Source of the DNA: Tubulanus polymorphus
Lineage: Eukaryota > Nemertea > Palaeonemertea > Tubulaniformes > Tubulanidae
Length of the DNA stretch: 64,000 nt
NCBI RefSeq assembly: GCF_964204645.1
Contig: NC_134031.1
Span: 6,307,001 to 6,371,000, forward strand
Direction: 5' to 3'
Part shown: positions 1 to 64,000 of the stretch, in pieces
How positions within the stretch are numbered: position 1 is the first letter of the stretch
Layout of the letters: each line of letters begins with the position of its first letter
Program-made: the position numbers and the translations under genes
Notes under the pieces: model-generated
Seen by the model: the letters and a program-made list of their open reading frames with translations, nothing else
Told to the model about the DNA's origin: nothing
The model's database searches: none

Positions 1-39
1 ACAGTTTCGGCGCTACAAATTTTCTCAATTCTAACTATA

Positions 40-276
40 TCGAGAGAAATCCGACAATAAATCAGCGAAAGATGTTAAGTTTTAGTAGTTCACGAGGATA
101 TGTTTAGAGCAACGATAGTTCAGTATGACTGATGATGGCTAATAGGTTTTTAGCCTAAACGTTACTCTAAATATATTCTCACCAACTACTGAAATTGAGC
201 ATCTTTCGCTGATTTATTGTCGGATTTCTATCGTTTATTCATCTTACACGGTTATCGTGTATCATCTCGACTTATC
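40..276. mobile_element. Foldback (hairpin) element, family A copy 1
   Basis: The arm GAGAAATCCGACAATAAATC near 45 is matched by its inverse GATTTATTGTCGGATTTCTA near 211. The centre holds GATGATGGCTAATAG. The same arms and centre recur at 8580-8740, 20305-20535, 31645-31905 and 42945-43195. No coding capacity; a non-autonomous element. Confidence 0.7.
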
Positions 277-1931
277 TAATCTATATATATATAACCTTAA
301 GTTATTAGCATCAGTTCTGAATGAATGAACTTCATAATACTAAGATTTCATGGCTACTATATACGCTGTATATATATCTTTTACATTAAGCGATAAATTG
401 TATTCAAGAAAATGTCACATAATCATGGTCATTTTGAAAGGTCAATCGTTGTACAATGGAAGGTGATCTCGTTATTTTGATTTGATGGATAGACGTACTA
501 CAAAATGTATTGTATATATGATATATTGATCTTGTCTCACTGTGACCGTCCTGTTCTGATCGTAAAGAGCATCGGCCACAAAAAAATGTACAAAATTAGT
601 GAAATTTACTGAAATTTCTGGGAGAAGTCAGAATTGTGGGTCATTCTAAATGTTGTTTAATAACACGCGTTACATCACTGGGCGAAGCTACTACTGCTTT
701 AAAAAACGCTTACCGACGAAATATAGCCTTAGGAGAATATAAGAGCGTAAGATCAAGCGATCTATAAGTCTGACATCTTGAGATCGATGTTTTGACCAAC
801 TTGTATTTTGGACGTCACAACAGCCGACACAAATTATCGATCGATTCGTGAACGCGGTAAATTTCGTCTGCTATTGATGCTAAGCTTTATGACAGGATTT
901 CCTATGACATTCGCGACAGCAAAATTGCACAAGCAGAAGATGTAGAAATTCATAAGAGCATAACATCCTTATTAATCATGTCTTCGATGAAATTCTCCTC
1001 CTTCCATTAACGACGCCTGCAGTTATGCTGAAACTCTCCTTAATAGCAATGCTTTGAATTCTTTTCTTTCAAATGAATCCGTTCGCGTCGATTCTACCCA
1101 GATGGGTACTTGATTAAAATACAAAAGCTTAATAACAAAGAATTGGTTATCGGTGGTTTCCAAATTAGTTCATCCCTATATTCAATCACTATCATACGAC
1201 ATGAATTCTGTTTTGCGGGGCCGACTGAAGCATTGGCCAGGTCTAGATCACATATAATGTCCCCGGACGATTTGTGGTCGTCCATTCTATATTGTAATTT
1301 CTTATATGCATAATAAAATTTCAATGATCACAAAAAGAAATTGACCCGGCTTATATCCGAGCGCTGGATTCTATATATTATATAAATCCTTTCTTCTAAA
1401 TGGAAGCAATTCAAGACTCTAGGGTTATTTTTGAGACCCTAGCTATCGTGCAACATTTTACAGAGACCGGAACAGGCCAAGCGAATTTCGAATAGCCTTC
1501 AGACAACAATATCATCTGCAAAATTATTGGCCAAAGGATGAAATGCCTACCCTTATTCATGCTCACCTTACAACAGATCTCAGGATTGAGGGTTTTGGTT
1601 GTAGCGGGACCATTATGATCCTCCACTTAATCCGTCAATAAGGGGGCATCTGATCCTACGACACTGGCGTATCATTAGCCAAAGCGCCCCGGCTGCTCCG
1701 GCTACGCCGATCCTGTTTTGAAAACTAATATAAGAACGTGACCTTGACAAAGCAAGTGGAAAACACATTTCTAACGAAAGAGTAAGAATTACACTATTAC
1801 CTGATGGACTGATCGCACGTGAAGTGGTCGTTTTTGACCTTGCTTAAACATAACAAAATATGATATGGGGTTTTTAGTAACAAACGAAGCCTATAATGTA
1901 AATGGCTCCTACCTTCTGATCAGAAAGTTTT

Positions 1932-2100
1932 ACTACAGTAAACCACGCCTAACTCGGACTAACTGGGACCGGCAAAATTGGTCCGAGGTTAGCAAAGTCT
2001 GAGTTGAGGGATCGGAAAATACGTTAGGGAATCCGAAAAAATATTCGTTGCTGACGGGTTTGTAAAAATTCCGAGTAAGGCGCGGTTTATACTGTATATA
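1932..2100. mobile_element. MITE with CAGTA-type ends
   Basis: TACAGTAAACCACGCCTAAC at the left matches the inverse of TAAGGCGCGGTTTATACTGT at the right. The ends resemble pogo/Tigger-like termini. No coding capacity. Confidence 0.6.
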
Positions 2101-2787
2101 TAGTCTGATGTCCTTTAGTCGAGTGGAGGGTACATTTCTATGCAAACTCAAATATTCATAGTGCTCTGACTTTCTGTCTTTTTAGTATTAAAATGAAATT
2201 TCTTACTGAATTTCTTACTGCTGTTTGATGGCAAAGAAGCCGTTTTTGCTATATTTTACACGTACGTATGTTTGCGACCCGACCGTTTGCGAAATATCAA
2301 ATGAGTAATGCCGACTCATGGTATTTCTCAGCACTAGCGTCAGTACCCCCGGGATTAAAACCACATCGGATTAACTGATTATCGGATCAGTCGAAGATTC
2401 CGTACACGATTCATTAATTCTTGATTAATTAATTAGAATCGGATAATTCGGTATGTTACTCGACCAGAAATGTATGTCTGCGGTCGATTGTTGAAAATCA
2501 TCGGAGAATACGGCTCGGATATACATAGGCCCTCTTCGGATCTTGATCAGACCATATTTTACTAGAAGTAATATTGTTCTTGTTTCAACCTCCAATTGTA
2601 ATTGTTTGTATTTCTTTAAAATTCGCTGATGAAGATTGAGATTTTTTTCAATTCAAACCACTGAAATACTATTTGTTAACAATATTTTTCTTCGTGTGTA
2701 AGTTCGGGAAAACGTCTAACACTAACCTTCACCTATGGTCATATTCGATATAACATGAAGATATTTCTGCATGAATCAAATTTTCTA

Positions 2788-2905
2788 GGATCCAGGATCC
2801 GGTTCCACAGTCGCGAGTCAGTAAACCCTCATTTGAAATTAGGTCATTTTCAATGAGTTAACTCTGAGTCATTATCTTAACTCACCAACCGTGGAACTGG
2901 GTCCA
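2788..2905. mobile_element. Small MITE, family B (CCAGTTCCACAG ends)
   Basis: GATCCGGTTCCACAGTCGCG at the left pairs with CAACCGTGGAACTGGGTC at the right. Inside is TCATTTTCAATGAGTTAACT, also palindromic. Related copies lie at 37573-37680, 40513-40610 and 52847-52953. Confidence 0.65.
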
Positions 2906-3274
2906 GTTCAACAATTGAGAATTAAATTTAATCAAGTATATGGATCAATTATAGTTTGATGTGAATTAACTGGTGTTGAAATAACTACGCACGGATCGGA
3001 TACGCTGAGATAATAAGTAACACAAATTGTAATTAAGATATCCATGCGCGATTGGTGACCGATAAAAATGGGACGAGCAAGTTAACATTTTTAGACCGTT
3101 TTATGTAGTAGTTCGGTAATAGGATACTTTTTTTTGTCCAATCAACGAATATCAAACCGTCTGCGAACTCGCAGTTGGTACTCGCGCGAGCGCGCGTGTG
3201 TGCCTGTTGTGTCACACGTTAACACGGGACTCGTCCTGTAGCATTCAGTCCATTATTCTATTACTTAAGTCAGC

Positions 3275-6200
3275 ATGGCACCGACAGAGAAATTTACAAC
3301 GGCTCTGTCTATCGTTTCGGTGACGTTGATTTTTTACTTATCACCAGACTGTACAGCTATTAAAGGTAAGCTGGTATTCATGTCAATTTTTCTTATCATC
3401 TGTAAATGTACATGCGTGTTGTTCTTCGAGCGTTGAAATGTATCTAAAACCTAATCAGAAATGTTGGTGATTTCATTTAAAGGCATTCGCTACATTTTAA
3501 TCATTGTTCAAGATTTTGTGCTTCGTCAAAGATATATGATTGTTGCGATTTGTTTTTCTTCAAAACCCCGCCGAAATAATGCTTCAATGATATAAAACAA
3601 TAATACATCTTCAACAATGACTTCAGTAAGAAAAATTCAATACCTCAACACACGGAGTGCTTTGTATTCGAGTTTCGTTTGAAAAAATCGCCTCGCTCGT
3701 GCCGTTGCTACACGAATTCCGTTTTAACGAAACACTTAAAGAGTATATGTCGATCGTTCCGCAATTTTAAGTGTTAGCGGTGAAAACTGATGAAACGGCG
3801 GCTTTAGGAACATTTCCCCCCGAAGACGAACGGGCTTTTTAAGGCTCAATCGATTTACGGTTCATACCTGCCTCCATGAAAATGTGAACAAATACAAAAT
3901 CGATAGGGAATGTCTTTTTGCGACGCATGGCGTATATACATATCCGCTATTGCCAACTATATGACATAGATATCGTATGAGATGTGGATGAAAATAAAAT
4001 AACGTTAATTATAGCGCATAGCTGCAAGTTGTTGTTGTATGGATGGATACGCGGGCATTATCACGTTCGTTTCTTAGGGCCACCAGCGACCACGTATCTT
4101 TTCGGGTATAAAAATAGGCGGGTGATATTTTGCCAATGCGGCACTATTCCTGTTAGCGCATTTTTGCCAATGGCTCGTTTCGATAGGCTAATTTACACCG
4201 CGCATGCGCACTACTAGCGTAGCGTCTCTACACCAGACCACCGAGGATCGATGGAATCCCACTGAATGTTCTAACTACATATAGCACTCAACCTTACCCT
4301 TACGCTATCGCTAGCTGTAAAACGGACCCTAAACCTCACCCTCTGGATCCAGGCCCTAACCCTAGCGAGACGCTAACCCTCAACCTAATAAAATGATTTA
4401 ATGGTTATTTTCATTAGTTGATCCTACTATACATGTATATCAATAGGCAAAAAGCGTTAAACGCCGCATTGGCAAAATATCCACTTCCATAGGAATAAGG
4501 TATTAGGCACACTCTTCCGATATCGACGGCTAGAACCGGGAAAGAGTGCGGCCTATAACCATAATATCAAGGTCCAAGATCGCCAATTGATCTCAGAACA
4601 AAATAAACCTCAAAGAAACTCGTCGAATCTCTATAGATAATTTATGCATTTATCCATTCGATTTCTGTATTTTCATGAATATCGTTTTTTAATTCGTATA
4701 TGTTTATCGTATGTGCATGCGGCCGTTACTAACCACTACGTAGGATGCAACCTAACTAAGATCTACCATCGATATGTAAATAAATTCTCCGAGATCGCCG
4801 TCGACCAGAAGTTGAAGTATGTCCCAGGAGTATAGAGGAACGTTTAGGTCAGCGACTTCGAGGAGAACGGTTGCTAACTTGAAGTTCTTCGCGTAATTAG
4901 TGACCAATTCAACACGGCATTCGAATAGATGAAATGCAGAATGCTGGTTTTGAAATGTGATTATGCAAATGCAGCGGTCGGGTTCAAAATATGCTTAACA
5001 CGAATTCTATTAAGTCAAGTCCATGAAAAACCTCCGGTGTCGAACGTTCTGAGTATTTGAAACTAGATGTTTTTATCACAGCAATCCTTGCCAATTAGTT
5101 GATTGAATTTGAGTAGTATTTGAAATTAGATTTTACGCCAAACTTGCCCGACTGATAAGCAAGCATGAAACTGAATAAAGCGACTGAAATTAGGCCGAAG
5201 GATCTCCCGTCGGAATGATATGCATCTCAGCGAAATTCAACCGATGTTGATAGCCTACGATTTCTAAATTCAAACCAAAAGAAAACCGTCGGTTATCAAA
5301 TATCAAGTCACCACCTTTTACTCGATATCTGAATGTTGTATCGTTATTTTGTCTCACGTTTAAGTTATATTTGTGGGATTTATTTCCATTCGATTACTGC
5401 ACAAACCTGTGTTTTTAGTTCATTGCATTATCTGTAGTCTAGCGTACTCATGAGCATGCTTCATATTCATCTTCGTTGTCAGTAAGTTTTGCAAATCGCA
5501 CTTCCAATCATTGTGAGCGCTGAGCCTATCATCTATAGAAACTATAACTATGATATGATATGATATTACTTATTTTCATGTAAGTTTTACAGAATCAACG
5601 AATAAACAAATTCATTGAAAATGTTATAATATTAAATAATCAGTAACTATCAGTAAATAAATTCAATTTATAAGAAATGAAAAGAAATAAAAGGACGAAG
5701 AGAATAAAATTGTTCAATAAAAATAATAAGTATCGTTATCAAAGGGATTTGTCAATTTGATACGATAATATGCATAAAATATTGATAATAATGTTAAACA
5801 GCAGAAAATTATGCGAATATTTCATTTCAGGACCGATTATAATAGAAGACGCAAAAGGTTATCGTACGGAACCGATCCGTAAGTCTAATGATATGCAATG
5901 TATATGATGCACTCGTCCTTATTTGCCAGGGTCAACTTTCGTTTGTATCGTTTGAAACCAGCAATGGGGCACCGGCACTCCCTAGGGCCACAAAACACTG
6001 GATCATTCGTTTCAAATTTCAATTATTCGTGAAAAAACGGTTTATTTTCAATGAAATTTGAACTTTTTAAACTGGCTTCCACATTCGAAAATTATCAAAC
6101 AAGTCATCGAATAGATATAGGGTCCACTTTCTCACTTATTTTTTGGTACAGACTTCACTGAAAGTCGATTTACTAATAAGAAAAGTTGACTCAAATGTAA

Positions 6201-9200
6201 TTGAAATGTAAATGCACGGAAACCCAGTGCCACTAGCGAACCAGGCCGAATCCCCGCTTGCCATAGTAGCGTTGCTGATACCCCATTGTTTTCGGAGTTG
6301 ATCCCGGCCAGTAAGGAACATTGTTGTTCCTACGGCCTATTCATATTCTAATTCATATCGACAAATATGGCAGACATATTGACGAACATATCTATTTCTT
6401 CTTGTCGATAGATTCTTAAAAAAATAGTTCATATATTTCTAAGCTACGCAATAAAGGAGATAACCTCTTCTATATGCTACAATGATATATACATCTTATA
6501 CAAATAAAATAAGACTACAGTAACCACAAAATTGAAACGAAGAATTGGAAACTAAAGTTGATGTTTTAGTCACGAATTCGCGCATATTAAATCGGTTTCG
6601 AGAGTATTCGAATCTAATTTGGAAGCACTCGCAACTATTCGTCATCTGCACAATTTATGTTCTGCGTGTATTAAATTTTCGCACATTCTGCCTCAAATTC
6701 TGCACCGAAAGCGCGCATAACGTTTTACTGATTGATGTTAGGACCGTTTGGAAAACACGTCGTGGGAATAACAAGAGATGCTCCTTATCGAATTATGCCG
6801 CGTTTTATATATTTACGTAAGACATGCACTTGAGAAAGTCGGCGACGCACGATGGGACGAATCCCTCCGAAGAAATTATTTTTTCATCCTCGCGGCGTAT
6901 CTAAATAAAATGTAGCCGTTGTTATCACTGTTTTGTCAGTTGGGTCAATTTGAATATCTGATTTAACGACGAGAAGTAAGTGAAACCACCAATTAGCCCA
7001 ATATGAATCAGGCAAATTTCGGGTAGACTTCAACTGTACATGTAGGCCTATATACACAATATGACAGTGGAATATATATATGTATAGATTCGCGTAGCCA
7101 TTATTTTTATGAACATTTTACGGAAGCCCCTAGGTGACATACGAGATGACTTATTCACAATTTCGACTTATTATGTCGAATTTCGACTTATTATCTCGAA
7201 ATTCTACATAATAAGTCAAATTTCGACTTACCATGTCGAATTTCGACATAATAAGTCGAAATTGTGAAAAGATTATCTCGTTTGTCACCAAGGGGCTTCC
7301 GTAGCATTTTCTACCTTAGTACGTCCTCTACTCTACGTACTAGAAGCGAATCAGGGAGAATATCTATCCGGCTATCATCTTAGTATTTGTTTAAGTTATT
7401 ACCTACCGATCGTGTGAGCGCTATGGCCATCATCTGTCCGCGATAATAAAAAGTGATTCGCTTTCACTCGCGCTGACATGCAATAATGCGATTATTATCA
7501 CCCTCTAGCCTTTCTCAGCCGTATAAATAACTAATTGATTTTCTGTGTGTTCTTAATACGGCCAATGCGAGGTGACGATAAAACACATTAGAGGAAATTA
7601 TGACGTTTTTGCCCGTAATTAGACACTCGACTGTCTGTGTGTTACTACTGTACTGTACCTTTACAAGTACCTTTAGTAATTATCGGTTAATAGCGTTGTA
7701 GATCCCCTATAATAAATTCAATACTGGAGATATAATCACAACATAGGTATCCCACCAGGATAGTGTGACTACTAAATTCATAATTCATTTTAAATCGACT
7801 TTGAAGATCCGAACCAAATATCACACACCAGCCACCGAGGTATCTCTAGAGTAATACTAGTAATACTAGGTATTTATGGAGAATTTTTCTAGAATACTAA
7901 GTATTTTTCGAGTAAACGTTTTTTTTATAGTCTAAAAACCCTAAAATCCATTGAGAATTTCGATGACATCTTAAGCGAATTGTTATTTCAGTAGCGTATA
8001 ATATCAAATTCATTAAGATCATTACATACGTCCCCAGATCGTTCAAAAAGGCGAATCATAATCCACGTATTCATTCTAACATTGCAGTTACGACGCGCTA
8101 CGAGATATTCTACAACCGACATGGATTCCCCGTAGGAGACCCTAAAATCCGTTATAATCTACGGGGCCATTTTTCACGTGCTATGATTACCGATTTTATT
8201 TAGGAGATTATAAAAGACCAATTTTTCAGTTCATAGCGGATAACGTTAGGTTCGGTTTTATTATAGTTCGGGTTTTATCCTTCAGCGGTTCGGGCCGCGG
8301 CAGACGAGCGTGTTTAATGCGTAATCTATTATTTTCTATAGTGTTTAGCGATTCAGGATGCGTCCGCGCGGTGCTGATGGTATTGACATGCTATTTACTG
8401 TCCGATAATACTGCAACATCCTTCGATAAATATATCGGTTTGTTCAGTAGCTATAGTCGCCTAAGTGCGGCGCAAGAGTAACACGAACCACTCATTCTCA
8501 GAGAGAATAAAAAAACTATAAATTCGAATATTCGTTCATTAGATTTTTTGAAACCACGACAGGGCAAAATCAAAAATACATACCACATTCTCGGCTGATG
8601 ATACCTAATAGTATTTAGCCGAAACGTTGCTCGAAATATGTACCATTCGACTATAGAACCTTTAATTTTTGGCCGCATTTATTGTGAGATTTCTCTCGTT
8701 ATTCATCTCACACGGATATTGTGTATCCTTTCGACTCACCATATTCTTCTGCTAGAATTCTCTCTAAAACCGATATTCAAACGTGGACCGCTTATCATGC
8801 TAGGCATTTCCTTTTTATCAATGGCTCTCTAAACATGGTTACTGGTAGCATTTTACTAATTGCACTCTAAGATGTGGAATTTGATATCAGATCTAAAATC
8901 TTTTATTTCCAATAAACGTGTGTGTAAGTCGGTTTCCTACGTTAATGCGTATGAACACGTATACGTACAAAAAATATATACACGCAAGTAATTCGCAACA
9001 ATCTGCTGATGATGATTTTTAAAGTCTACTCACTCTCGAGTACTTTCTCACAATCACACAGAACATGCGCACAATTCGAGTGGGACTTTTGTGGAGATGA
9101 TGGTGGTCGATACGTTGCTACACTACTATCAAATATCGGAAGCTAGTTCAGCGGCAATACGGAGCACGAAAATGTTATTTTGTCTTGCTGATGTTGACAG

Positions 9201-12200
9201 CCGATTAAAACTGGCAACCACCCTCCGCATCAAACATTTCGTCCGGAGGAGTTTGGCTGGAAGATTGTGCGACTGATTCGGGCCATATCTAAAGAACAAC
9301 AGGCGTTTCAATTACACTGGCTAAGTCCCTTATATAACGCCATCGTTTTTAATGCCACCATGCTCACTTAACGCCGACATTTACAAATCTGCTCAATATA
9401 TATAACTCAAATTCAATGAAAATGCTATTCTTTAAAACGCCATATTCGTTATAACGCCATGTTTCCATTGGTCTCAACAGTGGCGTTATAACGGACTTTG
9501 ACTGTAGTTCATGTCGGTGGTAATGTTGAATGCTCATTCAGTGGCGAATATGTTAATTCATTCGGCCACAAGAAAGAGATACGCATATACCAACCAGAAG
9601 AGAAAAAGTAGATCGACTGGAACTGCAGTTCTTGTGATCATAATATCGAAATTGGCCGATGCGAAATTGATCCGATTTCAGCGGGGATATAATAGCTGGA
9701 GCAATTTAACTGGCAAATATTCGGTATCGTATCGAGAAAGCTTGTTTCGTGCGTCAAAAATATTGATTCGAGTAGACAAATTTAACGTGAAGCAATTTAA
9801 CAAATCCCAGCAGAACTTGTAGGGCGCGAAGATTAGTGTTTATAACAGTGTAGTAATTAATATTTGGTTGAAAATTGGTTCAGGTATTGTAGCTGTTTTA
9901 CTTTATCAGGTGCCTACGTAGGCCTCCAATAACAATCAAATGATTCATCATAGATATCATTAGCATTAATTTGTGCAAAATTCTGCTGCTATCGTTTGAG
10001 CTCATTTGGTGCTGCTCCAAACGATCACACCAATCATTGAACCTTACGCCATATCAAGATACCGAGGAATTGAAACGTGTTTTAATGGTGCAGGCTTCTG
10101 TGTAGTCGGGATGGAAAAAGTCAGCTCGTTTTCCATAATGCGGACCTTTACGGATGCCAATTAGTGCCAGACAATGCGTTTCGATGGCAAATACGCTCGC
10201 AATATTAGACTACTTTGGATTTCAAGGCCAGTCCTACATCCCTATAGGCCTTTTTGACCAGGTGTACAAAGGACATGCCTACGATTTTATTCAATTTCTG
10301 AAAAGTGGAACTTTTTTCAGTTCTTTGGTAGTTTGTCGAAACCACCTTAATCCCCATCTACGGGCCTGTATGTTATATTTGCAAACACAGTTAAGAGATA
10401 TTCTTGACCATCGTGTACTTTTCGTCCAAAATGTTTTCCAATAGCATCCACAGACTTTATCTCCTTTTTTCATGCCATATTCGAAGACTCATCCCGGGAC
10501 AGGCGATGCGAACCGATGTTTCCTATACGATATCGAGTGACAATTAACAGGAAAAAACATGTTTGACTTCGGAATCATACGGAGTAGAATAACAGATCGT
10601 TCCCGGATCAAGTGATTGATACCACGGCGCTTGGGGGAAATCAATCAATTTTCAGTGACTGATCGAAAACGTAGCTTTGTTGCGTTACAGCCGACGATAT
10701 GACGAATTGCTGCGTCTATCTTGTCTGATATGACTGACGTGCGCTCCTCTTAGACTTTTATCTTCGAACACATTTCCATTCTTGATGAAATGAATGTGCG
10801 TATATACCTAAATGTTGAGCAATGCGATAATATCAATGCTTGCAATGCTAAAATGAACAAGTTAAAGCACTACAGTGTTCTTTTTATTTTGCAGGACTGT
10901 TTTGGTAAAACATCCTACCGGGATTCGAACCTGATGGTATCGAGATGGCACGGTACGAAACCTTGCCTCACTAAACCGAGTGCGAAGCTTTGATGTTGTC
11001 ATCATTAGCCAATCAGATATCCCGTCTCATTTAGCCCGGGTTTCCCATTTATAGTTCTTCCGTGAAATCTACCTCAGCGATTATACAGCGCGCAATCTGA
11101 TTGGTACCACAAGTTTTTTATTTCGGCAAAGCTGCGCATGTACCTGCGCGCCCAGTCTACTGTGGTGGTGTAGGGTTTCATGCCGTGCCTGAGTGTAGCG
11201 ATGCCATCAGGTTCGAATCTATGGGCGGCCATCCCCGGCATGAGCGTCACTGCAGTTTCTATTAGGTCCGAATCCCACAAAATATTGACCCTTATTTCAA
11301 ATTGATGACCACAATGTCGCTGATTTATTTTATTAGCAGTGCTATTAATCCCAAAAATTATTCATAGATGTGAGTCTCGATTTGACTCTTTTTTGCTCAC
11401 AACTGCGGACAGACCAGGATCAGGCATTCTTCGTTTTTTGTCAATAATTGCTTAAGAAGATCTTTCGTATTTTTGGATAACGGGTTATGTCTTGCAGGCT
11501 AAAAATTTGAGATATATAGCGGTGTATGAATAAATCCTAATATATTTTTCTATTACACAATTTCGGGATTCGAACCTAATAGCACATACGAATAGATACT
11601 GGGGCCTTCAAAGTTTATTATTTTATATTTGAGATACGAAACCTTTTACGCGGCAAACAAAGTAAACCAGCGATACTTCATAATTTGCGGGATTCGAACC
11701 TAATACGCAGAAACCTATTTAAGTTACCATGTCATGACGCCTGCGCACAACTGAACATATTTGTGATCGACTGGCACGCCATCTGGTGACATTATAGGTT
11801 TATCTTTGATGACGTGAGTTGATCCTTCACGTCATGACGTTATCCTTCACGTTATGAGTTTATCCTTCACGTTGCTACATTATACTTCACGTTATAGGTT
11901 TATCCTTCACGAGATGACTTAAGTGTCTGTTTGGCGGGGATGCCCGCCCATACGAATCCCTGCCGAGGGAGGATGAGGTAAACGCATTGCGATCGGTTGT
12001 GACAATATCGTTGTACATTATGTCATCATCCTACATAAATGATGATAGCCATTTATTTCACACCCTGTATCCAGATGGGTGAATGGCAGACATTCGTCAA
12101 AGTCAATATCAGCGCTTTCTAGATGCGCATTTAAGTCTCCAGGATAATCTTTGAAGACGCCACTTCTATCTTGAAGATGAGAGTGTTTTTACGAATCCCA

Positions 12201-15200
12201 AAAGTTCTACTCATCATCACTAGAGAAATCTGTTCGATCGGATTCAAAGCTGTTAAATTGCCCTTTCGGTCTTAAATGATTTCTGGCCCGAATTGCTAGG
12301 CCCGTAGCTCCTCTACAGTTTGACGTGCAATATACATTCTGCGGCCAAGACTGGCATAGTTTGTAAAGCAGTTTATTAATCCCCTTCTTACGCAATCGGT
12401 GACGATTTTCATCTCGCCAGTCATTGTCCACTGATGGTTAGACACATTTCAGATGTTCAGTTTTTTGATGCATACTTTATGGTATTCAAGATATCGCCAC
12501 ACCGTCATATCTCGTGTATATTTCGATCCATCCATTATCTTGTTTTGTCCACTACGGGCACTTAATGTAGATGCCAATGCATATTTTATAATCGTATTTG
12601 CCAATTTGTAGGCCATAACATGATCTATGATATGGCGAGTGAAAGGCCATTGATTTCCGTATGCCATGTTATCAGTCATTGGCATTAACAGATAATTGGT
12701 AATGAGCGGTAACTTTGTAACCTCAATAGATGATTTTTTTTCATAGATTTCTAGAATAGATAATCTCTAAAGCCCACCACACACTTTTCGTCTGCCGTTC
12801 GGGCTGACAAGTGAATCGACTCGACGCTTAACGGTCTGCGCGACAATCCTCATTATATGTAAATCATATCCATTTTCGTCATCCCATTTCTGTGAATTGT
12901 CTGCAAGAGCATACATATACATCGTCGTATCTTAAAATGCATCTGATGCCAGTTTCCAAGGCAAACTTAAATGTAGCTTTAACATTTCTTTGGAAGAACT
13001 GGCGATGGGTGCGAGATTTTAATCCTCGGGATTACTGTAATGTTTTCGCGTGAACACTCCACATGGTAATTCGTCAAGATTATGACTTCTGCGACACCAC
13101 GCGCTCGGTCTGTTTTAAATGATCCGCTGGTTTGTCACTTCGTTAAAACCAAAATCCTTCGTGGCTATATTTTTCTCTGATGAGATTCACTGCAAATCTA
13201 ATGTGAGCTAACGTTTTCGACGTCGGCAGTTACAAACGAATGTAGCACAATATTCTCCAAACTGTCGCTGAAGTGTTTGCATTGGAAAAATGCGTGTGGC
13301 CGTGGTACCGTGGTAAACGTCACCAGTTTCTAGGCGCCATATATGCCATCGGGAAAGAGATATTCAAAAGATTCGAACGCAGATCCAAAAAGCAATTAAT
13401 TTTCTTTAATTTCTGGAAAAATGAGGAACGTAAGTTTTACGGATTCTACGTTTATCTTAAGATGAATTAAATTCGCAAATTCCTGACACGCGGTATGATA
13501 TGTGGCCTTGATTTTACATATCATCACAACCCTTAATTGTTGCGTTCAAAACAACAGATTTCATTTCCTTTAAAATGATGTATAAATAATGTTTATCGAA
13601 CGAGGGACTGTAGAGCGCTGATTGATATTCAATCAAAACGCACGTATGTTTCGAAAAGACCGAAAATTATCGCAAAAATGGGGACCTCGGGAACCGCCAC
13701 AAAATGGCGCGCCCAGGAACTGGTAATCTCAATAAGAACTTTCGACATTCAAAATGATGTTTAGATCGATTAACTATCCACCGTTGTCAACTAGAACCAG
13801 TTTCGCATTTTTTTCGATTGGGTTGTGTCCCTAGAATCAAAACCCAGCTCCGAGTTAAATTTACTGAGAATTGTGAAACCAGACCCCAACCGGGCTAGTT
13901 GTCAGATCTCTTTAAGAATAACAGGAATTAGGAAAGTAATTGTGTTGTTGTGTTATCAATTTATCTGTAGAGCTGACCGGCTACGTACAAAGATATGGTG
14001 ACTGCACTGGTAATGACTTGGCTTTCGCCTACCAGGGCATCTCTGAGCAGGAGTGCAGGAAGTACTGCGACAGAACTGACTGCTGCGTGGGATTTCATTA
14101 CAAAGAGAAAACGATATCGGAATGTTTTCTGAAATCTCAGTCGTGCAACGACACCGTCTACTCGGATTATAGAGTATTTAGCATGTACGATAAAATAGGT
14201 AAATATGTAGTAACCTTCGAAAACATTTTTTGATTCATTCTACCATTTAGCTAATGTTTGATACAGTTAGCAAATTTCCAACCAATGGTGGCTGATTCGG
14301 GCAATCTTGAAAATTGTTGGGTATGCAAAATGAATCTCCAAGGCGGAATGCTAATACGTAAATCTCTAAAAAGTACCCCTAAATTTACCAAATAATTCTG
14401 TAATTATTCGGTAAATGTTGGGTGTTTTTTTGTAGGTTGAAGTATCACATGTAGTTTTTCATTTTGGTTCCTAAAATTTCCATACCGAATAAATGTTCAC
14501 AATGGTCAAAATCAACCACCGTATGACGACGTGGTTTGGCTCGGTAAATTGCCAACAACGAAATCCTGGGGATTTACAGTCATAACTAGTGTTTCATTTC
14601 TAGGACAGACGAATTTCGCTCTGCGGAAACCGACAAGTCACAGCGGAAATCGGGGAAGCGCTGAAAACTCGGCTAAAAAGGCTGTGGATGGTAAACGGAA
14701 CGGAACCAATGCCCTGAAGACATGTTCATTTATGGCATTTGATGGAAATATTCAGTGGTGGAGAGTAGATTTACAACAGGATATATATGTTACTCGTCTG
14801 ATAATTGCAAGTAGAACTGATTCCTGTTGCCGTGAGTAATTTCTTCCCATACCATAGAATTAGACTACATTTATGTACCATTTCTTCCCAGAAATGCATT
14901 ATTCCTCTTTGGCTCAAATTGACAATATGTTTATGCTTTTTACACAAGAGACAAATTAGCAACAGCAACACGTTTTGATTCATCTTTTCACGCAAATCCT
15001 GATTTCAATAGTGTATGTCATCGTTCTCTTCAAATGTTTCACCTGAAACATTGTGTTTGCAGTGAATCGTCTAGAAAACTTCAACATATTCGTGACCGAC
15101 GTACCATATTTACCGGCTTCCAATGATACGAGATTTATTTGCCATGCATATCGTGGTATTTACCCTAATGGCGTCTGGTACATTAGTTGTGACAGACCCT

Positions 15201-15947
15201 TGTTGGGTAGATATGTTACTATAGCCACTCTAGACCTAGGCATTCTGGAATTTGTCTTGTGCGAGGTCGAAGTATACGGGATCAAACAAGAAGGCAAGCC
15301 TCTGTTTTCTCATTTTTCTGTTGTTCCGTTCGAAATTATTTTCTAAAGAAATGAGTCAGTTTCATTTGTAAGTTATCATGCTTTTCCGAGCATTGATACC
15401 ACATATTTTACTTAGCTTCAGAACGGACGATACAGTATTCAATCAGAGAACTGTTAACTGGTCTTCACTACCCCATTCGTGGATAGGACGTTGAACAAAA
15501 ATCTCTTTCGTTTCAGACCTGAACACGGAAAAAGTAAAACCAAGCAAGAAGGATAGAAAGATAGTCAACCCAGCCGTTATAATGGACAACGACCTACAAA
15601 CGTGCGGAAAGTTCAACAAAAATAACCCAGTCAGAATCAACCTAGCCGGTATCCGCCCGCGCGCTAGGCATCGTGCGCCGTTGGCCCTAGTCGCCCATGT
15701 ACCGGAAGAATCGTCGTGTAGTTACGCGCTGGAAAGTGACGTGAACGTGTTTTTTCCGGTAGGTGGCAGAACGGCCGAATCGTGTCGCTATTGGCAACGC
15801 TGCGTATTTCTGAATCATTACGTGGAAGGACGGGTGAGGCGATGCGAATTCATTTGCGAACATGCAGATAATAAAAAAGTGCCTATCAAAGAACTGATGG
15901 TTTACTCCAAAGGAAAACTATGCGAAATAAGCCTCGGATCATGTTAA
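3275..15947 (+). CDS. Secreted fucolectin-type lectin with PAN/apple-like module, 6 exons
   Basis: Exons: 3275-3366 minus its last base (coding ends 3365), 5831-5878, 13971-14198, 14604-14831, 15063-15293, 15517-15947. All five introns are phase 1, and the joined frame codes 418 aa. Residues 1-30 are a signal peptide (MAPTEK start, hydrophobic core, SPDCTA end). Residues 46-122 are Cys-rich (RYGDC, RKYCDRTDCCVGFHY) and resemble a PAN/apple fold. Residues 124-272 match the eel-fucolectin/F5-8 type C family: NFALRKPTSHSG, KAVDG, WWRVDL, SRTDSCC, GRYVTI, LCEVEVYG. Residues 276-418 have a basic linker, then a Cys-rich module that may be a diverged second jelly roll (MDNDLQTCGKF). By family it should bind sugar outside the cell, as in recognition or defence lectins. 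The last intron uses a GC donor (CAAGAAG/GCAAGC). Exon 2 is short (48 nt) and the next intron is about 8 kb. The fucolectin call is firm; the PAN and C-terminal calls are inference. Confidence 0.85.
4118..4484. mobile_element. Foldback element with degenerate CCCTAA core
   Basis: The arm GATATTTTGCCAATGCGGC (near 4123) is inverted as GCCGCATTGGCAAAATATC (near 4463). The interior holds loosely spaced ACCCTAA/ACCCTTA words between 4290 and 4385. It lies in the lectin intron 1. Confidence 0.6.
7119..7304. mobile_element. Foldback MITE with palindromic TTCGACTTATTATGTCGAA core
   Basis: Terminal arms TACGGAAGCCCCTAGGTGAC and GTCACCAAGGGGCTTCCGTA frame several direct and inverted copies of TTTCGACTTATTATGTCGAA. 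Almost the whole element can fold on itself. It lies in the lectin intron 2. Confidence 0.75.
8580..8742. mobile_element. Foldback element, family A, right half
   Basis: GCCGAAACGTTGCTCGAAAT, then TTTTTGGCCGCATTTATTGT and GTATCCTTTCGACTCACC, match the right half of the other family A copies. The left arm is not clearly present. Confidence 0.55.
9320..9507. mobile_element. MITE with TTATAACGCCA ends
   Basis: AAGTCCCTTATATAACGCCA at left and TGGCGTTATAACGGACTTTG at right are inverted; more GTTATAACGCCA words occur inside. It lies in the lectin intron 2. Confidence 0.6.
10910..11290. mobile_element. Pair of inverted tRNA-derived SINE-like copies
   Basis: A minus-strand copy around 10915-10990 (GGTTCGAATCC at 10931-10921, preceded by ACCATCA) and a plus-strand copy around 11160-11240 (GCCATCAGGTTCGAATC) share the same pre-B-box segment, including TTTCGTACCGTGCC and TTTCATGCCGTGCC. 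They face each other in the large lectin intron. Two further B-box-like sites on the minus strand occur at 11565-11576 and 11689-11700. Confidence 0.5.
11793..11918. repeat. Short tandem repeat, about 20-bp unit
   Basis: About six imperfect copies of a unit like TTTATCCTTCACGTTATGAG occur in a row inside the large intron of the lectin gene. Variants change the TATGA part (GTCATGAC, GTTGCTAC, GTTATAGG). Confidence 0.7.
14282..14523. mobile_element. MITE, family C (GGTGGCTGAT ends), lectin intron
   Basis: The left end AATGGTGGCTGATTCGGGC faces the inverse-like right end GGTCAAAATCAACCACCGTA. It is a diverged pair in the lectin intron between exons ending 14198 and starting 14604. The same terminus recurs at 17309 and near 30781-30801. 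Confidence 0.5.
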
Positions 15948-15993
15948 AACGTGTTTTCCATAGATTAACACACACACAAAAAAACCATTTCTG

Positions 15994-15999
15994 AATAAA
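15994..15999 (+). promoter_or_regulatory. Poly-A signal of the lectin gene
   Basis: AATAAA lies 47 bases after the lectin stop codon, preceded by a CA-rich and A-rich stretch. It is the canonical hexamer at a normal distance, so it probably sets the 3' end of that transcript. Confidence 0.65.
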
Positions 16000-16978
16000 G
16001 CTTTGATTTTAGTATTTAGGCACAGTTACTGCCTCCCATCCTTAAATGTTTTGTCTCATAGCATATTCCCACAAATTTCAAAGGGCATAATAGTCGTTAA
16101 TGTTTGTTGCAGGGCCGGGTTTATTAGAGTCAAACTGTTACAGGGTAAAAATGCAGTGACATTTTAAAAAAGCTATAATATGACAATATTTCTGTTGTGG
16201 ATCAGTATTCATTTCTGTCGAGATAAAGCTCGTGTTTTTATATGTTATGTCGTTTCAAGCATATTTTTCTTCTTAACTCGTGTACCGTAACGTCCTTCGA
16301 TGTTTCCATTCAAATAAAAGCAACTGACAATTTTCGATGAACTCGTAGAAGTTCGTGTGTTTTTCTATCAATCGAGCGCCGGGTGATTCCTCAACCCCGG
16401 CTAGAATTATGCTTTCCCTCCTGCCAGGCATTAGTTCATTATCTCGTTGATTAATTTGGAGTAAAAATATACCGCTTGCACGATACCGACGTCGGTTCCA
16501 AATTTATCAGACGATTATCGCATGTTGCCGCCAAGAAGTGATAAGTTTCCTAGCTTTTCGCTTGTAAAAAAAACCGAGGACTTCATGTGAATCTATGTTT
16601 TTTGTCGACCGAGGAAGGACAAGGCAGTAGAAACGTCTACTAGCTAAGCTGGGATTGATTGAAAAGATTAGATTGAAATTGTAAGGTGAGTTGGTTAGCT
16701 GCGTAGTGGCATAGCACGCACATTTACCCTTCAAAATGTATCGGGTGCATGCAGTGCAATTATGAACACAAAAAATGTATGTAGCATCATTACATAAAGA
16801 TATCTGTAAAAATGAATCAAGGAAGCTGACCAATAAGGTTACAATTTAATACAATAATGTTCTATTGCAACTTCCAAAATAAATCTTCGAAATTCGTAAT
16901 CAAATCAGCATTAAACTTAACTGTATCATTATTCCTCTTGTGAATTGTTAAAAAGTGAAATAAGTCATATTAGGTGAA

Positions 16979-19900
16979 ATGAAAACGAACAAAGTTGCAG
17001 CAGCGCTTTTGGAGGTGCATCAATCAGGAGAGGAGGTTTCAACGTCAGCCGATCTTACAACTCATCAATGGGACAAAGCTATCCACGAAGCAGTCATCAC
17101 CGGAGGTGATGGAAACCGCAAAGGATTGATTAACTTATTCAAAGCGTCCGACCCGAGCTCTAAAAAGGGTATTAAAGAACTTTTTAAGAATTCAGTGTGA
17201 ATACATTGGAATCTCCGTAGGCTCAGTTACTTCTGGACTATTGAATCAGCAAATGCCTTCTGGGTGCTTGTGTATCTAAATATCTTCCAGTTGGAGATAC
17301 AATTTACTATGGTGGCTGATTTTGGCCATACTAAAAAACTTTCTGTATGGCTAGAGGAACGAAAAAAAACATTTTCACATTGGCAGTTATTTGGTTTTCT
17401 CGCGCGAGAATTGAAAACTCTTGGTTTTCTCGCGCGAACATTTTGGTTTTCTCAAGTTTGGTTTTTTTTTCGCGCGAGAATGTGTGTGCAATTGGTTTTC
17501 TCGCGCGAGAATTCAAAAGTCTTGAGTTCTCGTGCGAGAAAGCCAAAAAACGGGCCAATGTGAAAAAGTTCTTATCGTAGCTCTAGCCCTACAGAAAATA
17601 TTTGACTATGGCTCGAATCAGCCACCATATTGTACGGCATTTTACAATCAAAGTTTTTATGTTTATAGAATGCAATAAAATCTCTAGGCCTATCACCGGA
17701 ACAGGCTTATATTTACAATGAGGAAGCAACACACAATTAGTGCGTGTGTTCTGATTTATGCATCTTAATATTCCAGGAAAGCGAATACAAATGTTTAAAC
17801 TTCTGTTCCTGACAATGATACCGATATTTACACTATGCGTGCTGACAATTCTGGACATGGCTGTCATAAATAGAAACAACATCATAAAAGGGTATGTTTT
17901 GTGTGCGTAGACGTTTCAGTGTTCTAATTTCAATCCTTATTCTGATAGAACAGAATATATACGATATGCACATTTTTCTCCAGTCAAGGTAATTTAGGAT
18001 TTTTTGTAAGTGATAATTGTTTGTTAGCCCGTTTTCTTCATTGGTTCCATCCTGAATACCTAATCAGAAATCCAGAAAAAATCTAAAATTTCCTTTTCAT
18101 GTACATGTTAATATCTATATTCATATTCATTTGTTTCTCAGCATGATACGGGACGTGATCAAATTTAGTACCGAAGCTGGTACGCTGGTTCACCAATTGC
18201 AAAAAGAACGGGATATGACGACACTCCATCTGAGCACGCTGGGCTCAGAAACGCGTATGTTTCTGAAAGAAGTTTACCCGCAGGTCGACATGGCCGTCAG
18301 CAAAATGTCTAAATGGCAAGGTAACACGAAGAAGGACGGCGCGCATTTCCGAACTAAGTTCGAGTTCCAGCAGCTGCTCATGGAGCACAGACTACGGCTG
18401 AAACCAGAAAATACGAACGTCTACAAAGAAATTGATTTCTACACGCGAACGATCGCCGTGTTCATCGACTGGATGTACGACGCCATTCAAGAATCACGTG
18501 ACGGGGACGTATGGCGCACCCTGGTGGCGTACCAATTACTGGTAATGGCAAAGGAAGACCTAGGAATCGAAAGAACCTTAGGTGGATTGTACTACAGCAA
18601 AGGGCGTTTTTCAAGTTATAAAGATTATCTCTGGTGGCTGGAAAGACATCATGCTGGTACGTAGGCCAATCTCCTTCCCTAAGAATATTCATTGCCAGGA
18701 ATGCAGTACCCTCCATCTAAAAAGTTTATAAATGCTTTTTGGACTAATTCAGTAACCGATGATTTTGACGTTCCTTTCTCTTGATCAGGTATTGGTAATT
18801 TGGAAACCGCTATTCAGTTCAGCGGTTTCGTCGCTAAAATCATGGAGGAGGAAAAGAATTCACACCGCAAGAATTTCACTTTGTCCATTACGAGCATGCG
18901 AGAAGAAATTAGTCGTAACGATTACATGTCGACAAACGCCTCCCTCGAAATGAGCACTTGGTGGTTTGATAACATGACCATCTACATGGATATGTATTTC
19001 AAAGTTCAAGTTAAACTGGCCGATTACATCATGGAGCGTCTCGGGGCCTCTATCCTCCGAGATGTCAAAGATATATCAGTCGGTATAGGGCTATTCATGA
19101 TAGTTTTAGTAATATGTCCGGTGATCATCGTATCGGTCAGGGCTATTATGAACGACGTTCAGCGCTACGCCTTCGCCCTGGTCGACCGCTCGCACGACTT
19201 AAACGTGGAGCGTCAGCGCACGAATCAGCTCTTGTACCAGTTGCTGCCGAAACCGGTGGCTGCCCAGCTAAAGCGCAATAAACACGTAGCCGCTGAAGTT
19301 TACGACGACGCCACCGTATTTTTTTCCGATATCGTAGGATTTACGAAAATCTGTTCTAATTGCAGCCCGATGCAGGTACCCTCTTCTATTGAGAGATAAC
19401 TACAATACGACGATTGATAAACCCATAAACGAAAATAATCTTAAACCAGCACTACCAATATTTGCATCTATCATCACTTAAATCTAGCGATAGAGTTCTT
19501 ACTTTCCGAAATATGTTTTCTCTAACTGCATTTTAAATTCTAATCAATTCTAGGTCATCGATATGTTAAACAACATATACAGCTTGTTCGATGGCCGCAT
19601 AGAACTCTACAACGTCTACAAGGTTGAAACAATCGGCGATGGATACATGGTCGTTTCTGGTAAGTTCGTGCGCCTATATTCATTAGTCCAAATTCGGTCA
19701 TGTACATGAACAATGAAGCGTGGCTGAGATAATGCGGTAAAAACTACAAAAATAACTATCAAAACCACCTCCTTTTTAAGATGAATTCGTAGTCTTAACG
19801 GCAGGAATAACTCGCGAGGACAAAATTTGCAATCTAATGGGGCATTCTGACATTGATCTCATTAAGCATGACATACGGAAATATTTCTCGAAACTTTATT

Positions 19901-21910
19901 TTCTCATTCCTGTTTACCTTTGATTGATAAGCCAACACGAGTGACTTGTGACTCTACGTCTTTAATAGATAAAATATCTTGTAACGATTTGCAAAATATT
20001 CAAAAATCTGGGTTTGTTACAACCGATATAGAATCGTAGCTTCATTTCAAACTCGTTTGTTAGTCGTCGCGCTGTTTTTGTTGTAGGTGTGCCCAAACGG
20101 AACGGCAATAAACACGTCTATGAAATCTGCATGATGTCGCTCGACCTGATGCACCACATTACTCATATAATCATTCCGCATCTGCCCGGATTGAAAATGA
20201 AACTACGAATCGGTGTCAACACAGGTAAAAAGTAGATATACCACGGTGAATAGTTCTGTCGTTTTATAGAATGTTAAAATAAACGCAGGGTTTTAGCGTA
20301 ACACATTATTTTCATTGAGTCGAGATGATACACAATATCCTCGTAAGATGAATAACGAGAGAAATCCCACATTAGGTTCAGCCAAAAAATGAAAAGTTCT
20401 ATAGTAAAATGGTTTATACTTCGAGCAAAGATATGACACGGCTGATGATGGCTAAAAGTACTTAGCCGTAACGTTACTCGAAATATATACCATTTTACTA
20501 TAGCAATTCTCATTTTTGGCTGAATTTATATAAAAGATATATAATAATATATAATACTGCGATTTCGTTGTTATAATTTTCGATGATAGGATCCTGTGTG
20601 GCGGGTGTCGTCGGATTCAAGATGCCCAGGTACTGCTTATTCGGGAACACGGTGACGACGGCTTCTATTCTGGAGCAAACAAGTTTGCGTAAGTTTATGT
20701 CACGTTATTCAAAATGAACTAGGTGGAACTTTAGGTCCGTGCATAAATATCCTTACCCTGAAATACTGGCTCTATTTCCACGTCAGATAAGAGAATATCT
20801 GGGAATCTAGGCTTCAACATAGATTCCTGAAAACTAGAATGTTTTTGATAGTTGAAATTTTGTCATGTGCACCACTACTGATTTTGATATCTTTTGAACA
20901 GCAAACAAAATTCAGATGAGTCGTTCTAGTAAATTGTTACTGGATAGTGTAGATGACGATTTCATCACCAATAAAAGAATGTCAGAAGAATCAGAGTTGA
21001 AGGTAAATTTTTCAGACGTATGTAATAAGTGTACAATAGCTGTGGTCTTTCAGAAAAACAGAAGATCTATTATCCTTCAAATTCGATTAAATTGCAGGAA
21101 CTCGGATGCACGGAAACATTTTGGCTGGACGGAAAGAAAGGATTCGAAGATAGGCTGCCGTGTTTCCCTGCGTGCCAAGTCGTATCTCCATTAATGCCGG
21201 GTGACCATTCTGCCAGTGCTCTCCCATCGTGGATTACGTCATCTCCCGTATCGATGGCGGAATCGTTTGTCACGCCGCTGAGAGGTTGGTATGCATGATT
21301 TATAGAGGTGTAAAATTGTCGCGCATCAATCGCTTCTTCAGCGGTAAATACACCGTTTATCACACATCGGTCTTCACTTATATTTTTAGCGATCACTCCT
21401 CCAACGTAAGCGAAAACGGTCGAAGTTCCCCAGGTACGGTAGACTCGTTCGAATGCTCTCAAAACGAAATTCTCTTGACGTATATACTTATTATTTTCAA
21501 TTTGGAAGTTGGAAGTGTACATTACGAGGTGCATTTGGTATTGATGGTTTTTCTAGATTATTTACTGAAAGATACATTCACTATTCTCATTCTCTGTGTC
21601 CTAGATGATATGTTGATGGGATCAGCTATCTTGATTAAATTCCACTTTTTCTAAACTTTATAATCTCCGATTAGGATGAATAAAATCCAGTACGCGGTCC
21701 CAGTTTGCGTAAGCCGCGGGTGCAGAGTATCACCGTGAAATGGATCATATTATGTTCGGACTGATATCATTATTGGGATTAAATCTACTATTTATTTTTC
21801 AAGCAGGAACCAATTCTTTCGTGTCATCGGACGCAGCACAGAGGAGTTTCTTAAGTATGCAGGATGAATTGGACTCGGAAATAAAGCTACCCCGGACGGA
21901 CAGTCTTTGA
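16979..21910 (+). CDS. NIT-domain membrane guanylate cyclase (NIT-GC), 10 exons
   Basis: Exons: 16979-17168, 17777-17891, 18142-18656, 18789-19375, 19554-19659, 20087-20224, 20590-20688, 20902-21002, 21098-21284, 21807-21910; joined, 713 aa. Order: cytosolic N-terminus; TM1 about 70-92 ([20 protein letters not shown]); an extracellular NIT domain about 105-345 with the typical [14 protein letters not shown]2 about 369-391 ([18 protein letters not shown]); a linker helix ([15 protein letters not shown]); and a class III cyclase domain from about 447. Seen in the cyclase: FFSDIVGFT and GDGYMVVSG (metal-binding Asp), KVETIGD (guanine-selecting Glu), RYCLFG (guanine-contact Cys). The canonical FGDTVNTASRM reads [11 protein letters not shown], so the catalytic Asn and Arg are replaced by Thr573 and Ile577. 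NIT-GCs are reported in Platynereis as nitric-oxide-linked, membrane-tethered cyclases. The first exon is the weakest part: its donor (AAGG/GTATTA) is poor, and a second phase-1 donor (GGAG/GTGATG) near 17105 would also keep frame. Confidence 0.88.
17307..17632. mobile_element. MITE, family C, with TTCTCGCGCGAGAA array (NIT-GC intron 1)
   Basis: Ends TATGGTGGCTGATTTTGGCC and GGCTCGAATCAGCCACCATA form terminal inverted repeats with TA at each border, as in Tc1/mariner-derived MITEs. Between them are about five copies of the palindrome TTCTCGCGCGAGAA or close variants (about 17397, 17425, 17470, 17500, 17527), spaced about 28-45 bases apart. Both strands are accidentally open in several frames. 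It lies in the first NIT-GC intron. Confidence 0.7.
20305..20535. mobile_element. Foldback element, family A copy 3 (NIT-GC intron)
   Basis: Left arm TCGAGATGATACACAATATC and GAGAAATCCCACATTAGGTT; right arm CTCATTTTTGGCTGAATTTA. The centre contains GATGATGGCTAAAAG. It lies in the cyclase intron between exons ending 20224 and starting 20590. Confidence 0.7.
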
Positions 21911-21945
21911 CGGTGTTAACGAAACGTTCCATGATCTATCTACGA

Positions 21946-21951
21946 AATAAA
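21946..21951 (+). promoter_or_regulatory. Poly-A signal of the NIT-GC gene
   Basis: AATAAA lies 35 bases after the TGA stop of the cyclase, at a normal distance for cleavage and polyadenylation. Confidence 0.6.
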
Positions 21952-22491
21952 ATGTAGTTCACACTTTCAATCACAATCATATACATCATAAAACATTAGT
22001 GTATATGTTAGATGTTGAAGGATGTAAATTTAAATACATGTATACGTTAGACACCAAGAACTAAAAGTATTATATGTATTTTGAAATGAATGTACACATT
22101 ATAGTTGCTATAGTTTATAGATGTTCATCAGAATATATAAGACGTGTATAACTCTGACATCTGAATTGTATTTCCGAATTTAATTCATCACGATGGCTAT
22201 CGCGTTCGAAATGTCCAAACGGAATAACAAAAGATTAGTTTCTTCCGATCCACCCATTCCCATTACCAAAACAGGAACTCGCAGTTTTGAGAAAAAAATG
22301 GGAACTAATGGAAAAAAGATACATCGTTTCTCATGGCCGTCCAGGTAGCTAAAATCCGTGAAACAAAAAACGGAGAAGAAAAATCAATTTGATAAAAAAT
22401 CCGGCCGAATCAGTTCCGTGACATTTTCATTATTTCTATAAAATACATAAACAGCCGGGTGGGTGTAGAAAAGTCTGGGTCATGTTTAGGG
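21952..22491. other. Short spacer between convergent NIT-GC and GH31 genes
   Basis: The two genes end tail to tail about 580 bases apart. The gap has AT-rich sequence and no repeat or frame of note; both 3' UTRs probably fill much of it. Confidence 0.5.
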
Positions 22492-24897
22492 CTAAACGTT
22501 CTTTGTGAAAGTTGGTATCTTTTCTAGTGGTACAGGGTAGTGCTTTAACCATTTCGGTCCCACGTGAACGTCTGAAGTTGTGTCGTCTGTCCAGCTTCCT
22601 GACGGTACATAAATATCTCGCATTGTTGCATCCTTGTCCAGAATTGGTGCTACGAGAATTTCGTCGCCAACGACAAATTGCGAGTCTATCGTGTGACAGA
22701 CAGAATCAGTCGGATCAATCCACCACAAAGGTCGTAGAATAGGGCTTCCTGTAATAAAGATACATATATTTGCTCAAAGCTCACAACATCATCATCAATA
22801 ATTTGGCCATAGTGCGAATTTTGTGACCATTTCCTTCATCGACAACCGATGAATAGATCTAAATCTTTAATGCGCTCTACAGTAGACTATGCACAAGTCG
22901 GATCTAGTTGGATTGTAAAAATGTGTCCGACTTGAGTGATATCCGAGTTGGATGTTATGCATTTCATACTGTCACAGAAATACAGTAGAACCCGCTTGGT
23001 TCGGATCATTTGGGACCAACGAAATTAATCCACTTTACGGGAACTCCGAATTAAAATTTATTTTCCTATGATTTTAATGAACAAATGGACAGCAAAAATT
23101 AGGCTGATCGGGATTATGCGGATTTGACTTATTTCAAATAACATCCGAGTTGATCCGATCCGACTTGGACAGAGTCCGCTGTACAAGGAACCCTTGTATT
23201 GTGTAAAAAGTGCATGTTCATTTGGCTTAATTCTTACCATCGACAGCAGTCGTCTGGGCGGCTCTGACTATAGCTGGGTAGACAATCTGGTCGTGGATCT
23301 CCACCAGATGTTTACATACAGCGACGACCTGATGGTCGTATTGCCAGGGCGCGATGGAGAACTGCATTGCCGGAAAATACGCCGTAACCTGGGCCCATCG
23401 AACGAATAATTCTCTATCGGGTATTTTCCCCACATCGGACCCGTTGTAAGCATTGCCACCTATCATATCCGGTAGCACAAATGGATATCCAAGCAGTCCG
23501 AAGAGTAACGCTTTCGGGATAAGCGATCTTAAACCGTTGTCGTACCCCCACTTGGAATCCAAGTCCATGATTCTCACGAATAAACCGTGACGTTGCGTCC
23601 GGTAGCCGCTCCGTACCTCGACCAAATTACCAAATATGGACGCCATGTCAACGAACAGTGTAGTATAGTTTGAAATATCATCCTTAATTTCGTCCGTAGA
23701 GCTAAATTTTGGAAGGATCGGTAAAAAGTTCGCTTCTCCGGCATCGAACTTAAACGAATCGATTTTATACTGCTTTTGAAATGCAGTCAACCGCGAGACG
23801 AACCAGTCGAACGCAGCGGGGTTGGTGACGTCCAATATGGCCGCGTTTTCCCCTTGCCACCAAGCCACGTGACCGGGATTATCGCCCATTTCATTCTGAA
23901 CCCAAAACCGATGACGACGACCATCGTCGTACGCGGCGGAATCACAATTAGCAAATGGATGTACCCAAACTGTAACGAGGAATCCATTTTCGTGGAGCTT
24001 CTCGACCATACCGGATGCATCTGGAAATTTTGCCGCGTCGAAGTCGAATTCACCATATTCACTAGAGTATTTATCATCAATTTCTAACTGACTGAAGAGG
24101 AAGTTGTGTTCGAGTATTTCGAGCGAGAATTGTAGTACTTTTTCCTGATCGATATCCGCTTTAAAGCGAGCCCAGGTCGACCAAATAGGCCGCCGAATCA
24201 TAGACGTATGGGGAATACTTTTTGGCCATCCGAGGAACCTTTTCTGCGCAAACTGATGAACGCTTTTGATACTATTTCCGATTAATATCGTGTAAGACAG
24301 ATGTAATGGTTCTGAAACGTGTTCGTATCGTTCCTTATTGTCGGCTCGGAGACGGAGCCGACCATCTCGATTCTGATTTAAACTTACATAAAGCGGCACG
24401 CCGGGGTCAACTACGACGGCAAACCCGCTAGTCGAGACCCAATAACGTTCCTGTACCGATCCATGCCCGGGTACGAAGTTGAACGGATCTTTCGTTATAT
24501 ACGCGCTCATACCGTGCATCTGTTCGTTGATCGGCCAACGTTGCTCGTAGATCTCAGCACCTCCAAACCAAAACGCGTCGTCCAGCACGATGGCATCTTC
24601 TAGTGGAAGGTTCGGGCGCGTGGCTTCCCGACGGATTTGTATCCGACATGGATCACCACCTCGAACATGATCTTCCGTTATTTGTAGTGTAGCGTCGTCA
24701 GAGACGTACCGATGCGTGTTGGCATTACCCCGGTCCTCGGTCTTAGATCTTGTAAACGATCCACCTAGTGATTCTATTTTCAGTATTTGCCTCTCGCCTC
24801 TGCGGATCGTCAACTCATTATTAACTACTTCGAATTCTACAACCATTGCACTGTCTAATGGATACGCACCAATAAATGAACGTAATATCAAGTAAAC
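22492..24897 (-). CDS. GH31 glycosidase, MYORG-like (alpha-galactosidase type), 2 exons visible
   Basis: Exons on the minus strand: 24897-23238 and 22748-22492, joined in phase 1 at VDG/GSPILRPLWW. From the first ATG (24846) it codes 621 aa, but the frame stays open upstream (VYLILRSFIGAYPLDSAM) to a consensus acceptor at 24897, so a 5' exon, possibly with the type II membrane anchor known for MYORG, is probably missing from this model. Family hallmarks: WPINEQMHGMSAYITKDPF; KFDAGEANF with the nucleophile Asp (codon 23745-23743); RIMDLDSKWGYDNGL with the acid/base Asp; LPDMIGGNAY; and in exon 2 FVVGDEILVAPILDKD followed by VYVP-like IYVPSGSW. GH31 enzymes hydrolyse alpha-glycosides; the MYORG branch is known as an ER/Golgi alpha-galactosidase. 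Both catalytic Asp residues are present, so it should be active. Family membership is very secure; the substrate is inferred from the branch. Confidence 0.9.
22983..23192. mobile_element. MITE with ACAGTAGAACCCGC end (GH31 intron)
   Basis: ACAGTAGAACCCGCTTGGTT at left and CGACTTGGACAGAGTCCGCT then GTACA at right resemble pogo/Tigger termini. It lies in the single visible GH31 intron. Confidence 0.5.
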
Positions 24898-25159
24898 CTG
24901 CGTATACTTACAGATACATTTTTCAACAAAATTTTTTGTATGTACGGATATACTGCTGCTACACTACGGCTGTTGTACAAAGCGCAGTGCGAGCCCGATC
25001 GATAAACCCGCTACCCGTACTCGATATACGGCGATAACGGTTGTCAGAATGTGTAGACTGGTTGTCGGTCTCTATTTTCGAATGCAGGTGGCCTATGTGC
25101 AGGTGGGAAGTGTTCACCAGATGGCGCGAACGATAGTCATCTGAAATAATCTAATGGAA

Positions 25160-25590
25160 AAAATCTAATCTAATGAAATTTTCAAACCTTCATTTAGACA
25201 GAGCTGATAGAATATGCCCCACTTGTAATACTTTAGGTGATCAAGCCCATTTTCTGTTTGACTGTACCTTACTTAACGAACCCCGCAAAAACTATTTGAA
25301 TTTGAATACCTTTAATACCCTTGATATTCTGAAAAACCCAACGGTCCAATTAGCTAAATTCATTAAGACCGGCTTAGATGTATATAGATCCCTCCAATAG
25401 TATATGTAGTACAGTAAGTAGTTGATGTATATATATTTTGTTACGTTTTCATTCTCTAAATTTTAATCACTCCAGTGTTGTTTTGTAAATACATGTATTT
25501 GTATATACATGTGTAATAGTTATCCTCCATATACCATGGAAATGGTTGGAGTGTAAATAAAATCGTAATCGTAATCGTAATCGTTTGGTA
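25160..25590 (+). mobile_element. 5'-truncated LINE 3' end with (GTAATC) tail
   Basis: The open frame 25173-25400 carries the reverse-transcriptase C-terminal zinc knuckle typical of CR1/L2/RTE-like LINEs: RICPTCNTLGDQAHFLFDC, then QLAKFIKTGLDVY. A short 3' UTR follows and ends in about four units of GTAATC (about 25563-25584), a simple-repeat tail typical of such LINEs. Only the last 75 codons remain, as expected for 5' truncation on insertion. It lies just upstream of the GH31 gene. Confidence 0.8.
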
Positions 25591-26042
25591 CGAATCCAAA
25601 TACATGTAAGCGTTAAGTCCTACTCATTCTAAATCCTCCTCAAAAAGATGGAAATAAACGCATGAATTCAAAAAATTATTTTCAAATTTATTTCATACAA
25701 TTTGGCGTAGGGTACGAAAGACGTACCAACATGATAAGCGTGTATAAGTATTTAAACGAATTGATGTATCACCTCCTCATCAAAATCCTCCTAAATATGG
25801 CAATAAACGCATTAATTTAGAAAAAATAGGTTTTTATTTATATGAAAACTAGAAAAACTTGGCGTACCTATACACGCTAGTATGTAGAGTAGCCTATAAA
25901 CGAATCTATGTTTAAGTAAAAAAAGTTGATGGCCCCTTATTTTACCGGTTGTTATGAAGCCTACATTAATTTATTACAAATCTACATTGTCTACACTGCG
26001 TATTTCACGCTCTATAAGCATCTAAAAGATCTCATTTCTTTC

Positions 26043-26048
26043 TTTATT
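26043..26048 (-). promoter_or_regulatory. Possible poly-A signal of the SRCR/ZP gene
   Basis: On the minus strand this reads AATAAA, about 240 bases beyond the proposed stop in the terminal exon. The region is AT-rich, so chance occurrence is possible. Confidence 0.3.
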
Positions 26049-26287
26049 TCTATTTCAACAATATCACTCTTCATCATTGAACAATTCGTCCGGTATATAT
26101 CATTTGGACGGAGGTTAACTACAAATCAAAGTATATATAATTGAAGTTTCGTCGATTATCTTATAGGATACCAATCAATGTCTTCGTGCTGATTTTAGGA
26201 GATAACCCGAATTCATATTCGTTCCAGCTTTCGAACAAGATTTCCAAATAAGACTAGAGATCAATATCATCGGCGTGAGTCCACGGT

Positions 26288-29200
26288 TCAGAAAACTAAG
26301 CAGAAAAGCGATATGATCAAACCGAATGTCACACTAAAAGACGTCGTTGGACCCAGCGAAAGTGGAGAGAACGCTGCGTTTGATCCTGAAACATAACAAA
26401 TTCGTAAATGAATTCAATTTGCCAACGTCGTATTGATAATCTTTGTAAACAAGTAGACAACGCATGACGGGTGACGTATCATTTCCTCAAAAATGCATAT
26501 TTTCAATCCATTTTCAAAGCCAAAACTCTCAGAATCTTAACAAAGTTATGAAAACCATTGAATTAGTCCAGGTGGGTCGGTTGCATAGTCATAAAGCTTA
26601 GACTTAAGACCAGTATAAGACCAACTAAGTTCTATAGCCAATCTAAAAACTTAAAACCACTTTTAAACCCACTTTTGGACTTAAATCACGACTATGCAAC
26701 TGGCCCTTGTCAGGAGTCATTATTGGTTCTATCGTAGATCTAGCAGGAACGAAACATTTACTAAATCATAGCATTTCACTTAGACTACTTTCTTCGAATG
26801 GTATATATTGTTATAATGAGACTGCGGATGAACTATGAACAAACCTTTTAACAGTTTTTCAGCGGTGTTGGATGTCGGCCGTACGTCGACTTCTCCCTTC
26901 GGCGAAATACCAGGGGCGGTCTGCTGATCCTTTTCATCATTCCTAACAACTATGCTGGCGATGCCTTCCGAGTTAACTTGTATCGCGCCCGATATCGAAT
27001 GGAAGACGATTCTACCGACATTGTCGACGACATTACCGACGGACCGTTTGCGTCGCACTCCGCACGTGCGATCGCATTGGGGCGTTTTCTCGTCGCTTTT
27101 GCACACGTACGAGTCGCAGTGGATGTACACGTAATCGTAATTACCCCAGAACTTAAACGTCTGAAATCTGAACGCGTAAACCGTGTCGTTCACGGGCATG
27201 TACGTCAGCTTATCGTACGACTTGCACCTGCAACGCAAAAAGATACAAAAGATGCAGTTTTAAACCGGGACATGAGATGAATAAGCTATAAGGTAAAGAG
27301 TATTGAAATTCTCTCTTTTTGGATGATCATCTGAAGAAATTACTTTTAGCCTTTTTGTGAGCGAGTTGTAAAATGTGAATAGGGTAAGCTATTTTGGAGA
27401 GGGAATGTTTGATGTGCTTGATTTCGGATTCTAGATATTGAGGGTGACATATCTTGTTAGCTCTGAGGAAGAGATTCACAGTATTATGGATAAGTATAAG
27501 GTATAAGGCAGTTGAACAAGGACGGTTGAACAAGCACAGCTCAAATCCGTAGACAAATTTAACATCTAAAATAAGAAGATTAGATTTGAATCTTTATTGG
27601 TCAGGGTCTTTAGGGCAAGAAATCTTTCAGTATGCCTTCATCCCCAATTATTTTGAAAACAAATTCTACCTTTCAAGTAGACTATATTATTTACTTTGGC
27701 TATCTCATACGAATATTGAAAACACGTGCGCTTACTTGTACTGAATCAGATCAAATCTTGGCGCCTTATTCGGGTCCGGAGTCGTCGTGGCGAAACATTT
27801 AGGAACGATCAATTTAAGCTTTTTATCGGCTGCACTTAAGTGCAATCCAACCGACAACCAATTTCCGAGCTTAATCTTCACGGGAAACTGCGTAAAAACC
27901 GCCGATAAGTTATGTTCAAACAGGAATATCGACACGACATATTTGTGAGCGGCTTCGATCGGGCCAACGTTTCTGGGATCCGGGTTGACCTCGGATGCCG
28001 TGTTGTTGTACTCGCGAGGGAATGCGCACGTAGCGGTGATGTCCCACTGCGGCTGTAGCGTAATACCGTTCCGTGGAGGAATGTCCTGTACGATGACGTT
28101 TCTGTATAGAATGTGCGTTGTGTTCGTCTGGAAAGTAAAACAGTTTTTTACAGTCTTTTTTCTGTGACGATCGACGTCTTATCCCGTCTTTAATAGCCGA
28201 TGTATGAGAAAGAATTGCTCGAAAAAAAACCAAAAGCGTTATAGATCAAAAAAGATCATGTAATATATGGATAACTTTTTCTTCTATTCCATAACATACT
28301 CGTCGTCTGGTACGAATATGTGAAAAATACGCAAAATCGGACAATGCGACTTCTACGAACTCGGCGGAAATGTCATCAATAATCAAAAGTGCAATTGTTG
28401 CCATGATAATGTAAGTCTGATTCATACACCCCAGAACGTACTCTACCCCATGTAAAAATTTCAGCCATATATCATTTCTGGTAAACGAAATGGCATTTTA
28501 AGAGCCCTTCAAGTTTACATGTTTACGCGTATACAGCAGTACATTGATATTCGTTTACAATTTGCATATTTTTGTCTATGGCCTATATATAGTCGCTTTG
28601 TGTAGTTTCTTCGCAAAATTCGTGATAGAATGTTACAGCAATATTGTTCCTGGAAAATGCCACTGGCTTGTCAATGCTTTCATATCACGAATCGCCCACT
28701 GAACTTACCAGTCGCACCGTATCACAGCTAGTAATGGGCACGTAAGCAGTGACTAGTTGACTCGTTTGGTTACTAATGAATCCGCAATTCGTTGTAACGG
28801 TTTTATTGGTCAATCTGACGTGAGAAGCGTCGATTCCCGGGTCGTGCGTGCGATTGAACTCGACGATGATCAATTGGTCGGTACATCTGATGTTCGGTTG
28901 CGGCACTGAAAGAACAATGAGTATTCAAAAAAGGATCGCATACTAGAACATCAAGGAGTCCGAGACTTTTGGAGGGGCCCGTCCCAAAGAAGATAGTCAC
29001 GATAACAAAACACTACTGATACTCTAAGGAAGCTACAAGTTGTCTGTGAAACAGCCTAAATTCCTGAACCAGCCCCCTGTCGCCTGTAGTTCCGTGTGAC
29101 ATTAGATTCGATGAATTTCTACTTACGCGGTGGAGGAGTTGGATCCAGTGGGCTACATATAACACCGGCATCTTCAATGTGGTTCGGATTACAGTTGCTG

Positions 29201-31287
29201 TTCCCCCAACCTCTATGAGGGCATCTTGATAAGTCAAGTTCATTTCCGACGCAATTAACTTCGTCGAGCCAGATCGGACCACTCCCAGTTCCGAACACGC
29301 CTCCGGAAACGGCTTGACCATATGCCGGACTAGAAAATAAAGAGATTCCTATATTATGGTCGAACTAAAGCCCAACGCGCACAACGCACTGAAACAGGAA
29401 ACATAGAAACATGGAATCAAACATGTTCGATTTCGGAAACATTGCTGCGCGCTTTGTGCGTTGGACTGAACACGCGCAATGGCGGCTCTGCATTTTCCGT
29501 CCGTGTCATTTTTCGAGGATTGTTCGCAAACAATTATTCATTTCAAACAATAATATTCAACATTACTAGTTCATATAAACATATTTTTCGTTAAGTTGCA
29601 GGATGGAACTCAATCGTATTAACTAATACGTATTACCTCGAGACTGGGATCTTCCAAACTAAAGCATTAAGATAACGAAAACAAAAAATTTCCAAAATAT
29701 GAAAAATATAAAATTTTGAATTTTGCAATAAGATATGCCCGATATCATATATTCTTATACTGAAAACGGAAAATGTAAACTTACTTGAAGCATAGCATTC
29801 TGCAGACAACTTGCGCATCGCTGTTACCCCAGAGATCATCGCAAACGGTTCCCCATTGATTATTGTAAAATATTTCCACTCTACCTTCGTAGATATTGCT
29901 ACCGTTAACGAGTCGAACGTTCTTGTTCGGATTAGAACCTGTGAATACAAGTAATGCAAGTTCAAAATATATACAAGATGAACGGCTAATGTGGAACAAC
30001 TGCTGTCAATCTAAAGTCCAAGAGCATGCTGTGAATATTATATCAATTCATAAGAATATAGGATTTTACAATAGCGTCCTTAGGACGTATCTACAAAAGA
30101 AAAGATTTTTGGAGGTTAATTCCGAGTTTGTAACTAAGTCACTACGTCAACTAAATCCACTGGTTAACTCTAACCAACTTTTGAGCAACTGGTCCCACGT
30201 CGCTTCCTTTTAATTTATCAAATATACTTACACGTAACGAGGGGTAATGTAACCATACTGGGCGGGGTCGTGGTCGGAGTGGGTTGATTTATCTTTCTAC
30301 CCGTGCATTTCACGCCGATATCCTGCGCGTGCGTACAAGTGGAAGTCTGCCCGAATCCGTTGTGTTGACAGTTGGCTAAAGTTCGAGCGTTATTTGAACA
30401 ATCCAATTGCGTCATCCAAATAGGGACATTCGCGCCAGCGTCGGTCACACTCCCGGGAGCGATGTATTCTGCTTTTGCGGTATCGCTAAAAATGATTAAA
30501 AGACTTTCAACTATATTCTTCTCCAGCACGTTTTTGTAGAGCTTTTCACATCATCAAGTCTTTATATGTGATTGATTATCAGTTCGTCTATCCGTCTGTT
30601 TCGTAAACCTTCGGTGTTGATAGGTCGTAAAAAATTAGGTTTCTCAATGTGCGTTTTAACAACTTGAGACAAATGAATATGCTTCATGCTTCTTTCAAAA
30701 CGAATTTGAAGCGAACAAATACCTACGATGACCTTACGATTTTGCGCGTTTTCGGGGAGAACAAAAAAAAATTTTTACATGTCCCGAATCAGCCACCATA
30801 GTGTCTCTATGTTTCTTTGATTTGAAAAGCCCAGCATTCGTGGATGGATTCATAATCGCTATACACTTTCAGTTAAACTGGTTAGAAAAAAAATGGAAGA
30901 ACTTACTCGTACTGCATCATGCGACATACGACAGTCGCAACGACATTGGGATTTCGTAGATCACTACAGACGGTTCCCCACTGTCCACTGTTGACGAGAT
31001 TTGGTCCTGTTACTTGGATCTCAACGCGTCCGCTCTCCGATCCAGCCGTTGATATACCTCCAACCAATCTCACATCGGTTATAGTATTCTCTGTCATTAT
31101 TCAAGAAATGTAACAATAATCGATTATTTTAGAATATTTGGAATGGGATTTTTTTTACTTTATAATATGGTATATTCAAGAATTCAAATGTGTGGTTGTT
31201 TGTTTCGTAATACTTACGGCCATGGGACGTCACTATCAGACAACTGACCACAATGGCAGTGATAGTGCAGATTACACCAGGAACCAT
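26288..31287 (-). CDS. SRCR-SRCR-ZP surface glycoprotein with furin site and hydrophobic tail, 9 exons
   Basis: Minus-strand exons: 31287-31218, 31090-30907, 30485-30232, 29938-29785, 29329-29127, 28905-28709, 28127-27736, 27227-26845, 26385-26288; 644 aa in frame. Order: signal peptide 1-22 ([20 protein letters not shown]); SRCR1 about 28-143 ([25 protein letters not shown]); a Thr/Pro linker; SRCR2 about 180-275 ([37 protein letters not shown]); a Pro linker; ZP domain about 296-540; furin site RRKRS at 543-547; and a last exon ending in a hydrophobic stretch ([16 protein letters not shown]) right before the stop, typical of a GPI-anchor signal. Each SRCR domain is split by an intron at the same place (after CRM..., phase 2). 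SRCR/ZP proteins of the DMBT1 kind polymerise through ZP and bind ligands or microbes at epithelial surfaces. A 5' UTR acceptor is likely at 31321. The last exon is inferred from acceptor, phase and hydrophobicity; without it the frame would end at 26780. Confidence 0.87.
26570..26708. mobile_element. MITE with TTGCATAGTC ends
   Basis: GGTCGGTTGCATAGTCATAA and ATCACGACTATGCAACTGGC are inverted termini around AACTTAAAACCACTTTTAAA. It lies between the terminal and penultimate exons proposed for the SRCR/ZP gene. Confidence 0.65.
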
Positions 31288-31644
31288 TGCGATAATATCA
31301 GACTTCAACGAAAAATTTGCTCTATAAGGGAATAAGTAATATATGTAAAAAAACAACATCAAAATAGCAACTTTTTAAGTACCACATTTCGGAAGTCATC
31401 GATTGGGATTTAAAAGGAAGCCTTCTGTGTTTATGTACCAATGGATGGATAGTTTGATTTCTTTAAATTTATAAAAAAGAACATAAAGAACATAAATGAG
31501 TACGTCGATATTCGTGCATATCACGTAACAGTGTCTGCTATAGTTAGCCAACAAAATACCTATCTGGACATAGACTTGCATTTATTCACGTAGGCCTATA
31601 ATATACGACCGTTTTTAATGAATCTCTAAACATCAGCCGGTTTG

Positions 31645-31905
31645 AGTCTGAGATGATACATAATATCCGTGTAAAGATGAATAAACGAGAGAAATCCCAC
31701 AATAATTCAGCCACAAAGATTTTAGGTTCTTGAGTAAAAGGTTTATATATTTGAGCAACGTTTCGGCTAAAGACTATTTGTCATCGTACGCCTGTTGATG
31801 GCTAATAGTCTTTAGCCGAAATTTGCTCAAATGTTTTACACTCTATTCGAGAACATTTCATATCGTTGGCTGAATTTTGTGGGATTTCCCTCGTTTACTT
31901 TACTG
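31645..31905. mobile_element. Foldback element, family A copy 4
   Basis: Left arm GAGATGATACATAATATCCG and GAGAAATCCCACAATAATTC; right arm GGCTGAATTTTGTGGGATTT. It lies just 5' of the SRCR/ZP coding start, within its presumed 5' UTR intron or promoter. Confidence 0.7.
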
Positions 31906-32867
31906 CTATACTTTAATCAGCCAGTTTATTTACGAATCATTATATACACATTTAGATATCATTCCAGGAATATAGACCAACTGCTTAAATACGTTAAATT
32001 GAACTACACCCCCGCGATTAATTAATTCCCATTCTATTCTACTTATTCAGTTTCGTGACGAACGCCATAAAATCACCTGAACACAATACTTACTAAACTG
32101 TGTACGTATATAAAATGAGTTTTACGATGTGTTACCACAGCAAATCTTACCTTATCTACGGAACATTAGTCCATTAGTCATATACTGTTCATATCTGAAA
32201 TATTGTGGAAAATAAGACGATTTTTACCCACACGTATTCCCTATAGACTATAATGGTATATTTGATACGTACCGACTACGCGCGGTCGGAACGCTGTAAC
32301 TATGACAACGACGACAAACAACGCGACACGAAAAAAGGGCGGGTGCTGTCAACAACTCGTACGCTGTGTCACTAGTGCTGATATCAGGAACGAACTGGAA
32401 TCGATTTATATCTATTATCATTGAAGATAATGCATTGAACACCGCAAACCAGGTATTGAAGCACCGGTAGGCCTATAGACGTCAAATATTCGAGAATTCC
32501 TTTGCGCTCGTTTTCCTTCGCTTTTGTTTCAATGGAAGCCGTTCCAAATGACGGACTATACTGAATGGAAATAACTAGGCCACCAACAGCGCAGACGTTT
32601 TATATTCTAAAAAAAAACTACCGATTCAGTTCAGGTAAGTGATATTTATAGACTCGCTGCTAAGCAGTACTGTTAGAGAGATTAGCGCTGTAACGTATTG
32701 CCTAATACACAGCTGAGCATCAAAATCAGCGCCGACGGATTGTCTTAATCAATGTAATTAGCGATTCGATATAAACCGGTAACTCTATACGTGTGACTAC
32801 ATTATCAGGTATGTCGTTATTAGTATATCTCTTGCTGCGCTAGGTTCAGATATTTACGTCGCCCATA

Positions 32868-32967
32868 TCTTTTGCAACGGATTGTCTCGGCAAAGGAAAG
32901 GCATGGCCGTGTATCAGTCTTTTGCAACGGATTGTCTCGGCAAAGGAAAGGCATGGCCGTGTATCAG
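32868..32967. repeat. Perfect 50-bp tandem duplication
   Basis: Two identical 50-base units begin TCTTTTGCAACGGATTGTCT at 32868 and 32918, with no mismatch visible. They lie in the spacer between the SRCR/ZP gene (upstream side) and the RPTP gene, so identity suggests a recent duplication or an assembly artefact. Confidence 0.9.
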
Positions 32968-34036
32968 TGAAAAAGCCGAGAGGGAGTGCGAAGATCGGTA
33001 AATAAAATCAGCACCACCACCGATCATAAAGAGCCTATTGCTGATCGAATATTTGAACTGCGAAAAAGCTAATATCTTGACGATGCTAATTAATCAATCT
33101 ATGAATTTATTCATACGTTCGAACACTGAATAGCGAGATTCATCAGTAATTATTCCAAAAGAAGCCGTCGTTATTAAAGCAGGTCGAATTTGCATCCACT
33201 TAAGAATGCGTTAGGTCCATTGATATAGAAATAAGGCGAAATAAGAATTTTTTGTCTAGAATTAGCCTAAACAGAAAACTAAAACGTAAAACATTTTTAA
33301 AAATCTAACATTTTTGGCCCATCTGTGGTTAATTAGAAAAGATGAGCATAGATATTGTATAGTATCAGCAGATGAACTTGGTACGAACCAAATTAGATTT
33401 TAATGTTTGCAAACCTAAAGACACGTACATTCATTTAGAAATAAGCCATTTAGGCTATGTATATATAACTATAGTAAATGGTAGACCTACTGTATGCTGA
33501 AAGCGTTAAAAACAAACTGGTTGGTGACCCGGACCGGTATCCTCGGCCTATAGGACATACATTCTCTTAGTTGTTTAAATCATTTCTACTCTGATATCGC
33601 ATTTACGTATGTAAATAGATACCATGCATATTTATGTGCATGTTATTCAAACAGATACGGTTTGCAATACAGACCGCGAAAATGATGATCTAAGGTTTTA
33701 AAAATGTTTGCGGACAAAGTATTTCAATAGATTATATAAATTAAAAATACTTAGCTGAGTATTTCATTGCCCGTGGACAAACACTTTTGTAGAAGGTATA
33801 ATAACATTTATAGAGGTTACGTATACTAACCTCTCGATGAAAGGTCAAGTATAGTGTATTGCATAGATTGAGGGGTATTCTACCTAATTGAAGCTTTTCT
33901 TCAAGATGTCTAAAATAATTGCTGGCCAACAATCGTGGCCGTTGTGTTCATGACCCTAAAAAGACCTTAGAAAGCCCACTCATGCATGCTGCACTTTCGT
34001 TATGTTTTAGGTTTATATTCAGTGTGAAATGAAACC

Positions 34037-37000
34037 ATGAAATATTCTCTATTCTTTCTGACAATTTCGTTTGTTGGATTAGAGCTTCTACCGTTGACAA
34101 ACCAGCAAGGTAAGTGAAATATGCGCGTTTTTTTGGGTTAAAATGCAACAGTTGTGGTTTCACAATGAATGAACTTCAATAGTTTATACTCCATCATTCA
34201 ATGCATTATGTAATGATTATCTGAGAATCGGCTTATTTCCTCCTAATACAACATTGACCAATAAGCCTTTTTACAGTTTCCAGGCGCCACATGTTTGGGT
34301 AACCGCCGGGTCTGCATTGTTGAATTTTTCGTCCCTATTTCTCTCCGGTTTAATTTTTTTATTCCGTTCATATCTCTGGATTGGATTAAGATAGAAACAA
34401 AGTAAAAGTATCGATGAACTCAGCTGACAATTAAACGTCTGTTTTGCTTTTCCAGCCACCTGTCCACCAGGAATATTTGGTCCACGGTGTGAGTTGCAGT
34501 GCCATTGTTCTGGAGGCAGTGTTGAAGATTGTACTCCGGATGGCCGTTGCATTAGTATGTTGTGCGACTTTGGATGGGGAGACCCACCATATTGTCAAAA
34601 ACGTAGGTATTTTGTTTCAGAAGTATGCGCCCGCTCTTGTCTATTACATTTGCACCTCATACTACGATGTCCGTGGGGAAATTTAAATTCATCGCACTCG
34701 TATGAGGCCTCGAAATTAACCATTTGATAAAAACAATTCCATATTTACTTAAACATATTAAAAGACACCCAATAGAGAAGTTAATTGCACTTGTGGTCAA
34801 CGCCACCACACAATAGATAGCTCAGACGATGCATAGATAATGTGGACGAATTCAACTTTTAAAAAGTGGGAAATCATTATCGACCAACGTACTAAGCGTA
34901 TTTATTCACTATAGATATGAATAGGAAATCGTACATTTTACATCATATTACCGGGAGTTTCGTATTAACGTTATCGAACTAATCAGACATTTCTGTGTGG
35001 AAAATGCTACAAGAAAAGCTGGGAATTTTTAGATTCAACGCATAACTGAGTTTTGCGTTGTAAGCAGAATCGTACTAATGAGGTCCGACCATACACCGTG
35101 TCCTGGAGCGTGGGTCGTGTATGCGTTAGTCTTCACAAGACTCTCGTACGCCATCGGACGCTAAGGTTTTTGGTGAAGTTCATCACGTCATCATTCATCT
35201 ATAGAAATCTTTCATTTTCGTATGTTTTCGCACGACTGATTTCTAGCTTAGTAAATCCCTATTATATCATCTCATAATATCATACGAATTTCTGTATAGT
35301 ACCACATTAGTTTCACCTGTTCGACCGCTCCTGGTGTAAATCCTCGATTCATTCTATTTCATTCTTGATTCTGTTGTGTTTCAGCTTGCGATCAAGGCTG
35401 GTTCGGAGAGAGCTGTTTACTAGAATGTCATTGTCCAACCGGCGATAACTGCTCGAAGATAAACGGTCTTTGCGATTCCGGAAAATGTAACCCAAATTTT
35501 GGTGGTGCAGGTTGTCAAATACGTACGTATATGTTCTGTTGAAACGCAACGACGTATAAGTTACTGTATCAAAATGTACCAAATCAGGTCATTGATTTTT
35601 TCATTTATTTCAATCATATTATTGTAATTAAAAAGGAAAAAAGTGAACACAAGGCTAAAGAATTGATACCTTGTTTAACCGCACTGCTGAGCTTAAAAGT
35701 TGACCCGGCCGGCCGCCTATCTACCATGTATATTACTTTCTTAAAAATCGTGATCAATTTTACCAAAACAGACCCGGCAGCTATAGAAGTGAAGTGATTA
35801 CAAATTTTATTGTATTTTACAAAAATTATGCGGACGCTGCAGAGAAACAAGTTATCATTTTTATTAAGCCCGAATTATCAATTCTAGCTTCGTTGTAGTA
35901 GGTGTTTTTACAATTCTTAGATCTGCCGAAGATGGAAATCCCTCCGACGGTGGCCAATATAACCTGTGATACTGTGTGGCTCACGTGGAGAAAATGGAAC
36001 GACGCTCTCGACATGGGAGACAAACCGGTCGGCTGGTATCAGTATGTATAGTCAGAATAAATAGGCTCGAAAATCTAACTAGGCCTATAGGTTATAGACT
36101 CGACTCACATTTCGAGAAGTGAGAACGAGACGAGTGAGAGTTTGATCAACAATTAAACCCCGGAGTGACCCCCGAGTGATTGGACTCGCCGAGCTAGGTG
36201 CAAACTTGGAGTAATCAGACTGAAGTCTGATTACTTCAAGGTGCAAAGAAGCACGTTAATTCGACTAGTAGAGGGATCGAAATGGATGAAATACCGTACA
36301 ATTTAAAACGATGAATTACCAACAAAATACATCCCCGAAGTCTTCCTAGCTGTCGAACGAAAGCCTTTGACATTTTCACGGAAGTCCTGTAATGAGCAAA
36401 ACAAGATAGATCTATTATATGTTAGATGCTTTTTAGCCCACAGCGGGCTATTGCGTTCACTTTTCGTCCGTCGTCCGTCCGTTCGTCCGTAGACGGAATC
36501 AAGTTATTTTGGGAAGTTTTGAAGACGCTTCAAGGTAAATGTCTTGATATTTGGTCTATACATGTATCTACCCTAGACACATCTTCAGGCCAAAAACTGG
36601 CCCTATCAGAATCAAGATGGCTATTCAGTATTTCTATATTATATTTGTACCAATACATATTTTGTTACCCCAATCAATTACAAAGTTGTAGCTCATGACA
36701 TCGTCTATGATTGTGGTGAGTTTTAAGGAAATTAGTTATTCTATATGGTCACCAGGAGGTAGTGAATAGTAAGTAGAATAACCTTAGTATTTCCTTATTA
36801 TATTGGTACCTAGGCATATTTTGTTACCATGATCAATTGCAAAGTTGTAATTCATGACATGTTCTATGATTGTGGTGAGTTTCAAGGTCATTGGGTTTTG
36901 AATATGGTCACCAGGGGGCGTAGAATAGTAGAATAACTTAGAAGTATTTCCATATTAAATTCGTAACAAGGCATATTTTGTTATCACAATCAATTACAAA

Positions 37001-40000
37001 ATCGTAGCTGCTGACATGTTCTATGATTGTGGTGAGTTTCAAGGTCATTGGCTTTTGTATATGGTCACCAGGGGGTGTTGAATATTGAAATTGTTAGATT
37101 GTTGAGCATTTGAAACCACTTTCCAAGTGGGCATGGTGTCCCTGGACCCCTAGTTTAAGAAGAGTTTTCTAAGAAAGAAGGAAAACTGAATATTTGCAAC
37201 GCATTTCTAAATAAGAATTATAGATACGTCATATATGTTTATCACGATAAAATGAATTATCGCAAAAATTTCAATTTTGATCAGTAAATAGACGGAGTAT
37301 GACGCAACAAAGAAAATATGACCTGTGATAAGAAAGAATTAATCTATGACGTTTATCATAATACTTCATCAAAACATTTGACATTTTTTCGGCTTTAAAT
37401 ATTTGAACTGTCTAAATGATATATGCACGCAAAATATGAATGGATTTATATATCTCCATTGATTCCCAAACTGACGAAAAGTATTCCCTTTGGTCACGAT
37501 GACTCGCCTCGGCTCAAAAATAAAATATATTTTCGATCGAATTACCTCATTTTCTGAAAGTTCCCTGAAATTCTGGATCCAGCTCCACAGTCGTGAGTTA
37601 GAATCAACTCCGAGTTAGAATTTTTTCATTTTCAATTAGTTAACTTTTAATGAGTCAAATCCTAATTCTGTGGAACGTAGACTTACGAATATGCAAACGA
37701 TATGATAAATTATACGTTATTCTATGATAACGGTTCTTGTTAGGGAATCTATCTAGCTGAAAACGAAATTCATTTACGGTTGTTCTTGTAGGATTCTTTA
37801 TTCGGATTCGGTTGATACAACCATTCGCTCCAGCAGTATGATTCCAGAACCGACATTGCAGAACGTCACCTGGTCAACAAACGGACTGATCAAGGGCCGA
37901 CGATACACGTTCCAGATAAAGGTTTTCAGGAAAGATTTCGGCAAAGCTTTTCCAGGTTTGATCGGCCCAAAAACGGATGAGATTTTGCCCCAATGCCCGG
38001 GTAGATATTGATTTTTACTTTAAAAACATAACACGAAGATCATACATTCATTAATCATTAATTTCAAGATTTAAAAAAGATGCTTCGAACACTTTTGTAT
38101 CGCTATGGCGTTTCTTTTAAAGAAATGAAATATGATTTTCCCATACAAATTCATAATGGAGATTAAAATATGAAAGAATTGCCTGCCTTGATTTGGTGAT
38201 TTAATGAAGAAATTTCTCCCATGAACCTTTATCGTAGCTCAAGAGCCTGGAGTGGTCAATTCGGCAACTTATCAACAAATACCGCCAGACACCGCTAGAA
38301 TCACTTGGTCTGCTCCAACACTGCACCCAGAAGATGTTATCGGATACACAATTAAATATTACAGACACGGTAAATGAAGATTCTAAGAACGACTCAATAA
38401 GTTCCATATGAGATCAGAATTCGAATCACTCTTATCCGCATGAACTGTAGATGAATTAAGAACTCCCGCAATAGGACTTATTACAATAAAATCTTATCGT
38501 ATCGAAACCTAAACGAACGAAGGATACAATAACATATGATTTGCCATTTTATTCTTGGACAATTATACCTAAATGATAATAAGACAAGGGACAGCCATTG
38601 GTTGAGATACGAAATACATGGAAAATGGACATCGTAATATTGCGAAATTCTTATGTGGGATTCCTAATTCTTCATGTGAAATGTTTAGTTCCTACTACTT
38701 ATACATTTAAGGGTTTTTTGACTCGTATGAGTTGCATATCTGAACTGATCTCAAGTCATGTCTTAATCCTTAAATCAAAGCGGTGTCCTTCATTTTCGCT
38801 TTGCTTAAGTAACAAATCTTAAGTAACGCATTATTCTTCCATATATTCTAAATATCGATAGTCGTTGGAACCTGCAACACTTCCTATCCTGGTCGAGTGC
38901 TCTTCGTGAACACATTACCGACTGCAAGCGCAGCGAATCTAACAAACCTGCAACCGTGGAGCACGTATCACGTCGAAATTTTCGCTCAAGGCCGCGATGG
39001 TTTAAAAGGTGCTTCGACAAATATCAGCATCACTACTGACAAAGCAGGTACTTCGTAATTTCCTGTTGAATACCAGTGTTTTTTTCAAATAAGGAAAGAA
39101 TCATGTGTCTGAAGTTAGATCTAACGCATATCAGGTTTTCTTTTTTTTTGATTTTGTCATTGTTGAAGTCATTTGCTTGCATATCTGATAAGCTTAAAAC
39201 ACCTATGCTTTTCCTTCCAGCGCCCACCGGTCGAGTAAGAAACCTCCGTACACAACAGAAATCCAGTTCTACCATTACTATCACATGGGATCGCCCGGAA
39301 TGTATAGAAAGAAACGGGCCGTTCTCAAACTATCAAATCAAAGCATCGCATGCCACAGTGATGGTGGTAAATATTAGTTTTCTTTCATAGGGCTTTGACT
39401 AAATGGAAAATGCATTTTATAGGGGCTTGGAGAAAGAAAAACGGAGGTTATTTGTATTCAGAGGAAGTGCTCAGTACTAGGTTTGATATGTAGCCTGTAT
39501 GAATCTGACTTAAATTTCTGAGTTGGGATTGTGCGTGTTTTCATTTCAGATAGTAACGAGTCAGTCTTTCATGTATCAAAACCTACAACCGAGTACTGAC
39601 TATACATTCTCAGTGCGTTACGTGAATGCCGTGGGTCCTGGGCCTTTTAACAGCATTACCGAAAGATCGAGTGCCGATAGTAAGTGGATTTTATAGTTAG
39701 TAGGCTAAGGGATATTATATTCGATGAAATGAAAAGATTCGTAGAGGAGCCATTTTAACACGATGTCGAATCAGTAAAACGTAGTGACAGGGGGTAGGTT
39801 TTATGAGTGAATAAGTCAGCAAATGACCCGATGAAGCTGCCATGCAGTAGTAGCGAAAAAAATGTTAAATCTTGAATAAACTAGTTAATCTATCAGGGCC
39901 GTACGTAGCATTTGAATTTTAGGGAGGGAGGCAGAGAAATCTGAAAAAGGGTATCTATAGGATAATAATATTCGCAAAAAGGCACTTTTCCAATATTTCT

Positions 40001-43000
40001 GGAGGCAACAGCCCCTTTGCCTGCTAAATGCGGTCCTACCTACGAATTACTAGCTGTCTCTACGCTGTGATGAAAGAAATTAATGCAATCAGGATGAGTT
40101 AGTTACATGTTGCTTCTCTTTTACGCGTACCCTCTATCAGCTTCTACGGAGAATCATTTCTCTCTCGCCTTTCAATTTCAGCCTCAGCTCCCGGACCTGT
40201 ATCAAACATTCAAGCGGCATCACCAACCAGTAACTCTGTCAGTATTTCGTGGGATAAACCTGTCAAACAAGGAAACACTGTGACCAGTTACACCATACAA
40301 TATACCAAAATTAGTAAGTTCATATTTATTCAAGCAAATTTATTTTATAAGTGGTACCTTTTACAAATCCGTATATTGTACGTATATATTGTGCGAAATA
40401 TCCGTATATTTACTTAGGCAATAGATATTTATTATCGATGATCAAATCAGCTTAGATACTCGAAAAACCTGCATAACATTGACACGTTGATTGAAGAGAA
40501 TTGAAACAAAACCCCGGGCCCAGTTCCACAGTTGTGAGTTAGAGTTAACTCTGAGTTAAAATTAGTTCATTTTCAATGAATTAACTCCGAGTCAAATCAT
40601 AACTCCTGGTCTAATCTCCCACGTTCGCTCGCTTGGCTTAATCCATAATTGAAAACCCAAAAATACGCGTAATATAACGTACAGTGAACTAAAATATAGG
40701 TTATTTCCAAGTTTCATTTTAGTTAACTCAAGAAATGCAATAGGCTCGTGGACTGTATGTTAATTGACGTATTTTATTTTAGGTACAGGTAATTGCGACA
40801 CCACACCCGGCCCGCTGCAAACAACTAAATCTGCTAGTAATATGCTAGTCGCATCGTTAACTGGTTTGAAACCCTGGTCGACTTATAAAGTGCAGGTATT
40901 CGCTATTGGTGTAAACAATCAAGCAGGGACTGCTACGGAACTATTGCCATCTCCGAAGACACTTCCTGCAGGTACGTTGATCCAAGATATTAGCTTACGT
41001 ACTTTATTGTATGAATCCTTGACCTTGAAATATTGATGATCGTCTATGCAGTGAATTAAATATTTGCGCGGTTTCATATTTCGGATGATCCGAAAATAAG
41101 ATTTAATGACAATAGTATTGAAATACTATGCTGCATAAGTATATAGAAACACAATTTGGCCTAAGATGAAAATAAGGAAAATAATTGTTCATTAAAGCTC
41201 TATCAAATTTAACACAGTAAGCCAACGCAGACACACTCGATTAAGAATACCGTATCAAAGAAAATAATTATTTTCATTATTACAGTACCAGCGACGGGAG
41301 TGACCAATATAAGATCGACCGGTACGACTAATTCACAATTGAATATCGCATGGGATGACCCACCATGCGCGGATAGAAACGGTGCTTTCCGACGATACAA
41401 GGTAACATGGTCTGGTTTCTCAAGAGGTCAAACTCAATGTTTTCATTGGGAAAAATTAAAACTAAGTGGTTTTGGAAGCCATCCAAGTGAATGATCGATT
41501 ATCAAAAAATGAACATTGAACTAGTCGGCTTACCATCTGCAGCGATTAGAATAGCGACGTTATATGACAAGAATTTGTAAACGCCAGTATCAGTTGGCAA
41601 TCGACCAGCAACATTGCTATTATCATTATTGTTTATTTTCTGAAAATTATAGCAATTTATAACGAATAATATACAATAAATAGACTATGATGTTGTTGTA
41701 CTATTTCAATATGAATTATGACATAATCTATCAGAGGGGAAGATATCTGAATAGTAACCTACTGCAAACTTCATAGATACGCGGATCGTCAAAAAATTTG
41801 TATACATCAAACATCAAATCAATAGGAAAAAAAGCAATTCGTCATTCAAATGCGTTTTAAACGATTTTGATGGATGGCAGGGTTTTTAAATGTAGCATAA
41901 AATATAAACCATTACAAATTTTGGGATCATTTACTTTTAAGAAGATCTTTTTTAAGTCGATTTAAACTGTTCATATCGAATATTTCTACCGTCGTCGGTT
42001 TCTTGTGAGGTTACCTTTTGCTCATCTCTAGAAATTAAATATTTTCAGTTAATGATAAAACGTGGAGCGTCTCTGATCGTAGATGAATTTGTACAGATAA
42101 AACAGAAAATACAACCTGGTTTGCAAGCCTATACTGATTACATCATCCAAGTTGCTTACGTTAACGAAATTGGCGTGGGTCCTTTCAGTGAACAAATCCT
42201 AAAAACAGCCCAAGGAGGTAAGAGTGTGTTTTACAGCGTTGTACAGTGGAACCTCGTTATAGCGAACTTCACACCGGGATAAGAAAATATATTCGTTATA
42301 ACCGATAGTTCGTTATATCCAGTGTGTATTTAATCAAATTATTCTACTTGAGACGAAATTCAATATTCGTTATATATATCCGCTGAATCGTTGTATATCA
42401 TAGTTCGTTTAACGAGGTTCTATTTTATTTCTTAGTTTTACCCATGTTTATGAGAGACAAACTTACTTATTCTTCCGCAAGGCCTACATGGAACAGCTCT
42501 TAAAACCCATCGCTTTCGTTGGCAGACCCCATTGTTTTTTTACGCAACGGAATAAAGGTCTATTAATGTTTGTTTTCACCAATATTTTTAATTTTTCTCG
42601 TTAATTTCAGTACCATCTCCACCGCAGAATGTGCGCGCACGGGCTATCGGTGCCAGTAGAATCCGAGTAGATTGGACGGCGCCAAAAAATCCCAATGGCG
42701 TTCTGAAAACCTACAGCATCATCGTAAATGATGGCAATCAAGTCGTTCAGAATAATCCGGTTGCTGCAACGGTTACAAACAGCATTATCACCAATTTGCA
42801 ACCGTTAACAACGTACACTATAACGGTAAGGTTTCAAAAATATTACTGAACAGCTGAAGGTTTCAAAAGGTTCACAACTTTTAAGATTTTGTTAAATTTA
42901 TATGGCATATGCATCTAAGAAAAAGCGACGTCTGTTCTTCAAATACGATAGAGAAATTCCACATTATAATTCAGCCAAAGACGAAAAGTTCTTGAATAAA

Positions 43001-46000
43001 AATGTACATATTTTGAGCAAAGTTTCGGTTATAGACTATTAGTCGTCATCAGACGTACGATAGCTAATAGTCTTTGGCCGAAATGTTGCTCAAAAGGCTT
43101 CAACCTTTTATTCAAGGACTTTACATGTTTGGCCAATTATTGTCGGATTTCTCTCTATATTCACTTTACGGATATTATGAATCATCTTGACTTAAATGCT
43201 CTTCGTGAAGTGAAAATTATTCAAATGGATATTTTGCGTTCACCGGTATATGATATGATACACATATTGTGTGTGACGGGTGTTTTTGGTGGGGTAGACG
43301 ACGATAACATATTCGATCACGTCTAAAAAGAATGTTAAAAAAACCACATTCAGTGACATTATCTAAAATCTATTACATCCCGTCATGGACACAAATCATA
43401 ATCAAAGTTAACAAATAATCAAAGCTACGTGATTATATTCCTGATAGTGCAATTTTTTGTACATTTTACGCGTGCAGATGACAGCTGCCACAGATTTTGG
43501 AACAAGTATAGTTAGCAACGCAGCACAAGCAACCACATTGGCAACAGGCGCCCCTTCCATGCCTACCGGGATCAAGATGATCAGCCGAACCGCGACCGCT
43601 ATAACGATAGGTTGGAGTGAACCGATTAGCCCAAACGGTGTCATACAAAGCTACCAGGTATATGAATTATCATGAAACCATTCGTTCAAATGAAATGTTT
43701 TCTTATCATGTGTACAGAATGACGCCCACCACGAGATATGCACTTAGTCAGTAGAAGTCTATATCGTTCCTTACTGCATTTTTGAATATCGATCCCGGCA
43801 AAGAATTCGCAAGTTATTTTGTAAGATGCTGTATGGGAAATAGTATAGAACCTTGTGTTCTTCTGTCAATTTAGTTTTGATACTATGCATTACAATCCAT
43901 TGATACTATGCACGGATTACATGTATTTCGATAAGTTTTCAGTTAGCTTTAGCGGGGTGGATCTGGATTTTCAAAGTGGGGATGTCCTTCTGGTGATCCC
44001 CGAGAAAATCCTTAAAATTATTCTAATTTCATGCATTTTGATCGAGCTTTTTTAGGCACTGCTTGATCATTTTGTATGACAGTACACTTTGAAATGTAGT
44101 GTTGATAAACTAAAAATAGAAATCACGAAGGAAATTTTCCAAAGAAGGGATGCTCTAGCGCCTAAAGCACCCCCTCAATCGAAGCCTGTGATATTGCGGT
44201 TGTATGACAGAATGTTTTACGGTACCTATTTTACACTAGGATAAAACTCAACGATGACTTCAACATGTCTCTTGTGAGTTTTAAGAGTGTAAAGATGTTT
44301 CTGAAAATTCCATTTATTCATTCATTTCTAGGTTAATGTAACTTACGTTCAAACGAAATCAACAACTGGGCAGGCATCGTCGACGATAAGCATAGATTTA
44401 CCCGCCGATGCCAGAAGGAGAATTGTGGACGGATTACACCAAGCTACCTTGTATAAGTTCGCCGTCACGGCCAGAACGACCTCATTCGGGCAATCGGCGT
44501 TAGTGGAACTCTGGACCGAAGTCGGTAGCCCGCCGGTACCCGACACACCCGAACAGATCGGCGTTACCGCGACGAATATTACGCTGCGTATCAAACCGGT
44601 GCTAGCCACAAACGGGCCGATAACGTCTTACCGAATAATGGTCGAGGAAGTGGCGAGCAGACGGCGTCGAGCCACGCCCCGGGTCGCCGCCGAACTGTTA
44701 CCCGATTTCTTCGCCGGCAACCCTTCCCGAACTTTCGTGGTAGGGGACGACTCGACTTATAACGGCTACCAGAACGCGGCGCTTAAACCGGCGACTAAAT
44801 ACAAAATAGGGTATTCGGCTGTCAGTTCGAACGACGGCTCGACGAAAGAAACGACAGTGTGGATGGCTCCGGTGACTAGCGAATCGATCACCGCGACAAA
44901 CAACGATTGGATATGGATCGTCATCGTGGTCATCGTCATACTCATCATCATTATCATCATAATCGTCATCGTCGTATTGTGCCTGCGAAAGAAGAGAAAG
45001 TCGCACGATTTCAACAAGACCTGGTTGAATAACTACAGCATGAATCAGGATAAGTTCGACACGATGTCGCTGAACATTCGGCCGTACGGCAAATGGAGCG
45101 ACGTCACGAACCTAGGCGAACCGAGGCACGTCGTCCACATGAAAGATCCGATTAAAAATCCGGATCCCAACATAATTCCGCTCGAGAGCGAGTATCACAA
45201 ACTGCCCACAGATCCGAAGGGAACGTTGCACGTGGCGTCGAGACCGGAGAACAGGATTAAAAATCGCTTTCAGGAATTTCTTCCGTACGACCACAGTCGC
45301 GTGAAGGTGGTCGACCCTCATCATCGATCCGACTATTTCAACGCCAACTACGTCGACGGTTACCGAAGACAACAGGCTTACATCGCGGCGCAGAGCCCTT
45401 TCAACGGCGATACGATCAACGACTTCTGGAAACTCGTCTACCAAGATAACGTGGCGAAAATCGTGCTCATGTGCGAGCCGATGGAGTACAACGTTTTCAA
45501 GTGCGAGAAATACTGGCCGGACGAGGGCACGCACACGTACGGCGCTTGCGTCGTGCACGTCGTTAACAGCCAACAGTTCGCGCATTACATCGTCAAGACG
45601 TTCGAAGTGTTTCCGCAAGGGCAGACGAAGAAAACCGTCCACCATTACCAGTTCACCGGCTGGCCGCCCAGATCGATACCGTCCGATCCGATTCCGTTTT
45701 TAGAATTCGTCCAGAAAGTCCGTTCTCACGCCAGTGAAGATATCGGCATCGAGCCGATCCTGGTGCACGGCGGGACAGGGGTCAGCCGATCGGCCGTGTT
45801 CATCGCGGTCGACGCAATGCTCGACAAGGCCGCCAACGAAAACGGCGAGATAAACTTGTTCAGATTTTGTTGCAAAATGCGCGAGCAGCGTTTCGGGATG
45901 GTGCGCACTTTGAAGCATTATTTGTTCATTTACGACGCGCTTTTCGAAGCGCTGATTACCTCGCCGACTTTCATAGACATCGACATGCGAGCCGCCTATA

Positions 46001-47513
46001 AAACGCTGGTCAGACGAAATCACGAGAACGGACATTCGTATTTACAAGAACAATACAAAGTGCTGTGCTATTACACTCCGGAATTAAGCGAAGAACAGTG
46101 CAAAGTGGCCGTGCGGGCTCAAAATAGGAGCAAAAACCGCTACGACGCGATAATTCCGCCCGATGCATACCGACCGGTGTTGAAAACGCCGGGCGGGGTC
46201 AATCGCACCGATTACATCAACGCGTTGGTAATCGATAGCTTCCTTGTACCGATGGGATTTATCATAACGCAGACACCTCTAGCCGCAACCGTCATCGACT
46301 TCTGGAAGTTGGTGTACGATTATAACGTAAGAACGATAGTGACCATGCACGATCACACCTTCAAAGACGATACGGTCGTCGACTACTGGCCCAGCGCCGT
46401 CGACACCGCCGAGCGACAAGGACCGTTTTTCGTCAGCGTGAAAACGATCGTCAAAGAAAAAGAGTTCGTCTTCTCGCGGCGGATGAATCTCACGAATTCT
46501 CTGAAACCGAACGCGAAAGCGCGCGAAATTAAGCAATTCCAGTTTTCCGGTGAGTGGCACATGTACGACAAGGTGCCCAGGGACAGGGAGGCGATGGTAC
46601 AACTGCTAGAGACTGTCATTCAGCACAGAACGCATCACTCGATCGGGCCCGTTTTGGTGCATTGCGTCGATGGCGCCGGGCGAAGCGGTATGTTCTGTTC
46701 GCTGATGAATCTGATCGAAAAGATGAGAAATGACGAATACGCTGATGTATTCCATACGATAAAACACATCAAGAGACGAAGGCCTCAAGTGGTCAATGAC
46801 TACGTAAGTATCAAGGGCATATATCATCCGGTGTATAGGTATTGAACTTACCTGAAACAATACGTGGCTGTGATCTACGTTCCACTGCTGCAAACTTCGG
46901 TTATCGGACGTTAGTCGACTATTTGCAAACTAAGTGAAACCGAACGTTGGTTTTGGTCGGAAGGATAGTCAGGAAATAGCGAACTACGAGCACGCTGATA
47001 CCAGACCTAGCATGCCTAGATAATTCGAATTGCCTATAATAAAACAGTGTAACAGTATATAGTAAATGAACAGCAATATTCACGTTATACGTATTATCTT
47101 TGCAGGAAATGTACAAGTTTGTTTTCAAGACTTTGTGGGACTACATCAATCTCCACATGCGAGACGCCCTTATCAGTAACAGTGGCTACGTGGCAAGCAA
47201 CAGTAATTACCGACTGTCCTCGACGAATTCGGTCGATTACACGCTGTCGAACGGTCGCTATCCCAGTCGCCTGTCGAATTCCATCATCGGCTATGACGAA
47301 CCGGACAGGTTCGGCAGCAAAAACCGGCTGTCGACTTTGGGAACTACGGCCAATTCGGCGAACTTCGATTCGTCGTCGTCGCACGGGGGCGGTAGATACG
47401 GCAGCAAGAGTCGCCTAGTTCCGCCGTCGAATACTTCGCGATTGAGCGATCGCTTTTCGTCGTCGAATTCGTTGAACATTCACTCACCAGCTAAAGCTAA
47501 TTATTACGCCTAA
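34037..47513 (+). CDS. Receptor-type tyrosine phosphatase (EGF-like, about 8 FN3, TM, two PTP domains), 17 exons
   Basis: Exons: 34037-34109, 34456-34602, 35385-35522, 35921-36041, 37792-38000, 38238-38369, 38862-39047, 39221-39366, 39550-39679, 40182-40313, 40783-40971, 41286-41401, 42049-42217, 42611-42825, 43478-43657, 44332-46803, 47106-47513; 1720 aa, all junctions in frame. Signal peptide 1-24 (MKYSLFFLTISFVG); two MEGF/Tie-like EGF modules 25-119; FN3 repeats about 120-945, most split over two exons; furin-like RRRRA at 871-875 in the last FN3; TM about 954-981 (WIWIVIVVIVILIIIIIIIV); PTP D1 about 1049-1290; PTP D2 about 1330-1600; and a Ser/Asn/Gly-rich tail. D1 has WPP instead of WPD (codons 45661-45669) and VHGGTGVSRS instead of VHCSAGVGRT (Gly codon 45769-45771), so it lacks catalytic Cys and Asp. 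D2 keeps VHCVDGAGRSG (Cys codon 46663-46665) but has WHMYDKVP where WPDHGVP is expected. RPTPs dephosphorylate tyrosine downstream of adhesion; normally D1 is the active domain. Confidence 0.93.
36430..37154 (+). mobile_element. Interspersed element with three internal about 165-bp repeats (RPTP intron 4)
   Basis: It starts with a hairpin (TAGCCCACAGCGGGCTATTG), then a GTCCGTCCGTTCGTCCGTAG stretch. Three tandem units each carry CATATTTTGTTAC, CAATCAATTACAAA, GATTGTGGTGAGTTTCAAGG and ATGGTCACCAGGGGG. It ends GGTGTCCCTGGACCCCTAG. An inverted, longer copy sits at 58620-59693, and the hairpin end alone recurs at 47938-48110. Confidence 0.7.
37573..37680. mobile_element. Small MITE, family B copy (RPTP intron)
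   Basis: GATCCAGCTCCACAGTCGTG at left and CTAATTCTGTGGAACG at right, with the shared centre TTCATTTTCAATTAGTTAAC. Confidence 0.6.
40513..40610. mobile_element. Small MITE, family B copy, right end lost (RPTP intron)
   Basis: GCCCAGTTCCACAGTTGTGA and AGTTCATTTTCAATGAATTA are present; the right terminal arm breaks off after ATAACTCC. Confidence 0.55.
42243..42424. mobile_element. MITE with CAGTGGAACCTCGTTATA ends (RPTP intron)
   Basis: ACAGTGGAACCTCGTTATAG at left and TCGTTTAACGAGGTTCTATT at right are near-inverted, with repeated TTCGTTATA words inside. The termini resemble pogo/Tigger elements. Confidence 0.6.
42945..43195. mobile_element. Foldback element, family A copy 5 (RPTP intron)
   Basis: Left arm GAGAAATTCCACATTATAAT and TTCAGCC; right arm GGCCAATTATTGTCGGATTT. 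The centre has TAGTCTTTGGCCGAAATGTT. It lies in the RPTP intron 42826-43477. Confidence 0.7.
45193..45975 (+). other. PTP domain 1, predicted catalytically dead
   Basis: This membrane-proximal PTP domain keeps the fold signatures (KNRFQEF, DYFNANYVDGY, YIAAQSPFNGDTINDFW, QRFGMVRTLKHY) and the P-loop Arg. The catalytic Cys codon has become GGC (Gly; a TGC-to-GGC change is enough), the WPD Asp is Pro, and the usual Gln of the EQY motif is His. All three changes remove catalytic groups while the scaffold is preserved and the frame stays open, which fits selection for a pseudophosphatase or phosphotyrosine-binding role rather than decay. Confidence 0.85.
46120..47160 (+). other. PTP domain 2, retains Cys-x5-Arg
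   Basis: The membrane-distal PTP domain contains SKNRYDAIIPPD, DYINALVIDSF, FIITQTPLAATVIDFW and the P-loop VHCVDGAGRSG. It is interrupted by one intron (46804-47105) just after RPQVVNDY; the next exon supplies EMYKFVFKTLWDYI. The Cys and Arg of the active site are intact, but the WPD loop is unusual (GEWHMYDKVP), so activity cannot be assumed. Confidence 0.8.
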
Positions 47514-47937
47514 ACTAGATGGAAGTGAACTTTTTTAATCACGTTATTCATATATTTCCATCATATATAATATAAGTATGATTTTTCTAAATTCCTGACT
47601 CTGGGGAAGTATTAATCCAGAGTAAATGTTCGACTAAAATTCGATTTTGCGTGATATTTATATTTCCAAATGGCTCTTGATAAATTCTATACGTATTTAC
47701 CCCGGCTTATAGCGCTCAAAACCTATGCCGTTTTGATACAAATTTATATACTCGATAGGGTAGTTAATTTGGAGAGCTATTTAATAATTATCAAGTAAGA
47801 TGAGGTGATTTTTGTAGGCATCCGACTGTATATTGTATATTATATTTAACGATTTCGATTCTTGAAATGACATTTTAGAAAATTTGCATATGTATGTACT
47901 GTGCTTAGATATAATATGTCTTCCAATGGATGGTGGG

Positions 47938-48110
47938 TGGTTTTAGCCCCAAAGGGCTGTTGCACTCGCTTTCGTCTGCCCGTCCGTAGAGACAGAAACA
48001 CATTTTTTAGGAAGTTTTCAACGTTCTCTGACGGATTGCATTGACATTTGGTTTCTTACCATTTGTGTATTGATATGAAATATATTTTTATAAGAAAAGT
48101 TTAATTCGTT
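47938..48110 (+). mobile_element. Partial copy of the triplicated element (hairpin end only)
   Basis: TTTTAGCCCCAAAGGGCTGT, TCGTCTGCCCGTCCGTAGAG and TTTTTAGGAAGTTTTCAACG match the first part of the element at 36430. It lies in the 3' flank of the RPTP gene. Confidence 0.55.
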
Positions 48111-48584
48111 TAAGATTTAAAATGAAAAATCTAGTTATATAGTAACTTGATATTTGTATCGTAAAAAGAATTCGTAAAAAGCGGTGAAAACGACTATAAA
48201 CAATTCCTTAGCACTTGGTGAAAATGAAGAAGACCAACCTGTGCCTAAAGGTCACTCGCAAGTTTGAAAAGCGAGGTTTGGTATCGGAACTTTATTTCAT
48301 CGTCTTTTACGTAAAAAGTATTGCATCTCTGTCTCACAGCCAGTTGGTATGAATTGTGGCCATAAACCTGGGCAGACGTTTGACCTGTTGTGATTCCGGG
48401 GCACACAAATCTTAACATTTATGATATCAAAAGTTAATAGATTTATTTTTTGTAACATGTAAAATCCATATTATTGTGTACTTATTTATTGAATTTGAAA
48501 ATTTTAATGGCATTTCGTCGTCAGGGGAATGTTGTATTAAGAACTCCAAACGTTGCTAGTAGTTTCTGAAAGCATAGCCAGGAT

Positions 48585-48651
48585 AATAAACTACTTATCG
48601 CATCGGGATTCCTGCATACCATTTTAGTCTCTTTGTAGCGTTAGAAATAAA
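48585..48651 (+). promoter_or_regulatory. Candidate poly-A signals of the RPTP gene
   Basis: Two AATAAA hexamers (48585-48590 and 48646-48651) lie about 1.1 kb after the RPTP stop. If used, the 3' UTR would be long and would include the repeat fragment near 47.94-48.1 kb. No closer canonical hexamer stood out. Confidence 0.3.
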
Positions 48652-48753
48652 GTTACATTCTAAATTTTCAATATTTACCCTTCCGACTTCGTGTAGACTT
48701 CATACTTCTTTTTTGCCGTTTGAATAAGGTCTCGAGCTTTATTTGATCATTTT

Positions 48754-48910
48754 CAGGGGCCGGTTTCACAAAGCGTATAATTAACCCTTAATTATGATTA
48801 AATCACTAATCACGATTAAATCATCATGATTAAATCAAGTTAGGTGTTTCACAAGACGTAATTAACTTTAATCATAATTAAGTTAATTATGCTTTGTGAA
48901 ACCGGCCCCT
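48754..48910. mobile_element. Foldback MITE with GGGGCCGGTTTCACAAAGC ends
   Basis: The left arm AGGGGCCGGTTTCACAAAGC is inverted as GCTTTGTGAAACCGGCCCCT at the right. The interior is built of TTAATCATGATTAAAT-like palindromes. Confidence 0.75.
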
Positions 48911-49116
48911 GGCAATCAACGAGCAGCGTAATGCTATGATCGTCAATGAACTCAGGAAAGTTATCTCGGCGGATGCAGGTGGTACAGAATACGACAGGCA
49001 ACCAGTTTAAAGCGCATCTTCGCCTGTGCTTGGAGTAATCATTTGACAAATGATTACTCCAAGGCCTGTGTCACATCCTCTCTTGCCTCCAGTCGAGGCT
49101 CTACCACAAACAGTCC

Positions 49117-49484
49117 ATAAAGCCTAGCGCACATCGTCACTACGATTGGAGACAACTAGTTGCTACCGAACGATTACCCCACGCACATCGAAATCTAGTT
49201 ACAACCGGTCAGTTGCAGCAACTGCATGGCGCGTGTCGATCGTCGAGATCCAGAGCGCGCACATCGACGGATATGACTGCGATTGAGTACAACCAGTTGC
49301 TCAAAAGCAAAACATGGGCAACTGGCTGGAACTGGAGATAGATCGACGCTTACCAATCGTAAGCTCGCTCACATCGACACATTCAAGCAACTGATCGTAT
49401 CCAGCCAGTTCCTCTCATGCGCCGAAAACTGCCTTGCAACTAGTTGTCTCCAATCGCAGTGTCGATGTGCGCTAGGCTTAACAT
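49117..49484. mobile_element. Foldback element with AGCCTAGCGCACATCG ends
   Basis: AAGCCTAGCGCACATCGTCA and GATTGGAGACAACTAGTTGC are inverted at 49435-49483 as GCAACTAGTTGTCTCCAATC and TCGATGTGCGCTAGGCTT. The arms are about 45 bases; internal CACATCGAC and GCAACTGG words repeat. No recognisable coding. Confidence 0.7.
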
Positions 49485-49794
49485 GGTTTGTAGAGAAATC
49501 AAGTGTAATCTAATATCTTATCTTAATCTAACAGCACCTCGCCATTTTGATGTGGCATGCGAGAGGAAACCAGATATTTGTCTAGGTCAGTACTAGTTCG
49601 TTTTAGATAAATAATCTCTATATTCTAGGTGAAAGTTTTAATCGAGGGGGATTTGCTTTTTAAAAACTTTTTTTCAAACCATTTTTAATAGAACTCTTTT
49701 CTCAGCGAATGTATATAGCACCCAGTGAAGCGGCAGAGTCGCATGCCATGGCGTATTGAATTTTATACGAAGATTTTCAGACCTATTAATCTAC

Positions 49795-49972
49795 GGAAGC
49801 GTCCTGGGGACATCTATTTGAAAAACATTTTCGAGGTTAATTCCGAGTTTGTAACTCGGAATAAACTTAACTCCAAAATCAAATTTAACTGAGAAAACAA
49901 TCTATTCCGAGTCATAAACTCGGAATTAACCTCGAAGAATCTTTTTTAATAGATATGTCCCCAGGACGCATC
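49795..49972. mobile_element. Foldback MITE with GCGTCCTGGGGACAT ends
   Basis: GCGTCCTGGGGACATCTATT and TCGAGGTTAATTCCGAGTTT are inverted as AACTCGGAATTAACCTCGAA and ATATGTCCCCAGGACGCATC. A related half copy with GGAGGTTAATTCCGAGTTTG occurs near 30110. Confidence 0.7.
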
Positions 49973-50092
49973 CGTATGAATCTATATTCCACTGATGCAT
50001 TTCGAGAATAATTATTTGAAATTACATAACCAGTTTAACAGTTGCCCGATCAGATCTCGCGGGACTAATACATTTCACTTGTCATTATTCAT

Positions 50093-51297
50093 CAGGGCTG
50101 CCAACCTTTCAAAATTCCATTTAGGGATGAATGGCAGATTAATTAGGAATATTGAAGGTTTCAATAGGAATATATCGAAACCGAAGAAATTGTGACTTTT
50201 CCAAGTAGGAATATTTTGCTTTCAATTAGGAATACCTTTCACGTGTAATATATGAAAGCTGGATATGAAAATATGGAATTATTAGCAAAATAAAAAATCA
50301 GCAAATTCTACAGAATGTATTTTTTCTTTATTATTTTATGAAAGATAAAAATCAACAGTGTTTATCAAAAATATACAATAGACTAAAAAATAAGAACATA
50401 AAACTGGCATAAATTGTCAAACGAATTACATAACACTATACAGCTGTCATGCGAATATATCCATTTCCAGTATCAATTCCACGATACTGTCCAAGAGAGA
50501 CTCCACGTACAGAACTGAAAGATACAAACAGTAAAAAGTCTCTAAATCTACATGCTACTCGATGGTGCTGCCATCTGCCAAATATGCGAACTAAAAGTTT
50601 ACTTTGAGATGCACTGCTCAAAAGCATCTTAAATTATCTTTTTAAATCAAACTAACACAAGAGTGACAACATTAAGGTTCAAACTAGCAAAGCAATTGCT
50701 TACCGAAACATTTCAAAGAGTCCACACGTTGAAATCTAACCCGGATCTTCGAATGCTAATCGCGCTGCGAAAACGAGCTAATTACCGCAGTAAACCGATT
50801 CTTCTCCGAAACGATGCGGAGCAATTTGACAATAACAATCACATTTTGCCACATGTCATAATATTTTCACAAAAATGATTGAAAACAACGTATTTTAAAA
50901 CGAATGAACTTTATTTTTATTCTTGAAACAAATTAAAAAGCTGCTCTCCTACTACGAAATAATCGTACGCCATGCGTAGATAAAATCAATAACACAGCTA
51001 CTCTCATACACACACACGCACGCACGCGCGCGCTAGTAAGCGCTGTTTATCGCCTGACCCACGTACACAGTATATAGCCACGCACTCATCCACCGCGGGC
51101 GTGCATATAAATTCCCCACCTATTCAATTCTGTTCTACCAAATCATCATATTGTGTTACAACGCGCTGGCGGGTGGAAAATCGGACATCGCCGAAAAAGA
51201 AAAAAAAGTCGGAATTTTGTATACCCGATCGTATCGTCGGAATTTCTTCACGCAAATCGGGAGGATTCCGAATAATTCGGGAGGGTTGGCAGCCCTG
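50093..51297. mobile_element. 1.2-kb DNA transposon with 14-bp perfect TIRs and ATTCAT target duplication
   Basis: It begins CAGGGCTGCCAACC and ends GGTTGGCAGCCCTG, 14 of 14 bases inverted. ATTCAT directly flanks both sides (50087-50092 and 51298-51303). Near the left end TAGGAAT is repeated; near the right end are TCGGGAGGATTCCG and a CA/CG microsatellite (about 51008-51031). No transposase was recognised in six frames, so it is probably non-autonomous. The CAGGG start recalls hAT, but those make 8-bp duplications. Confidence 0.75.
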
Positions 51298-51921
51298 ATT
51301 CATGAACGTCCTTTCTAACTTGTCTTTTGAAGTAGTTATTCCGGAACTTAGTGCTACGAGCAATCGTCTCAACTTGAGATGATTGCCCGTCGGTTAATAT
51401 TTATGCTAATGCACTGATCGACTCGTATCAGCGAATCCTGTGACAAAATCTTTTCAGATAAACTAAAAAAGTAGGGCTTTTCGGCACTTTTTTCAGATAT
51501 TTTTGTGAAAGCACAAAGTTTTTCAAACCAAAAAGTAGCACTAAGAAACTCTAGTAGAAGCACTAAGTACGCATCAAAATTAGAATACCCCCTTCACATA
51601 GATCAAAATAAAACCACAAAAATGATATTTGCTACTATCGTAAAGTTGTACATGTACCGTTAATCGTTTTATTAAATAAATCTCTCATGAGTCAAATAAA
51701 TGGACAATATCAATATGAGGAACTAAGATATTAAGAAGTATAGTAAGCCGTAAACCAGTGAAGTAACAGAAAAGGACAGCAGAAAAATTACCAGTATTTG
51801 TAATTAAGTAAATAATTTTTAAGAAAATTATGTTGTAACGCCAGTAAATGAGAAACAATAGAGAATTAGAGATTGTCGGGCACAGCAGAAAATATTATCA
51901 ACTGTCATTCAACATACTTTT

Positions 51922-52101
51922 ACAGTAGAACTCGCATAATTCAGATTTTTCAATCCGGATTTCCATTTCATTCGGATGAAATAATTGGTGCATTTAACCC
52001 GGAACCGTGTAAAATATTATTCATAATTCGGATTTTACTTAATTCGGATTAATCTTGGCACAGCTCCTATTCATAACCGAATTAAGTGAGTTCTACTGTA
52101 C
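51922..52101. mobile_element. MITE with TACAGTAGAACTCGC ends
   Basis: TACAGTAGAACTCGCATAAT and AATTAAGTGAGTTCTACTGT then A are inverted termini; internal AATTCGGAT words repeat. A related right half lies near 61455-61552 (AATTAAGCGAGTTTTACTGT). Confidence 0.7.
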
Positions 52102-52719
52102 TAAGTTAGAGGTTATAAATATTTACAATTATTCATATATTCAAAAGAGCTGCATACGTGAAATACTCAGTCATACTGATCGAGTGCTTATAATTCGGTA
52201 TTGCCTATCAATGCACGAACTGGGAGAGATATCCTTGAGCTAGCGAGTTATGTTGATTAATTCATTTGATAAGTGAAAAGATAATCCCGTATTATTTATC
52301 AGTTCTGGAATCATTTACTGGTATACATAATTAAACAATTCAGGAATAATCTATTCATAAATCATTTGCTGGTATACGTAATTAAACGATTCAGAAATAC
52401 TCGGTAATCTATTCCAGTCTGTGCCTCCAGATTGTGACCAGTAAATGATTCCAAAATTGCTTGCTAGTGAAGACGTGGCAAATGATTAGTATGGCACGGC
52501 AATGATTTGATAACCAGCTACTAAAGGATCATGTCATTGCGCAATGCGTTGATAGCTCTCGCCATCTATTATTGCTCTTGTCATGGAATAAGCATTCCTT
52601 ACGTATCATTTTTTCAGTTAGGTTTTCGCGATTCGAATACAGTGTTTCATGAATGTTTAAGACTCTGATTCATCAATTAAATTTACACTCTCAATCGGAA
52701 TACAATGTTTTATGTACAT

Positions 52720-55700
52720 CTAGGACTTTGCCTGCGTCAACAGCTCGCGCGAAATGATCAATCTCTGAATTTGTGCAGTTCCTTCGTAGATCTGAAATTA
52801 CAAAGGATGACAATCAATTATCAAGATATGTTCACTAAAATCCTTCCACAGTTCCACAGTTGTGAGTTAGAGTTAACTCTGAGTTAAAGTTAGTTCATTT
52901 TCAATGAGTTAACTCAGGGGTAAATCTTAACTCACAACTGTGGAACTGGACCCTTATGTACATGTATCATCAGGACAGGACAATAGCCCCTAGAAAATGT
53001 TCATTGTAGTCCTATAAGCACATCTACACTAGCTCTAGAGAAAATGCAGAGTTTTACGGGATGGCAGGTTCAATGTGGAGAGTAACCTTCTTTTTCAAGA
53101 AGCCTATCTAAGACCAGGGAACGAGAAGCAAGTGTAGACGTAGCTTTAAAGTATGAATGGACGCAAGTGAAATTCAATTTCTTTCGGTTCCACAGTTCAG
53201 AGTCAGTGAAGATTTCAATAGGGTTAAACAGTTGGAAATGAACTTGTCTGAACTCGATATAGACAAACCTCGTTAAGATTACAGAACTATGGACTGTGGT
53301 CCAGACCGCAATTCAAGATATACGAGTCAGAATTGACTTTGAGGTAAAATAAGTTCACTCGACATTAATATCTAACTTGGAAGTCAAACTTGAATGAAGA
53401 TTGGCAGAACTGGGTGGTAGTAAGAGTTATCAAATTCAAGTGAAACATGCAAGTTTTGCAAAGTATTTCCGGTGCCTGAAATTAACCTCTCAATCGATCA
53501 AATAATCACCTGATAAATTTTGGCATCTCGCATGAGTTTTTCCACTGGATATTCAGTATTAAATCCATTTCCACCAAACACCTTGAAAATGTAGAGAAAT
53601 CTTTAAATAATCAACAATTTTCATTAAAAACAAACTTATTTTTACTTTCCGTTGAAGCTCACCTTCACTTCTGCTGTCAATGATGAACTTTCGTTATAAT
53701 GTACATTTAATTACAATTTTTGCCTTTAAAGGACAACATCACCTCTATAATAATTATGTGATGTTAAAAAGACATACCTGTACAGCATCAGTGGCGCACT
53801 TGTTGGCAACATCACCCGCAAGAGCCTTGGCAATGGACGCGTAGTAGGTATTACGCCTTCCTTGGTCGATTTCCCATGCAGATTTCTGCCAAGCCAATCG
53901 AGAAGTTTCGACTCCAATAGCCATGTCAGCCAACAGGAATGCAATCGCTTGATGCTTAAAAATAGTAAAGAAGAAATTAATTGACTTTTCCATAACTGAA
54001 CATTTTAGCCTGAGGAAGTTTGTTTCAATTGGCTTCATTTCAGATAGTATGTTAGATACCAACATATTTCAATATAAAGGGTACCCTAGAAACTAAGCAA
54101 ATTGGGAAAAATAAACAAATTTGACTATTTTGAAAAAAACCGTTCGAATCTGTGGGAGGAGCTACAAGGAGGACGGTAATAGGCAGACAAATAAAATATT
54201 TCCGAATAAACGATTTCCACCGACGGAAAGAAATCACTGCTCCAGCTACTTTTACCTGGGCAATAAGATGACCCATAGTTTTTCGCTCTAATGCATATTT
54301 TGTAGCTTCATCGAGTGCGCGTTGAGCCAAGCCCGCAGCACCAGCAGCGACCTTAAAAACAAACATTCGAGTTTATACATTAGTTTTATGCAAGCAACAA
54401 CATCCTACAGGTACAAACTTTTTTTATCAAAGATCTCGTAAGAACACAAAATTCCTACCCCTCTCATCACCCGCAATAATGCCACAAGGTAAATTTTTCA
54501 ATAATATCAAAAAGGTCAGCGATAAGATTTTGATGTTAATACTCTTACATTTCAATTGGTGAGAATTGGTTATCTAACCATCGTTTCTTAAATCGTTTCA
54601 AATAAAACATGTATTGAATGATTTCAGGTTTCAGGATTTTTTTGAAATCCCTGACAGTCCTGCTTTATACTGTAAATCTTCCTAGTTAGTTTTAACAAAA
54701 TTTTGTAAGTTGCAAGACTGTCGAAATAAAGAAATGAAACCTAGTCCAGTAATTATGCCGAAAAAAGAAACGCGCTCTGAGGAACGAATGCTTTTGTTTC
54801 CATACTTACCGGTGGTCGAGTTTTGTCAAAAGCTCCCATAGCAATTTTAAAGCCCATTCCTTCCGCTCCCAAAACATTCTGTAAGAAAAGGAACCATTTC
54901 AAATATTTTGCATAAAAAAAATCTTAAATTGTTGCTTATTTTTCAAGTACGACGTCATACCTCAGCAGGAACTCTGACATCTTCGAACGTAATTCCTCTG
55001 GTATCAGATGCGCGCTGACCCATGTTCCATTCCTAAAAGCCGCAAGCGGCGTCATAAAATTGATCAATTCATCATTTAGGGATGAACATGTTATGCCAGT
55101 TATGATGAATTCATGTATATCAAATACACTTATGGGTACGAAGCACGAGAAATGCCCCAGTGAAGCTAAATTTCCTTCAAACCATGTCTACTACAGATAG
55201 CTGCGCCATGCAACCACTCGCTCCTAATCTCATTCGTACCACCCTACTGGCAAAACCACTCACCAACAACCAATTATGAAATATTTTCTTTCCCGTACCC
55301 ACCACTACAGGGTAAGGCGGAGTTTACTGTTTTACCAAGGAACTAGGGCAGAAGTAATGACAGTGTAATACAGTGACATACCTTGCGACCACGGGTAATA
55401 CCAGGAGTGTCTCCTTCTACTACAAACCCTGTGAACGCTTTACCAGCCGGACATTTTGGATCGGGGTTCGTTCTGGCGAGGACGAAAAACCAATTCGCGT
55501 GTCCGCCATTCGTAATCCACATCTTCTGTCCGTTGATGACGTATTCGTCGCCTTTCTTTTCCGCTTTCGTTTTTATTGCGGCGACATCAGAACCGGCCCC
55601 CGGTTCGGTAACGGCATACGACTAGAAACATTTATGATTACTATCAGCGATTTTAGATACAGTAAACAGGGTCCCTGCACGTCAGTCATTCCTGGGTATA

Positions 55701-58700
55701 TAGGGAGTTTTCAACGAGCTTTAGAGAAAATATCGAGGAAGTGTAATACATCACGTTCATATCCCAATTAGTAAATGGTAAATTAGGCGGTCTTCAGTGT
55801 TTTCAAGAAGAGCCAGGTCCCAGACCCGTCTGTCGCTTGCAAAGGACCTGCCTGTTTTTTCAAACCAGCTTTCATTTCCGGGACTGTGACATATTATGGG
55901 ACCCTCCTGTTTTCAAAGGGACCTGGCTTGTTAATTTCTTATTGAAATCACTGGTCTTACGCATAGGTTTTTATCCTTAACACTACTAAACTCAGTTTCT
56001 AATTTGATAAATGCCTAATAGGGTAACAAACAGATCCTGCTTCAAGCTGTACTGACTTAGGCCTCAGTCTAATGTACACATCTTAAGTATTTAATTGTCC
56101 CTTTCTCAAAACTGAAGAAGTTTTAAAGGAGTTTCTGACATTTTGCTCAAATTAAAGGAGTTTTAAGCACCTTTAAAAGCATTTTCCATATAGAATGAGT
56201 TTTTATCAGGAATCAAGGAATCAGGGACCCTGTACAGTCAGCTTGCCCTGGACGATATCTTAAACATTTTCCCAAGGGTAAGCCATTGTTTCTCTGACTG
56301 CCCCCTTGAATTTGTATGCCTCAGAGAAATCAAATTACTTACGCACATCAGCGGCTCTTCGGTCATTCGCGTCAGAAATCGCTTTTTCTGTTCGTCATTT
56401 CCGGCAATAATGACTGGCATTTGCTAGAGAGACACATTTTAAAATGTTTGAATAGAAATTGCGTTTGATAAATGATCCGATGAAGATAATTTTATTATCA
56501 ATCGCGCATACTTACACCAAGAGAGTTGGCTTCGATAGCCGTTTGAATACCCGTGCATCCGTACGCAAGCTCTTCAGTCATCATACACGCATCGAATATT
56601 CCCAATCCAAGACCACCTACATAGTAAAACAGTTATTCATTAGACACGCAGCCGGTTCGGATTGAGAGAACTCTGTCCAAGGGTGAAAATCTAACAAAGC
56701 AGGGACATTTTTCTCTTGCAACAAAAAACTTCACTCATATGATCAATGCTGTTGTGATATTTTCTTTTAACACTCATGTAAAACAGATTCAAAATAGCAA
56801 TCATCTTAAATGAACACCGCTGAATATGGAAGAAAATGTTAGATAATCTCAAAAAGATATACTAACCGTATTCTTTGGGAATGTGTGAATTGACCAATCC
56901 GAGTTCCCATGCTTTCTTTATAACAGGCCAGGGAAACTAGAAAAAGAGGAAATAAGACTAATAGATTCATACAAAATTAGGGGTCTTATTTACTGTATAT
57001 CCAGACTAGTTCATTGTTATGAATTAAAGATTTACATGAAGATGAAATTGAAAGCGCTCTAGGTATGGGGCGAGATTTGTGTGACGGACTGATACAAGGG
57101 GTCAGTTGCCGAATAGTTTGTTAATGATAACCGGCGGATAGATACAATAGCAACAATGAACTTTTAATTCTGACTTTTGATGTCAACTACGCACTGGTCA
57201 ACTCTTAACAACTATTAACCCTTTCAGTGCGTCTACACCACAGTACGGTGTATTGATGTAATTAGTAATTAGTTTTTATCTCTATTGAAAGAGGCAGCAC
57301 CTGTCAAACATAGTAAATAACAATACACCGTGCCGCGGTTTAGACGCACTATAATTTTCTTAGTGGTATTCCCGTTATTCAACACACTAGGGTGGAATTA
57401 TTCAAAATTTTCTCCAGTACTATAGGGTATTAATTAGTCAGCAACAGGTTAAGCAACTGACTGGTCAACTATAAATAACTATTAAGTAACTGGCCCCAGG
57501 GTGACAATTGCAATGCTTCCACTCTTATTAACTTCCACTTATTTTTGTACTTATAGCACCACGACAAAGACTAATCAAGTCTTTATGACACGCTCTCTTA
57601 TGACACGTATCCCAATCACTTCAGACTCATCCTAAATCGGTACTGTTTATCTCAGTAAACTGTTAATTCGGTGACTTAGTACTAAGCAAATATAATCCAT
57701 TACACTAACTAGATTCGGTTTCTAATTCCGTAACTGCCTAAACCATTTAATTTGGACGAATCTGTGGGTATTAGGCCTATGACTACTAACTAGGCCTAAA
57801 ACCTAAAAATTTTCAAATATACAATTTTTCAAAATTCAAGGAGTCTTCAAGGAATTGAACAACATGTTTGGTTTAGGAGTTTTCAATAACAAGGAATCAA
57901 GGAGTCAAGGGACCCTTTAAGAGAATATTCTCTGACCATGAAGATAACATCTTTATTCAGACTTTGAAACACTTACTTCTCCAGATTTATCATAATCAGG
58001 AGCTACCGGAATGATTTCCTCCCTGGCAAACTTACGCGCCAGCGACTGAAATTGCTTTTGTTCCTCCGTTAGTTCTGAAAGCAAACGAAAACATTTGACC
58101 TCAAAAGCATGTTCCCGCAAGAAATTTTTTGTTGCCATCACCCATTTATTTAATACGTAATGCTTAAAATTAGACTTTTTCAACCCCCCCTTCCCCCAGT
58201 ACCGGTACTCAATAATATCCGCCATTTTTTATATATACATTAAGCATGAACAGTATACAATTGCACCGGCCCGACCCCTTCCATAATGCGTATGTTAATA
58301 AATGCTCGCTGGTTCAGATAGTCTGAATACCAGTCGTTGTTAAGGGTTCCCTACAACCTTGTTCGTAGAACGACGGCTAGGTACTAGACTACGGTTCAGA
58401 CTGGTTGGAAGATTGTTTGAATGATCCGTAACCGAAAAATCTGTTAAAAAATCAGTCGAACGCAGATCACACAATCATTAATATCTGCACTTCGATGTAC
58501 GATTTCAAAATCAAACCCCCTGTTTCGCTCCTGGCAGGTTCGGTGGGTCTGTAAGGGACACTCAATCAAAAATTTACCAACCAAATAAATAACAGGGAAA
58601 TCCTTATTTCAAGATAAAACTAGGGGTCCAGGGACACCATGCCCACTTGGGAAGGCTTGCAATGCTCAACAATCTAATAATTTCAATATTCAACGCCCCT

Positions 58701-60108
58701 GGTGACCATATACAAAAACCAATGACCTTGAAACTCACTACAATCATAGAACATGTCAGCTGCTACGATTTTGTAATTGATTGTGATAACAAAATATGCC
58801 TCGTTACCAATCTAATATGGAAATACTAAGTAATTCTACTATTCTATGCCCCTGGTGACCATAGGCAAAACCCAATGACCTTGAAACTCACCACAATAAT
58901 AGAACTTTGCGATTGATCATGGTAACAAAATATGCCTAGGTACCAATCTAATAAGGAAATACTAAGTTATTCTACTATTCAACGCCCCCTGGTGACCATA
59001 TAGAATAACTAATGTCCTTAAAACTCACCACAATCATAGACAATGTCATGAGCTACAACTTTGCAATTGATTGTGGTAACAAAATATGCAAAATAGGTAT
59101 CAATATAATCTGGAAAAACTTTTTCCCACCTACGAATGAGTACTGATGATACCCTGAAGATGTATGCCAATTACGTCATAATTGGCCGATCAAAAATTCC
59201 TGGCTCAGGTATAAAACATCCCTTTCCAAAGAATACCCTTCACAAATTGCAATGAGGAATGGCAAACCAGTAGGAAGCTGCAGGACTAAGAATTTGGGCC
59301 AAAATTGACATTTTTGGTCATAGGATGGCCATCTTGAGTCCGATTGACCCAATTTTTCCTATGGTGATGGGCCCTTGGGGGATTCAAATATATATATGAA
59401 AGATCAAGGTAATTGATTTAAGCGTCTTCAAAATTTCCCTAAAAAAAGTGTAAAAAGTGCTGATTTTGACAAACAACAATGGCTGCCAGTCGGCCATCTT
59501 GATTGTGACAGGGCCAGTTTTTGGGCTGAAGATGTATCTAGGGTAGATACATGTATAAACCAAATATCAAGACATTACCTTGAAGCATCTTCAAAACTTC
59601 CCAAAATAACTGGATTCCGTCTACGGATGGACGGATGAAAAGTGAACGCAATAGCCTGCTGTGCTGGGACTTAAGTCCCAAGTGGGCTAAAAATAAATGA
59701 ATGATCCCCATTGAAAAAAACATTTCATTACCGAAACAATAGCCGAATGATCCGCCAGCAGTAGCCTGCGCGGCTTCAGCAGTAGAGTAGCATCGACGAC
59801 GTATCCCAGCAAAAGCCGATGATGAGCGAATAACCTGCCGAACACCCTAGCAGTAAAAAAAGAGAGAAATTGAATACATTTTTCTAGGAAAGGAAAAGTT
59901 ATCACTCAATCATACTAGACTGGCTTAGTAGCAAAGCCTTTTTTAGTGGTGTAACTTTTGGCTTCTTTGCCATTTGGTTAAATTTAGCCCGGTGGGTGCG
60001 GTGTGCAATCTACTGCCTATTAAAAAATCTTTGTAAGTATCAGAAAGTCAATTAATCGCCACCCACTAAAAGAGTCTTACTCACTTTAGCACAAACGGAC
60101 AGCATCAT
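52720..60108 (-). CDS. ACADM: Medium-chain acyl-CoA dehydrogenase, mitochondrial, 13 exons
   Basis: Minus-strand exons: 60108-60085, 59846-59732, 58074-57977, 56936-56867, 56616-56516, 56423-56343, 55621-55382, 55032-54961, 54878-54810, 54351-54256, 53954-53778, 53581-53510, 52791-52720; 428 aa against 421 in human. It oxidises C6-C12 acyl-CoA to enoyl-CoA in the mitochondrial matrix as an FAD homotetramer that passes electrons to ETF. Exons 1-2 encode a transit peptide ([20 protein letters not shown], then IRRRCYST). The body matches MCAD throughout: [26 protein letters not shown], the FAD/substrate signature [72 protein letters not shown], and [13 protein letters not shown], whose Glu408 is the catalytic base. 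The C-terminus is [10 protein letters not shown]. The tiny first exon was placed by its in-frame GTGAGT donor and the resulting transit peptide. A first-exon extension starting at the ACADM-like 58225 is an intron read-through. Confidence 0.96.
52847..52953. mobile_element. Small MITE, family B, best-preserved copy (ACADM last intron)
   Basis: ACAGTTCCACAGTTGTGAGT at left is inverted as ACTCACAACTGTGGAACTGG at right, around TTCATTTTCAATGAGTTAAC. It lies between the last two ACADM exons. Confidence 0.7.
57098..57497. mobile_element. Nested foldback elements in an ACADM intron
   Basis: Outer ends GGGGTCAGTTGCCGAATAG and AACTATTAAGTAACTGGCCC are inverted. Inside, 57222-57353 is a second foldback with TTTCAGTGCGTCTACACCAC inverted as GCGGTTTAGACGCACT around CAATACACCG. 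It lies in the ACADM intron 57976-56937. Confidence 0.55.
58620..59693 (-). mobile_element. Second copy of the triplicated interspersed element (ACADM intron 2)
   Basis: In inverse orientation it begins CTAGGGGTCCAGGGACACCA, carries the same three internal units (58690-59090), then about 300 extra bases, and ends at the CGCAATAGCCTGCTGTG hairpin region. It lies in the ACADM intron between the transit-peptide exon and the exon starting FELTEEQ. Confidence 0.7.
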
Positions 60109-60674
60109 GAAGCAACAATACTAGGAATCTAACCCGTACAACTAGAAATGACAAGTTCAACTGAATAAGTAGGTCAGATTATATAAATATTTACCACTGA
60201 TTATTTTGTTACTCAACAGCGGTATTAAATATGGGAATACGTAAAGTATGGAACCGACTTAGGGATGGTCCTCGCTTGCCAGGGTTTGGTCGATAGGAAA
60301 ACGGGTGCAAAATTCCGTAAGATAAGATGCCTGCAATAAGGATACTAAGAAAATCCCACAATAATAACGAGATAATAAAGTTAAGACCGAAAATATTTCC
60401 TTGAGCTCACAGGGGCCCGACATAATAAGTTATAGACCCCAATAGGTCACAGTACTACTAATTAGTTCAGATTCCCGCTCCAGTCTGGTAGGTACTGCCA
60501 GCGGGACAGCGTGGTGAAACCTGTTACCAACAGCACAAAGAAAGCGGTCCTATACTTAATCCTTACCAATATGGGCTCATTAAAGCAGAATTGATATCGA
60601 GACTTCGCCAGTGGGCTGGAAAAAGTTGTGGTGGTAGTGTGCCTGAAAGTGAAACGCCTTCAGTCATAGGAAAA

Positions 60675-60900
60675 TCAAGCTCTCAGTAGCTCAGTGACAT
60701 AAGGCGTGATGCTGTTGCATCCACTATCAGTACTGAGTGACAAGTGGGTTCGAATCCTACTTGCTGCTTATAGTGTGCGGGCAAAACTTCAAAGGCCGGC
60801 GTCCAGTCGAAGTCACTAATAAGCTTGAATAAGGTTAGTCTTGGGGAACCACACTTCAAGCGACGTAAAGCCAAAAATCAAACAAACTTATGACACCTAA
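60675..60900 (+). mobile_element. tRNA-derived SINE
   Basis: An A-box-like TAGCTCAGTGAC (60687-60698) and a B-box GGGTTCGAATCC (60746-60757) are spaced as in a tRNA promoter. The 5' part does not fold into a proper tRNA (extra bases between the boxes, no matching acceptor), and an unrelated body of about 130 bases follows. This is the layout of a tRNA-derived SINE. It lies just upstream of ACADM. Confidence 0.65.
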
Positions 60901-60978
60901 ATACTATAGTGGATTCTTCTTACGCACTATGCATGAATCAAATCTAAACAGCATTCACTAATAATATATTTATATAGA

Positions 60979-60984
60979 TTTATT
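60979..60984 (-). promoter_or_regulatory. Poly-A signal of EXOSC2
   Basis: Reads AATAAA on the minus strand, 30 bases after the EXOSC2 stop. It leaves about 0.9 kb between this 3' end and the ACADM start codon, so ACADM lies directly downstream in the same orientation. Confidence 0.65.
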
Positions 60985-61013
60985 GTTTTTGCTACAAAAA
61001 ATTCATCGAAAAA

Positions 61014-63758
61014 TCACGTTTCCGCATCAAGCCTTTGCCTTGCTAAGTCGACTATTTCATCTTGTAATTCTGGTTTCAGAAGATCCTTCGACTAGAATGA
61101 AAATGATAGGAAGGAAAATTCATGACGATACATAGCAAAGGGGACACATTCTTAACCAAGCAACTGACAAATTGAACATTATCGATTACAATGATTAAAG
61201 AGTTTCTATAGCTTGAAAACAAACCATATCCATACATTGTACCAATAATTGGAACTTGGATATGGTTTTGTGAATTTTGAAGGCAGCATAATTAAATATA
61301 CCACCTGAACACACCACTAAAGACATCAGACCATTCCATCACTGTTCCAATAAGTACTTGTACAGACTTTACATGTTAACGAATTCACCTTAGACATTTT
61401 CGTTTGAATGTCAAATCACAAATGAACGCCTGACCCAATGATGGCCAGATTTCTCCGAGTTAAGTAAGATCAGAATTATGAATAATATTTTACATGTTCC
61501 AGATTAAATGGACCAAATATTTCATCCGAATTAAGCGAGTTTTACTGTACCAGCAGTTTGGGTTCAGGCCTAAAAATTACGAACATTCACAATGCGATAC
61601 TCACGGGAAACGCAAGTGAAGCTTCGTAAGTGTACAGGATAATAGTGTCAAAAAGCATCATTCTATTAGCAGCCAATGCTAAAATACAATTCCTCAGGCG
61701 CGCCATAACTTCTCTGTCCACACGAGCAACAGGCTGGAAAATGAATAAACTAACAATCAGCATATGACCCTCTAAAAATGGCAGAGAATGGAGGAGATAA
61801 ATGTTAATTGGACATGCAAAATTTGAACTTGATAAGTAATTAACTTTCAGGTTTTATGGGGTAAAAAGTAACCACAGCAATTTGATTCTAAAAAATCTTT
61901 CGAGATGAATAGAAGAATGCTGCACTTAATGACATAACAGTAAGCTCTGCCTTATTCAGAATCATTCATGATTCATTATTTATTAGGAATCGACAAACTA
62001 GACGATTCCACCAATTCGCCGATCTCTTCATTTCATTTGATATTTTACCTCTAAATTTTGTATGAATCCACCAGTGTTATCGGTATCTTCGTTCACGGTC
62101 GGCGATATCCACACATAGCCATTATTCCCCAAGATGATGCTGGCGCCGCACGTCAAATTGTGGAAATGAGTTTTACGACGTTTGATTAAACTGGGCGACA
62201 CGTGCAACAAAATGCCTTGACCTAGCTGAAAGTGAATAGGATAATTTCATCCTTCGATCGAACAGAGGTAGATGGTGCATCTAGTATAACACCGCAGAAA
62301 CTATAGTAGACTTCACTGACGGTGGTAGTGCAAGGACCAGCAAAGTCTTACCACTACAGATAAATGCCAGTATATGGATTTTCGTATTTTTTCACATTGA
62401 CAATATTAGGAAGGACAGAAAATCTTTTTCTTCTTATTCTAATGGTTTGAACGGAATAGACCGGTACCACTTTAGGTGGAGTCCACTGTAGCTTCCAAAT
62501 TGCGTAAAATGTCAATATGTTTTAAGTTATGTTATTCAGACCAGGAGGTCAAAGCCTGACTAGCAATTCATAGTTGATTACATCATCTTGCTAGCCTTCG
62601 AAACCTCACCTTTCCATATTTTAGACTTCGTGTGTGCAATGATAATGAGCCATCATGAAACACGGACTGCACTTCAGCCTGATAACAATCCGTTAAAGAA
62701 AATCATAGTTACATCCAGATTAAACCATTATTTGTACCATAAACAAGTGGAGTTAACTGAAATGACTTATTTATTGATAAAAAGATACACTGATTAGGTC
62801 CCCTTCAGCTAGATAATCACGCATCAGTCGTTCATCTTCCTCAGATCTTCTTCGCTTTAAAAAACAACAAATACAAATCAAACTTGGGTCAGATTTGTTA
62901 GTTTGCTCACGTATGCACTCCCCTATTGATAAACCTGAGATGTTGAAGATCCCTTTCCATTTCATTTCATTTATTGTAACTTTGTACATAGTACAGTATA
63001 CAAATATCGTTCATGTAATGCATAATATAATATAGTGGCAATACATACATACATATAAATATATAGTGTAGTATTTAGTAATTTAGGGGGATACATCATG
63101 GAGGTTCAAAGGCTGCTTTCAGAAACTTACATAATTTGACTAGAGTATTTTTTGGGGAGTTGAAAAGGGTTGTCAGTTTATAATGACTAGGTCTTGTTAA
63201 ACAGAATTGTGGTAAGCACTATGATCTTAGAATTGTATATTCTGGACATTCAAATAAAAAGTGATATTCATTTCCAATTACATTTTGGTTGCATTTTAAA
63301 CAAAATCTCACCAAAGTGTACCCATCGCAAATTCTATTGTTAATACACAGTTAACCTCGAAGTCATCATTGTATTGTGATAACTTACAATGAGTCATCAC
63401 ATTACTTAAGTCGCCCAGTCCTTACTTTGGAATCCCAATTTGCATTTCTAATTCAATCTATTTATTTTCTAATTCAATCATCATTTGGATAAGTCGTCAA
63501 CATAACAACAAGTCGCAACTACAACAAATTAAGTTTGACCGTGTAACAAACCGTGTTAAGGCTTACGAATTCAGACCAAAGACAGACACCTTTTTGCGAC
63601 ACAAAAAAAATTTTTAACTTACCAATTCACCACCAGGTAGATTCACACTCGACAGCAACAATACTGAGTGAAGTTTTGAATGAGTTTCAACTTTCCATCT
63701 TTTCTGTCCGACTTCAATAACACGGCCAACAATAACATCTCCTATTTCACCATTATAC
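61014..63758 (-). CDS. EXOSC2: Exosome complex component RRP4 (5' end outside window)
   Basis: Minus-strand exons: 63758-63623, 62854-62789, 62678-62610, 62225-62049, 61733-61605, 61091-61014. They encode the S1 and KH parts of RRP4: [157 protein letters not shown] and the final [20 protein letters not shown]. The first visible exon enters in phase 2, so exons coding the N-terminal domain lie beyond 64000. RRP4 is an RNA-binding cap subunit of the RNA exosome, which processes and degrades RNA in nucleus and cytoplasm. Exon 62678-62610 is only 69 nt. Every step matches the human protein in order, so the assignment is near certain. Confidence 0.96.
62955..63375 (-). mobile_element. Degenerate LINE 3' fragment in an EXOSC2 intron
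   Basis: Read on the minus strand, the region encodes a broken version of the LINE RT C-terminus: [34 protein letters not shown], a stop, [14 protein letters not shown] and [15 protein letters not shown]. After this comes a 3' UTR ending in AAATGAAATG-type repeats. It lies in the intron between EXOSC2 exons 63758-63623 and 62854-62789. Internal stops show it is dead. Confidence 0.7.
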
Positions 63759-64000
63759 CTACAGGGATTACAATCAAAGCAGCCTATCACAGATGTGAGA
63801 CAGAACTTTCAAATACATGTTTCTAATATGCGAACATCCCCTGCCCGTATATTCCAAAGAATGGGTGAAAAAATTCTTGCAAGGCTTTACAAAATTATGA
63901 AACCTTGTTTTTCCTCATCGACTGGGTCACTTTTGTATACTGCAATAAAATTTGTAATCAGTTCACTTCTATAGCTGCCAGGTCTGTTTCGGTTACTCCG

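Follow-up and report, generated by a model that had tools for sequence, protein, structure and literature searches.

Which of the two phosphatase domains, if either, still works as an enzyme in the tandem receptor protein tyrosine phosphatase (RPTP) encoded in the analysed window, a stretch of 64,000 nucleotides from Tubulanus polymorphus? An earlier note on this DNA had proposed a reversed catalytic layout, with a dead membrane-proximal domain (D1) and Cys-x5-Arg kept in the membrane-distal one (D2). We therefore examined the gene, its two domains and its relatives in the same genome.

All features of the gene lie on the forward strand. A large single exon (44332..46803, 2.47 kb) encodes the last fibronectin type III (FN3) region, the transmembrane helix, the juxtamembrane segment, D1 and most of D2, with Pfam matches to fn3/Fn3_PTPRU and to Y_phosphatase, the latter spanning both D1 and D2 (390.6 bits). 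Its 5′ limit is the start of the open frame and not a mapped acceptor. The frame (44332-46842) runs for 837 codons, and the chance of such a stretch being stop-free is about e^-40. According to the translation, the transmembrane helix WIWIVIVVIVILIIIIIIIVIVVLCL is followed by RKKRK (44905..44985, approximate limits). D1 occupies 45193..45963, with PTPRS and LAR as best PDB sequence matches, and D2 without its last helix occupies 46021..46803, as indicated by its best PDB matches, PTPRE and PTPRA, and by the tree. A phase 0 intron follows (46804..47105), with a GTAAGT donor at 46804 and TTTGCAG at its end; its position and phase match the MVQTE/DQYQF intron (GAG/GTATGT...CAG/GAC) in the LAR-like D2 of L035. 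The last exon (47106..47513, open after the acceptor) encodes the final D2 helix (EMYKFVFKTLWDYIN...) and a C-terminal tail ending in NIHSPAKANYYA, with the stop codon at 47511-47513. The range given in the earlier note, 45193-47160, is thus not coding throughout, as it includes the intron and D2 ends in the next exon.

Upstream, a series of split FN3 exons (38225..43672) forms the ectodomain. Pfam fn3 was found in seven fragments, the best match among them being 42592-42846 (E 1.2e-13). Open fragments with an EGF-like cysteine pattern (CxxGxFGxxC type) lie at 34428..35539 and, judging from their order and strand, probably represent the N-terminal ectodomain of the same gene; the Pfam EGF match for 35369-35539 is weak (E 0.025). 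The domain scan, which took in the main exon and ten fragments of the ectodomain, showed no MAM or Ig domain, and a search of NCBIfam gave no match. With two Y_phosphatase domains after a single transmembrane helix and an adhesion-type ectodomain, the gene encodes a tandem receptor-type classical PTP. It is single-copy in the genome and its nearest paralogs are about 25-40% identical. Searches for orthologs in the genome_contigs and viral_contigs collections yielded no hit.

Direct reading of the codons bore out the two D1 changes reported earlier. The WPD loop reads W-P-P (45661..45669, TGG CCG CCC), with the general acid Asp replaced by Pro (CCC, 45667-45669), and the PTP loop reads HGGTGVSRSA (45766..45795), with the nucleophilic Cys replaced by Gly (GGC, 45769-45771) and the Arg kept (CGA, 45787-45789). 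Two further losses had been overlooked: both Q-loop Gln are absent (VRTLKHY), and the conserved Gly, Ala and Ser positions of the P-loop are gone as well (GVSRSA). Where a competent classical PTP has the WPD Asp, HC-x5-R and the Q-loop Gln, D1 has WPP, HGGTGVSR and VRTLKHY, and from the known PTP mechanism dephosphorylation is not expected. The Tyr to Phe change in KNRF was rejected as a mark of loss, as Cys-bearing intact D1s in the genome also read KNRF.

The losses are not spread evenly. Among 49 columns conserved in intact domains (17 in the active site, 32 others), D1 keeps 8/17 active-site columns vs 26/32 of the others (Fisher p 0.022). The AlphaFold model of D1 (pLDDT 74.3, pTM 0.75) matches solved PTP domains, namely PTPRG, LAR, PTPRT and PTPRU D1, with E of about 1e-20. 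Since the in-frame losses are concentrated in the active-site loops and the scaffold is kept, D1 is, judging from its sequence, almost certainly a pseudophosphatase. This supports the earlier view that D1 is a true PTP fold, deprived of its nucleophile and its general acid, and that a simple pseudogene does not describe it.

Regarding D2, the situation is less clear-cut. Its PTP loop HCVDGAGRSG (46660..46689; Cys = TGC, 46663-46665) keeps Cys-x5-Arg, and its WPD-loop equivalent WHMYDKVP (46555..46578) is one residue longer, both as described before. The latter lacks an Asp where the general acid should stand; one occurs two residues further on. KNRY is kept, but the Q-loop Gln is missing (VNDYEMY), which had also been overlooked. 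Based on these motifs D2 activity is most likely none or trace only. No single substitution proves D2 dead; its Cys and Arg are present, and so is the Tyr of KNRY. The longer WPD loop is common to other divergent D2s of the genome (WHNGDPVP, WTENQDAP, WPEDESVP, WPNRHKIP) and was therefore probably inherited. In the tree, D2 groups with lineage-specific D2s (bootstrap 100, weaker under the mixture model). Its structure model was of low confidence (pLDDT 52) and was not used.

The idea of a reversed layout found no support. The D2s of LAR and PTPRA/PTPRE keep HCSAG[VA]GR in our alignments, HC...R is kept in most readable D2s of this genome, and yet the D2s of human RPTPs are counted among the pseudophosphatase domains (PMC7320164, PMC7959691). 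Because Cys-x5-Arg also persists in D2s that are considered inactive, this motif is no sign of reversal.

The identical Gly change has recurred in the genome. In a young RPTP family, located mostly in a tandem array on contig C12, 17 of the 18 copies have the D1 Cys replaced by Gly; at the DNA level they read CATGGC, not CATTGC, before the splice site. For three of the 17 Gly copies (C7:6505471, C12:1348702 and C12:1419505) the state comes from this DNA motif only. A shorter HG-donor pattern was dropped as too unspecific. In the other Gly copies the WPD and Arg of D1 are intact and only the Cys is lost, and HC...R is kept in D2 of those copies that were read. Pooled pN/pS over 96 D1 codons of 14 Gly copies was 0.31, a figure that describes the C12 family and not the window gene. 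L051, L053 and L054 are Cys-bearing close relatives of the Gly copies.

A tree test rejected the grouping of the window D1 with the Gly D1s of the C12 family in one clade (p-AU 9e-4 and 7e-5), and with it a single origin of both changes. The D1 cysteine has therefore been lost at least twice in this genome, and the window gene is part of a wider trend. Because a burst of at least 17 related receptors lost the D1 Cys independently of the window gene, some "phosphatase" receptors of this animal probably signal without enzyme activity. Receptor pseudophosphatases as such are known (PTPRU); new here is the young C12 family with its D1 Cys to Gly change, independent of the window gene.

Could the window receptor nevertheless act as a phosphatase through D2, with D1 as a regulator? 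A dead D1 next to a D2 with KNRY, HC-x5-R and a Gly-rich P-loop would fit this possibility, which the earlier note had raised. It is not the best reading of the gene, and we regard it as improbable: the aligned acid and the Q-loop Gln are missing from D2 (VNDYEM), the D2s of LAR and PTPRA/E that are classed as inactive retain the same Cys-x5-Arg, and the active-site columns of D2 are no better kept than the others (10/17 vs 23/32). Neither do we expect D1 to hold phosphorylated partners as a phosphotyrosine-binding module, STYX-like or of the substrate-trap type. Cys to Gly with the Arg kept (HGGTGVSRSA) is indeed the STYX change, and the Gly, Ser and Arg of the motif are common to STYX-domain proteins (PMC8269279, PMC9464862). 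But D1 has also lost the Asp, both Q-loop Gln and the P-loop Gly, Ala and Ser, most of which classical Cys-to-Ser traps keep, and D1 of PTPRU is described as unable to bind phosphotyrosine (PMC7320164). The earlier trap or decoy proposal is thus weak for the window D1, with Asp, Cys and both Gln lost together, and suits the C12 family, with its Cys-only loss, better.

That the changes in D1 reflect a decaying pseudogene or an error is likewise unlikely. Early decay, in which selection on the intracellular domains has ceased and drift has set in, would account for the many lost active-site positions and the long branches of both domains. What makes it quite doubtful is that the 837 codons and the last exon contain zero stops or frameshifts, the splice sites are intact and the scaffold columns persist while losses gather in the catalytic loops, as the earlier note had argued from the long open frame and intact scaffold. 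Sequencing or assembly error as the source of the Gly and Pro codons has no observation in its favour and is hardly credible, given the several separate in-frame substitutions in the D1 active site (Cys, Asp, both Gln, P-loop Gly, Ala and Ser), the at least two base changes needed for Asp to Pro, a frame intact across 2.5 kb and the same Cys-to-Gly change at 17 other loci.

We consider it likely that the window gene is a genuine tandem receptor PTP turned receptor pseudophosphatase, which works without catalysis. Its EGF-like and FN3 ectodomain would sense contact or a ligand and connect through one transmembrane helix to D1-D2. D1, with its PTP fold and phosphate-binding Arg, is predicted to be unable to dephosphorylate, and D2, with Cys-x5-Arg and KNRY and no aligned acid or Q-loop Gln, would have none or trace activity. 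By analogy with what has been proposed for PTPRU, the intracellular domains may bind substrates or partner proteins and either shield these or enter into complexes with active RPTPs. Most likely, then, neither domain is catalytic, and the role of the receptor is to bind or scaffold partners in a way similar to PTPRU. The long frame is accompanied by an ancestral last intron with proper donor and acceptor.

PTPRU is a human receptor pseudophosphatase of the R2B subfamily with FN3 domains in its ectodomain. Its D1 is catalytically dead, its D2 is also a pseudophosphatase, and it binds substrates without dephosphorylating them (PMC7320164; for PTPRU and D2 precedents see also PMC7959691 and PMC2638020). 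The window gene resembles it as a tandem RPTP with a dead D1, its own inactivity being predicted from motifs. PTPRU, however, keeps the D1 Cys, with WPE, GSRQ and a PTP-loop Thr, whereas the window D1 has Cys to Gly and Asp to Pro. In the ectodomain, R2B receptors (PTPRK/M/T/U) have MAM-Ig-FN3; for the window gene, probable EGF-like exons were seen and, in the fragments scanned, FN3 and neither MAM nor Ig. By sequence the window D1 is closest to LAR/PTPRS (R2A, about 40% identity), but the genome has its own LAR-like gene, L035 (C2:4.96 Mb), with an intact D1 and a LAR-type D2, which groups with LAR/PTPRS in the trees whereas the window D1 does not. In STYX, too, Gly stands in place of the Cys of H-C-x5-R while G-x-S-R remains (PMC9464862, PMC8269279), and the window D1 has the corresponding HG-x5-R. 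Yet STYX has a dual-specificity domain and is not a receptor, whereas the window D1 is a complete domain of the classical PTP type (Pfam Y_phosphatase); a weak DSPc match was found on D2 only. EGG-4 and EGG-5, which have the kinase MBK-2 as partner and are not tandem receptors, are likened to the window gene by description and not by sequence. In C. elegans they are PTP-like pseudophosphatases that regulate this partner (cited in PMC8269279).

Of the 37 classical PTPs in humans, six count as pseudophosphatases (PMC7959691); PTPRU, with its D1 cysteine kept, is the only tandem receptor of these six. A receptor with the D1 nucleophile lost outright, together with an independent, recently multiplied family that carries the same substitution at a pN/pS well below 1, would show that an RPTP D1 can be retained for non-catalytic work. 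Tentatively, RPTPs of this animal may have switched repeatedly from enzyme to non-catalytic receptor via D1 Cys to Gly, with one switch in the window gene and another in the expanding tandem family. There the Cys-only loss would have produced a natural array of receptors in the membrane that bind phosphotyrosine and, instead of dephosphorylating substrates, protect or present them. The C12 Gly copies are natural Cys-only mutants, and their Cys-bearing relatives allow a direct comparison.

On a common alignment frame, the membrane-proximal domain (D1, 45193-45963) of the tandem RPTP gene in the window reads KNRF, WPP, HGGTGVSRS and VRTLKHY, and the second domain (D2, from 46021 onward) reads KNRY, WHMYDKVP, HCVDGAGRS and VNDYEMY. 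The D1 residues that would form the thiophosphate intermediate and supply the proton are missing. We compared 49 columns in which at least 85 % of 16 intact domains agree (17 active-site columns and 32 elsewhere); D1 retains 34 of these and D2 33. The D1 losses cluster in the active-site loops (8/17 kept vs 26/32 elsewhere, Fisher p 0.022) and those of D2 do not (10/17 vs 23/32, p 0.52), the columns being picked by us and the former p value modest. The structure model of D1 (pLDDT 74.3, first 50 residues poorly modelled) shows a PTP fold and matches PTPRG, LAR and PTPRT, with the dead D1 of PTPRU at rank 7.

The earlier note took the Cys-x5-Arg kept in D2 as a sign of a reversed catalytic layout. 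This reading is not supported, as the D2s of LAR, PTPRS, PTPRA and PTPRE also carry HCSAG[VA]GRTG, together with WPE, and most readable D2s of this genome have HC...R; the motif is lost in D2 of three other PTP loci, L039 (Cys), L038 (Arg) and the PTPRG-like L042. The extra WPD-loop residue of the window D2 is also common to other divergent D2s in the genome. The D2s of the 12 human tandem RPTPs are regarded as pseudophosphatase domains (PMC7320164, PMC7959691), and activity is negligible in several D2s bearing WPE (PMC2638020). We infer that the activity of the window D2 is very weak at best.

The loss of the D1 nucleophile was also found in a young tandem RPTP family located mostly at 1.07-1.47 Mb of contig C12, with further copies at C12:2.51 Mb (2512700) and on C7 (6505471), C9 (4322293) and C10 (9378910). 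Loci assigned to this family include L015, L019-L021, L023-L025, L029-L030, L048 and L055-L060. Their D1 exon ends in CAT-GGC-AG/gtaaa (the slash marks the exon border), giving H-G-S-A-G-A-G-R across the intron, as opposed to CAT-TGC-AG. The DNA pattern occurs genome-wide at 18 exon ends, 17 with GGC and one with TGC (L051, C10:9378910), and the older relatives L053, L054 and L061 have CAC-TGC. Exons were chained with a home-made profile, which is less sure for single residues at exon ends than direct DNA reading; the D1s of L019-L021 and L023, displayed as VLSAG by an overlap artefact, have exon ends reading CAT-GGC. The 14 Gly copies that were read all retain WPD, the P-loop Arg and the Gln of MIQN, and their D2s show WPEDESVP-type loops with HC...(D/N)STTR. 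Over 96 D1 codons of 14 Gly copies, pN/pS is 0.31, pooled over pairs that are not independent and with gene conversion possible. Drift without constraint would bring this ratio toward 1. L051 keeps TGC yet nests among the Gly copies, a pattern suggestive of gene conversion, of reversion or of a loss that occurred more than once.

A single clade of the window D1 and the Gly copies was rejected, whether L051 was included or not (p-AU 9e-4 and 7e-5), and therefore the Cys-to-Gly change arose independently. The window D1 itself has no firm position in the trees. The window D2 groups with D2s of lineage-specific RPTPs in a tree built from 57 D1 and D2 rows (ultrafast bootstrap 100); in the mixture-model D2 tree this placement is less certain, with a long-branch warning, and placements with LAR-type or PTPRA/E D2s were mildly rejected (p-AU 0.031 and 0.030, respectively). 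Scans of sets of genome and viral contigs for related loci gave no match. We know of no paper, within the open-access literature searched, that describes a Cys-to-Gly change in a receptor D1, and such silence is weak evidence.

Regarding function, the simplest and most likely role of the window receptor is a non-catalytic one, in which it would recruit or shield partners in a contact-dependent manner, as proposed for PTPRU. The latter binds PTPRK substrates but leaves them phosphorylated (PMC7320164), and it may have a protective effect on them (PMC7959691). Because the C12 family has lost the cysteine alone, a STYX-like mode is more credible there; in STYX, changing Gly to Cys restores activity (PMC9464862, PMC8269279).

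The window covers 6307001-6371000 of contig C7 in the 267.8 Mb animal assembly, and its RPTP gene also differs in exon structure. One large exon (44332-46803, forward strand), open over its full length, encodes the end of an FN3 domain, the TM helix, D1 and, up to the donor GTAAGT that follows 46803, most of D2, which resumes at 47106 behind TTTGCAG. This last D2 intron is ancestral, since its position and phase 0 are the same as in the LAR-like L035 (GAG/GTATGT...CAG/GAC). The other introns seen in PTP domains of the paralogs, which are intron-rich and match exon by exon, are absent from the window gene, whose GC3 is 0.64-0.72 vs a mean of 0.41 in other PTP exons; L049, L061 and L062 likewise show 0.65-0.68. 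Block intron loss via an mRNA copy is plausible. Upstream of the large exon, seven fragments match fn3 and two more look EGF-like, the ectodomain limits and the 5′ end being provisional.

The window gene is no lone oddity, as the genome survey recovered the C12 Gly family and also L062 (C12:9246500-9253000), in which the D1 PTP-loop Arg is replaced by Trp (HCSSGCGWTG); its near twin L061 (C12:4021000-4027500) has HCSAGCGRTG. L034 (C1:31626500-31631500), whose PTP-like domain has a degenerate WPD and reads C-SSGVN-N, the Arg being lost, is likely another pseudophosphatase. LAR-like (L035), PTPRG-like (L042) and PTPRN-like (L049) genes are present as well, the first name backed by the tree and the other two given by motif resemblance. 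Elsewhere in the window, Fucolectin/F5-8C-like exons on the forward strand (14441-14836 and 15495-15944) may be part of a lectin gene of their own, ORFs at 18056-19396 (forward strand) resemble a NIT-domain receptor guanylate cyclase, and a long, mostly intron-free ORF at 23230-24963 (reverse strand) resembles a GH31 alpha-glucosidase.
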